A stretch of DNA of 64,000 nt from a virus: the IMG/VR virus record IMGVR_UViG_3300032285_002723, positions 24,645 to 88,644 of that record; one strand, 5' to 3'. Positions within the stretch are counted from its first letter, which is position 1; each line of letters begins with the position of its first letter. Under the pieces are notes generated by a model. The model worked only from the letters and a program-made list of their open reading frames with translations. It was not told the origin of the DNA and did no database searches. Shown one piece after another: positions 1-64,000 of the stretch. The translations under genes were made by a program, and so were the position numbers.

Positions 1-951
1 ATTGGTCCTGGTATTATGCCAATTCCTCCTGATGGTTGGGGAGCAGTTGAAAGTTTAATTTGGGATTATGCTCTTGAACTTGATAAATTGGGACATACTG
101 GCACTATTATTAATACCCCAAATTGGAATGAGATTTTAAATTATCTGAAAGAAGATAATTATGATTTCGCGCATCTTCATTATGATGTATTTCATGAACT
201 TCTAGACCTTATTCCAGATGTTCCTAAAATTGCTTTAAGTAGTCATTATCCTTATATTGACCAATCTTATATGCATCGTAGGGATGGATATGATAAAACT
301 TTTGATTTTATTATTAAAAATAAAAAGTATTATATCTTTTGTATTTCTAAAAAAGATTATCAAACATTTAAAAATGCTGGTGCTGATGAAAGTAAACTTT
401 TGCTTTCTGAAAATGGAGCAAATCATGAGACCTTTACTTATTCTAAAGAACCAGTAAAGGCAAATCGTTCATTGTATCTTGGGCAAATTTATCATCGTAA
501 AAAGCAGTGGATATATCAATCTATTGATTGTATTGATTTTGTGGGAAAGGATAGTAATTCCACACCTTTTGATGCTTCAATCAATTATCTTGGTGAATGG
601 TCAGATGAACATAAAAAACAACATTTGACTGATTACGGAAATCTTGTTCTTCTTTCTGATGGAGAAAATGGAACACCATTGGTTGTAAAAGAAGCACTGA
701 TTAATGGTCTTGGTGTTGTGATTTCCAAGTATGCTGCTCATGATGTGGACACATCTCTTCCTTTTATCACCTTAATTGATGATGACAAATTGGAAGATAT
801 TGAATATGTGAAAAATAAGATTGAAGAAAATCGTCAAGCATCTTTGCCTATTCGTGATGAAATTCGTGACTATGCAATGGAAAACTTTTCTTGGGAAAAA
901 CTAGTAAAACTTTATATTCAAAATATTGAAAAAATGGAGCCTATTCAATGA
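1..951 (+). CDS. GT4-like glycosyltransferase, copy 1 (5' end outside window)
   Basis: Probable glycosyltransferase of the GT-B/family 4 type, likely acting on a surface glycan or DNA/protein sugar; the substrate is unknown. An ATG at 16 is possible, but the reading frame is open from base 1 and encodes IGPG just before it. The same residues lie inside the N-terminus of the next gene (MRICIIGPG), so the true start is probably upstream of the window. Shared blocks with copy 2 are the N-terminal PP-GWGAVE-IWD nucleotide-fold start, NYLGEWS, and a C-terminal LLSDGE with an acidic E-x7-E-like patch. It overlaps the next gene by 4 bases (ATGA), so translation is coupled. Confidence 0.7.
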   Translation: MGPGIMPIPPDGWGAVESLIWDYALELDKLGHTGTIINTPNWNEILNYLKEDNYDFAHLHYDVFHELLDLIPDVPKIALSSHYPYIDQSYMHRRDGYDKTFDFIIKNKKYYIFCISKKDYQTFKNAGADESKLLLSENGANHETFTYSKEPVKANRSLYLGQIYHRKKQWIYQSIDCIDFVGKDSNSTPFDASINYLGEWSDEHKKQHLTDYGNLVLLSDGENGTPLVVKEALINGLGVVISKYAAHDVDTSLPFITLIDDDKLEDIEYVKNKIEENRQASLPIRDEIRDYAMENFSWEKLVKLYIQNIEKMEPIQ

Positions 952-1901
952 GAATTTGTATCATTGGTCCTGGATTTTCGCAGATTCCACCAGTTGGTTG
1001 GGGTGCAGTTGAAATTGTAATTTGGGATACAGCAAATACTTTGAAAGAATTGGGTCATCAGGTAGACATCATTAATACTACAAATCCACAAGAAATTATT
1101 GGAACAATTAATCAAATTAATCCTGATTTTGTTCACGTTCATTATGATGATTATGTGTTCTTATATCCATATATTCAGTTTCCAAAAGCAATTACAACAC
1201 ATTATGGTTATCTAGAAAGACCAGAAATGTATGGTGCTTATTCTTATAAAGCAAATCAATTTGCAAATATCAAACCAAATGTATTTGCTTTATCGGAAGG
1301 GATTAAAAATATCTATCAAAATCAAATGAGAATACCAGAGGATAACTTATATGTTGTTCCAAATGGTGTAACTAATGATAAATTTAGATTTACCGATTCT
1401 CCAAAATTTCCAAATAGAAGCATCTATCTTGCAAAAGTAGATTACAGAAAACGTCAGTGTTTATTTCAAAATATTCCATCAATTTATTATGCTGGAAATA
1501 TTGTAGATGAAAGATTTGATGTAAATGAAAATTATCTTGGCGAATGGTCAAAAGAAGATTTATATAATAATTTAACTGATTATGCAAATCTTATTTTGCT
1601 TTCTGATGGTGAAGCACATGCTCTTGTTTGTATGGAAGCACTTGCTGCTGGATTGGGTCTTGTTATTTCTGAATGGGCAACTGCTAATTTGGATTTGGAT
1701 AAAGATTTTATTACGGTAATACCAGAAAGTAAAATTATTGATTTAAATTATGTATCATCAAAAATTGAAGAAAATAGAACTATATCTTTACAAAAAAGAA
1801 ATGAAATAGTAGAATACTCAAAAGAATTTGCTTGGAAAAAGCAAATTGAAACTTACTATATTCCATCTGTAAAAAAAGTCATACAAAAATTTAATGGATA
1901 A
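948..1901 (+). CDS. GT4-like glycosyltransferase, copy 2
   Basis: 317 residues, paralogous to the gene before it. It begins with a beta strand and glycine loop (MRICIIGPGF) and PPVGWGAVE, has a middle VVPNGV segment typical of GT-B enzymes, and a C-terminal LLSDGEAHALVCMEALAAG segment. That last segment matches the family 4 donor-sugar binding region with an E-x7-E spacing. The start at 948 overlaps the stop of copy 1 as ATGA. It also overlaps the GT25-like gene by 8 bases, so the three form one operon. The acceptor cannot be read from sequence; modification of phage or host surface polysaccharide is an inference. Confidence 0.75.
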   Translation: MRICIIGPGFSQIPPVGWGAVEIVIWDTANTLKELGHQVDIINTTNPQEIIGTINQINPDFVHVHYDDYVFLYPYIQFPKAITTHYGYLERPEMYGAYSYKANQFANIKPNVFALSEGIKNIYQNQMRIPEDNLYVVPNGVTNDKFRFTDSPKFPNRSIYLAKVDYRKRQCLFQNIPSIYYAGNIVDERFDVNENYLGEWSKEDLYNNLTDYANLILLSDGEAHALVCMEALAAGLGLVISEWATANLDLDKDFITVIPESKIIDLNYVSSKIEENRTISLQKRNEIVEYSKEFAWKKQIETYYIPSVKKVIQKFNG

Positions 1902-2688
1902 AAATAAATCTGTATATAAACTTAAAAATATTCCTCCAATTTATTATTTGAATCTTGATGGGCAACCAGAAAGAAAACAATATATGGAAGAACAATTTAA
2001 ATATTGGGAAATTGAAAATTATACTAGAATTTCTGCATATGATGGCAGAACAGATGATTTGAGTGATATTATTTCTGGAAGATATCCAGATAATATGACC
2101 TCTGGTGAAATTGGATGCACTACTTCTCATTTAAAAGCAATTAAACATTGGATTGAAACATCAGATTCGCAATGTGCTATCTTTATGGAAGATGATGTTG
2201 ATTTGCAAATTGCAAAGTATTGGGATTTTACTTGGAAAGATTTTCAATCACTTGTTCCTTATGATTATGATGTAATTCAACTTGCAATTATTTGTACAGG
2301 TCCATTGCATGTCAAACTACATCGTAGATTTGTAAATGATTTTTCAACTGCAGCTTATATGATTACTCGTCATCACGCGGAAAAACTGCTTAAATTTCAT
2401 ATACGTAATGAAAAATATAAACTTGATAATGGATCTAAACCTAGAGCGGTTGCAGATGATTTGATTTATAATTCTGGAAATACTTTTTCTATTCCAATAT
2501 TCCTTTATAAAATTGCTTTAGGGTCTTCTATTCATCCTGAACACGTTGACATTTTTCACAAATCAAGTCATGATGGTCTAGTTGATTTTTGGTCTCAAAA
2601 TGGAGCAAAAATGAATATTCGTGAATTGATGGATTACGATCCTTATCTTGGAAGGATGACTGAAAATCCACCAGAACAAAATACTTGA
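1894..2688 (+). CDS. GT25-like glycosyltransferase
   Basis: 264 residues resembling glycosyltransferase family 25 (LPS biosynthesis, beta-galactosyl/procollagen-type). Near the N-terminus it has the family opening IYYLNLDGQPERK. It then has SGEIGCTTSHLKAIKHW (about residues 69-85) and FMEDDVDL (about 97-104), the acidic metal/sugar-nucleotide motif. It overlaps the previous glycosyltransferase by 8 bases. The final TGA lies inside the -35 hexamer of the next promoter. Likely role: adding a sugar to a lipopolysaccharide-like or virion glycan; the specific substrate is unknown. Confidence 0.75.
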   Translation: MDKNKSVYKLKNIPPIYYLNLDGQPERKQYMEEQFKYWEIENYTRISAYDGRTDDLSDIISGRYPDNMTSGEIGCTTSHLKAIKHWIETSDSQCAIFMEDDVDLQIAKYWDFTWKDFQSLVPYDYDVIQLAIICTGPLHVKLHRRFVNDFSTAAYMITRHHAEKLLKFHIRNEKYKLDNGSKPRAVADDLIYNSGNTFSIPIFLYKIALGSSIHPEHVDIFHKSSHDGLVDFWSQNGAKMNIRELMDYDPYLGRMTENPPEQNT

Positions 2689-2713
2689 CAAATCACTAAA
2701 AGTACCTTAAAAT
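2685..2713 (+). promoter_or_regulatory. sigma70-type promoter before the SLH gene
   Basis: TTGACA at 2685-2690 and TAAAAT at 2708-2713 with a 17 bp spacer. The -35 box overlaps the stop codon of the GT25-like gene. It points to the SLH-domain gene. Confidence 0.7.
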
Positions 2714-2740
2714 ACCATTGTCTTAAGATTTGATTAAGAT

Positions 2741-2777
2741 ACATAAATACCGAAGATTTACTTTGTTGTAAATCTTC
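2741..2777 (+). promoter_or_regulatory. T4-like late promoter followed by a perfect 10-bp palindrome
   Basis: ACATAAATAC (2741-2750) resembles the T4 late consensus TATAAATA. Directly after it, GAAGATTTAC (2752-2761) and GTAAATCTTC (2768-2777) form a perfect 10 bp inverted repeat with a 6-base loop. There is no T-tract, so this is not a classic terminator. It may be an operator or a 5'-leader hairpin. Confidence 0.5.
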
Positions 2778-2810
2778 ATATTGTCGTTTAGTACAAAAAA
2801 ACAAATTTCT

Positions 2811-3713
2811 ATGAAAATCAAACAACTGATGCTTGCGCCTGTTGCTCTTGGACTGATTGCTCCTGCCGCACAAGCAGCAGACATTAATCTTTCCGCAGTC
2901 AACCAATATGCTTCGGCAGAACAGGTTACAAGTGTTTCTCAACTGCGTGATGTGCAACCTACTGACTGGTCTTATCAGGCAATTTCAAATCTGGTATCGC
3001 GTTATGGATGTGTTGCTGGTTTCCCTAACGGAACTTTTCAACCAGGACAGCCTGCCACTCGTGCTCAACTTGCTGCTCTGACTAGTGCTTGCTTGGATCG
3101 CATTAGTGAGTACCAAACTGCTGCTGATGCTGCTCTTGCTGCTGCTCTTCGTGCTCAATTCTCTAAAGAGATTGCTGCTACCAACACCCGTGTGAGTGCC
3201 CTTGAGGTCGCCGCTGCCCAGAAAGCACAAGGCGTCGGCAACTATCTTGGTCTTGGTGTTTTGCTAAACAACGTTGGCACTGGTGGGAATCCGAACAACA
3301 CTGTGTCTGGTGGCACACTACAAGCTCGTTATGCTGTGAAAAACTACAGCAATAATAATGCTGTTTCAGTCCGTCCTTACATCAATGCCGTTGCTGGTCC
3401 TAACAGTCAAATCGGTGCTGCTGGTGGTGCAACTGCTACTTATGACTTTGCAATCGCTCGTAAAGCAGGTGTGAGTGCTGCTAACATCTACACTGGTGTT
3501 GGTTATCAAGTTCCTTTTGTGAACAACACTCAATCTAACGCTCAAAATGCTGTTGGTCTTTCCAATGGTCAAGCAGTATTTGTGCTTGGTGCTGAAGGTC
3601 GTATCACCAACTCTCTGGTTGGATTTGCTGATCTGAAGTTCCCTACCAACACTTCTGCTAACAATGGTAGTTACAGTCCTGTGTTTACCACTGGTCTTGG
3701 ATTTAAGTTCTGA
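2811..3713 (+). CDS. SLH-domain outer-membrane/porin-like protein
   Basis: 300 residues from the ATG at 2811, chosen because a clean signal peptide (MKIKQLMLAPVALGLIAP, cut near AQA-AD) starts there; an upstream ATG at 2781 would spoil it. Residues about 45-98 form an S-layer homology domain (LRDVQPTDWSYQAISNLV, GFPNGTFQPGQPATRAQLA) like the one at the front of cyanobacterial SomA/OprB-type porins. An Ala-rich coiled coil (about 100-135) follows. The C-terminal part is rich in alternating beta segments and ends in Phe, as outer-membrane proteins do. The barrel region is far shorter than a full cyanobacterial porin. It is probably host-derived, and codon use is more GC-rich than its neighbours. 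Confidence 0.7.
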   Translation: MKIKQLMLAPVALGLIAPAAQAADINLSAVNQYASAEQVTSVSQLRDVQPTDWSYQAISNLVSRYGCVAGFPNGTFQPGQPATRAQLAALTSACLDRISEYQTAADAALAAALRAQFSKEIAATNTRVSALEVAAAQKAQGVGNYLGLGVLLNNVGTGGNPNNTVSGGTLQARYAVKNYSNNNAVSVRPYINAVAGPNSQIGAAGGATATYDFAIARKAGVSAANIYTGVGYQVPFVNNTQSNAQNAVGLSNGQAVFVLGAEGRITNSLVGFADLKFPTNTSANNGSYSPVFTTGLGFKF

Positions 3714-3723
3714 TAATTGATTT

Positions 3724-3750
3724 GGGGTGCTTGACACCCCTTTCTTTTTA
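3724..3750 (+). terminator. Rho-independent terminator after the SLH gene
   Basis: GGGGTG (3724-3729) pairs with CACCCC (3735-3740) around the loop CTTGA, followed by a T-rich tract. The -35 box of the next promoter begins in the loop. Confidence 0.75.
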
Positions 3751-3759
3751 CTATATAAT
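3731..3759 (+). promoter_or_regulatory. Consensus sigma70 promoter for the hli operon
   Basis: TTGACA (3731-3736), 17 bp spacer, TATAAT (3754-3759): a perfect bacterial consensus. The -35 hexamer overlaps the loop and 3' arm of the preceding terminator hairpin. Transcription would start about 25 bases before the first hli start codon. Confidence 0.85.
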
Positions 3760-3788
3760 TGAGTAACAATTCGTAACAAAACGAAAAA

Positions 3789-3998
3789 ATGACGATAACG
3801 ACCAATGAGCACGGGCAACAAAATATGTTTGCGCGTGAACCAAAGATGTACATCTCTGATGAGGATGCCATCAAGTATGGCATGATGACCCACAATGAGA
3901 GAGCAGAACTTGCTAACGGACGCTGGGCTATGCTAGGATTTATTGCAGGCATCGTGTCTTACGTTGCTACTGGTAAACTATTCTTTGGTGTTTTCTGA
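3789..3998 (+). CDS. hli: High-light-inducible protein (Hli), long form
   Basis: 69-residue single-helix chlorophyll a/b-binding-like protein. The diagnostic ELANGRWAMLGF stretch (about residues 41-52) carries the chlorophyll-ligand Glu/Asn and the ExxNGRxAMxGF motif, followed by a hydrophobic helix. In cyanobacteria Hli proteins protect the photosystems and chlorophyll-binding intermediates. Phage copies are thought to keep photosynthesis running during infection. It has its own sigma70 promoter, consistent with early expression, and its stop codon overlaps the next tiny ORF by one base. Confidence 0.93.
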   Translation: MTITTNEHGQQNMFAREPKMYISDEDAIKYGMMTHNERAELANGRWAMLGFIAGIVSYVATGKLFFGVF

Positions 3999-4084
3999 TG
4001 TCCGAAGTTATTTTTACAACCACAAGTGTTGCCTTCTTTGTATTATTGGCACACTCAATTAATCAACTTTCAGAAACTTATTAA
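3998..4084 (+). CDS. 28-residue putative single-span membrane peptide
   Basis: Starts in the TGATG overlap with the hli stop. The peptide is MSEVIFTTTSVAFFVLLAHS followed by INQLSETY. It has one hydrophobic helix of about 17 residues flanked by a polar N-terminus and an acidic/polar C-terminus. An AAGGAG ribosome binding site for the second hli gene overlaps its stop. It sits between two thylakoid-protein genes, so a thylakoid microprotein is a reasonable guess, but I recognise no family. It could also be only a coupling ORF. Confidence 0.45.
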   Translation: MSEVIFTTTSVAFFVLLAHSINQLSETY

Positions 4085-4095
4085 GGAGAACTAAA

Positions 4096-4215
4096 ATGAA
4101 ATTTGGATTTACACCTGAAGGAGAGATTTTAAATGGTCGTCTCGCAATGCTTGGATTTGTAATCGCAGTTGGAACTTATCTCACCACTGGGCAACTAGTT
4201 CCAGGAGTGTTTTAA
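4096..4215 (+). CDS. hli: High-light-inducible protein (Hli), short form
   Basis: 39 residues; GEILNGRLAMLGF (residues 9-21) is the Hli/CAB motif, followed by one transmembrane helix and GQLVPGVF. An excellent ribosome binding site (AAGGAG, 7 bases before ATG) precedes it. The N-terminal extension seen in the first hli is missing, which makes it one of the minimal phage Hli forms. Role as for the first copy: pigment binding and photoprotection in the host thylakoid. A strong terminator follows, so the two hli genes and the micro-ORF form a closed transcription unit. Confidence 0.9.
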   Translation: MKFGFTPEGEILNGRLAMLGFVIAVGTYLTTGQLVPGVF

Positions 4216-4244
4216 AATCCCAACACAAATAGGTATTCATACTT

Positions 4245-4282
4245 ATCCTTGCTCTAAATATAGGGCAAGGATTTTTTATTTT
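4245..4282 (+). terminator. Rho-independent terminator after the hli operon
   Basis: ATCCTTGC (4245-4252) pairs with GCAAGGAT (4265-4272), followed by TTTTTTATTTT. Confidence 0.85.
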
Positions 4283-4353
4283 AATGGTATACTATTTCTT
4301 TTTAGTGTATTTTATTTTAATGATAGTCATAATTATAACAAAGGCATCAAAAA

Positions 4354-4360
4354 CTAAATA
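4354..4360 (+). promoter_or_regulatory. T4-like late promoter (CTAAATA)
   Basis: CTAAATA 21 bases before the C39-like peptidase gene. The same CTAAATA/ATAAATA form recurs before many virion and late genes in this window. Confidence 0.45.
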
Positions 4361-4380
4361 GGATAGTTGTTAAAGATAAA

Positions 4381-5076
4381 ATGAAAATAGATCTTCATAA
4401 CTTTTTTCTACATTATGATGAAAAGAATCCAAAGCACGTTGCAGCAGTGGAGCAACTTGAAAAGGATTTGGAGCAAAAGCAACCAGATTTGATTGAGGAT
4501 GAATCAAACTGGGTAAGAATTTTCAGAGAGAAGGCACCAGTTCCTGCACAGGTAGGAGTATTGTCAGTTCCTTATTATCCACAAACAGATAATTATAGAG
4601 ATGCTAATCGTACTTGCAACAGTTCTTCTTGTGCTATGTGTCTTGAATATCTTAAACCAGGTACTCTAAAAGGAGCAAAGGGAGACGATGCCTACATTCA
4701 AAAGGTATTCGCAATTGGTGACTCAACAGATCACACAGTTCAAACCCGTGTTCTTGAGAGCTATGGTGTTAAGTCACAGTTTAGTTACAATCTTTCTTTT
4801 TCTGATCTTGATAAGAGTTTATCTGCTGGTAAACCTGTCGTTATTGGTATTCTGCATAGGGGTTCTCTTTCTGCACCTACTGGTGGGCACATGGTTGTAG
4901 TGATTGGTAAGAAAGGTCAAGACTATGTTGTGAATGATCCTTATGGTTCTCTCAATGACGGATATACTGGTTCTGTGACCAACGGTAAAGGTGCCGTATA
5001 TAAGAAATCAGATTTAACTCATAGATGGTTAGATCATAGTAAAGATAAGACTGGATGGGGAAGAATTTTCAAATGA
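4381..5076 (+). CDS. C39-like cysteine peptidase
   Basis: 231 residues. The C-terminal two thirds match the papain-like C39-type fold. PYYPQTDN supplies the oxyanion Gln (Q68), TCNSSSCAMCLEYL the nucleophile (C79 by alignment to CGPxS), GGHMVVVIG the His (H170) and VVNDPYG the Asp (D186). The N-terminal 50 residues are charged and probably a linker or targeting part. It overlaps the lysozyme gene by 4 bases (ATGA), so the two are co-translated. That suggests a lysis pair with one peptide-cutting and one glycan-cutting enzyme. No signal peptide is evident. Processing of another substrate is possible. Confidence 0.75.
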   Translation: MKIDLHNFFLHYDEKNPKHVAAVEQLEKDLEQKQPDLIEDESNWVRIFREKAPVPAQVGVLSVPYYPQTDNYRDANRTCNSSSCAMCLEYLKPGTLKGAKGDDAYIQKVFAIGDSTDHTVQTRVLESYGVKSQFSYNLSFSDLDKSLSAGKPVVIGILHRGSLSAPTGGHMVVVIGKKGQDYVVNDPYGSLNDGYTGSVTNGKGAVYKKSDLTHRWLDHSKDKTGWGRIFK

Positions 5077-5534
5077 CTTTAAAGGCAGGAATAGATTTAA
5101 TTAAAAAATTTGAAGGTTGTAGATTAAAATTTTATCCAGATCCTGCAACTGGTGGTAAACCTTATACAATTGGATGGGGTTCTACCAAAGATACTCACGG
5201 CAAACCATTTGGATTGGGAGCAACTATTACTCAAGAGCAGGCAGATACTTTATTGGAATATACAATAGAGCATGAATATCTACCAGCACTGAATAAAATC
5301 CCACACTGGAATGAAATGAATGAGAATCAAAAAGGAGCACTTTTATCTTTTGCTTATAATCTTGGTGCTAATTTCTATGGGTCTTCCAATTTTAATACCA
5401 TAACCAAAGTTCTTAAAAATAAAGAATGGAGCAAAGTTCCTGATGCTCTTTATCTTTATCGCAATCCTGGTTCTAATGTTGAAGCAGGTCTTGCTCGCAG
5501 AAGAAAAGCAGAAGGAGATTTGTGGAAAAAGTAA
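5073..5534 (+). CDS. T4-type lysozyme (GH24 endolysin)
   Basis: 153 residues starting at the ATG in the ATGA overlap; an in-frame ATG 18 bases upstream would overlap more. FEGCRLKFYPDPATGGKPYT carries the GH24 catalytic set E14, D23 and T32, followed by IGWG. Later AYNLG and GLARRRKAEGDLW match the family C-terminal half. It hydrolyses the MurNAc-GlcNAc bond of peptidoglycan, most likely at lysis. No signal or membrane segment is seen, so a holin is needed; the small membrane protein on the opposite strand directly downstream is a candidate. Confidence 0.92.
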   Translation: MTLKAGIDLIKKFEGCRLKFYPDPATGGKPYTIGWGSTKDTHGKPFGLGATITQEQADTLLEYTIEHEYLPALNKIPHWNEMNENQKGALLSFAYNLGANFYGSSNFNTITKVLKNKEWSKVPDALYLYRNPGSNVEAGLARRRKAEGDLWKK

Positions 5535-5645
5535 TTATTCTTTTGTCTCCAAATATGCCAATCTTAATATGTAATAGATGCACCAAGCAGTAAAAACTAA
5601 ACCTGCTCCAAGAATGGTGCATACTCCCCAAGGAAACTCATTCAT
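5535..5645 (-). CDS. 36-residue membrane protein, holin candidate
   Basis: Minus strand, start 5645, preceded by GGAAGG. Its stop abuts the lysozyme stop, so the two genes are convergent. The peptide begins MNEFPWGVC and has one hydrophobic helix (about residues 6-29, TILGAGLVFTAWCIYYIL) and a charged tail LETKE. Small size, one membrane span and position beside an endolysin suggest a holin-like or lysis-regulating role, but that is inference; I recognise no family. Confidence 0.5.
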   Translation of the reverse strand: MNEFPWGVCTILGAGLVFTAWCIYYILRLAYLETKE

Positions 5646-5646
5646 T

Positions 5647-5838
5647 TCACCTTCCTTCCTGTTCGTGTATCCATACTTTTAAACCTTTAACGTATTTTCT
5701 TAATATCTGTGCCTGTTCTTCGTGCCATGGATCTCTTGTTTCCAATCCGATCCTTGTGTGATTATCTATTGCTTGTAGTATTTGGTGAATGGGTTTGTTC
5801 CAACATTCACGCTTGGGAGTGTTCCACTCTCGTGCCAT
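5647..5838 (-). CDS. Hypothetical 63-residue protein
   Basis: Begins MAREWNTPKRECWNKP; charged, with many Trp, His and Arg, and no membrane segment. A GAGGT precedes the start. It lies between a tiny basic protein and a tiny membrane protein on the minus strand, with spacings of 6 and 1 bases, so the three are one unit. No function can be assigned. Confidence 0.6.
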   Translation of the reverse strand: MAREWNTPKRECWNKPIHQILQAIDNHTRIGLETRDPWHEEQAQILRKYVKGLKVWIHEQEGR

Positions 5839-5844
5839 AAGACC

Positions 5845-5958
5845 TCATTTTTTCTTTCCGCCGTTTTTAGCCTTATTCGCAGTCGCATTACCTTGATTTT
5901 GTTTGGATTGCTTTCCACCAGCAGATCCTTTCTTGCCTTTACTTGCTGATTTAGACAT
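5845..5958 (-). CDS. 37-residue Lys/Gly-rich basic protein
   Basis: Translates as MSKSASKGKKGSAGGKQ followed by more Lys, Asn and Gly and a KKK end. It is extremely basic and lacks hydrophobic residues, so it is probably disordered and nucleic-acid binding. It is first of three minus-strand mini-genes. Function unknown. Confidence 0.5.
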   Translation of the reverse strand: MSKSASKGKKGSAGGKQSKQNQGNATANKAKNGGKKK

Positions 5959-6012
5959 TTTTTGGTATTTGACATACCATTTATTTATGAGAAAATTGCC
6001 GAGTATAGGGTA

Positions 6013-6021
6013 TAATAAATA
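6013..6021 (+). promoter_or_regulatory. T4-like late promoter (TAATAAATA)
   Basis: TAATAAATA 26 bases before the fibre gene start, in an AT-rich gap. Confidence 0.45.
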
Positions 6022-6047
6022 CTATTATAGAAAATTTTTTTATATTA

Positions 6048-8138
6048 ATGAGTATTTTTAAGAAGACTATCAAGTATTCTAAACCTTTGAGGGATTTGGA
6101 TAACAAGATAAAAAATCTTGATGAGGAACTTGGACAAACAGGAGTCATTGGTGAGCAAGATGACACTGAAGTTTTGTGTGTTCAAGAGTCTTCCGTAGAA
6201 AAATTACCAAAAATATATGATAGACTAGAAGTTCAAAAAGAAAAAGAAACTTTATATAATTGGAGAGAATCTTTTATTGTAGAAGAAACTAATGATAAAC
6301 CTGTAGTAATAGATGAGACTTATCATAAAACTGTAGGTAGAGTTGAAAGATATATTTCTGAAAGTAATAAAGAACTGATTGAAATAAGAAACCAAGTATT
6401 TCAAGAAATTTCCGAATCTACATTATTAAATCTTCCAGAAATCAAATGCAAGATTGAGAAAGTATTGGAAATTTATGATCAAATACAGGAAGGTTTGTTA
6501 AATGAACCACCCTCAACAAAAAATTCTGATCCTCTTACTCCATTAGATCAAAATTTTGTAACAATAGAAGATTTAAATAAGCACTACAACTTATTTGTAA
6601 ATCGTATTCAAGAACAGATTGCCACTATTGGTGGTGGTGGTGAATATCGTTTTCAATATCTTGATGGTATTGTAGGTATTCAAACAAATTCTGCTTCTTA
6701 TAATGGTAAGTATTTGCAGTGGAACTCTGCAACCAATAAAGCAGAGTTTGTGACAGTAAGTAGTGGTGGTAGTAATGGTATATCAACTTATGCATCCATA
6801 GCAGGTATAGCAACTTATGCTACATCAGCAGGTATAGCAACTTATGCAACCTCTAGTGGTATATCAACTTATGCTACATCAGCAGGTATAGCAACTTATG
6901 CAACCTCTAGTGGTATAGCAACTTATGCAACCTCTAGTGGTATATCAACTTATGCAACAAAAGCAGGAGTATCAACAAATGTAATAGGTGGTATTGCATC
7001 AGTAACTTCATTATCAGTTTCCGGTATTACAACTTTAGGTGTAGTTACTTCTGTAACTTCAATAAATTTTGCTAGTGGTGGATTATTGGGTGATCCATAC
7101 CAAGATGGAGGATTTGGATTAAAATCTGCCGGTGGTCAATATAAATATGCTACTATTGCTAGTAACAATCTACAGCAATATCTTCAAGTTGATGACAATA
7201 TAATTTATATTGGAACAGGTTATGCATCAACTACTGGTAATTACAATTGGGTATTTAAAAAAGATGGTAGTACAGAATTTCCTAATAGTTTAATTCTAGC
7301 TCCTGGCAGCCAAAGCATTACTTTACAGAGTGATCAATATTCCCAGTTGATGTGGATGAACGCGGATCAGACAGTAGGGCCTAATAAGTTTACCAACGTA
7401 GATTTTTTTGTCGCATCTGGATATGCTACTTTAGACATAGGTTATCGTGATGGTGCTAGTGATCAACAATTCAAATCTTGGCTTTGGAATATAGATGGAT
7501 TACAATTCCCAGATCTCACATTACAAACTACTGCATTTACTGGTTATGCAGATAATGCAGGCATAGCAACCTATGCTGCATCAAGTGGTATAGCAACTTA
7601 TGCTTCTTCTAGTGGGTTATCCACAAGTTCCACAACTGCTGGTTATGCAACTACCTCTGGAATTTCTACAACATCACAAGGTCTTACAGGAACTCCAAAT
7701 ATTTCTGTAGGTGTTATAACTGCAACAGACTATCGTATTCAATCTGTTGCAGAAAAAACTACTCTTGTTGGTCTGAATACTGCTAATTTAGTTTATAATA
7801 CTGGTGGTGGTAATATTGCAATCTGTACCAATCCAAGTGGTGATATTACACTGAATGTAACTGGTATTCCTACTGCTAGTTCCTTTGATAATTACTCACT
7901 TGCATTTAGTGTGATTGTAACAAATACGGGAACAGCAAGAAGTTGTACTGCAATTACATTAAATGGAGTATCAAGAACAATCAAATGGTTTGGTGGTTCT
8001 CTTGCATCGGCAATTTCTGGAGTTACCACATCAAATGGATATGATGTTTATAGTTTCACCGGAATTAATACCGTAGGTTCGGCAAGTACAACCGCAAATT
8101 ATATTGTGCTTGGTAGTGTGAATGGAAGTTATAGATAA
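6048..8138 (+). CDS. Fibre-like structural protein with 9-residue repeats
   Basis: 696 residues. The first 190 or so are charged and largely helical (coiled-coil-like). A GGGGEYRFQYLDGIVGIQTN segment, typical of cyanophage fibres, follows. Seven tandem GI(A/S)TYATS(S/A) repeats (residues about 244-306) come next, with two further copies near residue 505. The rest is beta-rich with Gly/Ser/Thr, ending in a compact domain (VNGSYR). This architecture, an N-terminal helical anchor, a beta shaft and a C-terminal tip, suggests a trimeric tail-associated fibre. Its stop overlaps the LamG gene start by one base (TAATG). Confidence 0.65.
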   Translation: MSIFKKTIKYSKPLRDLDNKIKNLDEELGQTGVIGEQDDTEVLCVQESSVEKLPKIYDRLEVQKEKETLYNWRESFIVEETNDKPVVIDETYHKTVGRVERYISESNKELIEIRNQVFQEISESTLLNLPEIKCKIEKVLEIYDQIQEGLLNEPPSTKNSDPLTPLDQNFVTIEDLNKHYNLFVNRIQEQIATIGGGGEYRFQYLDGIVGIQTNSASYNGKYLQWNSATNKAEFVTVSSGGSNGISTYASIAGIATYATSAGIATYATSSGISTYATSAGIATYATSSGIATYATSSGISTYATKAGVSTNVIGGIASVTSLSVSGITTLGVVTSVTSINFASGGLLGDPYQDGGFGLKSAGGQYKYATIASNNLQQYLQVDDNIIYIGTGYASTTGNYNWVFKKDGSTEFPNSLILAPGSQSITLQSDQYSQLMWMNADQTVGPNKFTNVDFFVASGYATLDIGYRDGASDQQFKSWLWNIDGLQFPDLTLQTTAFTGYADNAGIATYAASSGIATYASSSGLSTSSTTAGYATTSGISTTSQGLTGTPNISVGVITATDYRIQSVAEKTTLVGLNTANLVYNTGGGNIAICTNPSGDITLNVTGIPTASSFDNYSLAFSVIVTNTGTARSCTAITLNGVSRTIKWFGGSLASAISGVTTSNGYDVYSFTGINTVGSASTTANYIVLGSVNGSYR
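6777..6965 (+). repeat. Seven 27-base tandem repeats (GI(A/S)TYATSx)
   Basis: In-frame direct repeats of 27 bases (ggtatagcaacttatgcaac-type) inside the fibre gene. Two more diverged copies start near 7557. Confidence 0.9.
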
Positions 8139-8887
8139 TGTCTCCATTTTTAACTAGAGTTTCATTTAATAAAGGAGTTGGTTCTAGGATTTCTGTAAGT
8201 GCTTCTGCTGCTGTTGTATCTCCAAATTTAGTTCTAGATTTAGATGCAGCAAACTATTCTGCTATGCCTGCGAATGGTAGCACAATTGCTGGTTCGGGTA
8301 GTTACGCTATTAGTGTAGTTAATCCTACTCCAAGAATTAGTTGGAACAGTGCGAATGGTGGAGTGTTTAGAGTGACCACAGCATCTACTAATAACTTCTT
8401 AACTTTTGGACCAAATTACAGTAGTGGCACACAAGCATTTACAGTAGGAATGGCATATAAGTGGAATGGAGTGACGGCAGGTAGATTGCTAAATGCGAAT
8501 ACGGCAAGTCCAGACTTTCTTATGGGATTATGGGATGCTCCTGCATCTCGTATGAATATTGCCTTTGCTGGTGCTTTTACTGGTTCAAGCACTGATGCCG
8601 CAGATACCGCTTGGCACTTTATATGGTTTAGTTCAACAGGAGCAACAGGTGCGAGTAAAGCAAAAAGTTATATAGCAACTAGTACAGCACCAACAGGAAC
8701 ATTTGGAACAAGTTCTACCAACGGTGGTTTCAATGGTTTGAGATTATTTGGTAGATACTCATCTGCAAGTGCTAGTATTGAACAAGTTGATGCTGATGTT
8801 GGTTTTGTTAAAGTTTGGAATAAAGAATTAACTTTAGCAGAAATACAAGCAGAACACGCAACATACAAAACAAGATTTGGGTATTGA
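8138..8887 (+). CDS. LamG/concanavalin-like domain protein
   Basis: 249 residues. After a short N-terminus it has VSPNLVLDLDAANYS and a beta sandwich, ending FVKVWNKELTLAEIQAEHATYKTRFGY. That end is the usual final-strand/helix signature of LamG (concanavalin-like) domains. It is related in plan to the three LamG genes at 11.2-13.6 kb but diverged. Coupled to the fibre gene by TAATG, so it may be a detachable tip or decoration protein binding carbohydrate; the binding target is inferred only. Confidence 0.65.
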   Translation: MSPFLTRVSFNKGVGSRISVSASAAVVSPNLVLDLDAANYSAMPANGSTIAGSGSYAISVVNPTPRISWNSANGGVFRVTTASTNNFLTFGPNYSSGTQAFTVGMAYKWNGVTAGRLLNANTASPDFLMGLWDAPASRMNIAFAGAFTGSSTDAADTAWHFIWFSSTGATGASKAKSYIATSTAPTGTFGTSSTNGGFNGLRLFGRYSSASASIEQVDADVGFVKVWNKELTLAEIQAEHATYKTRFGY

Positions 8888-8917
8888 CAGGATTTCCTGA
8901 CAGTGCTATAATAAATA
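8884..8917 (+). promoter_or_regulatory. psbA promoter: consensus sigma70 box overlapping a late box
   Basis: TTGACA (8884-8889), 17 bp spacer, TATAAT (8907-8912). A T4-late-like TAATAAATA (8909-8917) overlaps the -10 box, so psbA could be read early by host polymerase and late by the modified enzyme. The spacer contains a small CAGGA-TT-TCCTG palindrome (8888-8899). Confidence 0.8.
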
Positions 8918-9063
8918 GATGTTAAGGAATCAAGACATTTCTTAATCTTCTGTAACCGAGATCATCAGAAGTAAAGCATCTCTCATACCTGTACTGGAGG
9001 GTGGTACTGGAATATCTGTACTTGTTCAATTCCCCTTGGACTCATACTTACCCTTTTACGAAA

Positions 9064-10345
9064 ATGACTGCTACTATTGCTTCACGCAATTCTACTAACC
9101 TCTGGAACGATTTCTGTTCCTGGGTTACTTCTACTAATAACCGTCTTTATGTCGGTTGGTTCGGCGTTCTGATGATCCCAACGTTGCTTGCCGCAACGAT
9201 TTGTTTCATCATCGCATTTGTCGGTGCTCCTCCTGTGGACATTGACGGCATTCGTGAACCTGTCTCTGGTTCATTAATGTACGGCAACAACATCATCTCT
9301 GGTGCTGTTGTGCCTTCTTCTAATGCTATTGGACTTCACTTCTATCCTATCTGGGAAGCAGCAAGTTTGGACGAATGGTTGTACAATGGTGGACCTTTCC
9401 AACTTGTTGTCTTTCACTTCCTGATTGGTATCTACTGCTATATGGGTCGTGAATGGGAACTCTCCTATCGTTTAGGTATGCGTCCTTGGATTATGGTTGC
9501 TTACAGCGCACCTGTTGCTGCTGCATCTGCTGTATTCCTGGTCTATCCTTTCGGTCAAGGTTCTTTCTCTGATGCTATGCCTTTGGGCATTTCTGGTACT
9601 TTTAACTATATGCTTGTCTTCCAGGCAGAACATAATATTCTGATGCACCCTTTTCATATGCTTGGAGTTGCTGGTGTCTTCGGTGGTTCATTGTTCTCTG
9701 CGATGCACGGAAGTTTAGTTACTTCTTCATTGGTTCGTGAAACTACTGAAACTGAATCACAGAATTATGGTTATAAGTTCGGACAAGAAGAAGAGACATA
9801 CAACATCGTTGCTGCTCACGGTTATTTCGGTCGCCTTATTTTCCAATATGCGTCATTTAATAACTCACGTTCACTGCACTTCTTTTTAGCAGCGTGGCCG
9901 GTAGTCGGTATTTGGTTTGCTGCTCTTGGTGTTTCTACCATGGCTTTTAATCTCAACGGACTGAATTTTAACCAGAGTATTCTGGATAATCAGAATCATG
10001 TTATCAAAACTTGGGCAGATATTTTAAATTCTGCTGGACTCGGATTTGAGGTAATGCACGAGCGTTTTGTATAAGCATGGCGCTCTTTAAATCGGATGAA
10101 TTGCTGGAACTCTCTCGTAGACAATCAGCAGCCAAGCCCCAGACGCTTCTGGGGAAGGTTCAGAGACTAGGTGGTTTCTCAAGCGTGAGATGTAATACAC
10201 CATTAGCGTCCGACACCAGAAATGGTGATGATATAGTCCTTGCCCCTGGCGACAGTGGGATTTCAAGAATGCACACAACTTTCCTTTGGATTTAGCATCA
10301 GTTGAAGCAACTCCTGTTGCCTTGACTGCTCCAACCATCGGTTGA
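9064..10345 (+). CDS. psbA: Photosystem II D1 protein, split by an intron (join 9064..10065, 10268..10345)
   Basis: D1 reaction-centre protein, which holds the primary donor, pheophytin, QB and most Mn4Ca ligands in the thylakoid. Start chosen at 9064 ([10 protein letters not shown]), the normal D1 start. Exon 1 gives residues 1-334 ending MHER; exon 2 gives [10 protein letters not shown] plus a 15-residue extension ending TIG. The total is 359 residues, the usual cyanobacterial length. In standard numbering the join lies between R334 and N335, so H332/E333 are in exon 1 and H337/D342/A344 in exon 2. Read through unspliced, the frame stops at 10072-10074 and the protein would lose essential ligands. 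It probably replaces fast-turning-over host D1 during infection. Confidence 0.96.
10066..10267 (+). ncRNA. Group I intron in psbA
   Basis: 202 bases. The 5' exon ends GAGCGT, which pairs perfectly with the internal guide GCGCTC (10080-10085), with the U-G wobble exactly at the splice site. The intron ends in G (10267). GGTTCAGAGACTA (about 10158-10169) is the conserved group I core, and GACTA (10165-10169) pairs with TAGTC (10234-10238) as P7. It has no endonuclease ORF of its own. Group I introns in cyanophage psbA are known (for example phage S-PM2). Confidence 0.93.
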
Positions 10346-10356
10346 TATAATAAAGG

Positions 10357-10382
10357 AGAAACTCTTCGGAGTTTCTTTTTTT
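10357..10382 (+). terminator. psbA terminator
   Basis: AGAAACTC (10357-10364), TTCG tetraloop, GAGTTTCT (10369-10376), then a T7 tract. Confidence 0.9.
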
Positions 10383-10389
10383 ATAAATA
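10382..10389 (+). promoter_or_regulatory. Consensus T4 late promoter TATAAATA
   Basis: Exact TATAAATA directly after the psbA terminator and 24 bases before the endonuclease start. It makes the endonuclease an independent late gene. Confidence 0.7.
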
Positions 10390-10412
10390 ATTATGCACGA
10401 AAGAAAACACGA

Positions 10413-10841
10413 ATGACTAAACTCTACTCCGAACTGTATAGAACTTGTATGACTTGTAGTAAGGAAAAACTTGCTACGGATTTCTATGTGAGAAATAAAG
10501 TTACTATGGTTCGGCACTCCATATGTAAAGAATGTGATAAGCAAAGAGTGAGAAATAGGCACGAAGAAAATCCAGAACGCACAAAAAATAATGACTTAAA
10601 AAGACTTTATGGAATTACTCTTGACGAACATACTCAAATGTTTGATGACCAAAAAGGTGTTTGTGCAATTTGTAAAGGTGAAGGTGATGGTAAATGGAAG
10701 AAACTTTGTGTAGACCACGACCATAAGACAGGAAAAGTTCGTCAGTTGCTTTGTAGAAATTGTAATATGGTATTGGGTCAGGTAGGGGACAACACAAATC
10801 TTCTGGAAGAAATGATTAAATACCTACAAAAGCATCAATAA
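10413..10841 (+). CDS. Endonuclease VII-like (HNH) free-standing homing endonuclease
   Basis: 142 residues. Two zinc-binding Cys pairs (CMTC near residues 11-14 and CKEC near 37-40) and CAIC/CRNC (about 87-90 and 111-114) flank LCVDHDHKTGKVRQLLC, the catalytic beta-beta-alpha-metal segment of phage recombination endonuclease VII. It sits directly downstream of intron-containing psbA. Cyanophage S-PM2 has a free-standing homing endonuclease, F-CphI, that targets the psbA intron insertion site. This gene may do the same job here, but equivalence is inferred from position. Confidence 0.8.
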   Translation: MTKLYSELYRTCMTCSKEKLATDFYVRNKVTMVRHSICKECDKQRVRNRHEENPERTKNNDLKRLYGITLDEHTQMFDDQKGVCAICKGEGDGKWKKLCVDHDHKTGKVRQLLCRNCNMVLGQVGDNTNLLEEMIKYLQKHQ

Positions 10842-10844
10842 AAA

Positions 10845-10910
10845 ATGCTCCTCATCCTCCTGCTCTTCCAGTTATTCGGAGTGTTCCTCTTTCTAATGTC
10901 CTTACTATGA
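10845..10910 (+). CDS. Possible 21-residue hydrophobic peptide
   Basis: MLLILLLFQLFGVFLFLMSL plus one Leu, a pure membrane helix, 3 bases after the endonuclease stop. No ribosome binding site is apparent, so expression is doubtful. Confidence 0.2.
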   Translation: MLLILLLFQLFGVFLFLMSLL

Positions 10911-10920
10911 TATCCTCAAA

Positions 10921-11112
10921 ATGAATCACAGAAAACATAAACAATCAGAGAATATCAAAAAGAAACTACTTTCACCAAGTAGAAGTATTCCAGACCCACT
11001 AGAAGTAGATGCAGTATGCCCTTATTGTGGAAAGTATGATAAGTCTTGTTCTTATGTAAATAGTGTAAGTCGTGCTTATGCAAGAGGTGCCTGTGCTAAA
11101 AAGAATGCTTGA
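10921..11112 (+). CDS. Small zinc-ribbon-like hypothetical protein
   Basis: 63 residues; a very basic N-terminus (MNHRKHKQSENIKKK), then CPYCGKYDKSC, a likely zinc knuckle, and a third Cys in RGACAKK near the end. Nucleic-acid binding is plausible but no family is recognised. It overlaps a possible downstream small ORF by 8 bases. Confidence 0.5.
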   Translation: MNHRKHKQSENIKKKLLSPSRSIPDPLEVDAVCPYCGKYDKSCSYVNSVSRAYARGACAKKNA

Positions 11113-11218
11113 TATTTTTGAGAGAGACCAGGACATTACAGTTTATGAGGAATTTCATTACATATACATAACATTAAGAGAAACGATAAGTATTTTAAGA
11201 AATGGGAATCAGTTATAA
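11105..11218 (+). CDS. Possible 37-residue protein
   Basis: Begins MLDIFERDQDITVYEEFHY; overlaps the end of the zinc-ribbon gene and the start of the next LamG gene (17 bases). Acidic, no recognised family. It may only provide translational coupling. Confidence 0.3.
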   Translation: MLDIFERDQDITVYEEFHYIYITLRETISILRNGNQL

Positions 11219-11903
11219 TCCTCGTATAGTTACTGATGGTCTTGTATTAGCACTGGATGCTGGGAATGTAAAAAGTTATCCTGGAAGTGGAACTACTTGG
11301 ACTGATTTGAGTGGTAGAGGTAATATAGGAACACTGACGAATGGACCTACTTATAATAGTGCGAATGGTGGGTCTATTGTTTTTGATGGTGTGGATGATT
11401 ATGTTTCTTTTGGTAGTTTAGGATCTCAATTTTCTAATTTTACTGTTGAAATTTGGTTTAAATCTGATTCGGTTGAAAATTATAGAAATCCAATTGATTG
11501 TAATTGGTTAGTAGAAAATGGATCCTATAGTAATCTTGGACCAAGACTGGAACAAACTTCTGCAGGAAATTTAAGTTGGATTGTAGGATCTGGTAGTGAT
11601 GTATATTCTTTTGTAACACTTGTGCCTTCTGGATTAAGTTCAATTCCATATCATCATGCTGTTATTACTAAGACAAGTTCTACAAATTTTAATGGATATT
11701 ACAATGGAAATTATACATCAAGTTTATCCTTTAGTGGGTGGGCAGGATCTATGTTAAATGTAAATATTGGTAAAGGATTTAGTCCTAGTGGTGAAAGGTG
11801 GTTTATTGGTAAAATACCTTCAGTAAAAATATACAACAGAGCACTCACAGCAGCAGAAATCTCACAAAACTTTAATGCTCTCCGTTCAAGGTTCTCAATA
11901 TAA
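11202..11903 (+). CDS. LamG-domain protein, cassette 1
   Basis: 233 residues, a single LamG (concanavalin-like) beta sandwich. Opening GLVLALDAGNVKSYPGSGTT and WTDLSGRGN, then SIVFDGVDDYV; closing IPSVKIYNRALTAAEISQNF and a short NALRSRF end. The two later cassettes share these ends almost word for word while the middle differs. It has no obvious virion-anchoring part, so it probably binds another structural protein through the constant ends. Carbohydrate binding at the host surface is the usual role of such domains, here inferred. Confidence 0.65.
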   Translation: MGISYNPRIVTDGLVLALDAGNVKSYPGSGTTWTDLSGRGNIGTLTNGPTYNSANGGSIVFDGVDDYVSFGSLGSQFSNFTVEIWFKSDSVENYRNPIDCNWLVENGSYSNLGPRLEQTSAGNLSWIVGSGSDVYSFVTLVPSGLSSIPYHHAVITKTSSTNFNGYYNGNYTSSLSFSGWAGSMLNVNIGKGFSPSGERWFIGKIPSVKIYNRALTAAEISQNFNALRSRFSI

Positions 11904-11906
11904 ATA
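11899..11906 (+). promoter_or_regulatory. Consensus late promoter TATAAATA
   Basis: Exact TATAAATA overlapping the stop codon of LamG cassette 1, 15 bases before the next gene. Confidence 0.5.
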
Positions 11907-11920
11907 CCTAAAAAACGATT

Positions 11921-12172
11921 ATGTACTCTGATAGAAACTTCCTTATTTTTCCAGTTGCTGAACTACCAAAAGTAGATTTCTCTCAAGTGTGTGAGACTTC
12001 TACTGAAACTGTGCGTAAGAGTGTGGATGAAACCAAGGCATTTGTGAAATGGGATGGTGAAGCACCTGCATTTGTTGCCGAGATTGAAGATGCAGAAGGA
12101 CCTTATACTTATGAGGAGATTTTGGTGATTTTAGCAACCGAAGAATGGTCTAAACCTATGGAGGAAATGTAA
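11921..12172 (+). CDS. Hypothetical acidic protein between LamG cassettes
   Basis: 83 residues (MYSDRNFLIFPVAELPKVDF...). It has a central segment TKAFVKWDGEAPAFVAEIED and an acidic, helical C-terminus (EEILVILATEEW). It sits between two LamG genes and carries its own late promoter. The family is not named by me; the even amino-acid composition and clean start suggest a genuine conserved phage protein. Confidence 0.6.
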   Translation: MYSDRNFLIFPVAELPKVDFSQVCETSTETVRKSVDETKAFVKWDGEAPAFVAEIEDAEGPYTYEEILVILATEEWSKPMEEM

Positions 12173-12173
12173 G

Positions 12174-12878
12174 GTGGGATTATCTCATAGTCCTTCACTG
12201 GTTCTTTCAGGATTAACTTTATGTCTTGATGCTGGGAATACCAAAAGTTATCCTGGAAGTGGAACCACTTGGACTGATATAAGTGGTAAAGGTAAAAACT
12301 TTACTTGGGTCAGTGCTCCTACATTTACATCTAATGGACCATTATCATATTTTTCAACATTAGGAAATAGATGTACTGGTCCTGCATCAAATTCTTTTGG
12401 TATTGATAACACAAGTGGATATACAATATTTTTAATATGCAAACAAAATGCATTAGTTACTACGGCAGCATTTAAGTTTTATACTTCTGGTCTTTATGGT
12501 AGAGGAATTTTTGTACACTGCACTTGGTCTGATGATGTTGTTTATTTTGACCAGGGTGGTTGTTGTGGAGCAGATACTAGAACATCTGTTGCAAGTGGAG
12601 GTTCTCAGACTTGGAATATTTGGACATTTAGAAGATTTACTAATAGTTCAACAAGAAGCATTAGTAAAAATGGAACTACATTAATTACAAATACTGCTAC
12701 AGCAGCAGATATTAATTTAACTTCTACTGGAGTAGATTTGGGTAGTACTGATGAATATGGTGGTAATAGTTCTACTTGGGATGCACAGTTAAATTCCTTT
12801 ATTGTATATAATCGTGGATTATCTGATGTTGAAGTCTCACAAAACTTTAATGCCCTTCGTGGGAGGTATGGAATCTAA
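12174..12878 (+). CDS. LamG-domain protein, cassette 2 (GTG start)
   Basis: 234 residues. GTG start at 12174, one base after the previous stop, supported by GGAGG at 12160-12164. Shares LDAGNTKSYPGSGTTWTDIS with the other cassettes and ends LSDVEVSQNFNALRGRYGI. The middle, with a CC and several Tyr/Trp, is unlike its neighbours. TAATG overlap with cassette 3. Confidence 0.65.
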   Translation: MGLSHSPSLVLSGLTLCLDAGNTKSYPGSGTTWTDISGKGKNFTWVSAPTFTSNGPLSYFSTLGNRCTGPASNSFGIDNTSGYTIFLICKQNALVTTAAFKFYTSGLYGRGIFVHCTWSDDVVYFDQGGCCGADTRTSVASGGSQTWNIWTFRRFTNSSTRSISKNGTTLITNTATAADINLTSTGVDLGSTDEYGGNSSTWDAQLNSFIVYNRGLSDVEVSQNFNALRGRYGI

Positions 12879-13600
12879 TGGCAGTTTATGGTGGTCCAAA
12901 TTCAGTAGTATCTGGATTAGTTTTAGAACTTGATGCTGGAAATTTAAAGAGTTATCCTGGAAGTGGAACTACCTGGACTGATTTAAGTGGTAAAGGTAAT
13001 ACAGGAACTCTTACGAATGGACCTACTTATAGTAGTGCGAATGGTGGGTCTATTGTTTTTGATGGTACGAATGATTATATTGATTTATCCAACAGATCAC
13101 TTCCATTAATAAATGTCTCTCAATTCACATACTCAACGTTTATAAAAATAACAAGTTCTGCAACATTAGGAACGTTGTTTAGTTTTGGTGACAGTGTTAA
13201 TTATGCTAATGATGTAATGTTTTTTTATTATTCAGGTAATTCAACTTTAAACTTTCAAGTTAATAATGGTGGTGATGGTGCAGGATATTTTGCATATAGT
13301 ATAGGTTCTTGGAGTAATATATCTGTAGTTTATGATGGAACTCAATCAACAAATGCCACAAGACTTAAAGTTTATCTTAATGGAATTCAGCAAACTTTAA
13401 GTTTTGACTATACAGTTCCAGCAACAACATCATCTGCAAACTTTACTGGTGCTGCTATTGGCATATATTCTACTAGTGGTTTTACTAGTGATACGATTAT
13501 AGGTGGAAATGTTGGTACTGCATCACTATACAACAGAGCACTCTCCACAGCAGAAGTCTCACAAAACTTTAATGCTTTGAGAGGAAGGTTTGGCATCTAA
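12878..13600 (+). CDS. LamG-domain protein, cassette 3
   Basis: 240 residues. The opening LDAGNLKSYPGSGTTWTDLS and GNTGTLTNGPTYSSANGGS are nearly identical at DNA level to cassette 1, as is the closing ALSTAEVSQNFNALRGRFGI to cassette 2. The centre differs. This is the last of the tandem set; an HNH endonuclease gene follows. Confidence 0.65.
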   Translation: MAVYGGPNSVVSGLVLELDAGNLKSYPGSGTTWTDLSGKGNTGTLTNGPTYSSANGGSIVFDGTNDYIDLSNRSLPLINVSQFTYSTFIKITSSATLGTLFSFGDSVNYANDVMFFYYSGNSTLNFQVNNGGDGAGYFAYSIGSWSNISVVYDGTQSTNATRLKVYLNGIQQTLSFDYTVPATTSSANFTGAAIGIYSTSGFTSDTIIGGNVGTASLYNRALSTAEVSQNFNALRGRFGI

Positions 13601-13623
13601 ATAATCATAAGTCGCAGGTACTT

Positions 13624-13995
13624 ATGGTTCCTCTACACTCGTTTAAGGACTATCTGTTTAATCTTGAAACGACGAGTAAATCAGAAGCAAAACGAATGTG
13701 GAGGAAGAATATAAAAGAACAATGGGAACACAAGTGTGCCTATTGTGAATCAGAAGAAAACATCACACTAGACCACATTACTCCCCAGTGTAAAGGTGGT
13801 TTAGACATTAAGACGAATGTAGTTGCTTGCTGCCATTCTTGTAATCAATCCAAGGGACATGATCATTGGAAGTTATGGTATGTTCAGCAAGACTTTTACA
13901 GTGAAGATAAACTTAATAAAATAGAGGAATGGATGAAACCAGAAGCACCAGCAGATCTTTATTCTTATCGCCCAAGAAAAAATATTGCATATTAA
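13624..13995 (+). CDS. HNH endonuclease
   Basis: 123 residues. CAYCESEENITLDHITPQ, then GG and NVVACCHSCNQSKG, gives the CxxC-DH-x-CxxC zinc-stabilised HNH fold, with DH as the start of the catalytic motif and N...K as its end. Probably a free-standing mobile endonuclease inserted after the LamG array. A CTAAATAAT late-type box lies about 20 bases upstream. Confidence 0.85.
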   Translation: MVPLHSFKDYLFNLETTSKSEAKRMWRKNIKEQWEHKCAYCESEENITLDHITPQCKGGLDIKTNVVACCHSCNQSKGHDHWKLWYVQQDFYSEDKLNKIEEWMKPEAPADLYSYRPRKNIAY

Positions 13996-14000
13996 AATAA

Positions 14001-14008
14001 AATAAATA
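14001..14008 (+). promoter_or_regulatory. Late-type promoter (AATAAATA)
   Basis: AATAAATA 21 bases before the speD start. Confidence 0.4.
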
Positions 14009-14029
14009 ACCAAGCGTAAATGAATTGAA

Positions 14030-14383
14030 ATGACAGCACAAGAAATATTAGGATCACACTACATACTGGACTTATGTTCTTGTGATAATTATCTTTTGAA
14101 TGATGTAGATCATATTATGGTGTCATTACGAGAAGCAATTGTTCAATCCAATGCAACTCTATTGGAAGAACTTAAGTATGAATTTACTCCTCAAGGAGTT
14201 ACTGCAATATGTTTGTTGTCAGAAAGTCATATAAGCATTCATACTTGGCCAGAGAAAGAATATGCAGCAGTAGATATTTTTACTTGTGGTGATCATACCA
14301 ATCCAGATAAAGCTTGTGATTTTATGATAGATGCATTAAAATCAAAGAAACCTACTATGACTATAATTAAAAGAGGAATATAA
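14030..14383 (+). CDS. speD: S-adenosylmethionine decarboxylase
   Basis: 117 residues, the length of bacterial class 1B proenzymes. LSESHISIHTWPE (residues 63-75) contains the self-cleavage site, where Glu65-Ser66 splits to give the pyruvoyl cofactor, and the catalytic His71. FTCGDH (84-89) has the catalytic Cys86. It makes decarboxylated SAM for spermidine synthesis. speD is a known auxiliary gene of T4-like cyanophages, where polyamines may help DNA packaging or stabilise host photosystems. Confidence 0.93.
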   Translation: MTAQEILGSHYILDLCSCDNYLLNDVDHIMVSLREAIVQSNATLLEELKYEFTPQGVTAICLLSESHISIHTWPEKEYAAVDIFTCGDHTNPDKACDFMIDALKSKKPTMTIIKRGI

Positions 14384-14427
14384 TTTCTTTTAATTGTGTG
14401 AGTAGTTTTAACTATTATTAAAAAATT

Positions 14428-14676
14428 ATGAATTTTACTGTTTATTCAAAACAAGGTTGTCCATATTGTGATAAAGTAGTTTCAATACTTAATCATATTT
14501 CAGGAACTAAAGGTTGTCCAATTAAAGTTTATTCTCTTGGATCTGATTTTACTAGAGAACAATTTTATAATGAATTTGGAGAAGGGTCTACTTTCCCTCA
14601 AGTCATAATGAATGAAATTAAGTTGGGAGGTTGTAGTGACACAGTTAAATATCTCACCGAAAACAAAATCATTTGA
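14428..14676 (+). CDS. Glutaredoxin
   Basis: 82 residues with the thioredoxin fold. Active site GCPYC (C11, C14) after a beta strand, cis-Pro in STFPQV (about residue 56) and GG-CSDT for glutathione binding. Probably the reductant for the phage ribonucleotide reductase, the role of T4 NrdC. Monothiol or other redox work cannot be excluded. Confidence 0.92.
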   Translation: MNFTVYSKQGCPYCDKVVSILNHISGTKGCPIKVYSLGSDFTREQFYNEFGEGSTFPQVIMNEIKLGGCSDTVKYLTENKII

Positions 14677-14845
14677 TATACCAATAAATAGAGGTGTAGA
14701 GTTAATATTGGGGGAGAAATCAAAACCCAAAAAGCCAAATCCTTTTTTATTAAAATTTGGTAAAATGTTCTCTCTATTTCAAAAAGAGATTCATTTTGAA
14801 TTTGAGTTTTCAGTTTATATAAAAAAAAGATCTCTCGGAGAATAA
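14612..14845 (+). CDS. Hypothetical small basic protein, start uncertain
   Basis: The frame is open from an ATG at 14612 inside the glutaredoxin gene, but only the part after 14676 need be real; a TTG at 14708 (45 residues) or ATG at 14765 (26 residues) are alternatives. The C-terminal part is Lys/Phe-rich (KPKKPNPFLLKFGKMFSLF, YIKKRSLGE) and looks protein-like. No family recognised. Confidence 0.35.
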   Translation: MKLSWEVVVTQLNISPKTKSFDIPINRGVELILGEKSKPKKPNPFLLKFGKMFSLFQKEIHFEFEFSVYIKKRSLGE

Positions 14846-14847
14846 AT

Positions 14848-15087
14848 ATGGAACCCGCAATATTAGCTATCTTTTGTTTAGTAACTCTTTTATTTTTTGT
14901 TATTGGTGGAGTTATAGGTTGGTTCTTAAACGATATCATTCATGCTTTTTTAAACAAAGGAAAACATATAATCATGCATCCAGAAATGCTTGATGAGAAT
15001 GGTAATATTTTACCAGATGAAATACTTGCAATTAGATTTGAAAACGATTATGACGACAGCAACAACGACGAAGAAGACGACGACTAA
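14848..15087 (+). CDS. Membrane-anchored acidic hypothetical protein
   Basis: 79 residues with a GGAG ribosome binding site 8 bases upstream. One strong membrane helix (about residues 4-28, ILAIFCLVTLLFFVIGGVIG). The domain after it ends in a run of about 12 Asp/Glu. Topology is probably N-out with a short cytoplasmic acidic tail. Its 3' end overlaps the next gene. Confidence 0.6.
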   Translation: MEPAILAIFCLVTLLFFVIGGVIGWFLNDIIHAFLNKGKHIIMHPEMLDENGNILPDEILAIRFENDYDDSNNDEEDDD

Positions 15088-15640
15088 TTCTTCTGTAAAT
15101 ATAGAACTTCCTGCTAATCCTTTTGTATTTGAAATTTTTGATCTTGTAAATAAACAAAGATCAAATTCAAAGAAAGTAGAAATTCTTCAAAAATATGAAC
15201 ATCCATCATTGAAGGCATTGTTCATATGGAATTTTGATGAAACAGTAATTACTGTTCTTCCTCCTGGAGAAGTTCCATATTCTAATTTAAAATCAGAGCA
15301 AAAATTTAGTGGAACTTTAACTAATAAAGTTGACAATCTCATTGACACTATGAGTAATAATGAAACGACTTCTCTTGGAAATGCATCAGATTTAACTCAA
15401 GGTCACACTACCATTCGTAAAGAATATGTGAGATTTTATAATTTTATCAAAGGTGGAAATGATTCTCTAGCATCTCTTCGTAGAGAAACAATGTTTATTC
15501 AAATGTTGGAAGGTTTGCATCCACTTGAAGCACAAATTGTTTGCCTTGTGAAGAATAAAGAACTTCAGAAAAAATATAAAATCACAAAAGAGATTGTTTC
15601 TGAAGCATATCCAGATATTACTTGGGGAAACCGTAGTTGA
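15050..15640 (+). CDS. Conserved-looking hypothetical protein
   Basis: 196 residues from the ATG at 15050 (MTTATTTKKTTTN); an upstream ATG at 14990 is deep inside the previous gene and less likely. The N-terminus is Thr-rich and probably disordered. The C-terminal half is helical with SLRRETMFIQMLEGLHPLEA and KYKITKEIVSEAYPDITWG. I have seen this type of protein in T4-like cyanophages but cannot name a function. It overlaps the membrane protein by 38 bases. Confidence 0.6.
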   Translation: MTTATTTKKTTTNSSVNIELPANPFVFEIFDLVNKQRSNSKKVEILQKYEHPSLKALFIWNFDETVITVLPPGEVPYSNLKSEQKFSGTLTNKVDNLIDTMSNNETTSLGNASDLTQGHTTIRKEYVRFYNFIKGGNDSLASLRRETMFIQMLEGLHPLEAQIVCLVKNKELQKKYKITKEIVSEAYPDITWGNRS

Positions 15641-15649
15641 GGAATTTAA

Positions 15650-15913
15650 ATGTCATTAAAAATTATTCATGAAAAATGTGATAAGACATTATCAAATAAT
15701 AAAAGTCTTCCAATAAATTCATATTTGATTACTTATATTGTAGAAGATAAAACTTATTATGATATTGTGCAATCAAATGGTAGGGTATCTATATTTGATT
15801 CATATTATGATCAATATGGGAAAGGTTCTCTTCAATCAATTGAATGGACTGATGGAAGAGTAAATCCAAAATTTTATGGAGTAACTAAACCAGAGAGGAA
15901 AAGTAAAAAATGA
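15650..15913 (+). CDS. Hypothetical protein
   Basis: 87 residues with a GAGGAA ribosome binding site. Beta-rich core (NSYLITYIVEDKTYYDIVQS, VSIFDSYYDQYG) and a basic end (KPERKSKK). The stop overlaps the next start as ATGA. No function assigned. Confidence 0.6.
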   Translation: MSLKIIHEKCDKTLSNNKSLPINSYLITYIVEDKTYYDIVQSNGRVSIFDSYYDQYGKGSLQSIEWTDGRVNPKFYGVTKPERKSKK

Positions 15914-16080
15914 ATGATAAATTAGTTGCAAATATTGATCCAGAAGAATTTACAAAAATTAAAAAGAAATATAAAAAACTAAAGAAGTATATGAAATCTC
16001 CACTTTATCAAGTTAAAGTGATGGATGGAACTGAAAAAATTGTAACAAATTTACTCAAAGAAAATCAACAAGAATTATAA
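15910..16080 (+). CDS. Hypothetical basic coiled-coil protein
   Basis: 56 residues: MNDKLVANIDPEEFTKIKKK followed by further Lys-rich helix and a short C-terminal helix. Starts in an ATGA overlap with the previous gene and is followed by a terminator. Function unknown. Confidence 0.55.
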   Translation: MNDKLVANIDPEEFTKIKKKYKKLKKYMKSPLYQVKVMDGTEKIVTNLLKENQQEL

Positions 16081-16089
16081 GATAATTTA

Positions 16090-16118
16090 AAGGAGACCTT
16101 GACATGTCTTCTTTTTTT
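16090..16118 (+). terminator. Terminator with a promoter box in its loop
   Basis: AAGGAGAC (16090-16097) pairs with GTCTTCTT (16106-16113, one G-U pair) around CTTGACAT, then T7. The loop holds the TTGACA of the next promoter. Confidence 0.6.
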
Positions 16119-16127
16119 GTGTAAAAT
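16099..16127 (+). promoter_or_regulatory. sigma70-type promoter before the 50-aa gene and thyX
   Basis: TTGACA (16099-16104), 17 bp spacer, TAAAAT (16122-16127). Confidence 0.75.
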
Positions 16128-16147
16128 AATAGAAATATTTCATAATT

Positions 16148-16300
16148 ATGGATAGAGAAAAAGTTAAACTTATCATACGAAATATGGAACTTCTTGTTGA
16201 TTCATTAAAAGCAGAGATCTACTTTGATGAATCAATTACTGGCATTGATAAGAATGTTTATCTTGAACCTAATGATTACGATGAAATTTTTGAAGAATAA
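16148..16300 (+). CDS. Hypothetical acidic protein
   Basis: 50 residues, MDREKVKLIIRNMELLVDSL then an acidic C-terminus (YDEIFEE). The first half is a clear amphipathic helix. First gene after a sigma70 promoter and 18 bases before thyX, so probably co-transcribed with it. No function known. Confidence 0.55.
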   Translation: MDREKVKLIIRNMELLVDSLKAEIYFDESITGIDKNVYLEPNDYDEIFEE

Positions 16301-16318
16301 TAAAATTGAGGACATTTA

Positions 16319-17008
16319 ATGGAACCAACAGTTAGACTTATTTCTGCAACACCAGACGCAGAGAAGCATATTGCATATTGTGCTCGTGTAAGTAATCCAA
16401 AAAATCAAGAGAACTCAAATTTTGAAGGATTGCTTAAATATTGTATTAAAAACCAGCATTGGAGCATTTTTGAACATGCTTTCCTTACAGTTGAGATTAA
16501 CACCTCGTTGGCGATTGCTACGCAGATCTTGCGTCATAGGTCTTTCACCTTTCAACAATTTAGTCAAAGGTATGCTGATAGTACGGAACTTCAACTTGAA
16601 CTTCCTACGCCTGATCTTCGCCGCCAAGACACAAAGAATCGTCAAAATAGCACAGACGATCTTGACTATAACGTAAAAGTAAATCTTCAAGAAAGAATTC
16701 AAAAGCATTTTGAACGTTCTCTTTCTTTGTATAACGAAATGCTTGAGAAGGGTGTAGCAAAGGAATGTGCTAGGTTTGTTCTCCCACAGGCAACACAGAC
16801 CCGTTTGTATATGTCTGGTAGTCTTCGTAGTTGGATGCATTATATTGACCTTCGTAGTGCTCACGGCACCCAGAAGGAGCATATGGAGGTCGCAGAAGCA
16901 ATCCGTTGTATCTTTACCTGTCAGTTCCCTACCATCTCTTCTGCTCTTGGTTGGGGTAGGGAAAATTGTCCCGAATGTCAAGATGCCCCTTCTATTTGCA
17001 TAGAATAA
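16319..17008 (+). CDS. thyX: Flavin-dependent thymidylate synthase
   Basis: 229 residues. The ThyX signature RHRSFTFQQFSQRY (residues 72-85, RHR-x7-S) binds FAD and dUMP. FEHAFLTVEI (about 51-60) and RSWMHYIDLRSAHGTQKEH (about 170-188) complete the family active site. It converts dUMP to dTMP using methylene-tetrahydrofolate and FAD, raising dTTP for an AT-rich phage genome. The 3' extension with CPEC is a variable tail. Confidence 0.95.
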   Translation: MEPTVRLISATPDAEKHIAYCARVSNPKNQENSNFEGLLKYCIKNQHWSIFEHAFLTVEINTSLAIATQILRHRSFTFQQFSQRYADSTELQLELPTPDLRRQDTKNRQNSTDDLDYNVKVNLQERIQKHFERSLSLYNEMLEKGVAKECARFVLPQATQTRLYMSGSLRSWMHYIDLRSAHGTQKEHMEVAEAIRCIFTCQFPTISSALGWGRENCPECQDAPSICIE

Positions 17009-17037
17009 ATATTTTTATATAAAATGGAGATTTAATT

Positions 17038-17280
17038 TTGGCAATTTATCCGATTATTCATAAAGAAACTGGTGAAACGAAAGTGATTGAAATGAGTGTT
17101 CACGATATCACCCAGTGGTATCAGGACAATCCCCAGTGGTCCAGAGATTGGTCACAAGGATCCGCAAGTCCAGGAGAGGTTGGTGAGTGGAAAGACAAAC
17201 TCATCAGTCGTAATCCTTCGTGGAATTCTGTACTTGAAAAAGCAGGAAAAATGCCTGGTTCATCTGTAAAAAAAATCTAA
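17038..17280 (+). CDS. Conserved hypothetical protein (TTG start)
   Basis: 80 residues; TTG start at 17038 with GGAG 8 bases upstream, no ATG near. AIYPIIHKETGETKVIEMSV looks like a small beta-hairpin head. DWSQGSASPGEVGEWKDKLI and a helix follow. Related small proteins occur in many cyanomyoviruses; function is unknown. Confidence 0.65.
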   Translation: MAIYPIIHKETGETKVIEMSVHDITQWYQDNPQWSRDWSQGSASPGEVGEWKDKLISRNPSWNSVLEKAGKMPGSSVKKI

Positions 17281-17289
17281 CAAAACATA

Positions 17290-18048
17290 ATGGCAAGACA
17301 ACGAAAGAGAAGTGGCGATCAACCAATTGGGGTTGATATGACTGCAAAACAATCAAAAAGAAAAAAACCAATCAATGCCGATTTACTAATAGATATTGAA
17401 CCCCTTACTGATAATCAAAAGAAACTTTTTGAATCTTATAGTGAAGGAAAACATTTAGTTGCTTATGGTGCTGCAGGAACAGGAAAAACTTTCATTAGTC
17501 TTTATAATGCCTTAAAGGATGTTTTGAATCCTATTACTCCCTATGAACAAATTTATATTGTTCGTTCTCTTGTAGCAACTCGTGAAATTGGATTTCTTCC
17601 TGGAGATCACGAAGATAAATCATCACTTTATCAAATTCCTTATAAGAATATGGTAAAGTATATGTTCCAGATGCCAAGTGATGCAGACTTTGAAATGCTT
17701 TATGCTGGATTAAAAGCACAAGAAACTGTTAAATTCTGGAGTACTTCATTTATTCGTGGAACAACTCTTGATAATTCAATTATTATTATTGACGAATTTC
17801 AAAATCTTAATTTTCACGAATTGGATTCTATTATTACTCGTGTTGGTGAAAACAGTAGAATTGTTTTTTGTGGAGATGCAAGTCAATCAGATTTACAAAA
17901 GGCAAATGAAAGAAATGGAATTGTTGATTTTATGAGTATTTTGCGTAAAATGCCATCTTTTGATATTGTTGAATTTGGTATTGATGATATTGTTCGTTCT
18001 GGACTTGTCAAAGAATACATTGTTGCCAAACTTGAACTCGGGTTGTAA
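17290..18048 (+). CDS. phoH: PhoH-like P-loop ATPase
   Basis: 252 residues. Walker A GAAGTGKT (60-67), Walker B IIIIDEF (164-170), a sensor-like IVFCGDASQSDL and an arginine-containing C-terminus, all in PhoH order. Residues 1-35 are a basic extension. phoH is widespread in marine phages; its biochemical role is still unclear, with RNA helicase/ATPase or phosphate-stress links proposed. TAATG overlap with the nuclease gene. Confidence 0.93.
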   Translation: MARQRKRSGDQPIGVDMTAKQSKRKKPINADLLIDIEPLTDNQKKLFESYSEGKHLVAYGAAGTGKTFISLYNALKDVLNPITPYEQIYIVRSLVATREIGFLPGDHEDKSSLYQIPYKNMVKYMFQMPSDADFEMLYAGLKAQETVKFWSTSFIRGTTLDNSIIIIDEFQNLNFHELDSIITRVGENSRIVFCGDASQSDLQKANERNGIVDFMSILRKMPSFDIVEFGIDDIVRSGLVKEYIVAKLELGL

Positions 18049-18725
18049 TGTTTAACTATGTAGATTTGGATCTACCCCAATTGGAGAGGGAGACCATTGA
18101 TGGTGTAAGATATTATAAGGTTCCTAATGAGGATGAGTTAATTAAACTTGTCTCTATCACTTCTGTAACCAGTCATAAGAACCGTCAGTTCTTTGCTGAC
18201 TGGAGAAAGAAAGTAGGAGAAGAAAAAGCAAATAAAATCACAAAGCAAGCAACCAGTCGTGGGACTGATATGCACACACTTGCTGAAATGTATTTGAAGA
18301 ATGAAGAGTTCTCTTCTCAAGTTCTTCCAATTTCGCAAATGTTATTTGGAATTGCCAAACCTTATTTAAATAAAATAAATAATATTCACGCACTTGAAAA
18401 CTCTTTGTATAGCAAAGTTTTAGGTATTGCGGGAACTGTTGATTGTATTGCAGAATACGATGGTGAATTAGCAGTTATTGACTTCAAGACTTCAAAGAAA
18501 CCAAAACCAAGAGATTGGATTGAGCATTATTTCGTACAGTGTGCTGCTTATGCTTGCATGTTATATGAGATGACTGGTATAATGGTAAAGAAGTTTGTAA
18601 TCATAATGGCTTGTGAAAACGGAGAATGTGAAATTTATGAAGAATACGACAAAGGCAAGTACATCAAGTTACTCACCGAATATATTAGAGAATTTGTTAG
18701 AGATAAACTTCAGCAATATGAATGA
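18048..18725 (+). CDS. PD-(D/E)XK exonuclease (RecB/Cas4/MGME1-like)
   Basis: 225 residues. Motifs in order: RGTDMHTLAE (G72, H76), GIAGTVDCIAEY (D132), AVIDFKTSKK (D145, K147) and VQCAAYA (Q164). These are the RecB-nuclease core residues. Likely a DNA exonuclease used in recombination or host DNA breakdown. Located between phoH and the gp33-gp59-gp32 block, overlapping gp33 by 8 bases. Confidence 0.85.
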   Translation: MFNYVDLDLPQLERETIDGVRYYKVPNEDELIKLVSITSVTSHKNRQFFADWRKKVGEEKANKITKQATSRGTDMHTLAEMYLKNEEFSSQVLPISQMLFGIAKPYLNKINNIHALENSLYSKVLGIAGTVDCIAEYDGELAVIDFKTSKKPKPRDWIEHYFVQCAAYACMLYEMTGIMVKKFVIIMACENGECEIYEEYDKGKYIKLLTEYIREFVRDKLQQYE

Positions 18726-18972
18726 TAAAATAAAGGAAGAATTGGACAGTAAATTTATCTGTCCTCAAAAATTTGCACAAGAGATTGAACAAATTGTAAA
18801 AAATTGTAAGGTCAATTATATTGATGCGATCATTAGTTATTGTGAAGAAAATTCAATTGAAATTGAAAGTGTATCTAAATTAGTTTCTAAACCACTAAAG
18901 GAGAAACTTAAAAATAATGCAACTGAACTTAACTTTTTAAAGAAAACTACTAAAGCACGTTTGCCTCTGTAA
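18718..18972 (+). CDS. gp33: gp33-like late-transcription coactivator
   Basis: 84 residues from the ATG at 18718, in an overlap with the nuclease gene. Short helical protein: SKFICPQKFAQEIEQIVK, YIDAIISYCEENSIEIESV, then KEKLKNNATELNFLKK and a basic KARLPL end. Size, helix pattern and its place before gp59 and gp32 (T4 order 33-59-32) fit gp33. In T4 that protein bridges RNA polymerase beta-flap and the sliding clamp at late promoters. The late promoters in this window need such a factor. Confidence 0.75.
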   Translation: MNDKIKEELDSKFICPQKFAQEIEQIVKNCKVNYIDAIISYCEENSIEIESVSKLVSKPLKEKLKNNATELNFLKKTTKARLPL

Positions 18973-19021
18973 TACTAAACTATATAATAATGCCTGCGTT
19001 GGGTGCAATCTTCACAGGTGG

Positions 19022-19045
19022 AGAGGAGGCAGTAATGCCTCTTTT
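19022..19045 (+). terminator. Terminator after gp33
   Basis: GAGGCA (19026-19031), loop GTAA, TGCCTC (19036-19041) then TTTT, with extra A-T and G-T pairs outside. Confidence 0.7.
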
Positions 19046-19049
19046 CTTA

Positions 19050-19057
19050 TATAAATA
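19050..19057 (+). promoter_or_regulatory. Consensus late promoter for the GIY-YIG gene
   Basis: Exact TATAAATA immediately after the terminator, 25 bases before the endonuclease start. Confidence 0.7.
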
Positions 19058-19082
19058 ATAATGCACCCAACTCAAGAGCAGA

Positions 19083-19691
19083 ATGTATTATGTTTATCTC
19101 TGGGTAAGAGAAGATAGAACACCCTATTACGTTGGTAAGGGTAAAGAATATAGAGCGTATGTAAAGCATATTTGGGGGAAAAGATGGATTTCTCCTCCAC
19201 CAAAAGATAGAATAGTAATAGTTAAATATTTTGATAATGAAGAAGAAAGTTATTTATTTGAAGAATGGTTAATATCTACATATAGAAGAAAAACTGAAGG
19301 TGGTATTCTTATTAATAGAAGTATAGGAGGAAGAAATAAATCAAGTTTAATAAGAAGCCAAACAGAAAAACAAAAATTGAGAAATGAATCTTTAAAAAAA
19401 TACAAACAATCTGAAAAAGGAAGAGAAACTCATAAAAAATGGGTGCAAGAAAATAAAGAAAAGGTAAGAGAAATTAAGAAAAAATATAGAGATAATAATA
19501 GAGAAAAATTAAATGAAAAAAGTAGAAATAGTAAAACAAAAAAAGAATTTAATAAAAATTATAGAGAAAAAAATAAAGAAAAAATGAAAAAATATCATAA
19601 ACAATATAGTGAAAAAAATAAAGAAAAATTAAGAGATTATTATAGGCAGTATTACCAAAAGAAAAAACTTGACGCAGAGAAAATCTCTTGA
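19083..19691 (+). CDS. GIY-YIG homing endonuclease
   Basis: 202 residues. YYVYLWVREDRTPYYVGKG (about 2-20) is the GIY-YIG core in variant form, with the catalytic Arg near residue 24 and FEEWLIST (Glu near 61). INRSIGGR gives the Asn. The C-terminal half is a very Lys/Glu/Asn-rich helix with EKNKEKxxxYxxxY repeats, probably DNA binding. It breaks the T4-conserved gp33-gp59 junction and has its own terminator and late promoter upstream, as mobile endonucleases of T4-like phages do. Confidence 0.9.
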   Translation: MYYVYLWVREDRTPYYVGKGKEYRAYVKHIWGKRWISPPPKDRIVIVKYFDNEEESYLFEEWLISTYRRKTEGGILINRSIGGRNKSSLIRSQTEKQKLRNESLKKYKQSEKGRETHKKWVQENKEKVREIKKKYRDNNREKLNEKSRNSKTKKEFNKNYREKNKEKMKKYHKQYSEKNKEKLRDYYRQYYQKKKLDAEKIS

Positions 19692-19697
19692 TATAAT
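19669..19697 (+). promoter_or_regulatory. sigma70-type promoter for gp59
   Basis: TTGACG (19669-19674), 17 bp spacer, TATAAT (19692-19697). It lies mostly inside the 3' end of the GIY-YIG gene and restores gp59 expression downstream of the insertion. The spacer holds AGAGA-AAA-TCTCT. Confidence 0.75.
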
Positions 19698-19721
19698 ATA
19701 TTGATAAATGGAGATTGGTAA

Positions 19722-20312
19722 ATGTCCCCTTTTGAAGTTTATAAATTATATATTTCCATTAAAAATCATTTTTCTAACCCAAAATATGATTATTTTAAAT
19801 ACGGAGGAAAATCAAGAGTAACCGAAACTTCCTTCAAAAAAAGAAAAGATATTTACTGGTTTCAAAAAATATCTCGTCAGAAGAATGATGAAGAAATCAA
19901 AGCATATTTTGTAGCAAATTTTGCAGAATGTAATGACACACAATCTTTATGGATTGGTGAGATCATTCAAAATGGTGAAGAGATTTATAACAATTGGTTG
20001 AAGAAATCTCAAAGTCTTTTTTACTTATTCAAAACAGAAGCAGAAATTTTTATAAACAAAGATAGTTTTGTAGAATTATTTGAAATCAAAAACAATCAGC
20101 ATCCAGAAATTCTTAAAAAGTATTTTCAAGGAGCAATTAGTTTAGAGACTATGGTAATTCTTGATATGATATTGGGTTATGTAAAACAGTTTGATAAGAA
20201 ACTAACAGATCCAGTGTGGGAAACCGTCAGTTTAAGAATTCAAAAATATATGCCTTTCATAAATATTGATGTAGCAAAGTATAAGGAAGTTCTCAAGGAG
20301 ATTGTTTTATGA
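19722..20312 (+). CDS. gp59: gp59-like helicase loader
   Basis: 196 residues, slightly shorter than T4 gp59 (217). All-helical; starts MSPFEVYKLYISIKNHF, then FKYGGKSRVTETSFKKRKD and QSLWIGEIIQNGEEIYNNW, which fit the family. In T4 this protein binds fork DNA and gp32 and loads the gp41 helicase. Position before gp32 supports the call. It overlaps the next gene by 4 bases (ATGA). Confidence 0.85.
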   Translation: MSPFEVYKLYISIKNHFSNPKYDYFKYGGKSRVTETSFKKRKDIYWFQKISRQKNDEEIKAYFVANFAECNDTQSLWIGEIIQNGEEIYNNWLKKSQSLFYLFKTEAEIFINKDSFVELFEIKNNQHPEILKKYFQGAISLETMVILDMILGYVKQFDKKLTDPVWETVSLRIQKYMPFINIDVAKYKEVLKEIVL

Positions 20313-20641
20313 GTGGATTTTTTGATTCGGAAGTGGTTAGAGAATCAATGTCCGAACTGGATTCACTTCAAGAACAACTTTTTGTTGATATGCTTCGTCT
20401 TCCTATTTTGGATGTTGAAGAAAAGAGAGAACATCTTGAAATGATGACTGATTTCTTGGAAAAGCAAAAATTGTTTATCTTTAGACTTTCTTTGTCTGAT
20501 GATCCAAAAGCAATTGAAATGAAAGAGAAAGTTCTTGATTCTGCTAAAATGCTTGGTCTTAAGAAGGGTCAAACAATTAATGATTTTTACGATATAATGC
20601 AAAAAACCATTGATGGTCTTAAAGAAACACTTGACGACTGA
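20309..20641 (+). CDS. DUF1825-like protein
   Basis: 110 residues, helical. The N-terminus GFFDSEVVRESMSELDSLQE resembles the DUF1825 family otherwise typical of cyanobacteria. The later part (EMMTDFLEKQKLFIFRLSLS) also matches its helical layout. Function unknown in phage and host. Lying between gp59 and gp32, it may be a replication-associated or host-derived regulatory protein. Confidence 0.6.
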   Translation: MSGFFDSEVVRESMSELDSLQEQLFVDMLRLPILDVEEKREHLEMMTDFLEKQKLFIFRLSLSDDPKAIEMKEKVLDSAKMLGLKKGQTINDFYDIMQKTIDGLKETLDD

Positions 20642-20659
20642 CCTCATACCTGCTACAAT
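20631..20659 (+). promoter_or_regulatory. sigma70-type promoter for gp32
   Basis: TTGACG (20631-20636), 17 bp spacer, TACAAT (20654-20659). Confidence 0.7.
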
Positions 20660-20703
20660 TAATACGAAGAATACTTCAAATACTACTAATACGGAGAATA
20701 CGA

Positions 20704-21603
20704 ATGTCTTTTGCTGATCTTAAAAAGCAATCCAGTATGGGTTCTTTGACCGAGAAACTCATCAAACAAGTTGAAAAACTCAACGATTCTGGTTCTAAAG
20801 ATGATGATCGTTTTTGGAAACCAGTAATGGGTAAAGGTGATACAGGTTCTGCTGTTATTCGCTTCTTGCCTGCTCCAGAAGGATGTGAACTTCCTTGGGC
20901 ACAAGTGTGGTCTCACGCATTCCAAGGCACTGGTGGTTGGTTGATTGATGAATGCCTAACTACTCTTGGTCAAAATTGTCCTGTGTGTGAAAAGAATCGT
21001 GTTCTGTGGAACTCTGGTTCTGATCGTGATAAAGAAGAAGCACGTAAACAGAAGCGTAAACTGTCTTATTACAGCAACATCTATGTTGTAAAAGATCCTG
21101 CAAATCCTGCTAATGAAGGACGAGTGTTCCTTTATAAGTTTGGTAAGAAAATCTTTGATAAGATTATGGCTGCTATGCAACCAGAATTTGATGATGAAGA
21201 ACCAATCAATCCTTTTGATTTCTGGAAAGGTGCGAACTTCAAACTGAAATTGGTGAAGAAGGATGGTTATTGGAATTATGACAAGTCAGAGTTTGCAAGT
21301 CCAGAACCTCTTATGTCTGATGATGACGACCTGGAATCAATCTATAAGTCGCTGAATAATCTTGGTGATTTCACTGATCCTTCTAAATTCAAATCTTATG
21401 AAGATCTGAAGAAGCGTCTTGATTATGTTCTTGGTCTTCGTGGAACTCCAAAGTTGCAAGATCCAGAGACAGTTGATGAAGAGGAAGAAGTTGAAGTTTC
21501 ACGTCCTGTGCGGGAATCTGTTTCAGTTCGTCCTTCTGCTTCTAATGATGATGAGGACGAGGATGACGCAATGTCATACTTCCAGAAGTTGGCAGAGTCC
21601 TGA
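20704..21603 (+). CDS. gp32: Single-stranded DNA-binding protein gp32
   Basis: 299 residues. Short basic N-terminal arm (ADLKKQ...) for cooperativity. The OB-fold core has the zinc site H71, C84, C92 and C95 (SHAF, DECLTT, NCPVC), matching T4 gp32. A very acidic C-terminal tail (about 255-299) binds partner proteins such as gp59. It coats ssDNA in replication, recombination and repair. Own sigma70 promoter, and a strong terminator after it. Confidence 0.95.
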   Translation: MSFADLKKQSSMGSLTEKLIKQVEKLNDSGSKDDDRFWKPVMGKGDTGSAVIRFLPAPEGCELPWAQVWSHAFQGTGGWLIDECLTTLGQNCPVCEKNRVLWNSGSDRDKEEARKQKRKLSYYSNIYVVKDPANPANEGRVFLYKFGKKIFDKIMAAMQPEFDDEEPINPFDFWKGANFKLKLVKKDGYWNYDKSEFASPEPLMSDDDDLESIYKSLNNLGDFTDPSKFKSYEDLKKRLDYVLGLRGTPKLQDPETVDEEEEVEVSRPVRESVSVRPSASNDDEDEDDAMSYFQKLAES

Positions 21604-21631
21604 TTTCAAAATCACTTTTTAATTACACTTA

Positions 21632-21661
21632 CCCCCCGAAAAAAATCGGGGGGATTTTTTT
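21632..21661 (+). terminator. gp32 terminator
   Basis: CCCCCCGA (21632-21639), loop A6, TCGGGGGG (21646-21653), then ATTTTTTT. Placed between convergent gp32 and gp53. Confidence 0.95.
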
Positions 21662-21674
21662 GTCAAAAAGGTTT

Positions 21675-22334
21675 TTATACTCCAGTAAATTGTGGATTAT
21701 AAGTTTTCTTGTTTAGTTGATTGATGTATTGAGACGATTGATCGTATTTCATAATATTTCTCATATCTGTAATTACTACGGATAGGAATTGTGGTTTTAA
21801 CACTCTAATTTGTCTCTTATCTTCATTGATACCAACTTCATACTCATAGTTTGTAACTGCTTTTACTGGATTTGCAGTGATTGCTACATTATCAAAGGTT
21901 GTATATGAAACAGTAAAATCTTCATCTACTTCAAATCCAGAACCAATTACAAGACGATCATATTGATCTTTGATTTCTGTAGTTTCATAATGATGAACAT
22001 CTGTTAATGCTGCATCAGATCCATACTTATCAATCATATAGTTATATAAGTCATTATTGTTCAATGGCCATTGATCTCTTACGTTTGTAATGTTATTCGT
22101 GATTAAAATCACCCAATCAAGTTCTGGATCACCATAAAGTTTTGAAGCAACTACTTCTGGTCTTTGATCATCAGTAATTTGATAATAATCAAAGGCAGTA
22201 ATAGCATTAATGACATCAGATCTTATCTTTGCTCTTTTAAAAAGATTTTTGACGGTAATATAATCTTCATTTGTGCTTGCATTAGGCAAACGAGAAAGAT
22301 AAGAAATATTTGGAAATTCGTTAAAATATGCCAT
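21675..22334 (-). CDS. gp53: Baseplate wedge protein gp53
   Basis: 219 residues. FKRAKIRSDVINAITAFDYY and RPEVVASKLYGDPELDWVIL match the T4 gp53 core, and a LysM-like wedge part follows. The C-terminus has KRQIRVLKPQFLSVVITDMR. It joins the wedge halves to the hub in the baseplate. Last gene of the minus-strand operon; start one base after the gp48 stop. Confidence 0.88.
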   Translation of the reverse strand: MAYFNEFPNISYLSRLPNASTNEDYITVKNLFKRAKIRSDVINAITAFDYYQITDDQRPEVVASKLYGDPELDWVILITNNITNVRDQWPLNNNDLYNYMIDKYGSDAALTDVHHYETTEIKDQYDRLVIGSGFEVDEDFTVSYTTFDNVAITANPVKAVTNYEYEVGINEDKRQIRVLKPQFLSVVITDMRNIMKYDQSSQYINQLNKKTYNPQFTGV

Positions 22335-22335
22335 T

Positions 22336-23868
22336 TTAGTATCCTACATCGTTTGGTGAAATTGGATAAAGATCGCCAAGAAGATTTTTATCTGCATTTC
22401 TTCCATCAAAAATAACACTTTGATAATCAGTATCATAAATTGGTTCAAGTTCTTTGAATGACATATTCATAATCACAGATACTGGTTGACCATCATCATA
22501 TGCTGCCCAAGTTCCATCAGCAGTATAATTCATAGAAAAACCAACCAATGCACAAGTTTTAATTCTATTTACACCTTGGATTGGATTTCCATTAGAAGTT
22601 TTGTATTGCAGTTGAAATACATTTGGTGTTCCCAAGAAATATGATGATGCTCCTGCAGCCGAACCATATACATTAGTTCCTGATTTTTTATCTTGTTTTT
22701 TTGCTGCCATTCCTTGTTTAAAGAATCTTATAATTTTATTAATATCTGTTGCTTCTTCTTTGCTTCTTGGACTCATTCTATACTGGAATGTAAATTCTCT
22801 TAATGTTGGTGAATTGAAGAGAAGTTCAAGATTACTATTTGGAACAACTCCAAATCCTCTTGCTAAAATACTTTCTGGTGATACTGAAAATCCTGCCATT
22901 GAAAGAACTTGTGATCCAACTCCAGTTTTGAATAATGCATTTGCTGATTTTGAATTTATTAATCCATCTGTTAGTGCCGATAATATTGCCGCTTTTACTA
23001 CTAATCCTCCACCTCCAGAAACTCCCGTTACTCCTCCAATTGCAGTACCACCTAAAGCCGCTCCTGCATACTTGCCGAGATCACCAATAACTTCTGCAGT
23101 AGCAGCAGCAGAAAGATTATTCATATTATCATCACCCCAAGAAACATTATTAGAATCAGTCACATTATTTGGCATAGGTAATTTAACAATTCCCAAATAT
23201 TTTTTTAATGCAGAAGTTTTTTGTAGTCCATTTTTTAATATTTTTACTGCTCCGTCAGTTCTTCCAAATAATTCGTCTGATTTTGGTGGTTGGTAATGAA
23301 ATTGTCCTATTTGTAAATAATCTTGTGTTTTATTATATAAAGCATCTTTTGGATATTGTAAATTTATTTTTAAATTTTCATCTATAGATCCAAATTGCAA
23401 ATCGGATTTCAAATCTTTTATATTTAAATCAAATAAAGCTCCTGATAATATTGAACCAACAATTGGTATTGCTGTTGCTATTCCTGGATTTGTTCCTGGA
23501 AAATAGTTTTGAACCCCTGCTGTTGTAGTTGGATTTTGTGCTGTTGGGTCTATCTTTAAACCTTTATTTTGTCCTCCACCACGTAAATATGCGGCATTTG
23601 TTGCTCTACGTATATCTTCACTTAATTGATTTGCACGTGCAGTTGGTTTAGATGGGTCGTTATTTGTAAATAATTGTGGATCTTGTATCGCGTCATTTGT
23701 CCAATTTCCGTTTTGATAAAATACTGCTGCCCCAAGAGCACCTCTTAATAAATTTTGTTCCCTTAAACGATAATCTCCAGTGGTTGGATCATATTCAACT
23801 CCCAATTGAAGGCCTGTAGGACCTACTGAAGATCTATAAAAATCGTTATTTAAGATTTTATATCCCAT
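22336..23868 (-). CDS. gp48: Baseplate tail-tube cap gp48
   Basis: 510 residues from the ATG at 23868 (MGYKILNNDFYRSS), chosen because it lies just after the preceding stop; a 12-residue longer form overlaps that gene. Contains a Gly-rich hydrophobic middle and a C-terminal tube-like domain (LREFTFQYRMSPRSKEEA, FQLQYKTSNG, CALVGFSMNYTADGTW, VSVIMNMSFKELEPIYD). In T4 gp48 sits on the hub and starts the tail tube with gp54. Longer than T4 gp48 (364) because of the added N-terminal and Gly-rich region. Confidence 0.82.
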   Translation of the reverse strand: MGYKILNNDFYRSSVGPTGLQLGVEYDPTTGDYRLREQNLLRGALGAAVFYQNGNWTNDAIQDPQLFTNNDPSKPTARANQLSEDIRRATNAAYLRGGGQNKGLKIDPTAQNPTTTAGVQNYFPGTNPGIATAIPIVGSILSGALFDLNIKDLKSDLQFGSIDENLKINLQYPKDALYNKTQDYLQIGQFHYQPPKSDELFGRTDGAVKILKNGLQKTSALKKYLGIVKLPMPNNVTDSNNVSWGDDNMNNLSAAATAEVIGDLGKYAGAALGGTAIGGVTGVSGGGGLVVKAAILSALTDGLINSKSANALFKTGVGSQVLSMAGFSVSPESILARGFGVVPNSNLELLFNSPTLREFTFQYRMSPRSKEEATDINKIIRFFKQGMAAKKQDKKSGTNVYGSAAGASSYFLGTPNVFQLQYKTSNGNPIQGVNRIKTCALVGFSMNYTADGTWAAYDDGQPVSVIMNMSFKELEPIYDTDYQSVIFDGRNADKNLLGDLYPISPNDVGY

Positions 23869-23870
23869 AT

Positions 23871-24386
23871 TTAAGGAGAAGATAAGTTGTCTGAATAATC
23901 CCAAACTTTTGATTTAAATATTGGTTGTCCTCTTCCATCTACAAATTTTTCAGTAGGAAGTAAAGAAACTTCTCTCCATTCCTTTTCTGGAACTACAAAT
24001 AAATCAGACATCACACCAGAGAAAAGATATTTATGTAAGGTTTTCTTTGGAGCATTTACGAATCCAAATTTATTTATGTAGGAATCTGCAACTCCACCAC
24101 GATACTGGGGATTTAGATAATGAAGATTTGAACCAAAGAACCAACCCTCTCTTTTGTTGATTTCTATAATATAAGATAGTGGTTGTCTATCCCAGAATTT
24201 ATATTTTTGTGGATATTTTGCATTATATAAAAAGAAAACTAAATTACCAGGTCTAATAAATCCAGTATCTTCTTCACTTATGTCTTGATCTTGAACATTC
24301 ATAAGTTCATTCATTAAAGAATTAGTCCACCAATCAGTGCTTCTATATTTTTTTCCTGCTTCTTTGATTATTTTTTCGGCAATCAT
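23871..24386 (-). CDS. Unknown protein in the gp4-gp48-gp53 operon
   Basis: 171 residues. Has a helical start (MIAEKIIKEAGKKYRSTDWW), then a beta-rich centre GNLVFFLYNAKYPQKYKFWD and PLSYIIEINKREGWFFGSNL. The end is HKYLFSGVMSDLFVVPEKEW. It overlaps gp4 by 4 bases. The T4 neighbourhood would suggest gp2 or another head-tail joining factor, but I do not see decisive similarity, so no name is given. Confidence 0.75.
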   Translation of the reverse strand: MIAEKIIKEAGKKYRSTDWWTNSLMNELMNVQDQDISEEDTGFIRPGNLVFFLYNAKYPQKYKFWDRQPLSYIIEINKREGWFFGSNLHYLNPQYRGGVADSYINKFGFVNAPKKTLHKYLFSGVMSDLFVVPEKEWREVSLLPTEKFVDGRGQPIFKSKVWDYSDNLSSP

Positions 24387-24850
24387 CTTGTTTGTATTCC
24401 TAATTCTTTTTCTGTAAAGATGCGAAATTCATAATTATGATCAGCACACCATTCTTTTGCAGCACTCCATTTTGCTTGATTGATTGCCCACATTTTCACA
24501 GAATATGCCCAAGATTTTGTTCTTCTTTTGGGATTTGTGTCTGGCATTTTTAATTCTTTTGCTGGTTTGATTTCAACGACAAGTGTTCTGGTATTCCCAT
24601 CTTTATCTTTATACTTAACAAAAAAGTCAGGAAAGTATCTATGAACCTTATTGTCTATTGGTGAGCGATATGGAATCCAAAATTCTTCACTTTTCCAAGT
24701 ATTAACACTTTCAGTTAAATCACAATATTGCATAAATTTTAATTCATATGAAGATCTATAAACTATATTGGTTGGATCTCCACCATACTTTTTTGGATTT
24801 TGAGGTCTAAATCTTCCTTGCCGATATTTGGAATCGTCTGGATGCGGCAT
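24383..24850 (-). CDS. gp4: Head completion protein gp4 (gp50/gp4 family)
   Basis: 155 residues. GRFRPQNPKKY, IVYRSSYELKFMQYCD, then VHRYFPDFFVKYKD and TLVVEIKPAKEL. These form the PD-(D/E)XK-like nuclease fold typical of T4 gp4: FPDFF supplies D, VEIKP the E-x-K. Needed to finish the DNA-filled head before tail joining. Divergent from gp54 on the plus strand, with a minus-strand late box 24 bases upstream. Confidence 0.88.
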   Translation of the reverse strand: MPHPDDSKYRQGRFRPQNPKKYGGDPTNIVYRSSYELKFMQYCDLTESVNTWKSEEFWIPYRSPIDNKVHRYFPDFFVKYKDKDGNTRTLVVEIKPAKELKMPDTNPKRRTKSWAYSVKMWAINQAKWSAAKEWCADHNYEFRIFTEKELGIQTR

Positions 24851-24873
24851 ACATAGTATAGAATCTTATACGC

Positions 24874-24881
24874 ATATTTAG
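24874..24881 (-). promoter_or_regulatory. Minus-strand late promoter for the gp4 operon
   Basis: Reads CTAAATAT on the minus strand, 24 bases before the gp4 ATG. It directly abuts the gp54 start on the other strand. Confidence 0.5.
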
Positions 24882-25703
24882 ATGGCCAGAGCAAATCCAT
24901 ATAGAGTGGATCCTCTTTATGTAAAGATGACTACCCCGAGAGATATGGGGGGATCATCTTTGCCTTCAGTTCAACAAATGTTTGGCAATTTGTCTCTTAC
25001 GAGTCAATTTAAAGTCAATATGTTTTTGGGAGGTGCAACTGGTGAGCAAGATAATAAATTGTTAAAATATTTAAATGATTGTGGAATAACTAATAATTCG
25101 TCAAAAACATTTACTTATGATTTTATGTGTGCGGAAGCAGTTCTTCCTGGAGCAACCTTTGATGTTGGAGAAGAAAGTGGAAGTCGTCAGGGTATAATTG
25201 AAAGATTTCCAAATCGTAGAGTGTTTTCTGATTTTAATTTAACTTTTTATGTGGACAATGAATATAATATTATTCGTTTGTTTGAAGAATGGATGAATTT
25301 CATCAATCCAATTTATAGAACTTCTACTAATGGAAGTTCTGAACAACAACCTGCAAGTCCTAAAGGTCAAGTTGGATTTGAAGATAATGCTAATTATTTC
25401 AGATTTAGATATCCAAATCAATACAAAAGAATCATTGAAATTACCAAATTTGAAAGAGACTTTTTGTTAAACCCAAATGATCCTTATAGTCCCACAAATA
25501 ATCAAAATCTTTTAACATATCAATTTATTGATGCATTTCCAACTAATATTACTGCTCTTCCATTATCTTATGAAGGAAGCACAATAACTAAAACAACAAT
25601 TAATTTTAGTTATACTAGATATACTACATTAAAACATATTGGGGTTGAAATAAGTCCAAATATACCAAGACCAACAAGTCCAGATCAACCAGTATACCGA
25701 TAA
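24882..25703 (+). CDS. gp54: Baseplate tail-tube initiator gp54
   Basis: 273 residues. The fold resembles tail-tube proteins: QFKVNMFLGG, FMCAEAVLPGATFDVGEESG, VFSDFNLTFYVDNEYNIIRL, FEEWMNFINP and a closing TTINFSYTRYTT. This fits gp54, which primes gp19 tube polymerisation on the gp48-capped hub (T4 length 320). Divergent from gp4; first gene of the plus-strand tail operon. Confidence 0.82.
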   Translation: MARANPYRVDPLYVKMTTPRDMGGSSLPSVQQMFGNLSLTSQFKVNMFLGGATGEQDNKLLKYLNDCGITNNSSKTFTYDFMCAEAVLPGATFDVGEESGSRQGIIERFPNRRVFSDFNLTFYVDNEYNIIRLFEEWMNFINPIYRTSTNGSSEQQPASPKGQVGFEDNANYFRFRYPNQYKRIIEITKFERDFLLNPNDPYSPTNNQNLLTYQFIDAFPTNITALPLSYEGSTITKTTINFSYTRYTTLKHIGVEISPNIPRPTSPDQPVYR

Positions 25704-25707
25704 ATAA
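25700..25707 (+). promoter_or_regulatory. Late promoter (ATAAATAA) before gp26
   Basis: Overlaps the gp54 stop codon; 26 bases before the gp26 start. Confidence 0.5.
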
Positions 25708-25733
25708 TTATAACTGAATTACTATAGGTCATT

Positions 25734-26459
25734 ATGCCTTTACCAAAAATTGCTACACCAACATATGAGTTGGAATTGCCATCAACTGGAAAAATAATCA
25801 AATATCGTCCATTTTTAGTCAAAGAAGAAAAGATTTTAATTCTTGCATTAGAAAGTGAAGACGTTAAACAAATCACTAGTGCAATCAAAAATACTTTAAA
25901 AGATTGTATTCTTACAAGAGGAATTAAAGTAGAAGAACTTCCTACTTTTGATATTGAATATATCTTTTTGAATGTTCGTGCAAAATCAGTTGGAGAAGCA
26001 ATTGAACTGATTATAACTTGTAGTGATGACGGAGAAACACAAGTTCCAGTTAAAGTTTATATTGATGAAATTGAAGTTCAAAAAGATCCAAAACACACAC
26101 AAGAAATTAAATTGGATGCCAATTTAGTTCTTAAAATGAAGTATCCATCTTTGAATGAATTTATTAAGAATAATTTTGATTTTAGTAGCAATGAAATTTC
26201 TTCTATTGATAGATCATTTGATGTAATTTCTTCTTGTATTGATATGGTTTATAATAATGAAGATGTTTGGTCAGCATCAGACTGCACCAAAAAAGAATTG
26301 ACTGATTGGATTGAGACATTAACATCAAATCAATTTAAAATGATTGAAGAATTCTTTAATACAATGCCAAAACTTGCACACACTTTTAAAGTGATGAATC
26401 CAAATACAAAAGTAGAAAGCGAGGTGACGCTGGAGGGATTAACAAGTTTTTTCGGTTAA
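25734..26459 (+). CDS. gp26: Baseplate hub assembly protein gp26
   Basis: 241 residues. Opening LPKIATPTYELELPSTGKII and KYRPFLVKEEKILILALESE are typical of cyanophage gp26. The central part (YIFLNVRAKSVGEAIELIIT) is beta-rich and the end (MPKLAHTFKVMNP..SEVTLEGLTSFFG) helical. In T4 gp26 acts in hub assembly. The last codons form a canonical slippery heptamer, and the next gene is in the -1 frame with no stop between, so a gp26-gp51 fusion is possible. Confidence 0.85.
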   Translation: MPLPKIATPTYELELPSTGKIIKYRPFLVKEEKILILALESEDVKQITSAIKNTLKDCILTRGIKVEELPTFDIEYIFLNVRAKSVGEAIELIITCSDDGETQVPVKVYIDEIEVQKDPKHTQEIKLDANLVLKMKYPSLNEFIKNNFDFSSNEISSIDRSFDVISSCIDMVYNNEDVWSASDCTKKELTDWIETLTSNQFKMIEEFFNTMPKLAHTFKVMNPNTKVESEVTLEGLTSFFG

Positions 26460-26486
26460 TTATGGCTCATATGGATCTTGAGTCAT
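26432..26486 (+). promoter_or_regulatory. Predicted programmed -1 frameshift signal (gp26/gp51)
   Basis: Shine-Dalgarno-like GGAGGG (26432-26437), 9 bases, slippery T-TTT-TTC (26447-26453, in phase with gp26), 8-base spacer, then an 8-bp hairpin (26462-26469 with 26479-26486, one G-U). This is the layout of the dnaX frameshift site. After slipping, the frame reads R-L-I and then enters gp51 at its Met. Confidence 0.7.
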
Positions 26487-26638
26487 ATTTTAGAATCAAT
26501 TTTTCACTAATACAGTTCCATAAATATTCTTTGACCGAGATTGAGAATCTTATGCCCTGGGAACGGGACGTTTATTTGGCACTTCTACAGCAGCATATTG
26601 AAGAAGAAAATCTAAAGGCACAGCAAAATAATGCGTAA
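26462..26638 (+). CDS. gp51: Baseplate hub assembly protein gp51 (short form)
   Basis: 58 residues: MAHMDLESYFRINFSLIQFH, then helices (IENLMPWERDVYLALLQQHI) and an acidic/Asn end. Much shorter than T4 gp51 (249) but in the 26-51 order of T4-like phages. No Shine-Dalgarno is placed for independent starting, and the AUG lies in a hairpin. Expression as the tail of a frameshifted gp26 (about 301 residues) is therefore likely. Overlaps the next gene by 8 bases. Confidence 0.75.
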   Translation: MAHMDLESYFRINFSLIQFHKYSLTEIENLMPWERDVYLALLQQHIEEENLKAQQNNA

Positions 26639-28268
26639 TTCTTTATTTGCACCAGAAAAAATAATAGGTTCCCAGAAAGGAAGTAAAGAATCAGCACTGA
26701 ATTTTATTTCTGGTGGATCTCCTATTGGATTATCTATGCTTTCTGGTGCGAAGAATAATATTGTTGGATTTAATAGAGCAAAGATTTCACCAAAAAAGAA
26801 TAATTTGGGATCTTTGATTAGCACTTTAACTACTAATATTTTTAATAATACAAATTCAGTTTCAAATATTTTTGGAGATAAAAAAGAAAAATCAGAAAAA
26901 GGATTTAAACCATTTAATGGATTTTTTGATAAAGTAAAAGAAGCAATTGGATTTATTAGTTTCTTTGGTTCAAAGAAAAATTTAGATAAAATCAAAGAAA
27001 ATATAGAAAATTTAAAAACTACATTTACAGAAACATTTGATGTAGCAAAAGCATTAAGAAAAGCAATACTTAAAATCATAGAACAACTATCAGGGTTTTC
27101 TGGTGGTGGAGGTGGTGGAGGAATAATTGGTGCTATAATGTCAGCACTTGGTGGATTGGTTGGTGGATTGATTCCTGGAATGGGAGGAAAACGACCACCA
27201 AATGTTGCTGGTCCTGCAATGAAACAAGAAGGAAATTTACTATCAAAAATGCCAAAAGGATTAAAAGGTGGCGGTGGTGGAATTGGTAAATTGCTTTTGG
27301 GTGGTGCTGCTGCTGTTGGAACAGGTGCTGCTATAAGTGGTCTTTCGCAACCTGGCGGTGAAGATGTTCAACCTGGAGATACCGCACCAGAAGTTCCTGG
27401 AAATGTTCTTGATAAATTTAATTCAATTTTGGATAGATTTGATAAAATACTTGATGGATTGAAGGGAGGAAAGGGAACAAAAGGTTCAGGATCTGGAACA
27501 GGATCAAAGTCTTCTGGTTCTGGCACTACTCCTCCTGGTCCTAATCCGACAATAACACCAATTGATACTTCTGGGAAATTATCTGGTTCAACTGCAGCAC
27601 AGCAAGCATTTACATATTTTAAAAGTAAAGGGTTGTCTGATGAAGATTCTGCAGCAATTGTGGGAAATCTGTTGCAAGAAAACAGAGCAATGGATCCAAC
27701 ATTGACTAATAGTATTGGTATGAAGGGAATAGCACAATGGGATGCAAATAGATGGTCTGGTCTTCAAGCATTTGCAGAAAGTAAAGGATTAGATCCAAAT
27801 AAACGTGAAACTCAATTGCAATATGTTTATTATGAATTTGCTACTGGAAAAGGAGGACTTGGATTAAACAGATTGAAGGGAACTCCCGGAATTGAAGCAA
27901 AGACAAAACTTGTAAGAACAGATTATGAGAGACCAGGAGAAGCAGAAGCTAATGATGCACAGCGTCTTCAATATGCTAAAGATGTGATGAAATATTCTGG
28001 GAAAATACCTACAGCGCCAATAGCACCATCAGTAGAACAGTTGAGAAGAGCACCAGCAGCAAAAGCATCTGGAGCAGAAGCACCGCAAGTAAGTTTGGTT
28101 AATGTTGGTAGTGGAACACCACAAGCATCACCATCACGACCATCAAGCACAACTACACCACCATCACCAACTGGTGGAAATGGACCAACTACTCCATTTT
28201 TGCCTTCATATAATCCAGATAACTTCTTAACATTATATTCAAGAATGGTTTATAATATTGTCGGATAA
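26631..28268 (+). CDS. Gly-rich tail protein with phage tail lysozyme domain
   Basis: 545 residues. N-terminal 150 residues are helical and basic. A poly-Gly/hydrophobic stretch (about 151-190) looks like the membrane-active part of tape-measure proteins. After a Gly/Ser/Pro linker, residues about 315-430 (AFTYFKSKGLSDEDSAAIVG, NLLQENRAMDPTL, GMKGIAQWDANRW) match the phage tail lysozyme fold with catalytic Glu in LLQEN. The C-terminus is Ser/Pro-rich. It probably cuts cell-wall glycan during DNA entry. Placed right after gp26/gp51, where a tape measure is expected; a tape-measure role is inference. Confidence 0.65.
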   Translation: MRNSLFAPEKIIGSQKGSKESALNFISGGSPIGLSMLSGAKNNIVGFNRAKISPKKNNLGSLISTLTTNIFNNTNSVSNIFGDKKEKSEKGFKPFNGFFDKVKEAIGFISFFGSKKNLDKIKENIENLKTTFTETFDVAKALRKAILKIIEQLSGFSGGGGGGGIIGAIMSALGGLVGGLIPGMGGKRPPNVAGPAMKQEGNLLSKMPKGLKGGGGGIGKLLLGGAAAVGTGAAISGLSQPGGEDVQPGDTAPEVPGNVLDKFNSILDRFDKILDGLKGGKGTKGSGSGTGSKSSGSGTTPPGPNPTITPIDTSGKLSGSTAAQQAFTYFKSKGLSDEDSAAIVGNLLQENRAMDPTLTNSIGMKGIAQWDANRWSGLQAFAESKGLDPNKRETQLQYVYYEFATGKGGLGLNRLKGTPGIEAKTKLVRTDYERPGEAEANDAQRLQYAKDVMKYSGKIPTAPIAPSVEQLRRAPAAKASGAEAPQVSLVNVGSGTPQASPSRPSSTTTPPSPTGGNGPTTPFLPSYNPDNFLTLYSRMVYNIVG

Positions 28269-30028
28269 TGGAAACTAAACTTTTTTCTCCACTACTGTCA
28301 TCTGCAAATAATATTGTAAAAATGAAGCGTTCTTTACCAAAAAGAGCAAGGGATTATGATGATTTTATTAATTGGTTGGACACAAGCAATAAAGATATTA
28401 AAAAAATAAAATTACCAAAAAAGAAGAAAGTAGAAGATCTTCAATTTTCTGTTGGATCCTCTCTTGGTGGAGGAGGTGGTGGGAATTTGATTGGTAATTT
28501 ACTTGGTGGATTAGGTGCTCTTGGTGCAGGATTGGGATTGAGAACTTTATTTAAAGGAAAAAAGGTTAATAAATTACCAAAAGAAAAGGTTGGCAAAATT
28601 AAAGGAATTCCAAATGAAAGATTGAATAATATTAAAGAAGCACCAAAAGGAAGATTTGGAAGAATTGCTGGACCATTGAATGTTGCTTTTGCTGGTCTTG
28701 ACTTTATGGGAAGGAAGGGTGAAGGGCAATCAAATCTTCAAGCAGGAGTTGGTGCTGCTGGTGGAGCGTTGGGTGGATGGGCAGGTGCCGAAGCAGGCGC
28801 AGCAGCAGGCGCAGCAATTGGAGCATTGTTTGGTGGAGTTGGTGCAGTTCCAGGTGCAATAATTGGTGGATTGATTGGTGGAATTGGTGGAGGGCAACTT
28901 GGTGGAAATTTAGCAGATAAATTAACTGGTGCTGATAAAATAGATCAGAGACTAAAATCACAAGAAAAGAAACAAAAAGAAGCAGCATCTTCAGATATAA
29001 CTTTTCCAGATATAGTTAATAAATTTGATAAAATCATTAGCAAGTTTGAGAAATTTGCTACTGGTATGGGTGCTGCAATATCTGGAAAGCAACCATCAAA
29101 AGCAGGTAATGGTGAATATGAACCATCAGATCAACCACTTGCTCCAAACGATCCAACAGAACCACCACCTCCTCCACTTCCTCCTGGTATCTTTGCAAAA
29201 GCACCAGATGAAGTATTATCTGATGCAGCATCATTCCGACAAGCATTTCCATTAGCAAAAGCAACTCCAAAATCTTCTTTGGAACCTTATGAATTGCAGA
29301 TGAGAGAAAATGATTCTCTTGGATCTTTGGGAAATGATCCACAAGTAGATCCTGTACATACAACAGGATCAGCGCATTATGAAAATAGAGCAATTGATAT
29401 TCCTGTAAATAATATGGATCTTGGTGATAAAGTTGCTAATTGGTGGAGAGGTAAAGGATATAAAGTTTTATGGAGAGTTGCGGGGCATTATAACCACGTT
29501 CACGTTCAATGGGCAAAAGGACAGAAGAAAGATAAACCAAATTCTCCTCAAAATAATAAAGTTAATACAATAACAAAGCAACAATCAATTGAAGATTTTA
29601 TTAAAGGAACTAAAAGTGGCGATAGAATACTTAATGATCCCAAATTAAAAGCACAATTAACAGGAGAAAAATATCAGTTTAAAAATACAATGGTAAAAAC
29701 ACCAGTATCTGATCCTGAAGTGAAACAAGCACAGCAAATGTATAATGCTTATGTTCGTGATATAAGATCAAGACAACAAGATCAAGTAAAAGCACAAACA
29801 GGGGATCAAATACCAACACAAATTTTGACACCACCACCAACTGCAGCACAACAATCTGCAATATTTTTAATGGGAGATCAAAGTCAACAAGTTGCATCAC
29901 AACCACAAGTTGTTCCAATTCCAATTGGAAATGGAGGTGGAGGTGTTGCAGTTATAATGCCATCCGAAGGTCAGATATTAAATAGTCTATGGACTACAAT
30001 GCTCCTCACTAATCTTTCTTCAGCATAA
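28268..30028 (+). CDS. Gly-rich tail protein with M15-like peptidase domain
   Basis: 586 residues. Same plan as the previous protein: basic helical head, GGGGG and glycine/alanine-rich hydrophobic blocks (about 70-100 and 155-215), a Pro-rich linker and an enzyme domain. Here residues about 355-420 carry SAHYENRAIDI and GHYNHVHVQW, the zinc-binding His/Asp and HxH of D-Ala-D-Ala-type M15 peptidases. The remainder is Gln-rich. Likely cuts the peptide stems of peptidoglycan at infection. TAATG overlaps on both sides. Confidence 0.62.
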   Translation: METKLFSPLLSSANNIVKMKRSLPKRARDYDDFINWLDTSNKDIKKIKLPKKKKVEDLQFSVGSSLGGGGGGNLIGNLLGGLGALGAGLGLRTLFKGKKVNKLPKEKVGKIKGIPNERLNNIKEAPKGRFGRIAGPLNVAFAGLDFMGRKGEGQSNLQAGVGAAGGALGGWAGAEAGAAAGAAIGALFGGVGAVPGAIIGGLIGGIGGGQLGGNLADKLTGADKIDQRLKSQEKKQKEAASSDITFPDIVNKFDKIISKFEKFATGMGAAISGKQPSKAGNGEYEPSDQPLAPNDPTEPPPPPLPPGIFAKAPDEVLSDAASFRQAFPLAKATPKSSLEPYELQMRENDSLGSLGNDPQVDPVHTTGSAHYENRAIDIPVNNMDLGDKVANWWRGKGYKVLWRVAGHYNHVHVQWAKGQKKDKPNSPQNNKVNTITKQQSIEDFIKGTKSGDRILNDPKLKAQLTGEKYQFKNTMVKTPVSDPEVKQAQQMYNAYVRDIRSRQQDQVKAQTGDQIPTQILTPPPTAAQQSAIFLMGDQSQQVASQPQVVPIPIGNGGGGVAVIMPSEGQILNSLWTTMLLTNLSSA

Positions 30029-31350
30029 TGGCAGTCGCAGTATCGGGTTTAAGATATCAATCAGTTACCATTCAATCATTAGATGGTAAGAATAAAATTG
30101 ATTTAACCAATTCAATTACATCAGTGGATTATTATGAGGATATTTTATCTCCTTGTATAACAATGACAATGGATGTTATTAACTCATATTCTATTTTCAA
30201 TAGACTTCCAATTCGTGGTGGTGAAAGTGTTTCAATGGAAATTGAAACTGCTTCTGGAACATTCTTATTGGATGGCGACAATGCAATGTATGTGTATAAA
30301 GTAAGTAATCTTGATGCACAAAATACAAATGAATCATTCACTTTACATCTTGTTTCAAGAGAAGGATTGACAAATGAAACTGCAAGATGTCAAACTGTGT
30401 ATAGAGGAAATTTACAAAATACTGTAACTAAAATTCTCAAAGATGATTTGAAGACAAAAAAATTCAAATCTGAAAATATAGAACCAACATCAAATTCGTA
30501 TTCTTTTATTGGAAATAACAAAAAACCATTTCATACTTTACAATGGTTGGGACCAAAAGCAGTTCCTACAACTTTTGGTGGACCAACAGGAACTTCTGGT
30601 GGTGATCAAAGTGGAATAGCAAAAGGAACTGCTGGATTTTTCTTTTATGAAAATAAAGATGGATTTAATTTTAGAAGCATTGATAGTTTGGTATCAAATA
30701 CAAGAATAGCAGTATCAAGTGCAAATAAGAAAAAAGTTTATAATTATAGTTACGATCAATTTGTAATTGAACATAATAGTTTAAACAATAACTTCAAAAT
30801 TATTAATTATAATTTTGAAAAAAATATTGATTTAATGAAATCTTTAAGAGTTGGTATGTATTCCAACAAAACTTATTTTTATGATCTTTTTAGTAATTCA
30901 TTGGATGTGTATAAGTATACGCTAAAAGATCAAGTCAAAAATAAACTTGGTGCTGCTGAAAGTATTGCTGTATCTGATGAATTTGGTGATAGTATTTCTC
31001 GTATTATGGTAAAGGTTGCAGATCGTGGAGTATTAAATTCTAATGGTTCTGTGAATGATAAGTTAAGAAGTGGTGCTGATATGGCGATGGCATATTCAAG
31101 ATACAATTTATTATTCAGCCAAGCACTAAATATGAATGTGCCGTTGAATATCAATCTTAAATGTGGTGATATAATTTATGCACAGTTTCCAAAAATGGAA
31201 CCTGCAAATACTGGAGAAGTAGATCCAGAACAAAGTGGATTTTATCTAATTAAAGAATTAAGACATCATTTTGACCCTACTAATAAAATGCTTACATCTA
31301 TGAGACTAGTTCGTGATAGTTACGGATTATACGGACCTAAAAACGTTTAA
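30028..31350 (+). CDS. gp27-like baseplate hub protein
   Basis: 440 residues. Repeated tube-like beta layout: SVTIQSLDGKNKIDLTNSIT, CITMTMDVINSYSIFNRLPI, RGGESVSMEIETASG, then FTLHLVSREGLTNETA. A C-terminal LNINLKCGDIIYAQFPKM and GFYLIKELRHHFDPTNKMLT follow. These fit the torus-shaped hub protein gp27 (T4 391). It would connect the gp5-type spike to the gp48/54 tube. Called by layout and position rather than strong identity. Confidence 0.65.
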   Translation: MAVAVSGLRYQSVTIQSLDGKNKIDLTNSITSVDYYEDILSPCITMTMDVINSYSIFNRLPIRGGESVSMEIETASGTFLLDGDNAMYVYKVSNLDAQNTNESFTLHLVSREGLTNETARCQTVYRGNLQNTVTKILKDDLKTKKFKSENIEPTSNSYSFIGNNKKPFHTLQWLGPKAVPTTFGGPTGTSGGDQSGIAKGTAGFFFYENKDGFNFRSIDSLVSNTRIAVSSANKKKVYNYSYDQFVIEHNSLNNNFKIINYNFEKNIDLMKSLRVGMYSNKTYFYDLFSNSLDVYKYTLKDQVKNKLGAAESIAVSDEFGDSISRIMVKVADRGVLNSNGSVNDKLRSGADMAMAYSRYNLLFSQALNMNVPLNINLKCGDIIYAQFPKMEPANTGEVDPEQSGFYLIKELRHHFDPTNKMLTSMRLVRDSYGLYGPKNV

Positions 31351-31352
31351 AT

Positions 31353-31562
31353 ATGGAACTACAAGAATTAATTAACGACATATGTGAAGAATTAGAAAAT
31401 TCTTCAATGAATAGTCAGAGAAGAAGATACTTACAAAATTATTTGCAAGAAATTTTAGAATATCAAAAAAATAATCCACATAATAAAGAAGTTCCAACTT
31501 CATTGGAATTGTTTTGCGATTTAAACCCAAACGCATTGGAGTGTAGAATTTACGATGATTGA
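31353..31562 (+). CDS. CP12-like mini-protein inside the baseplate operon
   Basis: 69 residues. N-terminal helix (MELQELINDICEELENSSMN), then SQRRRYLQNYLQEILEYQKN. The C-terminus LELFCDLNPNALECRIYDD has the CP12 signature: C-x2-NP-x3-EC-R-x-Y-D with the two Cys nine positions apart. In cyanobacteria and chloroplasts this end of CP12 docks on GAPDH in the dark complex with phosphoribulokinase. CP12 is a known cyanophage auxiliary gene, but it is normally not placed among tail genes. The N-terminal Cys pair of plant CP12 is absent here. It overlaps gp5 by 8 bases. Confidence 0.65.
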   Translation: MELQELINDICEELENSSMNSQRRRYLQNYLQEILEYQKNNPHNKEVPTSLELFCDLNPNALECRIYDD

Positions 31563-33798
31563 AGAGTCTTTATTAAAATCCAATTATATCGGTAAAGATG
31601 GATTTAATTGGTGGATTGGTCAAGTTGCACATTCAAATTATTGGAAAAAGGCAGCAGATTATTTCAATGGCGATTGGAATTATCGTTGCAAAGTAAGAAT
31701 TATTGGATATCATCCTTTTTCTGGATCAGTTTTAAGTGATAATGATTTGCCTTGGGCACAGGTGATGATAGATCCTGCTTTTGGTAGTGGACAAGGTGGA
31801 ACAGGAAAAACATTAGATCTAAAAGGTGGAGAAACTTGTTTTGGTTTTTTTATGGATGGTGATGACGCACAACAACCAGTAGTTATTGGTCTTCTTCATA
31901 GAAGTGATGGAGTTAAGAATTTAATTAGTGAGGAGAATGTACAAGCAGATTTAAGTTCAGGATTTAAACCATTTACTGGACATCCTGGAAATAAAGTTAA
32001 GGCAACACAATTAGAAGCAAGGAAAAGTAAAGAAATAGATCAAACAAATCCAACAGCATCCACAACACAAGAAACACCTCCAATACCTCTTTCTTTTTCT
32101 AATGCGGCAAATCTTAATTTGGGTGTAGGTGCTGGAATTACAAATGCTAATGTTTCTTGGGATAGTGCAAAAGGATATACATCAGGGATAAAAGGATTTA
32201 ATCTTAACTTAAATTTGGCAGGAGATAGATTAGTTTGTCAAGCACAATCAACTTATGGTATAGAAAAAAAATGTGATAGAACTTATATTAGTGCAAATGG
32301 TTGTCAAAATAATTTAATCGGACAAATCACACAAGGACTTCAAGATTTTATTGCATTTACAAATGGATTAGATAAGTATTTGAGCACTTATATTGATCCA
32401 GTATTAAATGAAATTGTAGATATTGGTCAATCAATTGCGAATTGTGCTAGACAAATTGGTGGAATTATAAAATTAATTATTAATAATTTAAGAAATACAA
32501 TTTTTAAATGTATTGTTTGGGCATTTAGAAAACTTGTAGGATTGGTTGTTCCTCCTCCACAACAGACAATTGTTTTGGAAGCGATGAAAAAAATATTGGA
32601 TAGTATTTTTTGTATTTTAGAAAAACTTCCTGCGGGAATTATTGATTATACCAAAGGTCTTCTTGGTGATTTAGCAGCAAATAATATCAATTCACCAGTT
32701 TGTGCTGTGGAGCAATGGACTGCTGGAATTTTAGCAAAAGTAATGGATAGTATGGAAAGCTCACTTTCTACTATTATGTCTGGAATTGGTTGGTTGACTG
32801 GTGGACTTTCAACTGTTTCTGGAATTTTAAATCAAGCAAGTTCATTGGCGTCACAAATTTTTAGTTTTCTTGAATGCACTGGTCTTGCTTGTAAAACTCC
32901 AAGTGTATGGGCATCTAAATTTGGTCCAAGTGAAAAAGAAGCAGACGATTGGCAAAAAATGGTTGGTAGTGTGAATGTATTTAAAGGTGTAAGTGATGGG
33001 TTAGGTTCATTGGAAGAAGCAATGTATCAAACACCACTTTATGGTGGAATAACTGGAGAATTTAATAGTATATTTGATCAATGTAATCAAAAAGTTCAAA
33101 ATCCAACAAATCAAGAAGACATCGTTCCATTACCAGTAGGATCAAAATATTCAACTTGTGTTCCACCAATTGTTAGAATTTTTGGAGATGGTATGGGTGC
33201 GAGAGCAATACCAATTGTAGATTCTACTGGATCTATTTTTTCAGTAGAAATTATTGACGGTGGATTTGGATATACAAGTCCCCCAACAATTTCCATTGTT
33301 GATAACAGTGGTTGTGGTTCTGGAGCACAAGCACAAAGTATTATTGATCAAGATGCTGGTAATATTACATCAATTTATATGACTAGTGTTGGGTTTGGAT
33401 ATGCACCTGGAAATTATACAAATATTGGTATTGACACCGCAGGAATTGGAACCAATAGAAATATTTCAAATACTGGAAAAGTTTCTGGTTGTATTCAAAA
33501 TATAATTGTGACTGCACCTGGATATGGTTATACAACAGGAGACCGAATAACTGATGGGACAAATACTTATGTTCCTATAGTAACTCCTGGTTCTGGTGCA
33601 ATTATAGGAATTGAACCATTAAGAACTCCAGTTTGCGGATTTGATAAGGCACCAACATTAACTATAAATACCAGATCAGGAGTTGCTGCAGATCTTGTTC
33701 CAATTATGAAATTTACTCCAACATATACTACAGTTGATCAAAATAAAGTAAATCAAGCAGCAATTTCAGGTATTACATCAGTGGTGGATTGTATATGA
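31555..33798 (+). CDS. gp5: gp5-like hub/spike protein lacking a lysozyme domain
   Basis: 747 residues. GKDGFNWWIGQVAH, WNYRCKVRIIGYHPFSG and DLPWAQVMIDPAFG, followed by GFFMDGDDAQQPVVIGLLH, are the gp5 N-terminal OB-fold. Long helical central region (about 260-460). C-terminal half has repeats of the form GFGYTSPPTISIVDNSGCGS (GxGYxxPP) seen in phage spikes. No T4-lysozyme catalytic set is seen, so the wall-cutting job seems moved to the two preceding proteins. Overlaps the next gene as ATGA. Confidence 0.72.
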   Translation: MIEESLLKSNYIGKDGFNWWIGQVAHSNYWKKAADYFNGDWNYRCKVRIIGYHPFSGSVLSDNDLPWAQVMIDPAFGSGQGGTGKTLDLKGGETCFGFFMDGDDAQQPVVIGLLHRSDGVKNLISEENVQADLSSGFKPFTGHPGNKVKATQLEARKSKEIDQTNPTASTTQETPPIPLSFSNAANLNLGVGAGITNANVSWDSAKGYTSGIKGFNLNLNLAGDRLVCQAQSTYGIEKKCDRTYISANGCQNNLIGQITQGLQDFIAFTNGLDKYLSTYIDPVLNEIVDIGQSIANCARQIGGIIKLIINNLRNTIFKCIVWAFRKLVGLVVPPPQQTIVLEAMKKILDSIFCILEKLPAGIIDYTKGLLGDLAANNINSPVCAVEQWTAGILAKVMDSMESSLSTIMSGIGWLTGGLSTVSGILNQASSLASQIFSFLECTGLACKTPSVWASKFGPSEKEADDWQKMVGSVNVFKGVSDGLGSLEEAMYQTPLYGGITGEFNSIFDQCNQKVQNPTNQEDIVPLPVGSKYSTCVPPIVRIFGDGMGARAIPIVDSTGSIFSVEIIDGGFGYTSPPTISIVDNSGCGSGAQAQSIIDQDAGNITSIYMTSVGFGYAPGNYTNIGIDTAGIGTNRNISNTGKVSGCIQNIIVTAPGYGYTTGDRITDGTNTYVPIVTPGSGAIIGIEPLRTPVCGFDKAPTLTINTRSGVAADLVPIMKFTPTYTTVDQNKVNQAAISGITSVVDCI

Positions 33799-34364
33799 GT
33801 AATTGTAACGAAAATCAACAAGTAACACAAACCGATTGGTATAGGTTTGAAGCTGGAACTAAAAGTTTTCAAAACGGTGATATAGAGTTGGGATTGTCAA
33901 CCCCAACCAAACAAGGAATTAATATGTATAAAAATGGAAATTGTGATTTTGCCATTAATGGAACACTAAAGGAAGTATCTGGATTTAATGTTAAGTCAGG
34001 TGTTCACGCAAGAATCATTGAAGCAGTAAATGGAGATATTCACATTAAAGCAAAGAATGGAACTATAACTCTTGAAGCGGCAAATATTCGTCTTGTTGGT
34101 GTTGATGGAACGGGTGGTGAAGTAACAATACAAGCATCAAAAACAGTTCATATGGATGCTCCTACAGTATCAACACAAGGAACAAATGTAACAATAGCAG
34201 GAGCTCAAAGTGCTAGTTTTGCTGGAAGCACTGCAGAAGTTACGGGTAGCGCACAAACCACCATAAGTTCTGGGGCAGAATCGGATAGTTCTTCTTTAAT
34301 GGGACAAATCCTAACTGCAATCAAAAAATTTAAGAAATTCTTTAGTTCTATTTGTTCTGATTAA
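33795..34364 (+). CDS. Spike-like beta-helix protein
   Basis: 189 residues from the ATG in the ATGA overlap; 33789 is an alternative. Central part is a regular beta-helix-like series (HARIIEAVNGDIHIKAKNG, TITLEAANIRLVGVDGTGGE, VTIQASKTVHM), as in the C-terminal gp5 spike of T4. Ends in a basic helix with Cys. Probably trimerises as the membrane-piercing needle beneath the gp5 hub; no metal-binding PAAR motif seen. Confidence 0.6.
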   Translation: MSNCNENQQVTQTDWYRFEAGTKSFQNGDIELGLSTPTKQGINMYKNGNCDFAINGTLKEVSGFNVKSGVHARIIEAVNGDIHIKAKNGTITLEAANIRLVGVDGTGGEVTIQASKTVHMDAPTVSTQGTNVTIAGAQSASFAGSTAEVTGSAQTTISSGAESDSSSLMGQILTAIKKFKKFFSSICSD

Positions 34365-34366
34365 TT

Positions 34367-35173
34367 ATGGCAGATCTCACTATTGCGAATGTTGGTGAAA
34401 AACTTATAGTCGGGCAACTTGACACATCATTTATAACGGCTGGAGCAAAACTACTTCCAGGAACTGCTGTTTTAAATGGACCAGTTTTTATTGGACTTAC
34501 TCCACAAGCAGGTATTGCTCGTGCAACTTGTATGATTGCTCCCGCAATTCCTGTTCCTGGACTTACTATTCCAGCATCACTTGAAGTTGATGGCATTTCT
34601 AATTTTCTTGGTGCTACAAATCAATCAGGGGCATATACTTGCACTGGTGCATCGGTATTCAATGGAGCAAATGTTGCAAATGGAACTGTTGTTGTAAACT
34701 CACCTACAACAATTAACGGGGCATTTGTAGTCAATGGAGCAACACAGATTAATGGATTTTTGAGTTTTACAAGTTCAATTGTTGGAGTAACAAAATCATT
34801 TGACATCAAACATCCAACTAAAGAAGGGTATAGATTAAAATACGGTTGTATTGAAGGTCCAGAATATGGAGTATATTATAGAGGAAGATTAAAGAAATCA
34901 AATGTCATTGAACTTCCAAGTTATTGGATTGGATTAATAAATCCAGAAACTATTACAGTAAATTTAACTTCACATACTGTTTATCAAGAACTTTTTATTA
35001 AAGACATCAATTCCAACAAAATTTTTATAACTAATAATTCTGGAGGAACAATTGATTGTAGTTACGTTGTTTATGCAGAAAGATCTGATGTAAATAAATT
35101 AATAGTAGAATATGAAAGTGATGCAATGAAAGAAAATGATACAGTAAAACAACAACTTGAAGAAGACCTATAA
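34367..35173 (+). CDS. Tail structural protein with a fibre-type C-terminal domain
   Basis: 268 residues. First half is a beta repeat with AxVxNGxxxVNSPTTINGAF-like steps. From about residue 145: SFDIKHPTKEGYRLKYGCIE, GPEYGVYYRGRLKKSNVIEL and PSYWIGLINPETITVNLTSH. This domain is common at fibre ends in marine phages. TAATG overlap with the next gene. Virion location is inferred from the operon. Confidence 0.6.
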   Translation: MADLTIANVGEKLIVGQLDTSFITAGAKLLPGTAVLNGPVFIGLTPQAGIARATCMIAPAIPVPGLTIPASLEVDGISNFLGATNQSGAYTCTGASVFNGANVANGTVVVNSPTTINGAFVVNGATQINGFLSFTSSIVGVTKSFDIKHPTKEGYRLKYGCIEGPEYGVYYRGRLKKSNVIELPSYWIGLINPETITVNLTSHTVYQELFIKDINSNKIFITNNSGGTIDCSYVVYAERSDVNKLIVEYESDAMKENDTVKQQLEEDL

Positions 35174-36195
35174 TGACAAAACAAAATATTATAAACAATT
35201 ATAATTCAAAAATAAATTTATCAAAAAACCAATTACCCTCATTGGATAGTTATATAATTTCTTCGCAGTCTACAATTAATGAACTCAAATCTCCAGTTTC
35301 GCAAATAGATGAAAAAATTGCGGAATTGACAGTAGATTTAAATAAAGAAATTTACAATCTTTCTATAATTTCAAATGAAGCATTTGATTGTGGATGTGGA
35401 ACTACAACATTTATTATAGATTATTTGGGAGTTGGATATACTGCAATTTTGGGGGATATGTATTATTATGAACACGCAAAAGCACATCGTATAAATGCTG
35501 AAAATCCTTCATATTCGGACATATATCCATATGAACCTTTGAATGGAACTGATGGATCAACATCATTCAATTCTGGAATAGGTAATAGTACTATTGTTGT
35601 AGGTGCAGATTCTAATTCTATTTTGGAATTAATTGTAAACAATCCAGGTTCTGGTTTTCTGTCTTCCATATATTATGCACAACCTTTAACAGGGGGATCT
35701 GGTTCTGGTGCAAAAGCAGATATTGTAGTTTCTACTGGTGGAAGTATCACAAATGTAATTGTCAATAACGGTGGTAATGGATATTCTGTCAATGATACTT
35801 TAACTTCCTCCAATTTTGTTGGTGCATCATTTAAAGTTACTGATATTGGTTCTCCAATTCTTGGAATAGGTGAAGACACTTATATTGTAGCAAGTTCTGG
35901 TATTGGTAGTGTCTTTATACCTGATATAATCCCAGAAAATTCTAGTTCCTGTCCAACTTCTTGTTCTACATATAAAAATCAAGCAGATGTTATTATATCA
36001 AAGATTGAAAGAATTAGAAATCAAAGAGATGAAATACTTTCTGGATCCAATGCAATTAAAGTTGAAATGAAGCATTTGTATACGGAAAGGTATAGTTATG
36101 TTTTTGGAAAAAATAAAGTATTAGAAAGAAACGCAGAATTAAATAATCTCATAAATGTTTTAAATACTCCAGAATACAATCAATATTTTGTATGA
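35173..36195 (+). CDS. Structural protein with two coiled coils
   Basis: 340 residues. Coiled coil near the N-terminus (about 10-60), then a Cys-containing DCGCGTTTFIIDYLGVGYTA. A middle beta repeat follows (NPGSGFLSSIYYAQPLTGGS, GGSITNVIVNNGGNGYSVND) similar to the GxGY repeats of the gp5-like protein. A second coiled coil lies at the C-terminus. Probably a tail fibre or baseplate connector; not named. Confidence 0.55.
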   Translation: MTKQNIINNYNSKINLSKNQLPSLDSYIISSQSTINELKSPVSQIDEKIAELTVDLNKEIYNLSIISNEAFDCGCGTTTFIIDYLGVGYTAILGDMYYYEHAKAHRINAENPSYSDIYPYEPLNGTDGSTSFNSGIGNSTIVVGADSNSILELIVNNPGSGFLSSIYYAQPLTGGSGSGAKADIVVSTGGSITNVIVNNGGNGYSVNDTLTSSNFVGASFKVTDIGSPILGIGEDTYIVASSGIGSVFIPDIIPENSSSCPTSCSTYKNQADVIISKIERIRNQRDEILSGSNAIKVEMKHLYTERYSYVFGKNKVLERNAELNNLINVLNTPEYNQYFV

Positions 36196-36641
36196 GCACT
36201 CTTTTAATAGACAATAGAACTGGAATAACTACAACGACTGAATTGTTTGGAGATTTTTTAAATTTATATTTGAGAGAAAATCCAGAAATAACAGTGATAG
36301 GAATTTCTTCTGCATCTTCTACTCAATATTATCAATCAAATACACAAGTTATTCTTTCTACTACCAATTTAACTACTATTGAAAGATCTCCTATTGATTT
36401 GTATCGTTCTATAAAATCACAAGTTCAAATATCTCAAGGATCATTATATCAAGCATCAGATATAATGATTATTCACAATGACATTAATTCAAGTATTATA
36501 GAACAGGCATCCACAGCAACTAGTAATTATCTTGCAGATTTTTCAACTACAATTCAAGAAAATAATGCGGTTCTTCAAGTGAAATTGGTAAATCCAGGGA
36601 ATGCTTCAATTAAAATTTTTAGTCTCAAGTATCCAGTTTAA
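36192..36641 (+). CDS. Hypothetical tail-operon protein
   Basis: 149 residues: MSTLLIDNRTGITTTTELFG at the front and FSTTIQENNAVLQVKLVNPG toward the end, mixed alpha/beta. ATGA overlap with the gene before. Last gene of the hub operon; a possible weak terminator and a sigma70 promoter follow. No family recognised. Confidence 0.55.
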   Translation: MSTLLIDNRTGITTTTELFGDFLNLYLRENPEITVIGISSASSTQYYQSNTQVILSTTNLTTIERSPIDLYRSIKSQVQISQGSLYQASDIMIIHNDINSSIIEQASTATSNYLADFSTTIQENNAVLQVKLVNPGNASIKIFSLKYPV

Positions 36642-36657
36642 AAAGTGGCACAAGACC

Positions 36658-36687
36658 TTGAATTCTGCCGTCTTTCTGTGGTAGAAT
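36658..36687 (+). promoter_or_regulatory. sigma70-type promoter before the 57-aa gene
   Basis: TTGAAT (36658-36663), 18 bp spacer, TAGAAT (36682-36687). A weak AAGAC...GTCTT stem surrounds the -35 box. Confidence 0.55.
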
Positions 36688-36712
36688 AAAGAGGTCTCAA
36701 ACCATACATACA

Positions 36713-36886
36713 ATGCAAATCACCCGAGAAAAACTGACAGATCTCCGACAACTTCAAGAAGATATGGCATCACATTTTGTCAATGAGAACTTTCCTGTTA
36801 GTGGTGAAACATATTGGACTTGTGTGGAATGCCTTGCAACTGCGAAACTTGCTGAACTTCGTGGTGAATTGGTTTATGGAGATTGA
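36713..36886 (+). CDS. Hypothetical protein
   Basis: 57 residues, MQITREKLTDLRQLQEDMAS, then YWTCVECLATAKLAELRGEL. Helical, with a CxxC. Its own sigma70 promoter and small size suggest an early host-takeover factor, but this is only inference. Its stop overlaps the tRNA promoter. Confidence 0.5.
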   Translation: MQITREKLTDLRQLQEDMASHFVNENFPVSGETYWTCVECLATAKLAELRGELVYGD

Positions 36887-36911
36887 CAGGGTGGTTGGGA
36901 TCTGATATACT
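36883..36911 (+). promoter_or_regulatory. sigma70-type promoter for the tRNA
   Basis: TTGACA (36883-36888), 17 bp spacer, TATACT (36906-36911). Confidence 0.75.
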
Positions 36912-36961
36912 ATTAAGGTGTGAAGGAAGATGCGCTGGAAAGGAGAAATCCTTTCCGCCTT

Positions 36962-37045
36962 GGGCGTGTGGTGAAATTGGTATCCACAACAAACTTAAAA
37001 TTTGTCGGCCGTAAGGCCATGCGAGTTCAAGTCTCGCCATGCCCA
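36962..37045 (+). tRNA. tRNA-Leu (anticodon UAA)
   Basis: 84 bases. Acceptor GGGCGTG pairs with CATGCCC (one G-U), D arm present, anticodon loop CTTAAAA giving UAA, long variable arm (CGGCCGTAAGGCCAT) as in class II tRNA, T arm GCGAG-TTCAAGT-CTCGC. CCA is only partly encoded (one A). It reads UUA, a codon frequent in this AT-rich genome and rarer in a GC-richer Synechococcus host. Confidence 0.93.
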
Positions 37046-37050
37046 TTAAA

Positions 37051-37057
37051 ATAAATA
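37051..37057 (+). promoter_or_regulatory. Late-type promoter (ATAAATA)
   Basis: ATAAATA 6 bases after the tRNA, 20 before the next start. Confidence 0.4.
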
Positions 37058-37077
37058 TAAGTTATTAAAATAATCAA

Positions 37078-37362
37078 ATGCCTTATAAAATCAGTCAAGC
37101 GTTCTGCTGGTATAATAAAGGCAGTATGATTGTCAAAATGTACTTTATAAATGAAATTCCATTTACATTTGATGAGTTGCCCGATGGGCATTTATATGAT
37201 AAAGAGTTAGTAGCAAAAGCAGATCAATATTTAAGATATGAACCAGAAGATTTGTATAGAAATTCTTTTTATTTGATAGATGAGGAGTGTCATCCTTGCC
37301 TATTTGAGGTTGATTTAGAGAACCCAGAGGATATGCCACAAGATGATGGGTCAGTAGATTAA
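37078..37362 (+). CDS. Hypothetical acidic protein
   Basis: 94 residues; an internal ATG at 37126 (MIVKMYFINE) would give 78 residues and is also possible because a TATAAT lies just before it. Acidic end (EDMPQDDGSVD) and Tyr-rich middle. No family recognised. Confidence 0.5.
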   Translation: MPYKISQAFCWYNKGSMIVKMYFINEIPFTFDELPDGHLYDKELVAKADQYLRYEPEDLYRNSFYLIDEECHPCLFEVDLENPEDMPQDDGSVD

Positions 37363-37379
37363 CTGTCTAAATAAGACAG
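37363..37379 (+). promoter_or_regulatory. Late promoter inside a palindrome
   Basis: CTGTCT (37363-37368), AAATA, AGACAG (37374-37379): the CTAAATA late box overlaps a perfect 6-bp inverted repeat, 22 bases before the 2288-residue gene. Confidence 0.45.
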
Positions 37380-37401
37380 AAGAAATTATTGTGCGGATAA
37401 A

Positions 37402-40400
37402 ATGCCTCTATCTAGGTTAGAAAATTTTCTCGTAAATACTGATGGTAATATCTTATATGTCAATCCATCCGATTTAGATGCTACTGATAGTTTTGATAAT
37501 AAAGGAAATTCACTTACTCGTCCATTTGTAACCATTCAAAGGGCATTAATAGAGGCTGCTAGATTTGCTTATCAGAGTGGTCCAAACAATGATAGATTTG
37601 ACAAAACAACTATTCTTTTATATCCAGGAACCCACTATATTGATAATAGACCTGGATACTATGTGAAATCTAGTGCTGGAACTGCACAATACTATGATGC
37701 AAATCAAACAGTAGTTTCAGTTCCAGACATTGAACTAACTAATTCTTCTAATTTTGATCTTACAAGTTCTAGTAATGTTCTTTATAAGTTTAATTCGGTA
37801 GAAGGTGGTGTAATAATTCCAAAAGGAACTTCTATTGTTGGTTTAGATTTAAGAAAGACAAAAGTAAAACCATTATATGTTCCCGATCCAGAAAATAATT
37901 TGGTAGAAAGATCTGCTATTTTTAGAGTTACTGGTGGTTGTTATTTCTGGCAATTTAGCGTTTTTGATGCAGATAGAGTAGTATATTATAATTACAATTC
38001 ACAACAGGCATCGCCAACTTATTCACACCATAAACTGACAGTATTTGAATATGCAGATGGTGTAAATCTAAAGAATTTAACTGGAACATCTGATCTTCAG
38101 ATGTATTATTATAAGTTGATGAATGCTTATGGTGCTAATACTGGAAATAGAGAAATTATTGATTATCCAGGATCTACTGATTTTGAACCAAATAGTCCAG
38201 AATTTAAAATTGTTGGTGATCTAACTTCTGGTGATACTAGAATCCGAGAGTTAAATTCAAGTTCAACAGTAGCATCCGTAACAACTGTCTCTGTTCACGG
38301 ATTGAGTGTTGATGATTCTATTCGTATTGCTGGTGTTAGTTCATCACTTTATAATGGTAGTTTCAAAGTAGTTGGTGTTACCAGTGAAACAAAATTCACA
38401 TATCAATTACCATCAGCAGCAATTGACACTGTAGTTACAATTTCAAGTAATGAAAGAGTTATCATTGAACCAGATAATGTAAATGGAGCATCTCCATATA
38501 TCTTTAACTGTTCATTAAGATCTGCATATGGAATGTGTGGTCTTCACGCAGACGGATCAAAGGCAACTGGATTTAAATCTATGGTTGTTGCACAATTTAC
38601 TGGAATTGGATTACAAAAAGATGATAATGCTTTTGTAATCTATAATGAGTCTACAGGTCTTTATGATACAAATGCAACCACTCTTTTGGCAAATAGACCT
38701 TTACACGTCAATCAGGAAGCAATTTACAAACCAACATACGAAAATTATCACATCAAAGCATCAAATGATGCATTTATTCAGGATGTTTCTGTTTTTGCAA
38801 TTGGATTTGCTCAACACTTTTTAGCAGAAGATGGTGCTGATCAATCAATTACCAACTCAAACTCCAACTTTGGTTCTAAATCATTAATTTCAAAAGGATT
38901 TAGAAAAGAATCTTTTGATCGTGATGATACTGGATATGTAACTCATATTGTTCCACCAAAAGATCTTCAAGAAGATTCATTCAATGCTCTTTGGAGATCG
39001 CTTGATGTTGGACTTACCACATCATATACTGGTGTTGGACAAACATCTAGACTTTATATTTTAGGTGAAACGGATATTAATAATCCACCATCAAATATCA
39101 CTAATGGATATAGAGTTGGTTCTAATATTGATGAAAAACTTTATGTTACTGTAAATATTAATGGAGTAGATTATACTTATTCTTCTCCAATTTTAATGCA
39201 AGTTCCTACTGGAGAAGGTCCAGTATCACAAAAAACATTTACTGTAACTCAAACATTAGGTGTCAATAATATTACCAATTCTATATTAACTTTAAATGCA
39301 ACTCATAATTTTTACAATGGCGAAACAGTAAGAGTATTCAGTGATAATGCAATTGTTCCTGATGGATTAGAAAATGGAGCATTATATTATGTTATTACGG
39401 ATACTGCAAATACTATTAAACTTGCAAAAACTATTAATAATGCAAATGGCGGTATTTTTGTTACTATTAAAAATACAAATGGTGGCATTTTAAGTATTGT
39501 AAGTAGAGTTTCTGATAAACTTTCTGGAGATCCAGGACATCCAATTCAATTTGATTCGGTTAATAAAAATTGGTATATTATTGGTAGTGGAACTACAGCA
39601 ACAAATCAAATCTATCAAGGATTTAAGAATAATCCAACTGCAATTGCAGCAAATAATTCTTCAACTTTCATTCAAAGAAAATCTGAAAATCGTGATCTAA
39701 CGGATAGAATTTATAAATTGAGATATGTAATTCCAAAAGATTATACAAATGCAAAAATTCCTGCACAAAATTATGTTCTTCAAGAATCAAAGACTGTAAG
39801 TGAAGAATCTACAATTGCAACTGTAAATTCTAACCGCAACTCTCACGTAATTGCTGGAATTTCAACTGTTGGATCAACTGTTACTGTTACATCAGAAAGA
39901 CCACATAGATTGAGCGTCAGTGATAGAGTAAGAATTAGAAAAGTTGTAAGTAGCACAAATTTAACTGCAGCAGATAATGCTGGATTTAATGGTTATTTTA
40001 CTATAACTTCTGTTCCATCATCAAAAACATTTACATTTACCAACACATATACTGGTGGAACATTTGTAAACAATGTTTCAACTAGAGGAGACAATCTTCC
40101 AGTATTCTCTAGAAATGAATATGATACCACTTATACAATTGAAAATGTAGAAACAATTCAAGAATATTCTTCTGGATTGCAAGATGGTATTTACTATTTG
40201 ACTTGTTTGATTGGAAATATTTCTCCTACTGCTTCAGAATTTGCAACTCAAAAGTTTAAACAAAATATAACTGATTTGTATCCAGTTGTAGATAAAGATA
40301 ATTTAGTTACTGATCCATTACAAACTTTGACTGGAGCATCAAATAAATTAATCGGAAAAGTTATTGTAAATGATCCACAGAATAGCACCACAAAAGAAAG

Positions 40401-43400
40401 TATTATCAATTATTTGAAAGATAATAGAGTTGGATTAGCAGTAACTAATGCAATATCAATATCTTCTGGACTTTCCACTGTATTCACTTCAACGGATCAT
40501 AATTTAAATACTATTACTGGTTTAACTATCTTATTACCTGGATCTGGATATGGTTCTGGTATTGTCACAACATTATATAATGTTTCTCTTGTTGGTGCAG
40601 GAATTACTGGAAAAGGTGCTACTGCAAATGTGACTGTAAGTGCTGCAGGAACAATTACTGCGGTATCTATTGTAGATGGTGGATCTGCATATGGTGTTGG
40701 AAATACAATGAGTGTTGGTTCTGGTGGAGGTTCTGTAACTGTTTCATCCATCAATAATAATGTTGGAGATGTAGTCCAAATCATTGGTGTTGGAACTACC
40801 GGAAATCGCAACAATGGAGGATATAATGGACTTTATAAAATTTCTGCAATTAATAATTCAAATTCCGTTACTTATAATGTAGGTTCAAATCCTGGAATTT
40901 ATACAACATCAAGTGGTATTCTTTATGTTGTAGATAAGTCTCTTACAGTTTCAGCAATTGCTGGTGTTCAAACTGCAACTACAGCAGGAATAGTGACAGT
41001 AACAACATCTCGTGCTCACGGTTTGTCTGTTGGTAATAAGATTAAAATTACGGGAGTTATTGGAACTTCATCAACTATTTTCAATTCGGATTTTGTTGTT
41101 AAAGAAAAAGTTAGTTTAACTGCATTTACAATATTATCACCAATTGGAGTTGGAACTGCGTCTGGATCTGCAGAAGTTTATAAGTATGGTATTGCTTCAT
41201 ATGGTGAAGATACATCACTTCAAAGTGAAAAGATTTCTGGAAGTTTGATAAGTATGAATGTTGGTTACACAACTACAACATCTGCAGGTATTACAACTAT
41301 ATCTCCAACATTAAATCTTACACTTACGAATGGATTGACGAAAGGAAACTTTATTCAATTAGATAATGAAATTTTAAGAATCACTTCAGTAGACAGCTCT
41401 ACTCAAGTTACTGTTTTAAGGGGTGTTCTTGGAACTAAATCTGCTCCACACGATTCGGGATCTATTGTTAGAAGAATTTCTGTAATCCCATCAGAAACTC
41501 GTAGATTTACAAGTATTCGTGCTTCTGGGCACACCTTTGAATATCTTGGTTATGGTCCAGGAAACTATTCAACTGCTCTTCCACAAAGACAAAATAGAGT
41601 TATCACAGATGAAGAAGAGCGTTTGGCAATTTCAAAAGAAGAAAAGGGAGGAGTTGTATTCTTCTCTGGTATGAATGATCGTGGTAATTTCTTTACTGGT
41701 GATAGATTAACTGCAAAAGAAACATTTATTGGTGAAACACCGTCCGATTTGACTGCAACTTATGATGATGTTTATATTCGTAATACTCTTCGTGTTGGTG
41801 GTGGATCAAATCGTTTACTTCCTAGTGAATTTAGAGGTCCAGTAAACTTTACTAATAAGATTACTTCAACTGCATCGCAAGGTATTGAAGCACTCAAGCT
41901 TCAACTCAAAGGAAATAGTATTCAAGATCCATCATTCCAAATTGGACCAGATTCAAATCCATCATTAATTGTAAATGAATTAAGTCAGTATGTTGGTATT
42001 AAAACTGCAATTCCTAATTTTGAACTTGATGTAAATGGTAGAATTAGAGCAAATGGATTTGAAAATTTCCAATTAACAGATTTACCAACAACTGATGAAG
42101 GAACTTTTGCAGCAAATAGAATTCTTAAAGTTAAGGATGATGGATCTGGATATGAACTTGTTGATTATGATTCAATATTAAAATATAAACTTCGTAGTTT
42201 TAAAATTAGCAATGATGGAACGGTTTATGCTGGTATTGGATCAACTGTAAGCAATGCTATTCAAATTAGTGGAATTTCCACTTCAAATTTTTATGTTGGA
42301 GAAAAAGTAAAAGTATTTGGTATCAGTAGCATTACCGATTCTGCAACTGTTGCTCCTCCTATTGTCGGGTCAATGAGTGCAGTTAAAGTTGGATCATCTA
42401 CAACAATTAGCACATATCGCTATTGGGTGGCACAATATCATTTAAGAAATGGAAAGGTTGGCGTTTCTTCTCAAATTTCTCCATTGTCTGGAATTGGAAT
42501 GACAACAATTGATAATTTCAATGATACTGATAACATTTCTCTAACTCTTGCTAGAACTGATGTAAATCATGGCCTGCTTGTTTATCGTCAAATTGGAGTT
42601 TCAACTAATATCAATGATGCTAAACTGATTGGTATTCTTGGTCCAAAAGAATTTGGATCCAATACATCAGGAATTAGTTGGATTGATTATGGAACATTTG
42701 ATCAAACGGAATGGTCCACAAGAGGAACAGTAAATGAATATGATTCTGATCAAATTCATTTCCCAAATATTGCTTCAACTGTTCAAAAAAAGGGATGGGC
42801 ACTTGATACAATCGTTTCAATAGGAACAAGTTCAATTAGGTTGTCTGGACAATATACTACAAATTCTGATAACGCAGTTAAAGTTGTTCACGATAATACT
42901 GCTGGATTGTCTTCAGCAATAGATCAAGCAGTTGCAAGTAAACAATATTCTTTAGAATTATCAAGTGGAACATATTTAACAAATAAACTTATTATTCCAT
43001 CAGGATTTACATTAAAAGGTAATGGCAAAAATACTATAATCAAAACACAATATTTTGCAACTGATGCAACTGATGGTGGAGGAAATCCATTATCTTTTGA
43101 TGGTAATATCGTTGGTGTTGGAACAAATACAATTGCTTCTGATATTTCAATCTACGATTTAACAATTGATGGAAATAGTGGAAATAATATTCTATTTGAT
43201 GGTGAATTGGATAATTATATTATGTATTTTGAAAATACAACATCTTCTGTATTTAAGGATATTGAAGTTCGTAATTCTCCAGGACACGGATTGTATCTTT
43301 ATAATTCTTCAAGAGTATCTGTAGATAATTGTTCATTTGTTGATGGAGCAATTACTGATAGATATTCATTTACTCCATTACATACTCAAGAATCTGATAC

Positions 43401-44268
43401 TTTAAGAGTTAATGATTGCCTTTTTGAAAATTATCCTGGTCCTGTTGATTTATCAGTAAGTTCTGTTGTTGTTACTAATGGAAATATTATTCGTAATTGT
43501 GGAGCAGGTTTGAGAACCTATGCTTCTAGTAAAATCACAACAACAAGCAATATTATTCTTGGTCCATCAGATGAGTGGATTCCTTCAGTAGACATTTATG
43601 ATAGTGATTTTAATTCAATCAATCTTACAATTGATAGAGGTGTTACTTTCAATGGTCCAGTTCTTCAATATCTAGAGAATGGATTACCAAAAGATATCAG
43701 TAGCACTAAAGTTTCTATTGTTTCTGCTGGTATTGGAACAGTTGTTGGACAAGGAACCACAAATGAGACTCTTGGAACTAGATTCTTGAATTTCAATATT
43801 ATTACGCCAAATAGTGGAGAATATGGTAGAGCAAATGGTTATATTCAATTGAGTCTAACATCAACACAAACTGCTACATTAGGTCTTTCATCTTCTCTTG
43901 GATACAATATTATTGCACAAGAATATATTACAGTTCCAGCAGGATTTACAACTTATATTGGAATTGGAACTGGAACATTCAATACTATTGGTGCTGGTGC
44001 AACTCAATATACAGTTACATTATCAGATGCAAATCAATTCTCTGGAATCTCTACTGGTGATGTCATTAAACTTGTAGATCACTCTGTATCTCCAGATTTA
44101 TCATTCTATGAATTGACGATTGAAGCAAAAATTAATGCAGGTGCGGCAGACAAACGTTTGAGATTGACAGGATTTACAACAACTTCAATAACTAATGGGT
44201 CGCCAACTGGATATATAAGTATAAGGAATACATTCACAATCGCAAAAGGAAGAGTCGGAGTTATTTAA
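37402..44268 (+). CDS. Giant virion structural protein with beta-helix regions
   Basis: 2288 residues. Starts LSRLENFLVNTDGNILYVNP, followed by a pectin-lyase-like opening (TRPFVTIQRALIEAARFAYQ, TTILLYPGTHYID). Many Ser/Thr/Gly-rich beta modules follow, with HxLSVxDxIRIxGVxSS repeats (about 290, 830 and 1185). A second parallel beta-helix domain lies at about 1850-2060 (LSSGTYLTNKLIIPSGFTLK). One reading frame over 6.8 kb. Probably a tail/baseplate fibre-like protein; equivalence to T4 gp7 or gp10 is not shown by sequence I can see. Confidence 0.7.
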   Translation: MPLSRLENFLVNTDGNILYVNPSDLDATDSFDNKGNSLTRPFVTIQRALIEAARFAYQSGPNNDRFDKTTILLYPGTHYIDNRPGYYVKSSAGTAQYYDANQTVVSVPDIELTNSSNFDLTSSSNVLYKFNSVEGGVIIPKGTSIVGLDLRKTKVKPLYVPDPENNLVERSAIFRVTGGCYFWQFSVFDADRVVYYNYNSQQASPTYSHHKLTVFEYADGVNLKNLTGTSDLQMYYYKLMNAYGANTGNREIIDYPGSTDFEPNSPEFKIVGDLTSGDTRIRELNSSSTVASVTTVSVHGLSVDDSIRIAGVSSSLYNGSFKVVGVTSETKFTYQLPSAAIDTVVTISSNERVIIEPDNVNGASPYIFNCSLRSAYGMCGLHADGSKATGFKSMVVAQFTGIGLQKDDNAFVIYNESTGLYDTNATTLLANRPLHVNQEAIYKPTYENYHIKASNDAFIQDVSVFAIGFAQHFLAEDGADQSITNSNSNFGSKSLISKGFRKESFDRDDTGYVTHIVPPKDLQEDSFNALWRSLDVGLTTSYTGVGQTSRLYILGETDINNPPSNITNGYRVGSNIDEKLYVTVNINGVDYTYSSPILMQVPTGEGPVSQKTFTVTQTLGVNNITNSILTLNATHNFYNGETVRVFSDNAIVPDGLENGALYYVITDTANTIKLAKTINNANGGIFVTIKNTNGGILSIVSRVSDKLSGDPGHPIQFDSVNKNWYIIGSGTTATNQIYQGFKNNPTAIAANNSSTFIQRKSENRDLTDRIYKLRYVIPKDYTNAKIPAQNYVLQESKTVSEESTIATVNSNRNSHVIAGISTVGSTVTVTSERPHRLSVSDRVRIRKVVSSTNLTAADNAGFNGYFTITSVPSSKTFTFTNTYTGGTFVNNVSTRGDNLPVFSRNEYDTTYTIENVETIQEYSSGLQDGIYYLTCLIGNISPTASEFATQKFKQNITDLYPVVDKDNLVTDPLQTLTGASNKLIGKVIVNDPQNSTTKESIINYLKDNRVGLAVTNAISISSGLSTVFTSTDHNLNTITGLTILLPGSGYGSGIVTTLYNVSLVGAGITGKGATANVTVSAAGTITAVSIVDGGSAYGVGNTMSVGSGGGSVTVSSINNNVGDVVQIIGVGTTGNRNNGGYNGLYKISAINNSNSVTYNVGSNPGIYTTSSGILYVVDKSLTVSAIAGVQTATTAGIVTVTTSRAHGLSVGNKIKITGVIGTSSTIFNSDFVVKEKVSLTAFTILSPIGVGTASGSAEVYKYGIASYGEDTSLQSEKISGSLISMNVGYTTTTSAGITTISPTLNLTLTNGLTKGNFIQLDNEILRITSVDSSTQVTVLRGVLGTKSAPHDSGSIVRRISVIPSETRRFTSIRASGHTFEYLGYGPGNYSTALPQRQNRVITDEEERLAISKEEKGGVVFFSGMNDRGNFFTGDRLTAKETFIGETPSDLTATYDDVYIRNTLRVGGGSNRLLPSEFRGPVNFTNKITSTASQGIEALKLQLKGNSIQDPSFQIGPDSNPSLIVNELSQYVGIKTAIPNFELDVNGRIRANGFENFQLTDLPTTDEGTFAANRILKVKDDGSGYELVDYDSILKYKLRSFKISNDGTVYAGIGSTVSNAIQISGISTSNFYVGEKVKVFGISSITDSATVAPPIVGSMSAVKVGSSTTISTYRYWVAQYHLRNGKVGVSSQISPLSGIGMTTIDNFNDTDNISLTLARTDVNHGLLVYRQIGVSTNINDAKLIGILGPKEFGSNTSGISWIDYGTFDQTEWSTRGTVNEYDSDQIHFPNIASTVQKKGWALDTIVSIGTSSIRLSGQYTTNSDNAVKVVHDNTAGLSSAIDQAVASKQYSLELSSGTYLTNKLIIPSGFTLKGNGKNTIIKTQYFATDATDGGGNPLSFDGNIVGVGTNTIASDISIYDLTIDGNSGNNILFDGELDNYIMYFENTTSSVFKDIEVRNSPGHGLYLYNSSRVSVDNCSFVDGAITDRYSFTPLHTQESDTLRVNDCLFENYPGPVDLSVSSVVVTNGNIIRNCGAGLRTYASSKITTTSNIILGPSDEWIPSVDIYDSDFNSINLTIDRGVTFNGPVLQYLENGLPKDISSTKVSIVSAGIGTVVGQGTTNETLGTRFLNFNIITPNSGEYGRANGYIQLSLTSTQTATLGLSSSLGYNIIAQEYITVPAGFTTYIGIGTGTFNTIGAGATQYTVTLSDANQFSGISTGDVIKLVDHSVSPDLSFYELTIEAKINAGAADKRLRLTGFTTTSITNGSPTGYISIRNTFTIAKGRVGVI

Positions 44269-44270
44269 AA

Positions 44271-47200
44271 ATGCCAGATAACACAAACGTTAATAATAAT
44301 GCAGCAGTTGTCGTTGTAGGTAGAACTGCTCCTGTTCCTCCCGGTCAACAGAAATCAGAAAAATCTATTCCTGTTGTTATTGCAAGTGATCAAACAACAA
44401 TTCCTGTTGCAGAACAAAATAAAGTCCAATCAGAAGTTGCTCTTTCTCTTCTTGGAATTCCTAGATCAGAAGTTGCTCTTGGTATTTTTGCTGACGTTAA
44501 TACCTATGATGTAAACCCATCAGAATGGTCAGCGAATCCAGAACAGTTCAGTTCGGTCTCTAATACTGGTGCTTATGTTGGTATTGCTCAAACTATGGGT
44601 TGGGGTCTTACGCACGTTCCAGAAGAATCTGGAGCACTTGTAGAGGGTCCTGCAGATAGAGTTGCAGTTCTTACATCAAAAAGATTTTTTAGATATCAAC
44701 CTGGTCGTGTTTCCGCTGCAACTTTTGGTGTAAAAACAACTTTACTTGGTGATGACGGAGTTGATGTTTTTAATCCAGCAGTTAGAAAATATGGAATTTT
44801 TGATAATTATGATGGATATTATTGGGAATCTAGAAACGATGGAACTGAAGATAATTTCTCGGTAGTAAGAAGAACACAAGCAGTAATTTATAGCAATCCA
44901 TTAACTTTTGGATCTGGTGCTGGCCAACAATCACAAGATTATGGTAACACAAATCCATTAGATCAATTTACACCAAGATCATCAGAAAGTGTTGGAATTG
45001 CAACAGTAACTGCCAAAAAATTTGGTGATTTAGTTATCTTAAGAGATAATTTGGTAATGACCCACGCAGGAGTTTATGATCCTTCATTACTTCAAAATGA
45101 ATCACAAGTTGCAATTACTTCAATTACATCTGGAAATGTAGTTTCACTTGCAGGATTGGCAAAAAGCGTAAGTAATGCTGTTTACGATAACACTACTGGT
45201 ATAATGGTAGTGACGACTTACCAAGCACACGGATTTGAAGAAGGTAAGTTTATTAAGATTAGTGGCATTGGTATGACGTGTTACTATGGAAATAATACAT
45301 ATCCAGAACCAGGTAGAAATTCTGGGTATAATGTGATCTCTGTTGGAGGGACAAATACATTTACATTAAATATTGGCATTACGACAGTTCCAACATATTA
45401 TAAATCTGGTGGTTATATTGTTGGATTATCAACAGGACAATATGTTTCTTACTCAAAAGGAACAAATGCAAGTGCTCTTACTGGATTTACTGACACAAAG
45501 GTTTATAAAGTAGCAACAGTTGGTGTTAGTACTTTAACTGGAATTAGCACAGTAACATTAATTAATTTAGATGGAAGTTCACCTACATTTACTGCAGTAT
45601 CAGGAATTTCATCTCACGTATTGGTTACTCCAGTTCCCTTCATTCAACCAACAAATGGATCATTGATTGGTTCATATAACAAATATAATACAGTAAAACC
45701 AACGGGTATGTTCCCGTATATGTATCAAGATGGGGATGGAAATAAAGAAGGATATATTGATAGTTCTCTTCCAAGTGCATCAGCATCTACATTAAAAACT
45801 CAAATTGATGATATTAATAATTATTATAGCAAATGGGTCAATCAAAATGTTAAGAAAGATTATTGGAATGTTTATGAATATAGAATTCCAAGATCCAGAT
45901 TTAGTGGTGATAATTTAAATGCAGAGTTAGAAAATCCACTTCTTTATAGTGATGCCGTAGGAGATAAGAGAGCTGGACAACCAGTAGTTGATGTTGATAC
46001 AAATGAAGAACTTACTGATGCTAGTATTTGGGATATTGACCTTACAAAGGTCACGATGTATAAGATTGAATTCTCTTGGTATGGTGCTGTTGGTGCTTTA
46101 TTCCTTGCATATGTTCCTGTAAGCAATGGTGAAGCACGTTGGGTACGTGTTCATCACTTAAGAGCATCAAACCAACTGAAAGTTTCTTCTTTGGGTAATG
46201 CAACTCTTCCAATTACATATCTTGTATATGGTGGAGGAAATCCAAATCGTTATGGATATGCAAATGATTTAAGAAAAGAATCAACTTTCTCTTATGGAAG
46301 TTCATCTGAACATATCATTAAATATGGAGCATCATACTACATTGATGGTGGAGATAGAGGAACCGTAAAACTGTTTAGCTATTCTACTCCAGTATCACAA
46401 GAAGTCTATGGATCAAAAAGATCATATACAGTAAATAATGGTGGTGGAGTTGGAATTGCATCCACACAAGTAGATTTAACGAATGCTACATCAGCAACTG
46501 ATCCTTATATTATTGGATCAGTTGGAATGTCTACTTCATATTTTATTGGTTCAAAAGTTGTGACTTCAAATCCATTAGATCAAAATATAGAGATTAATTT
46601 TGTCAATGTGGGAAGTCAAAGACTTTATTTGAATGCACCATTAAATTCAACGAGTTTGAGCACAATCACAGTCATTCCAAATCGTCCAACACCATTAATT
46701 GGTATTAAATGTAGAGAAACAATTCAAAGTAGTACTGGTAAATCAGTAAGAAATAGAACTCAAGTATATCCATCTCGTCTATCTAGTGGATCAACTGGTG
46801 TTTTAAAATTGGATTTAGTAAAATCACCTATATTCCAGACCACTTATTCTACTACTGGCACGTTAGCACTTTCTTCTTCTGCTAATATAGGAAAAAGAGG
46901 AAAACCAACATTAATTTCTGTTACAAACACAAGTTATCTTTCTGCAAGTACTGGAGTTTATGGGTATATGAGAGGGTATTTTGAAAATGATGCTTCATTA
47001 AAACCAGTATCGGTTTTAGGATACTTGGAAAATAGAGGAACAACCGATGGATATTATTTTTATGCACTCAAATCTACTTCCGATAATCTAATTCTTACAA
47101 CTGCAAATAATTTCTTGAAAGAAGAAAATCACAATCCTGTGGGAACTATTATTTCTCCAACAAATACAGAGTTTACACTTGCTGCACTTTCTTCAGTTAA

Positions 47201-47444
47201 AGTCAATCCACAATCAAGAAGTCCTATTCCAAATACTGGAACTGTACTTACTAGTATTTTTATTCCTGCATCTGGACAAGAATTTGATTTATCATCATAT
47301 TTTGATTACAATAAAGAATATCTATCATATCCATTAACAAATAAAGTAGAAAGTTTATATCTTTGTGCTTCTTCCCAAACTACTTATAATAGCGGAACTC
47401 CTGCTGCTGATGTTTCAGCAAGTCTTACTTGGGAGGAACAGTGA
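44271..47444 (+). CDS. Large structural protein A (paralogue of next)
   Basis: 1057 residues. Shares with the next protein LLGIPRSEVALGIFADVNTY, SKRFFRYQPGRVSAATFGVK, then MYKIEFSWYGAVGALFLAYV and IIKYGASYYIDGGDRGTVKL. This conserved core (about residues 60-720) is probably a carbohydrate-binding beta-jelly or fibre head. N-terminus Asn-rich. Virion location inferred from the operon. Confidence 0.65.
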   Translation: MPDNTNVNNNAAVVVVGRTAPVPPGQQKSEKSIPVVIASDQTTIPVAEQNKVQSEVALSLLGIPRSEVALGIFADVNTYDVNPSEWSANPEQFSSVSNTGAYVGIAQTMGWGLTHVPEESGALVEGPADRVAVLTSKRFFRYQPGRVSAATFGVKTTLLGDDGVDVFNPAVRKYGIFDNYDGYYWESRNDGTEDNFSVVRRTQAVIYSNPLTFGSGAGQQSQDYGNTNPLDQFTPRSSESVGIATVTAKKFGDLVILRDNLVMTHAGVYDPSLLQNESQVAITSITSGNVVSLAGLAKSVSNAVYDNTTGIMVVTTYQAHGFEEGKFIKISGIGMTCYYGNNTYPEPGRNSGYNVISVGGTNTFTLNIGITTVPTYYKSGGYIVGLSTGQYVSYSKGTNASALTGFTDTKVYKVATVGVSTLTGISTVTLINLDGSSPTFTAVSGISSHVLVTPVPFIQPTNGSLIGSYNKYNTVKPTGMFPYMYQDGDGNKEGYIDSSLPSASASTLKTQIDDINNYYSKWVNQNVKKDYWNVYEYRIPRSRFSGDNLNAELENPLLYSDAVGDKRAGQPVVDVDTNEELTDASIWDIDLTKVTMYKIEFSWYGAVGALFLAYVPVSNGEARWVRVHHLRASNQLKVSSLGNATLPITYLVYGGGNPNRYGYANDLRKESTFSYGSSSEHIIKYGASYYIDGGDRGTVKLFSYSTPVSQEVYGSKRSYTVNNGGGVGIASTQVDLTNATSATDPYIIGSVGMSTSYFIGSKVVTSNPLDQNIEINFVNVGSQRLYLNAPLNSTSLSTITVIPNRPTPLIGIKCRETIQSSTGKSVRNRTQVYPSRLSSGSTGVLKLDLVKSPIFQTTYSTTGTLALSSSANIGKRGKPTLISVTNTSYLSASTGVYGYMRGYFENDASLKPVSVLGYLENRGTTDGYYFYALKSTSDNLILTTANNFLKEENHNPVGTIISPTNTEFTLAALSSVKVNPQSRSPIPNTGTVLTSIFIPASGQEFDLSSYFDYNKEYLSYPLTNKVESLYLCASSQTTYNSGTPAADVSASLTWEEQ

Positions 47445-47447
47445 TCT

Positions 47448-50400
47448 ATGAATGGAGGAAAGGATATAAAATTTGGGCACGATAAACGCCAAGTTTCTAT
47501 TGTACCAAAATCAGAACAAAATCTTTATAATATTACAAATGGTGAATTATTAACAGATGAGTTTGGAACTCCTCTAATTACAGAAGTTGATACGTATTAT
47601 CTTCCCGACGCAACAGCAAATAGATCTTCTTCTGTTGTATTTGATGGAGTAAAGAGTCCATATTTAAAACAAAGTTATCAAACAATTGGTATATGTTCTG
47701 CTGTTTATGGGGATTATGATGTATATCTAACTCAACCATTTACAGTATTACAATCTGGTGGTGGAACTGTTAGTATTTCTAGCACAGTATTAACATCATC
47801 TGGATATGTAATATTGGGAAATTATCCGTACCAAGAAGTCGGAACATTAATAGATCAAGGATCGGAAAAAAATAAATTATATTTTGATACTTCAGTTGGA
47901 ATTTCCACAATACTTGGCGTTTCTGTTGGAGATTTTGTATCTGGACCAGATATTCCAGACGGAACTTATGTTACAAAAGTTTCATATAATAATAGATTAT
48001 CATTATCCAATAATACAACAAATACTTCATCTCAAATTAAAAATATTTTAATTCAAAGAAAAAGTATTATTAAAGCAAAATCAGATCCAGTTTGGAAAAT
48101 TGCAGAGCAATTTAAAGAAACAAGCGAAGTTAGCACAACATTACTTGGTGTCAGTAGGGCAGAAACTCAACTTGCATTATTTGCAAACGTATCTAGTTAT
48201 GGTTTAGATCCAGATGATTTTGAAACATATTCATTTAATGATGGATCAAGTTTTGGAAGTTGGGAAACAAGAAAAAATGCATTATATGGAAATAGATATA
48301 CTGCAACAACTACAGAAGAAACACAAGAATCAGCTGTTAGATTAACTGCATTTCCTACACCATATTCATATCCATTTGGACCAAACTTTAATAAATTGGG
48401 TCTTTATAATCAAGATTTATTCAATCGTTATCTTTTATTCATACAACTTGGAAATGATTTATATACGTATTTTAATACTGGTGCTGGATCATATTATCCA
48501 AGTGGATGGAAAGAAAAGTTTTTATCTTCTGCATTTGCTTATGTGACTGGTGGTGATGTTGATTATATTGCTGGTTATGATTCTGCATTTGCTCAAATTG
48601 ATACTTGGACTGAAACTTGGAGAGATATTAAAGATGGAATTTTAAAAGATCCTACCGATGGATCTGTTTTTAATTTTTCTACAATTAGCACCATTTTGAA
48701 TGGTTCTTATGATTCAACATCAACTCGCCCTGGATATTCTAATAGTAATAGAAGATATTCATATCTTCAATCAAGAAAAGTATTTAGATATCAACCTGGT
48801 AGAATTAGTGGATTTACTTTTGGTTTAAGATCTTCTGTAGAACCAATAACTGGAATTACTTTAGAATGGGGAATTGCAAATAATAGTGATCAATATATAT
48901 TTCAAATTAATGCTGGTCAGTTATCTATTATTCGCAGAAGTACAATTCCATTAGAATCTAGTGTATTGATAAGAAATGGATTAACACTTTCGGATCAAAC
49001 AAGAATTCCAAGTGGAGATCCATTTGATAGTGAATTATATTGGACAATAAAAATACCAAAAGATAAGTTTAACGGCGATCCATTAAACTCTAATGGACCT
49101 TCTGGATATTTGTTGCAACCACAAAATGTTACAATGTATAAAATTGAATTTGGTTGGTATGGTGCAATTGGTGCAAGATTCTATGCATATATTCCAACAG
49201 ATAATGGGAATGCAAGATGGGTAGTTATTCATACACTTGTAATTGAAAACTCTCTTGGTTCTCCTTGTTTGAGAGATTCTTATTTTAGATTTAAATATTC
49301 TTTGAATATTGCCAACACTGGAGATGTTAGAACTCCACAATACATCTATAAGTATGGTGCTTCATATTATATTGATGGTGGGGATGAAGGAACATCTCAA
49401 ATATATTCAGCATCATCTAAACAAAAAACAATTAAAAAAACTAGCAGCAAGTCTTTGATTGGAATTCGTCCAAAAGAATATTTGTTAAATCGTGAAGGAA
49501 TTGAAGTAAAAAATAAAAAACTGATTATTCCAGAAACATTGAACATTTCTTCTGATTCATTGACAGAGGTAAAAGTTGTAACTTGTAGTGCTTGTCCTGG
49601 TTTTGGTCACGTATATACACCAGGAGTAGCAACAACAGAAAATGGCAGATATATTAATGCACAATTTGATACGACAAGTAGCATTGTTACGGTTGGTTCT
49701 GGTGTTTATTTCACTAAAAATGATATTGGTGCAAAGATAATTGCACCTTCAATTTACAACGCATATATTACAAATGTGACAAATCCAATTGGTATTGGAA
49801 TTTCTTATGAAAAAGCAGAGATAAAAAGATTTGATGGATTGTCTTCATTTAATTTAGCAACAAAACCAATAGCAGGGGAATTAGTTTTAGATAGAATTTT
49901 GGGAATTACAACCACAATTGGTATTGGAACTACATATCCATATCAAATTCGTTTAAGTAATTATGATGCCACTGCTGCTTCTGAATTTGCATTTACTGGA
50001 TCTTCAATTGAAATTCAATTTATAAATCCAAATAATCAAGATAACTATGGACATTGGGCAGATTTCTTAATTGGAGTTACTGACAAAAAACCAGATGTAT
50101 CTCTTCCTGATACTTTGAATGGATTTATTCTTCCTGGAGCAGGAACAACAAGTGTTCTTTCAAATTCTCAAATTTTATATGGAGAGCATACACATTCTTA
50201 TGCTGCTTCTGATGAAGATGGAGTTGAAACTGCAGAATCTTGGGCACCAGTACAACCACCATTGAGAATGGGAATTGATTACAGAATTCCAGGTATATCT
50301 GCACCAGCAGGTGGAACTTGTTCCAAGGTTACTGTGGATGTTTTGGATCCACTAGAAATAAAAAATGTCAATGAAAGAAACTATCTTCCAAATCCTAATG

Positions 50401-51146
50401 GAAATACAACTGTAGATCCTTTAGGAAGGTATTGGATTGAAATTGCAGGAACATTTCCAGCAATTGATTTTGATGGAGGACAAATTGCAATTAAAAATAC
50501 TACTACGGAAATCATAACTATTACAAATTCTAAATTTGTTGGAGTTACAAGTAGTTACACTAATGATCAAGGAAACATATTTTCTTATATTCAAATTTCA
50601 CAATCTTTAGGATCTGTTGGATCTAATTTTACTGTTCTTATTCGTCCAGTATCTATTACTGGAAATACAATTAGTAAACAAAAACTTTATAATTATAATC
50701 CTTGGCCTTTGTATGTGGTTGCAAAATTAAAAGACAATGCAGCAATCAATAATATTACTGTGAAAGAAACTATTGGTGATTTCCAAAGAACGATTAGTCC
50801 AAAATGGTATATTTCTAGTAATTGTACAGTTACTACTGCTGGTGGAAATGCAGATATAACTGGTGCGGCACCAACTAACTTCCAAGAAATTAATAGATCT
50901 TCTTCTGCATTAATTGATATTCAAAATGATCAAAAATTAAGACCTTATATAGAAAGAGATACATTATATGTTGGTGCAAATTCTACGGAAACTATTAATA
51001 TGAGAAAAATATTTGGTCCTGATAGATCTGTCATAACACCTGATAATAATAATACTGAAGCAACCTTTATTCTTGCTAAAAAAATTGATGGAGCACTTGG
51101 TTCCACTGGAACTATTGAAGCAAGTATAAACTTCAAAGAACAATAA
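47448..51146 (+). CDS. Large structural protein B (paralogue of previous)
   Basis: 1232 residues. Core blocks LLGVSRAETQLALFANVSSY, SRKVFRYQPGRISGFTFGLR and MYKIEFGWYGAIGARFYAYI, then YKYGASYYIDGGDEGTSQIY, match the previous protein in order. An insert of about 100 residues around the helical FTATTTEE/Tyr-rich part, and a 400-residue C-terminal addition with CSACPGFGH, distinguish it. Together they look like a tandem duplication. Confidence 0.65.
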   Translation: MNGGKDIKFGHDKRQVSIVPKSEQNLYNITNGELLTDEFGTPLITEVDTYYLPDATANRSSSVVFDGVKSPYLKQSYQTIGICSAVYGDYDVYLTQPFTVLQSGGGTVSISSTVLTSSGYVILGNYPYQEVGTLIDQGSEKNKLYFDTSVGISTILGVSVGDFVSGPDIPDGTYVTKVSYNNRLSLSNNTTNTSSQIKNILIQRKSIIKAKSDPVWKIAEQFKETSEVSTTLLGVSRAETQLALFANVSSYGLDPDDFETYSFNDGSSFGSWETRKNALYGNRYTATTTEETQESAVRLTAFPTPYSYPFGPNFNKLGLYNQDLFNRYLLFIQLGNDLYTYFNTGAGSYYPSGWKEKFLSSAFAYVTGGDVDYIAGYDSAFAQIDTWTETWRDIKDGILKDPTDGSVFNFSTISTILNGSYDSTSTRPGYSNSNRRYSYLQSRKVFRYQPGRISGFTFGLRSSVEPITGITLEWGIANNSDQYIFQINAGQLSIIRRSTIPLESSVLIRNGLTLSDQTRIPSGDPFDSELYWTIKIPKDKFNGDPLNSNGPSGYLLQPQNVTMYKIEFGWYGAIGARFYAYIPTDNGNARWVVIHTLVIENSLGSPCLRDSYFRFKYSLNIANTGDVRTPQYIYKYGASYYIDGGDEGTSQIYSASSKQKTIKKTSSKSLIGIRPKEYLLNREGIEVKNKKLIIPETLNISSDSLTEVKVVTCSACPGFGHVYTPGVATTENGRYINAQFDTTSSIVTVGSGVYFTKNDIGAKIIAPSIYNAYITNVTNPIGIGISYEKAEIKRFDGLSSFNLATKPIAGELVLDRILGITTTIGIGTTYPYQIRLSNYDATAASEFAFTGSSIEIQFINPNNQDNYGHWADFLIGVTDKKPDVSLPDTLNGFILPGAGTTSVLSNSQILYGEHTHSYAASDEDGVETAESWAPVQPPLRMGIDYRIPGISAPAGGTCSKVTVDVLDPLEIKNVNERNYLPNPNGNTTVDPLGRYWIEIAGTFPAIDFDGGQIAIKNTTTEIITITNSKFVGVTSSYTNDQGNIFSYIQISQSLGSVGSNFTVLIRPVSITGNTISKQKLYNYNPWPLYVVAKLKDNAAINNITVKETIGDFQRTISPKWYISSNCTVTTAGGNADITGAAPTNFQEINRSSSALIDIQNDQKLRPYIERDTLYVGANSTETINMRKIFGPDRSVITPDNNNTEATFILAKKIDGALGSTGTIEASINFKEQ

Positions 51147-51152
51147 TAAATA
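51145..51152 (+). promoter_or_regulatory. Late promoter (AATAAATA)
   Basis: Overlaps the stop of protein B; 18 bases before the collar-fibre gene. Confidence 0.4.
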
Positions 51153-51170
51153 AAGAAAAAAGAAATCATA

Positions 51171-51689
51171 ATGGCAACTTATAGACCCTTAATTGTAAAT
51201 TCAACTGCTAATCAAATACAGGAGATTGGCACTTCTGATAGTTTGACGGGTAATGGAATAATTCCAGTTGGTGGAATTATTATGTGGTCTGGAACTATTG
51301 CAAATATCCCAACAGGTTGGGCATTGTGTAATGGATCTAATAGTACTCCAGATTTAAGAAATAAATTTATTGTTGGTGCTCATAGTGGTGCTGGAATTGG
51401 AACTGTTGCAACTGCTGGACCAGGAATTTCTACCAACACCGCAACAAATCCAAATTATACTCCAGGAAATTTTGGAGGAGAAACTTCTCATCAATTAACC
51501 ATTGCAGAACTTGCATCTCATACTCATACATATCAAAGACCCAATAACACTGAAAAAACTGGCACTGGTGGTAGCACTGCATCTAATTTTACGCAAGGCG
51601 ACTATACTACTACATCTACAGGTGGAGACAACTACCACGAAAACAGACCACCATATTATGCACTTGCCTTTATTATGAGAACTCTTTGA
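51171..51689 (+). CDS. Tail-collar-domain protein (short-fibre gp12-like)
   Basis: 172 residues. GGIIMWSGTIANIPTGWALC, NGSNSTPDLRNKFIVGA and SHTHTYQ match the phage tail collar domain; the closing NRPPYYALAFIMRT is its usual end. The HxH (HTH) is like the metal-binding knitted core of T4 gp12. Much shorter than T4 gp12, so only the receptor-binding end. Probably an adhesin. Confidence 0.85.
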   Translation: MATYRPLIVNSTANQIQEIGTSDSLTGNGIIPVGGIIMWSGTIANIPTGWALCNGSNSTPDLRNKFIVGAHSGAGIGTVATAGPGISTNTATNPNYTPGNFGGETSHQLTIAELASHTHTYQRPNNTEKTGTGGSTASNFTQGDYTTTSTGGDNYHENRPPYYALAFIMRTL

Positions 51690-51690
51690 T

Positions 51691-54123
51691 ATGGCATTAA
51701 AGAATCCTAAACTATTTGGTCTTAATGTATTAAATTATTTTTCTGATATAGAAAATAAAAACCAAGCACTTACTGCTTTGAATTTGCCTCCATTGGATTT
51801 GGATGTTATTCGTGGAACTTCAAATGCTGGTGCCACAAGAAATGATTTTATAAGTTTTTCAAGATTAACTCAACCAATATATAAAGTTCTTGATCGTTAT
51901 CAATCCGATTCTGCAACTTATACTGATATTCTTTTTAATAAAGCAGGAACAAATTCAACTCTTTTTGGTAATTTAAATATTAATGGTGGGTTAAGTGGTA
52001 ATGCAATTCGTTATCGTTATGTGGACGGAACAGGATCTTCTGCAGTAGTAAAAATTGCTGATATATCAACATCAAGAGTAAGTGCTTGGAGTTCAAGTGC
52101 TAATCCAGTAGTTGACACATCACCAATTTCTTATGGCGCAAGAGTTGGTATTATTACTGGAGGTTCTTTGCAGTTTGGAACACAATCACCTTCAGTATCT
52201 GGTCCTAGACTTCAAACAACTATTACTCCACAAGCAAAAGAGTTTGCTTCAGAATTTCCAACTCATAAAATTAATTGCACAATAGGTGGACAGACAGTAA
52301 GTCTATATGCAATGAAAGGTATTCCTCTTGTATTTACTGGATTCTTTAGAAATTTAGATGCAAATATAACCTTAACAGGTTTAATTGGTGGAACTTCCGC
52401 AAGTTGGAAAATTGTTAATACATCAAACGCAAACGATTTTACAACATATTCAAATCAAGGCGGAACTAGTTCTACAATTAATTACATATCTTCTATATCA
52501 AGAGAAAGATATATTCAATTTTATTATAATCCAGATAACATTTCCTCTATTACAATCAACTCTGCAAATATTTCTACTCTTCCAGTTACAAAATTAGCAA
52601 ATGCTACATTATTAAATTTTTCATATAATAATATAACAAATTTTCCAGATTTAACCACATTTTCTCCTAATGTTCAATCCATATATTTTGTTAAAAATCC
52701 ATTTTATTTAAGTGATACTGTAGCAGAAAGAAAGTTAAATTCAAATATTATAAACAAAATTCCTACAACGGTTAGAAATTTTGTTATGGGTGGAACATTT
52801 TATGGTTCTATTACGCAAAATATTATTGCAAATCGTTTTACAACTTTAACAACATTAAATTTATCTACAGGTGGTGGAGCATATTTCTATCCAGATGATA
52901 GCGATAATACTTGTGCTTTGCCTAATGTTCCAAATAGTTGCGAGACTTATTTGGTAGATAACAATGACTTTCGTGCTTTTGGTACAACAAATACTGGTGC
53001 AGGTCAGTATAATGTAAGAGATTTAACAAACTTAATTACATTAAGTTTAAGTGGTAATTATTATCTTGAGTATAATCAAGAGAATTTAATATCATCCAGC
53101 AATAATAAAATACAATTTATAAATTTATACAACACTGCAATAAGATGTCCAGACTTAAACGGAAAGCAATCACTTACTACATTTTACGGTCATTATTGTA
53201 GAAATATTGGAAGTATTTTTACTTCTGGTAATACTTATAAGTTTGATGGTTGTGGATCATTGAGCACTTTATATTTTTATAATTCACCATTGACTGGTGC
53301 AATGCCAAAATTTACAAATGCAAGTTTGAGTTATTTGGAACTTCGTTATACTTCTTTAACTGGAGGAAATCCAAATGGTGATAATACTTATGTAATTCCA
53401 GAAAGAACCTTTGAGCAGTCTCCAAATCTTCAATATATGTTACTGCAGTCTGGAAATCTTCTTACCAGTCCAATACATCCAAATGCATTTACATATACTC
53501 CAAATCTTTATTATCTTTGGTATATTTCTTATGGAAGAACTGGAGGATCAATACCAACTTTGGCATCTTGTTCCAACTTAACGTGGATTATTTTTCATTA
53601 TAATAATTTTACTGGAAATTTTCCAAATCTTGCGTCAAATAGAAATATTTACTATGTGGATTCTAGTTATAATTCTTTATCTGGAAATATTCCGGGATTT
53701 AAGAATCTTTCTTCTTTAAGTTATTTGTTTTTATACAACAATCAATTTACTGGTATAACCAAATTCACAAACTTACCAAGTTTGGCATATTTTTATGCAC
53801 ACAATAATCAATTATCTGGAGAAATTCCAGATTTTACTGATTGTCCAAATATGTATTATTTGATTTTATTTAATAATAAATTTACAACTTACAAATCTGG
53901 TGCATTCTCTTCCTTATATCGTTTGAGGTATTTGGATTTGGCAAATAATTTGTTAAGTCAACAAGCAATTAATTCTATAATTTCTGATTTGTATACAAAT
54001 TATAATTCAATTAATCGTAGTGGAGTTACAATTAATCTTCGCGGAAATGCAGCTCCAAGTGGAACATCACTTGATTACATAGATATTTTAAGATCCAAAG
54101 GTTGGTCAATAGCACTAGATTAA
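51691..54123 (+). CDS. Fibre with plant-type leucine-rich repeats
   Basis: 810 residues. N-terminal module (LFGLNVLNYFSDIENKNQAL, LDLDVIRG) shared with the next two proteins, then a beta region. From about residue 300 there are repeated LRR units such as LSYLFLYNNQFTG and AYFYAHNNQLSGEIPDFTDC, closest to the LxxLxLxxNxLSGxIP plant type. LRR domains bind proteins or sugars; a host-receptor role is inferred. Confidence 0.75.
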   Translation: MALKNPKLFGLNVLNYFSDIENKNQALTALNLPPLDLDVIRGTSNAGATRNDFISFSRLTQPIYKVLDRYQSDSATYTDILFNKAGTNSTLFGNLNINGGLSGNAIRYRYVDGTGSSAVVKIADISTSRVSAWSSSANPVVDTSPISYGARVGIITGGSLQFGTQSPSVSGPRLQTTITPQAKEFASEFPTHKINCTIGGQTVSLYAMKGIPLVFTGFFRNLDANITLTGLIGGTSASWKIVNTSNANDFTTYSNQGGTSSTINYISSISRERYIQFYYNPDNISSITINSANISTLPVTKLANATLLNFSYNNITNFPDLTTFSPNVQSIYFVKNPFYLSDTVAERKLNSNIINKIPTTVRNFVMGGTFYGSITQNIIANRFTTLTTLNLSTGGGAYFYPDDSDNTCALPNVPNSCETYLVDNNDFRAFGTTNTGAGQYNVRDLTNLITLSLSGNYYLEYNQENLISSSNNKIQFINLYNTAIRCPDLNGKQSLTTFYGHYCRNIGSIFTSGNTYKFDGCGSLSTLYFYNSPLTGAMPKFTNASLSYLELRYTSLTGGNPNGDNTYVIPERTFEQSPNLQYMLLQSGNLLTSPIHPNAFTYTPNLYYLWYISYGRTGGSIPTLASCSNLTWIIFHYNNFTGNFPNLASNRNIYYVDSSYNSLSGNIPGFKNLSSLSYLFLYNNQFTGITKFTNLPSLAYFYAHNNQLSGEIPDFTDCPNMYYLILFNNKFTTYKSGAFSSLYRLRYLDLANNLLSQQAINSIISDLYTNYNSINRSGVTINLRGNAAPSGTSLDYIDILRSKGWSIALD

Positions 54124-54124
54124 A

Positions 54125-55048
54125 ATGGTAAAACAAAATCAAGGGTTTAGAAAAGATTTAAATCTACAAGAAACTACTAATGAAACACAGGCTTTAAATA
54201 ATCTTGGTGGTGCTGGAATTTCAGAAGATTTGCGTATTTTACAAAATAATTTAAGAAATACTTCAACTCTATCATTCAATACTACTGTTGGTGCAGCAAT
54301 ATCAAGTGGATACTTTTATTTTGGTTCAATTAGTGAATTTGTATTTACAAATGATGATGTTGTTGGCGTAAAAACTGACATTACAGTTGGTGTTGGTGTT
54401 ACGTTGTATAAAAATAATACTTATTATATTTGTAATTCAAATACTGAAGATAAATTTAAACTATCAACAAGTCCATCTTCTGTTGGTGTAAATACAATTA
54501 CTGTCTCTTCTGTATCATCAAGTTTTGATTTTATTCGCAAAAATCCAGTATATAAAGAAAATATTTTAAATCTGATAAAACCAAATATTCAAGATGATGG
54601 ATTTAATTATCTTGGACAATCAATCAATAGTGCTTTTGGTGGTGTAGCAGCAACAAATGAAACTGCCAAATACCTAATAACAAAAAAATATAAATCAAAC
54701 GAAAATACAGTATCACCAAATGATATAAATGTTGAAGGATCTATTAAAATAAATGATCCAGAAAACTTTAATTCTGGGTTTTCACAATTATCTGATACAA
54801 GATCTCCTGGTATTTTTATTGGTGATACTCGTGCATTTTCAAGTGATAATAATCCTTGGACACAAGTTGGAACTGCCTTATCAACTTTAAGTGATTCAGT
54901 TTCAATTGGAGAACTTTATTTTGCAGATAATATATCAATCACTGGAATTAGCACAGAGTCTGCATCTAGTGTTGCAGTTACGACATACACTCACAAATTA
55001 CCAGTTGTAATTAATGGTGAAACTTATTATATTTTATTAGGCGCATAG
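54125..55048 (+). CDS. Structural protein with the shared N-terminal module
   Basis: 307 residues. Opening FRKDLNLQETTNETQALNNL resembles the modules at the front of its two neighbours. Remainder is beta-rich with GxVGVxxNTITVSSVSSSF. Its stop overlaps the stop of the convergent minus-strand gene by 12 bases. Possible short fibre or connector. Confidence 0.55.
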   Translation: MVKQNQGFRKDLNLQETTNETQALNNLGGAGISEDLRILQNNLRNTSTLSFNTTVGAAISSGYFYFGSISEFVFTNDDVVGVKTDITVGVGVTLYKNNTYYICNSNTEDKFKLSTSPSSVGVNTITVSSVSSSFDFIRKNPVYKENILNLIKPNIQDDGFNYLGQSINSAFGGVAATNETAKYLITKKYKSNENTVSPNDINVEGSIKINDPENFNSGFSQLSDTRSPGIFIGDTRAFSSDNNPWTQVGTALSTLSDSVSIGELYFADNISITGISTESASSVAVTTYTHKLPVVINGETYYILLGA

Positions 55049-57184
55049 AATTTTATAAGTTCCAATTGGCGTTTTAATTGATAATCTACTTGTAGATGTA
55101 TCTGATGAAGAATAAGTTGTAATATTTGAAGGCGAAACAACTGCTTTTAATGAATCAAATATTACATTTCCAGATTCAATTCGTAGACTTGGTGAGGCGG
55201 ATACTGTTTCTAATCCATCCAAAGTTGCAGTAAATGGAGGAGAGGTGTCTGTTGGTGGGCAGCAAAGTTGTCTATCACCAGAATCCCCAGTGACTGTAAA
55301 GTTTGCTCCTGCAACTAAAGCACGAATTAATGGTTGGTTAATTGTAATACTTCCTGCTGGTGGAGAACCATTAACAGTTGTTGAACTAGCAAAATACGTT
55401 CCTTGTACAGACCACCCATTAGAAACTCCAGTGGTATCTACTACAGGAATAGTAGTTGCACCTATTGGAGTATTAGCAGAAACAGTTAGACATTTTGTAA
55501 TTGTTCTATTGCAGAATGCATTTAAACTTTCATTAACAAGACCACGAGATTGATAGAGATAATAAGTTGATGCTCCCAATGATTGAGATGGAGAAATTGT
55601 AAAGGTTGTTGGACTACTAGTAGTTGTAATTCCAGTATATGATTGTGTAGTTGCACCAATCAAAATCATTCCAGATTTAAGATCAGTAGTATCACCACTA
55701 GATAAAGTAAAAGTTGTTGCAGATGCAGAACCTTCTATTTTTTTTACAAATCCACGATGATCAATAAATGTTAAACTTATAGAACCAGAAGCAGTTGCTA
55801 AAGTATCAATTATAATAGCAGTATTGACTAAAATTTGATTAATTCTTGCGTTTTCTGGAATCCCCGTACCAAAAACATAATTACCAACTTCCAAATTTGT
55901 TGTATTTGATAAAGTTATAACATTTGAATTTGATGTTGTCGTTCCAGTAAGTGTATTTTTTGTAATATCAACCAAAGATGTTTTTGGTTGATATTTAATA
56001 TCAACTTTTTTTAAAGATTTGACTTTTACATAATTGTTTGATAATACTCCACCAAGAGTTCCACCGCCAGATCTTATAGAATTGTCTACAAAAGTTGGAA
56101 ACTCTCCCTTTACATTATCACTAAAATCATAATCCAAAGAATATAAATTAGTATACCTCAAATCATTAGTACCACCAGTTGGAGCAATATAATTAAACTG
56201 AATATTTCTTTGTGCTGATATTGCATCAACGCTACTTGGAATATAATATCTTGCTCTAATTCTATATCTTTGTTGTGCATTTAAGATGTATGTAGAATAA
56301 GATATTGCAGTATCTTGTCCAATAGTTTTAAAGAAAGTTTTATTTTGATTGATAAAAGTTGCAGTTACTGCATTTCCTGATGGTGGAGTAAGACCAACAA
56401 CACCAGTAGTTCTATCAATTGAGGCAACTATAGTACCAGGATTAATTCCAACACCAGAAATACTTTGACCAACACCAACATATTTTGCATTACTTGCTGA
56501 TGATAAAATAATGTAATTTGAATCTAATGTTCCAGATGCAGATAATGAAGTAGTTAATCCAATTCTATTGATTTCTGTGTATGTTCCAACACCGCTTGTG
56601 TATCCTTGAGTTTCAAAATCAAATGTAAAACAAGCACTACTATTAATATTAAAAGAATAAGATCCAGTTTGTGTTGGAATAAAATATCCTTCCCATTGAA
56701 CACCACCATTTACATCAACACTTTCTGGTGTAAGTTTTCCACTATATGAAAAGTTTCCTAATTCCCAAAAATTATCAGTTTTAAATGGTATTCCAGAAAA
56801 AATTCCTACACTATTTTCAAATACTTGATTTGGATTAAAATAACTTGCGGATAATCCATTTCCTCCATTAAATCTTGGTTCACCAGAAAATGCTTTAAAT
56901 CTATCTAACCGATTTTGATATGTTATTCTTGGAGAAAACGCAACATTAATACCAGAACTATTTGTAACTTTAATTGCACTTCCTGAAATTTGTGAATAAC
57001 CAGCATTATCTAAACCAGCAGAATATATTCCTCTAATGCAATCTAAATCTTCGCTAATAAAAGTACTTGTACTATCATCAACTAATGTATCTATAAGATT
57101 ATTTAATGCTTCATTTGAATTTGACAAATCTCCAAGATTATTATCTCTTCTCAATCCAACTTTTTTGAATATCTTTCTAGCCAT
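55037..57184 (-). CDS. PA14-domain fibre on the opposite strand
   Basis: 715 residues. N-terminus FKKVGLRRDNNLGDLSNSNE and FISEDLDCIRGIYSAGLDNA match the shared anchor. A PA14-type sugar-binding domain spans about 105-345 (LSASYFNPNQVFEN, VQWEGYFIPTQTGSYSFNI, RYRIRARYYIPSS), interrupted by a Ser/Thr-rich insert. The C-terminal beta modules follow. A T4 gp8/gp10-type wedge identity is possible but not demonstrable here. It is the only minus-strand gene among the fibres. Confidence 0.65.
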   Translation of the reverse strand: MARKIFKKVGLRRDNNLGDLSNSNEALNNLIDTLVDDSTSTFISEDLDCIRGIYSAGLDNAGYSQISGSAIKVTNSSGINVAFSPRITYQNRLDRFKAFSGEPRFNGGNGLSASYFNPNQVFENSVGIFSGIPFKTDNFWELGNFSYSGKLTPESVDVNGGVQWEGYFIPTQTGSYSFNINSSACFTFDFETQGYTSGVGTYTEINRIGLTTSLSASGTLDSNYIILSSASNAKYVGVGQSISGVGINPGTIVASIDRTTGVVGLTPPSGNAVTATFINQNKTFFKTIGQDTAISYSTYILNAQQRYRIRARYYIPSSVDAISAQRNIQFNYIAPTGGTNDLRYTNLYSLDYDFSDNVKGEFPTFVDNSIRSGGGTLGGVLSNNYVKVKSLKKVDIKYQPKTSLVDITKNTLTGTTTSNSNVITLSNTTNLEVGNYVFGTGIPENARINQILVNTAIIIDTLATASGSISLTFIDHRGFVKKIEGSASATTFTLSSGDTTDLKSGMILIGATTQSYTGITTTSSPTTFTISPSQSLGASTYYLYQSRGLVNESLNAFCNRTITKCLTVSANTPIGATTIPVVDTTGVSNGWSVQGTYFASSTTVNGSPPAGSITINQPLIRALVAGANFTVTGDSGDRQLCCPPTDTSPPFTATLDGLETVSASPSLRIESGNVIFDSLKAVVSPSNITTYSSSDTSTSRLSIKTPIGTYKILCA

Positions 57185-57186
57185 TT

Positions 57187-57215
57187 TTGACTTTTTTTAT
57201 TATTTAGTTTAGAAT
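57187..57215 (+). promoter_or_regulatory. Divergent promoter region (sigma70 forward, late reverse)
   Basis: Forward: TTGACT (57187-57192), 17 bp, TAGAAT (57210-57215), toward the 59-aa gene. Reverse: CTAAATAAT on the minus strand (57207-57199), toward the PA14 gene. Confidence 0.6.
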
Positions 57216-57238
57216 ATATAGTGTGTATACAATTTTAA

Positions 57239-57418
57239 ATGACACCTATGGATTCGCAAAAAATGTTTGAGGACTTGAGCAAGCAAGCAGAGGTTCTTAA
57301 AAAAGATTTGGTTGATTTGGAACAACAATTTAATATGAAAAAGGAACAATTTATTCGTATTCAAGGAGCACTTGAAGCATTGAGTTTAGTTAATCAAAAG
57401 GAGACAGAAGAAGAGTAA
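57239..57418 (+). CDS. Small coiled-coil protein
   Basis: 59 residues: MTPMDSQKMFEDLSKQAEVL, then KKDLVDLEQQFNMKKEQF and an acidic end. A long heptad-patterned helix, probably dimeric or trimeric. sigma70 promoter before and terminator after. Could be a fibre-assembly chaperone (T4 gp57A is a small coiled coil of similar size), but this is inference. Confidence 0.5.
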   Translation: MTPMDSQKMFEDLSKQAEVLKKDLVDLEQQFNMKKEQFIRIQGALEALSLVNQKETEEE

Positions 57419-57425
57419 TAAATAA

Positions 57426-57453
57426 AAGGAGACTTATATAAGTCTCCTTTTTT
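57426..57453 (+). terminator. Strong terminator
   Basis: AAGGAGACTT (57426-57435), loop ATAT, AAGTCTCCTT (57440-57449), then T-run. An AATAAATA late box (57417-57424) lies immediately before, so the hairpin could also begin a late transcript. Confidence 0.9.
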
Positions 57454-57474
57454 GGTACATACCGAATGTTATAA

Positions 57475-60294
57475 ATGGCAACTCCACTCAAGATTAAAAG
57501 GTCTGCTGTATCAAATAAAAGACCTACAATTTCAGATTTACAATTAGGGGAGTTAGCCCTAAACACATACGACGGTTATCTATTTGCAAAAAGAGACACT
57601 GGTGGTGTCGGAATAGGTACAACTGTTACACTTCTCACTCCTTGGAGAGAGAATTTTGGCGCACAGTCAATTTATTATATTAATTCAGTAGGAATTGGAA
57701 CCACCAATCCACAAACAAAACTAGAGATTGATGGAGTATTGGGATTTACTCCAAATTCTAATGGATATTCAAACATAAGAATTGGAACCACAGTAACTGG
57801 TTATTCAATAACTAATACTAGTTCTGCAAATAAAAATATTTTTATTGGTGATTTAGCTGGCGGAGCATTATCTACTGGATTGGAAAATGTATTCATAGGA
57901 ATGGGTGCTGGTGCTGGAAATATTAATGGGTCTTATAATGTCTATTTGGGATCTGGTGCTGGTGTATATGCAGATTATCAAGGAAGTAAAAATGTTTATA
58001 TTGGTTACAGTGTAGTATCAAGTGGTATTGGTTCTGAAAATATTGTAATTGGTTACAATAGAAGTCTTCCAACATCAGGTAATAATCAACTTGTAATTGG
58101 TTCTGGAAGTTCTGATTGGATTGTCGGTAATAGTTCTTATAATGTTGGTATTGGAACCATAAATCCAACATCAAAACTTACAGTAACTGGTGATGTATTA
58201 GTTTCTGGTGTTGTTACTGCAACTACATTTATTGGAAATTTAACTGGAACTGCAACAACAGCATCAAGTGTTATAGTAGATTCTGTAGGACTTGGAACTC
58301 ACACATATGGTGATTATGTAAAAAATATTACCGGAACTTCAAATCAAATTAGCGTAAGTGCAACTTCTGGAGAAGGTTCTACACCAACATTAAGTATTCC
58401 AAATCAATTTACTATTCCACAAGATGCAACAGTTACTAGAGATCTTCAAGTTAATCGTAACTTAAATGTAACTGGAAATATTACAATTGGTGGAACATCA
58501 GCATTTATTAATGCCCAAGAACTAAAAATTGCTGACCCAGACATTGTTCTTGGATTTAGAACAGATGGAAGTAATAATGATGTTTCTAATGATACTACAG
58601 CAAATCACGGTGGTATTGCTATTGCATCTACGGAAGGAAATCCGTTAGTTACAATTTACAATCCTGGTATTGGCGAATCTACACTTCCCACATATAAGAA
58701 AATTATGTGGTTTAGGGCAGGCACTTTTACTGGACTTGGAACTGATGCTTGGATAATTAACTATGCTGTTGGTATTGGATCTACTCAATTCCCATCAGGA
58801 ACTCGTCTTGCAGCAGGTAATGTTCAATTCACTCAAAGTGATTTAGCAGTTGTAAGAAATATTAATGCTTCTGGTATTGTAACTGCTGCAGGACAATTCC
58901 AATCCACACAAGCAAACAACACCGCAAATGGTGGAGGACAAATTTACCTGAATGGAGCAACAGGAAATAGAATTGATTTTAACCAAAATGGTGTTGCTGC
59001 CCCTACAACTACAACAAGAAGTGTAGGAACCAAGATCGTCTTATATCCTAATGTTGGTGCTTCTGGTGTTGATTTTGCATTTGGTATTGACGCTAATACT
59101 TTATGGTCTTCTGTTTATGATTATGGAAACCAATTCAAATGGTATGCAGGAACCACAAACATTGCAACTCTCTTTGGAACTGGAGAACTTGTATTAGGAA
59201 CCACATCAAAAACAGGTACTGCATCACAACCACTTCAAGTTACTGGTAGTGCTTATGTTTCTGGTACTCTTGGTTTAGGTGTTGTAAGTCCGACATCAAA
59301 ATTAGTCATCGGTGGATTTGGTGTTAATAATACATTGAGATTTGCTGATGGTGCGTTTATAGGTGATATTGGATATGTTGACAGTTCTGGAAACTTAACA
59401 ATTCAAAATTGGTCTGATATTATATTTAAAACTGGAGATCCAACTAGAACAGAAAAATTAAGAGTTAATAGTTCTGGCAACCTTCTTATAAACACTACAA
59501 CAGAAACAGGAACAGCATCCCAACCACTTCAAGTTAATGGTGGTGCTTATGTTTCTGGCAATCTTGGTTTAGGTGTTGTAAGTCCATCTTATGTTATAGA
59601 TGCTGGTAATGCACTCGCCAATAAATCAATTCGTATTGGTGGTATTATTGGAGGAAATGGTGGCAATTCTTATGGTATCATTGGATATAATGCAAAACCA
59701 AGTGGAGGAAATACTTGGTCTTATGATTATAGTGATAGTGCTTCTTGGATACAATTTTTAGATGGTACTCACATATTCTATCGTGGTGTATCTGGTACTG
59801 CTGGTAATGTCATTACTCCATTAGAATCTGGTAGATTTGATGGTTCTGGAAATCTCCTTATAGGAACCTCATCAGCAACAGGAACAGCAATACAACCACT
59901 ACAAGTATCTGGTGGTGCTTATATAAGTAGAAATACTGGTATAGGAATCACAAATCCAACATCAAAATTACACGTTGTTGGTAATGCTTATATTACTGGT
60001 GTAACAACGTCTACTGATTTTGATTCACTTTCTGATATAAATCTCAAAACAAATATCAATAAAATTCCTGATCCACTTGAGAAGGTAAAGCAAATTCGTG
60101 GAGTTACATTTGATTGGAAAGAAACTCAAAGATCTTCTGCTGGTGTAATTGCACAAGAAATTGAAAAGGTATTACCAGAACTAGTTCACGGTGATGAAAC
60201 AAAGACCGTTAATTATAATGGTCTTATAGGTCTTCTCATTGAGTGCGTCAAGAAACAGCAAGAAGAGATTGATGAATTGAAAAAGAGGTTATAA
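57475..60294 (+). CDS. Tail fibre with C-terminal S74 self-cleaving chaperone
   Basis: 939 residues. Front IKRSAVSNKRPTISDLQLGE then LALNTYDGYLFAKRD, as in cyanophage fibres. Early IGxxAG repeats, then three copies of a TGTASQPLQVxGxAYVSG module (about 580, 680 and 805). From about 850: LSDINLKTNINKIPDPLEKV, GVIAQEIEKVLPELV and VNYNGLIGLLIE, then a final coiled coil. This is the S74 intramolecular chaperone, which trims itself (at the Ser of LSD) after trimer folding. Confidence 0.85.
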   Translation: MATPLKIKRSAVSNKRPTISDLQLGELALNTYDGYLFAKRDTGGVGIGTTVTLLTPWRENFGAQSIYYINSVGIGTTNPQTKLEIDGVLGFTPNSNGYSNIRIGTTVTGYSITNTSSANKNIFIGDLAGGALSTGLENVFIGMGAGAGNINGSYNVYLGSGAGVYADYQGSKNVYIGYSVVSSGIGSENIVIGYNRSLPTSGNNQLVIGSGSSDWIVGNSSYNVGIGTINPTSKLTVTGDVLVSGVVTATTFIGNLTGTATTASSVIVDSVGLGTHTYGDYVKNITGTSNQISVSATSGEGSTPTLSIPNQFTIPQDATVTRDLQVNRNLNVTGNITIGGTSAFINAQELKIADPDIVLGFRTDGSNNDVSNDTTANHGGIAIASTEGNPLVTIYNPGIGESTLPTYKKIMWFRAGTFTGLGTDAWIINYAVGIGSTQFPSGTRLAAGNVQFTQSDLAVVRNINASGIVTAAGQFQSTQANNTANGGGQIYLNGATGNRIDFNQNGVAAPTTTTRSVGTKIVLYPNVGASGVDFAFGIDANTLWSSVYDYGNQFKWYAGTTNIATLFGTGELVLGTTSKTGTASQPLQVTGSAYVSGTLGLGVVSPTSKLVIGGFGVNNTLRFADGAFIGDIGYVDSSGNLTIQNWSDIIFKTGDPTRTEKLRVNSSGNLLINTTTETGTASQPLQVNGGAYVSGNLGLGVVSPSYVIDAGNALANKSIRIGGIIGGNGGNSYGIIGYNAKPSGGNTWSYDYSDSASWIQFLDGTHIFYRGVSGTAGNVITPLESGRFDGSGNLLIGTSSATGTAIQPLQVSGGAYISRNTGIGITNPTSKLHVVGNAYITGVTTSTDFDSLSDINLKTNINKIPDPLEKVKQIRGVTFDWKETQRSSAGVIAQEIEKVLPELVHGDETKTVNYNGLIGLLIECVKKQQEEIDELKKRL

Positions 60295-60303
60295 TTTTCT
60301 TCG

Positions 60304-60311
60304 CTAAATAA
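60304..60311 (+). promoter_or_regulatory. Late promoter (CTAAATAA)
   Basis: 35 bases before the giant repeat fibre, just after the S74 gene. Confidence 0.5.
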
Positions 60312-60345
60312 TACAAAATACCCAGTGGAAACACGAAGACGGTAA

Positions 60346-63300
60346 ATGGCAATTAAAATCATAGGATCTACTATTATAGATGATAGTAGAAATATAGTTA
60401 ATGCTGGTATAGCAACTGTAACTTCCGTAAGCATCGGTAATACGGAAGTTGTTAGTTCTTCTAGGCAACTTAAAAACATTGCGTCCCTTGATGCCACAAC
60501 TACTGCAACAATTGAAGCAGCAATTGTAAATGCACCTAATACTTTTACTGATCTTCAGATTACTGGTGTCTCTACATTCACCAACGGACCAGTATTAATT
60601 GGAACTGGAACCTCAACAGGAACTGCAGCACAAAGACTTCAGGTATCTGGTGGTGCTTATGTAAGTGGAAATACTGGTATAGGAACCACAAATCCATTAC
60701 AAAATCTTCACGTTCTTGGAAATCTTTTAGTTGCCGCTGGATCTTCCACAGGACAGCATATTACTCAAAAAGCATATGAACTGAATAGTGGAACATTAAG
60801 TTGGGAAGGTAGCGCAGGTCAGTTATTCTCCATTACTAATAATTTAACATCTGGAAGTATTTTTAGTGTTAATGATGTTTCTGGTATTCCAAGTATTGAT
60901 GTAAATGCTAATGGAACCGTTAGTGTAGTTGCTTATGGTGGTTCTTTGGGTATTGGAACTACAAATCCAACAGCACAATTACAAACCACTGCTGATGTTA
61001 AAATCAATGGACTCACAGTTGGCAAAGGAACTGGAAGTGTAATTAACAACACTACACTTGGTTATCAGGCACTTTTCAGTAATACTACTGGTGCTAACAA
61101 CACTGCTAATGGATATTATGCACTCTTCTCCAACACCACTGGATCTAACAATACTGCTACTGGACGAAGTGCTCTTCAATCCAACACCACTGGAACACAA
61201 AACACTGCTAATGGTTATAAAGCACTAACAGCAAACACTACTGGAAACTATAATACTGCTAATGGATACAAAGCACTCCAAAGCAACACCACTGCATTCT
61301 ACAATACTGCTACTGGAGTAAATTCACTCTTCTCCAACACCACTGGAACTCAAAACACTGCTAATGGATTAAATTCACTCTACTACAACACCACTGGATA
61401 TCAAAATACTGCTATTGGAGTTGCTGCACTTCAATCCAATACCACTGGAAGTGCAAACACTGCTAATGGTTATTATGCACTCTTTTCAAACACCACTGGA
61501 GGATATAATACTGCTAATGGATATAAAGCACTAGTATCCAACACCACTGGAAACGCAAATACCGCTAATGGAAACAGTTCTCTCCGTTTTAATACCACTG
61601 GATCCAGCAATACTGCCAATGGACAAGCTGCCCTCTTATCTAACACCACTGGAGTCTATAACACTGCTACTGGAGTAAATGCACTCTACTCCAACACCAC
61701 TGGAAATGCCAACACTGCTACTGGGCAACAAGCACTTGAATCCAACACCACTGGAAACTACAACACTGCTAATGGATATAAAGCACTAGTATCCAACACC
61801 ACTGGATACAACAATACTGCTACTGGAAGTTATGCACTTCAATATAATACTATTGGATATCAAAATGTTGCTAATGGAACTTATGCACTTTTCGCTAACA
61901 CCACTGGAACCAACAATACTGCTACTGGATACGGGGCACTCAATACCAACACCACTGGAGTAAACAACACTGCTACTGGATACCAAGCACTCCTCTACAA
62001 CACCACTGGAATCAGCAACACTGCTACTGGATTCCAAGCACTCTATTCCAACACCACTGGAAACTACAACACTGCTACTGGATATGGAGCACTTGTCTCC
62101 AACACCACTGGATCTAGCAATACTGCTACTGGATATCAAGCACTCACCTCCAACACCACTGGATCCAACAACACTGCTACTGGATATGGAGCACTTGTCT
62201 CCAACACCACTGGATTCTACAACACTGCTAATGGATACAGAGCACTCTACACCAACACCACTGGATATTATAACACTGCTAATGGGCAAAGTGCCCTCCA
62301 ATCTAACACTACTGGAATCAGCAACACTGCTACTGGACTAAATTCCCTTTACAATAACACCACTGGATCCAACAACACTGCTACTGGATATGCAGCACTC
62401 CAAGCAAACACCACTGGACAAAACAACACTGCTACTGGAAGTGGAGCACTCTTCTTCAACACCACTGGATCTAGCAACACTGCTAATGGAATAAATGCAC
62501 TCTTCTCCAACACCACTGGAGTCAACAATACTGCTAATGGTTATCAATCACTCTATTCCAACACTACTGGATCTAGCAACACTGCTAATGGTTATAAGGC
62601 ATTATACGCTAACACCACTGGAGCACAAAACGTTGCTATAGGACGTGAAGCACTTGCAAATAATACAATAGGAACTAATAATACTTCTACTGGTTATCAA
62701 TCACTTCAAGCAAATACTACTGGAGCATATAATACTGCTACAGGAATGTATGCACTTAAATCAAATACTACTGGATCCAACAATACTGCTGCTGGTTATT
62801 GTGCTCTTCAAACCAACACCACTGGAGTTCAAAACACTGCTAATGGAACAGGTGCTCTTCAATATAATATCACTGGAACCAACAACACTGCTACTGGATA
62901 TAATGCACTCAATTCCAACACTACTGCAAACAACAACACTGCTACTGGATATTCAGCACTTTTATCCAACACCACTGGATCTAGCAACACTGCTAATGGA
63001 TATCAAGCACTCTATTCCAATACCACTGGATCCAGTAACACTGCTACTGGATATGAAGCACTCCGCTCAAATACAACTGGATTCAACAATACTGCTACTG
63101 GGTGGAGAGCACTCCGCTCAAATACCACTGGATACAACAACACTGCTAATGGATATCAAGTACTTCGTTCCAACACCACTGGAAACTACAACACTGCTAA
63201 TGGATTCCAAGCACTTTATTCTAACACCACTGGAACCTCCAACACTGCTAATGGTTATAAAGCACTCTACTCCAACACCACTGGATACAATAACACTGCT

Positions 63301-64000
63301 ACTGGAGTAAATGCACTTATATACAACACCATTGGATATAATAATACTGCTACTGGATTAAATGCACTTCAAGCAAACACTTCTGGCAATTTTAATACTG
63401 CTAATGGATTAAATGCACTCTACGCCAACACCACTGGATCCAACAACACTGCTAATGGATACAGAGCACTTGTCTTTAATGTCACTGGATACAACAACAT
63501 TGCTACTGGAGCAAGCGCACTTGAATCTAACACCATTGGAATCCAAAACACTGCTACTGGATCAGAAGCACTCTACTCCAACACTACTGGATCTAGCAAC
63601 ACCGCCAATGGATTCAGATCACTCGGTGCTAACACCATCGGAAGCAACAACACTGCTACTGGTTATTACGCACTTCTCTACAACACCACTGGAATCTACA
63701 ACACTGCTACTGGAGCAAGTGCCCTTCAAAACAACACCACTGCAAGTGGAAACACTGCTATTGGTCAGCAAGCACTCACATCCAACACCACTGGATACAG
63801 TAATACTGCTAATGGTTATAGAGCACTCCAAGCAAACACTACTGGATCCTTCAATACTGCTACTGGAGTAAAATCACTCTTCTCCAACACTACTGGAATC
63901 CACAACACTGCTAATGGATATCTAGCACTTTTCTCCAATACCACTGGAATCAACAACATTGCTAATGGTTATAAAGCACTCTACTCCAACACCACTGGAA
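60346..64000 (+). CDS. Giant repeat fibre, continues past window
   Basis: At least 1218 residues; no stop before the window end. Starts MAIKIIGSTIIDDSRNIVNA. The module GTGTSTGTAAQRLQVSGGAY (about residue 88) is shared with the S74 fibre. From residue 239 on it is a run of 17-residue repeats, consensus G-Y-x-A-L-x-S-N-T-T-G-x-x-N-T-A-(T/N), which recall the beta-roll heads of trimeric adhesins (YadA/Hep_Hag type). Likely a very long trimeric tail fibre; an S74 end may lie outside the window. Confidence 0.75.
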   Translation, partial: MAIKIIGSTIIDDSRNIVNAGIATVTSVSIGNTEVVSSSRQLKNIASLDATTTATIEAAIVNAPNTFTDLQITGVSTFTNGPVLIGTGTSTGTAAQRLQVSGGAYVSGNTGIGTTNPLQNLHVLGNLLVAAGSSTGQHITQKAYELNSGTLSWEGSAGQLFSITNNLTSGSIFSVNDVSGIPSIDVNANGTVSVVAYGGSLGIGTTNPTAQLQTTADVKINGLTVGKGTGSVINNTTLGYQALFSNTTGANNTANGYYALFSNTTGSNNTATGRSALQSNTTGTQNTANGYKALTANTTGNYNTANGYKALQSNTTAFYNTATGVNSLFSNTTGTQNTANGLNSLYYNTTGYQNTAIGVAALQSNTTGSANTANGYYALFSNTTGGYNTANGYKALVSNTTGNANTANGNSSLRFNTTGSSNTANGQAALLSNTTGVYNTATGVNALYSNTTGNANTATGQQALESNTTGNYNTANGYKALVSNTTGYNNTATGSYALQYNTIGYQNVANGTYALFANTTGTNNTATGYGALNTNTTGVNNTATGYQALLYNTTGISNTATGFQALYSNTTGNYNTATGYGALVSNTTGSSNTATGYQALTSNTTGSNNTATGYGALVSNTTGFYNTANGYRALYTNTTGYYNTANGQSALQSNTTGISNTATGLNSLYNNTTGSNNTATGYAALQANTTGQNNTATGSGALFFNTTGSSNTANGINALFSNTTGVNNTANGYQSLYSNTTGSSNTANGYKALYANTTGAQNVAIGREALANNTIGTNNTSTGYQSLQANTTGAYNTATGMYALKSNTTGSNNTAAGYCALQTNTTGVQNTANGTGALQYNITGTNNTATGYNALNSNTTANNNTATGYSALLSNTTGSSNTANGYQALYSNTTGSSNTATGYEALRSNTTGFNNTATGWRALRSNTTGYNNTANGYQVLRSNTTGNYNTANGFQALYSNTTGTSNTANGYKALYSNTTGYNNTATGVNALIYNTIGYNNTATGLNALQANTSGNFNTANGLNALYANTTGSNNTANGYRALVFNVTGYNNIATGASALESNTIGIQNTATGSEALYSNTTGSSNTANGFRSLGANTIGSNNTATGYYALLYNTTGIYNTATGASALQNNTTASGNTAIGQQALTSNTTGYSNTANGYRALQANTTGSFNTATGVKSLFSNTTGIHNTANGYLALFSNTTGINNIANGYKALYSNTTG
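61060..64000 (+). repeat. About 57 tandem 51-base coding repeats
   Basis: Period 51 bases (17 codons), for example GGA at 61111 and 61162. Core AACACCACTGGA-x-AACACTGCT is nearly constant; the four to six variable codons lie around the first third. Continues to the edge. Confidence 0.93.

Follow-up and report, generated by a model that had tools for sequence, protein, structure and literature searches.

The 64,000-nucleotide window analysed here is the terminal part of a virus record of 88,644 bases (G000:C1:24645-88644) and ends inside a fibre gene that carries at least 57 tandem copies of a 17-residue unit. We regard its product as an ordinary kind of protein, a phage fibre with a repeat shaft, in an unusually long and regular form, and we consider it fairly probable that it represents the recombination-prone shaft of a cyanophage tail or baseplate fibre, encoded by a coding minisatellite and bearing diverse, probably exposed positions.

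TRF identified one array at 61096-64000 (period 51, 57.0 copies, score 1688). In the protein register the first unit (NTTLGYQALFSNTTGAN) begins at 61048, and 57 complete 17-residue (51-bp) units with the consensus NTA[TN]GxxALxxNTTGxx follow one another on the + strand without a single insertion or deletion (61048-63954), with an incomplete 58th unit of 15 residues at the record end (63955-63999, + strand). Thus TRF and the in-register unit count both confirm the preliminary description of at least 57 repeats with a 51-base period running to the window edge, although the start had been placed at 61060 and is corrected here to 61048. This is not a chance pattern, and 57 units is a minimum because the record stops inside the array. 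N1, G5, L9 and N12 are invariant in all 57 units and T2, A3, T13, T14 and G15 are kept in 51-55 of them, while position 4 is either T or N (27 and 25 units) and positions 6, 7, 10, 11, 16 and 17 are free. The unit consensus does not contain the calcium-binding RTX nonapeptide motif GGxGxDxxx. DNA divergence between units of the window array is about 30%, and there is weak linkage between variable segments within a unit. Identity between adjacent units (lag 1, 0.713) does not clearly exceed that between distant ones (0.705, p 0.13), hence nothing points to very recent duplication of neighbouring units here.

The open-ended repeat gene occupies 60346-64000 on the + strand, its 1218 codons (60346-63999) running without a stop up to the record end. 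As the record itself stops where the window does, the gene is truncated by the end of the record and not by the window edge alone, and the C-terminus is lost; in an attempt to extend the contig, the exact last 72 bases of the record were absent from all viral contigs searched. The N-terminal part (residues 1-80; 60346-60585, + strand) is likely to be the virion attachment end; residues 20-77 share 60% identity with a protein of P-TIM68 whose annotation reads 'baseplate wedge tail fiber connector'. It is followed by a linker module, VLIGTGTSTGTAAQRLQVSGGAYVSGNTGIGTTNP (60592-60696, + strand), that recurs in the fibre gene upstream and in many fibres of cyanophages, and by a linker ending in DVKINGLTVGKGTGSVIN directly before the array (60748-61047, + strand). 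The adjoining upstream fibre gene (57475-60294, + strand) has the same linker modules and ends in a C-terminal Peptidase_S74 intramolecular chaperone domain (PF13884, E 4e-16). The repeat ORF matches the profile of PHROG 23837 (virion structural; E 1.1e-224, ten stretches), and further matches of the repeat region are to PHROG 6002 and 4636 (virion structural and tail spike families). Together these PHROG families, the S74-capped neighbour and the baseplate and tail genes also encoded in the window support the earlier identification as a fibre and, by homology, the assignment of the ORF as a putative fibre-type virion protein of a T4-like cyanophage. That the source phage is a T4-like cyanophage is clear from a gp5-like baseplate protein (31555-33798), which matches Synechococcus and Prochlorococcus myoviruses and for which all 450 matching records are from cyanophages except five labelled 'Marine', and from the presence of psbA and a PhotoRC-II RNA.

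The psbA gene lies at 9001-10074 (PF00124, E 7e-90) with the PhotoRC-II RNA in front (8933-9023). A group I intron (9995-10259) overlaps the 3' end of the psbA ORF, which therefore probably continues in a second exon, and an endonuclease-VII-like ORF (10413-10841) follows. Other features include a lone tRNA-Leu(TAA) in the tail gene region (36961-37046), an 810-aa protein in the fibre region (51691-54123) whose C-terminal part contains leucine-rich repeats (PF13855, E 3e-14), and 27-bp repeats in a fibre-like gene (6776-6967, GIATYA-type peptide) that are also present in the fibre linkers of two other viral loci, L087 and L046.

Ten units modelled by AlphaFold with 57 relatives gave pLDDT 67 and pTM 0.63. 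With 131 more diverse relatives, cellular ones included, whose 10-unit segments gave a gap-free alignment of 170 columns with the window, the best model reached pLDDT 76 and pTM 0.70 (the other four, pLDDT 58-64). Both runs predict a strand ladder with one turn per 17-residue repeat, the strand being residues 2-4 of every unit, with no residue below pLDDT 50, and not the disordered chain that would speak against a fold of this kind. Structural comparison with the PDB returned no significant match; the weak matches of the second model, none of them significant, are mostly left-handed beta-solenoids, including the trimeric autotransporter head of CbpF, a ryegrass ice-binding protein and several left-handed beta-helix enzymes among the best-ranked. 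A structural hit also led us to consider the chlorovirus glycoprotein repeat PF06598, which gave no match. The ladder and the weak left-handed matches make a beta-solenoid with one turn per repeat likely, at modest confidence, and a left-handed beta-roll plausible; the shaft would probably be trimeric. The proposed beta-roll of 17 residues per turn is thus compatible with both models but not proven by them.

It had also been suggested that the fibre would be much longer than typical. The T4 long tail fibre measures about 145 nm, and folded as a triple beta-spiral 57 units would give roughly 70-75 nm. At the rise of 4.8 Å per layer in the solved beta-roll of BpaC (PMC9543794), 57 turns amount to about 27 nm. 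On either fold, therefore, the claim fails for the visible part of the protein, and 57 copies or more were found in 10 of 54 complete viral ORFs, among which copy number ranges from 6 to 148 with a median of 24 (a sample chosen by similarity to the repeats of the window, and therefore biased to regular arrays). The longest such array seen here belongs to a viral ORF of 5,474 aa, which contains about 148 units in register and further ones.

Codon choice at the conserved positions of the window array is not random: Thr2 is ACT in 52 of 54 units, Thr14 ACT in 51 of 51, Thr13 ACC in 41 of 55, Ala3 GCT in 53 of 55 and Gly15 GGA in 52 of 54, none of these choices being predicted by genome codon usage. 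The position-specific codons differ between arrays (Thr 4-fold difference 0.37 within versus 0.63 between arrays), thus within an array the units either descend from recent common DNA or have been homogenised. One way in which this could have come about, which we think possible but somewhat unlikely, is that the array DNA was recently taken from another phage or bacterium, so that its uniformity is that of the source and not the product of recombination in place. Such uptake is consistent with the base composition of the array (GC 0.42, compared to 0.34 for the window) and with its asparagine codons (AAC 58%, compared to 13% in the other window genes). Furthermore, the arrays of L087 and L103 have almost the same 51-bp consensus as that of the window, and each of the three differs in codon usage from its own N-terminal flank in the same way, a foreign composition which suggests that this unit type moves between phages. 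However, no donor locus was found, the absence of the record's last 72 bp from the viral contigs searched included, and uptake alone does not explain the saturated positions described below. It would be compatible with diversification by recombination as a first step.

Within units, free and synonymous sites contrast with each other. In the window, 41-71% of unit pairs differ at the first and second codon bases of the six free positions, compared to 0-7% at the 4-fold sites of positions 2, 3, 14 and 15. Averaged over all anchor 4-fold sites, the ratio of free-site to synonymous difference is 3.3 for the window array; it lies above 1 in every one of 38 arrays, with a median of 1.5. Standard dN/dS is unreliable where evolution is concerted. 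Biased C-to-T change and codon preference may account for part of the contrast, and in the window the synonymous sites of N1, L9, N12 and T13 do vary, chiefly by C/T exchange. In many arrays the anchor synonymous sites are diverse as well, so that only homogeneous arrays show the contrast clearly. These observations bear on whether the array is a passive spacer that sets only the length and stiffness of the fibre, its variable outer residues being unconstrained and its copy number drifting without consequence. The range of copy number from 6 to 148, which does not correlate with array homogeneity, fits such a spacer, as do conserved positions that look purely structural. However, lack of constraint predicts similar rates at free and synonymous sites, and change on a merely passive surface should not be faster than at synonymous sites, hence we consider a passive role unlikely. 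The PRDM9 zinc-finger minisatellite has the same anatomy, and those who described it caution that concerted evolution makes the usual tests for selection unsafe (PMC3890296). We therefore treat selection on the diversity of the free positions as inferred.

Copy number, it had been suggested, could change, and among relatives it does. Two near-identical contigs, L087 and L170, with flanks 99.9% identical, contain 98 and 99 units respectively; 98 of 98 units agree and the sole array difference is one exact tandem copy. L087 and L103 have 98 and 62 units, with only two units in common and a length difference of 612 aa (36 x 17), while in DNA the 2,646 bases that precede the array are 97% identical, the 468 that follow it 95.5% and the 2.6 kb beyond those 98.7%. 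The arrays of L087 and L103 are entered via a linker (SVNGLTIGRGTGSVSS) of the same kind as the pre-array linker of the window and, as their consensus is also nearly identical, they are the best available relatives of the window array. In a further pair, L094 and L096, 8,926 bp of upstream DNA and the first 28.9 units are identical, after which the units are unrelated and the C-terminal part is 85% identical; this looks like a crossover inside the array, although L094 could be a chimera since the contig ends 777 bases after the array. Short irregular arrays of isolates are fixed: the SPO1-like repeat gene is 1,446 bp in 8 of 8 isolates measured, and S-CAM4-like isolates keep the same approximately six units. 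Turnover thus seems to go with arrays that are long and regular. A single copy number shared by all relatives would argue against turnover and is not what we observed.

Change in both copy number and content between near-identical relatives, as described for PRDM9, was therefore found among L087, L170 and L103, which lie outside the lineage of the window itself. The closest N-terminal relatives of the repeat protein (81%) are without the array altogether, and a search for close relatives with the neighbouring protein (54125-55048) recovered one distant locus only. On the repeat-fibre chain an S74 domain is present in L096 and absent in L087, whose array is the most similar to that of the window. 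Fibre-tip exchange outside the array was seen in the S-CAM4 isolate 1010NB23 and ACG-2014j/S-CAM4 0309CC44 (L342-L344), which are identical over most of the repeat gene while its C-terminal end and the next genes are wholly different.

The main caveat is that all close array comparisons are of metagenome assemblies, in which repeat arrays may be collapsed or misjoined. The differences between L087 and L103 and between L094 and L096 could in that case be mostly artefacts, the reads of several strains having been misjoined inside the repeats, and it is in keeping with this that the window contig stops within the array and L094 soon after its own. Against it, independent assemblies reproduce arrays (98 of 98 units in L087 and L170; identical arrays in L096, L097 and L100), the approximately 30% DNA difference between window units is resolvable by short reads, and the difference between L087 and L103 is exactly 36 units. 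We therefore judge assembly error to be a quite unlikely explanation. Targeted mutagenesis, for example by a diversity-generating retroelement, might account for variation limited to a few codons per unit, but is very improbable given that no reverse transcriptase (RVT_1) was found in the 88.6-kb record (itself a fragment) and that the variable codons are not limited to A-to-N changes.

We propose the following arrangement for a recombining fibre shaft. The N-terminus would attach to the virion, with the linker modules next, followed by a shaft of at least 57 beta turns of 17 residues, probably a trimeric left-handed beta-roll, which would carry a receptor-binding or chaperone domain past the record end. 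Recombination or slippage between the conserved 51-bp units could add, remove or replace whole units in frame, and the array may allow the attachment of different C-terminal ends. The roll would be maintained by the conserved N, T, G, A and L residues, while the six diverse positions of each unit probably form its exposed surface, and the shaft may take part in host recognition. More tentatively, and with some doubt, we suggest that long homogeneous 17-residue arrays could constitute a widespread system of fibre diversification, combining constant re-assortment of units through recombination within and between arrays, diversifying selection that saturates six surface positions of each turn, and a crossover zone for receptor-binding tips, with no reverse transcriptase or dedicated enzyme. 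Change in repeat number and content between near-constant flanks may let such viruses re-tool the fibre quickly. If turnover as fast as that suggested by L087 and L103 is real, it would offer viruses a simple means of re-tooling their surface without an enzyme, and would add to the explanations of the poor recruitment of fibre genes in marine viromes (metaviromic islands, PMC3909814).

The 17-residue unit itself is not new, and is common in phages (aquatic ones) and in Bacteroidota. It is present in at least 582 viral loci and in at least 470 loci of prokaryote genomes sampled one per species, mostly Bacteroidota among the best 79 listed, and comparison with predicted structures of viral proteins places it also in giant viruses, e.g. 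Bodo saltans virus. The repeat belongs to no Pfam or NCBIfam family (E <= 0.1 for the window protein; for Pfam also 58 members), PDB sequence searches with the protein and with a profile gave nothing credible, and we found neither a solved structure of the 17-residue repeat nor a paper on it.

Among known systems, the closest are the cyanophage structural and tail spike families PHROG 23837, 6002 and 4636, which have the same 17-residue units; the isolates of these families that we examined have short arrays (about six units in S-CAM4), compared to at least 57 in the window. The same repeat type occurs in tail fibre genes of isolates including pelagiphage HTVC112P (gp48), Methylophilales phage Venkman (gp55), Roseobacter phages and SPO1 (gp2.52), but the fibres of these marine and Bacillus phages have 4-19 matched units, often with loops inserted between them, whereas the window array is free of indels. 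Secreted Bacteroidota proteins share the consensus and spacing, most with an S74-like C-terminus, but they are cellular proteins with a signal-peptide-like N-terminus and not virion proteins. The left-handed parallel YadA-like/Hep_Hag beta-roll heads (BpaC) resemble the window array, as modelled, in their tandem short beta turns and Asn/Thr ladders, and long arrays in BpaC-type trimeric autotransporter heads formed by expansion (PMC9543794); however, their layers are of 14 residues (PMC9543794), compared to 17 in all window units. Pfam YadA/Hep_Hag gave no match to the window protein (E <= 0.1) and is not among the 25 most frequent families of the 58 members. The record of one phage homologue, SP8, carries a Hep_Hag annotation. 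Duplication within tail fibres as phages evolve was reportedly the subject of work by Tetart in 1996 on the T4 tail fibre adhesin. Phage EfV12-phi1 acquired an in-frame tandem duplication in a fibre gene during host coevolution (PMC6365445), although the segment duplicated there is 1.8 kb and the window units are of 51 bp and already number dozens. Finally, PRDM9 is unrelated in protein and function, and for the phage repeat we only infer selection, but by analogy its coding minisatellite (PMC3890296) offers a suggestive likeness, with homogeneous DNA units, a few hypervariable codons per unit and rapid turnover of the array.
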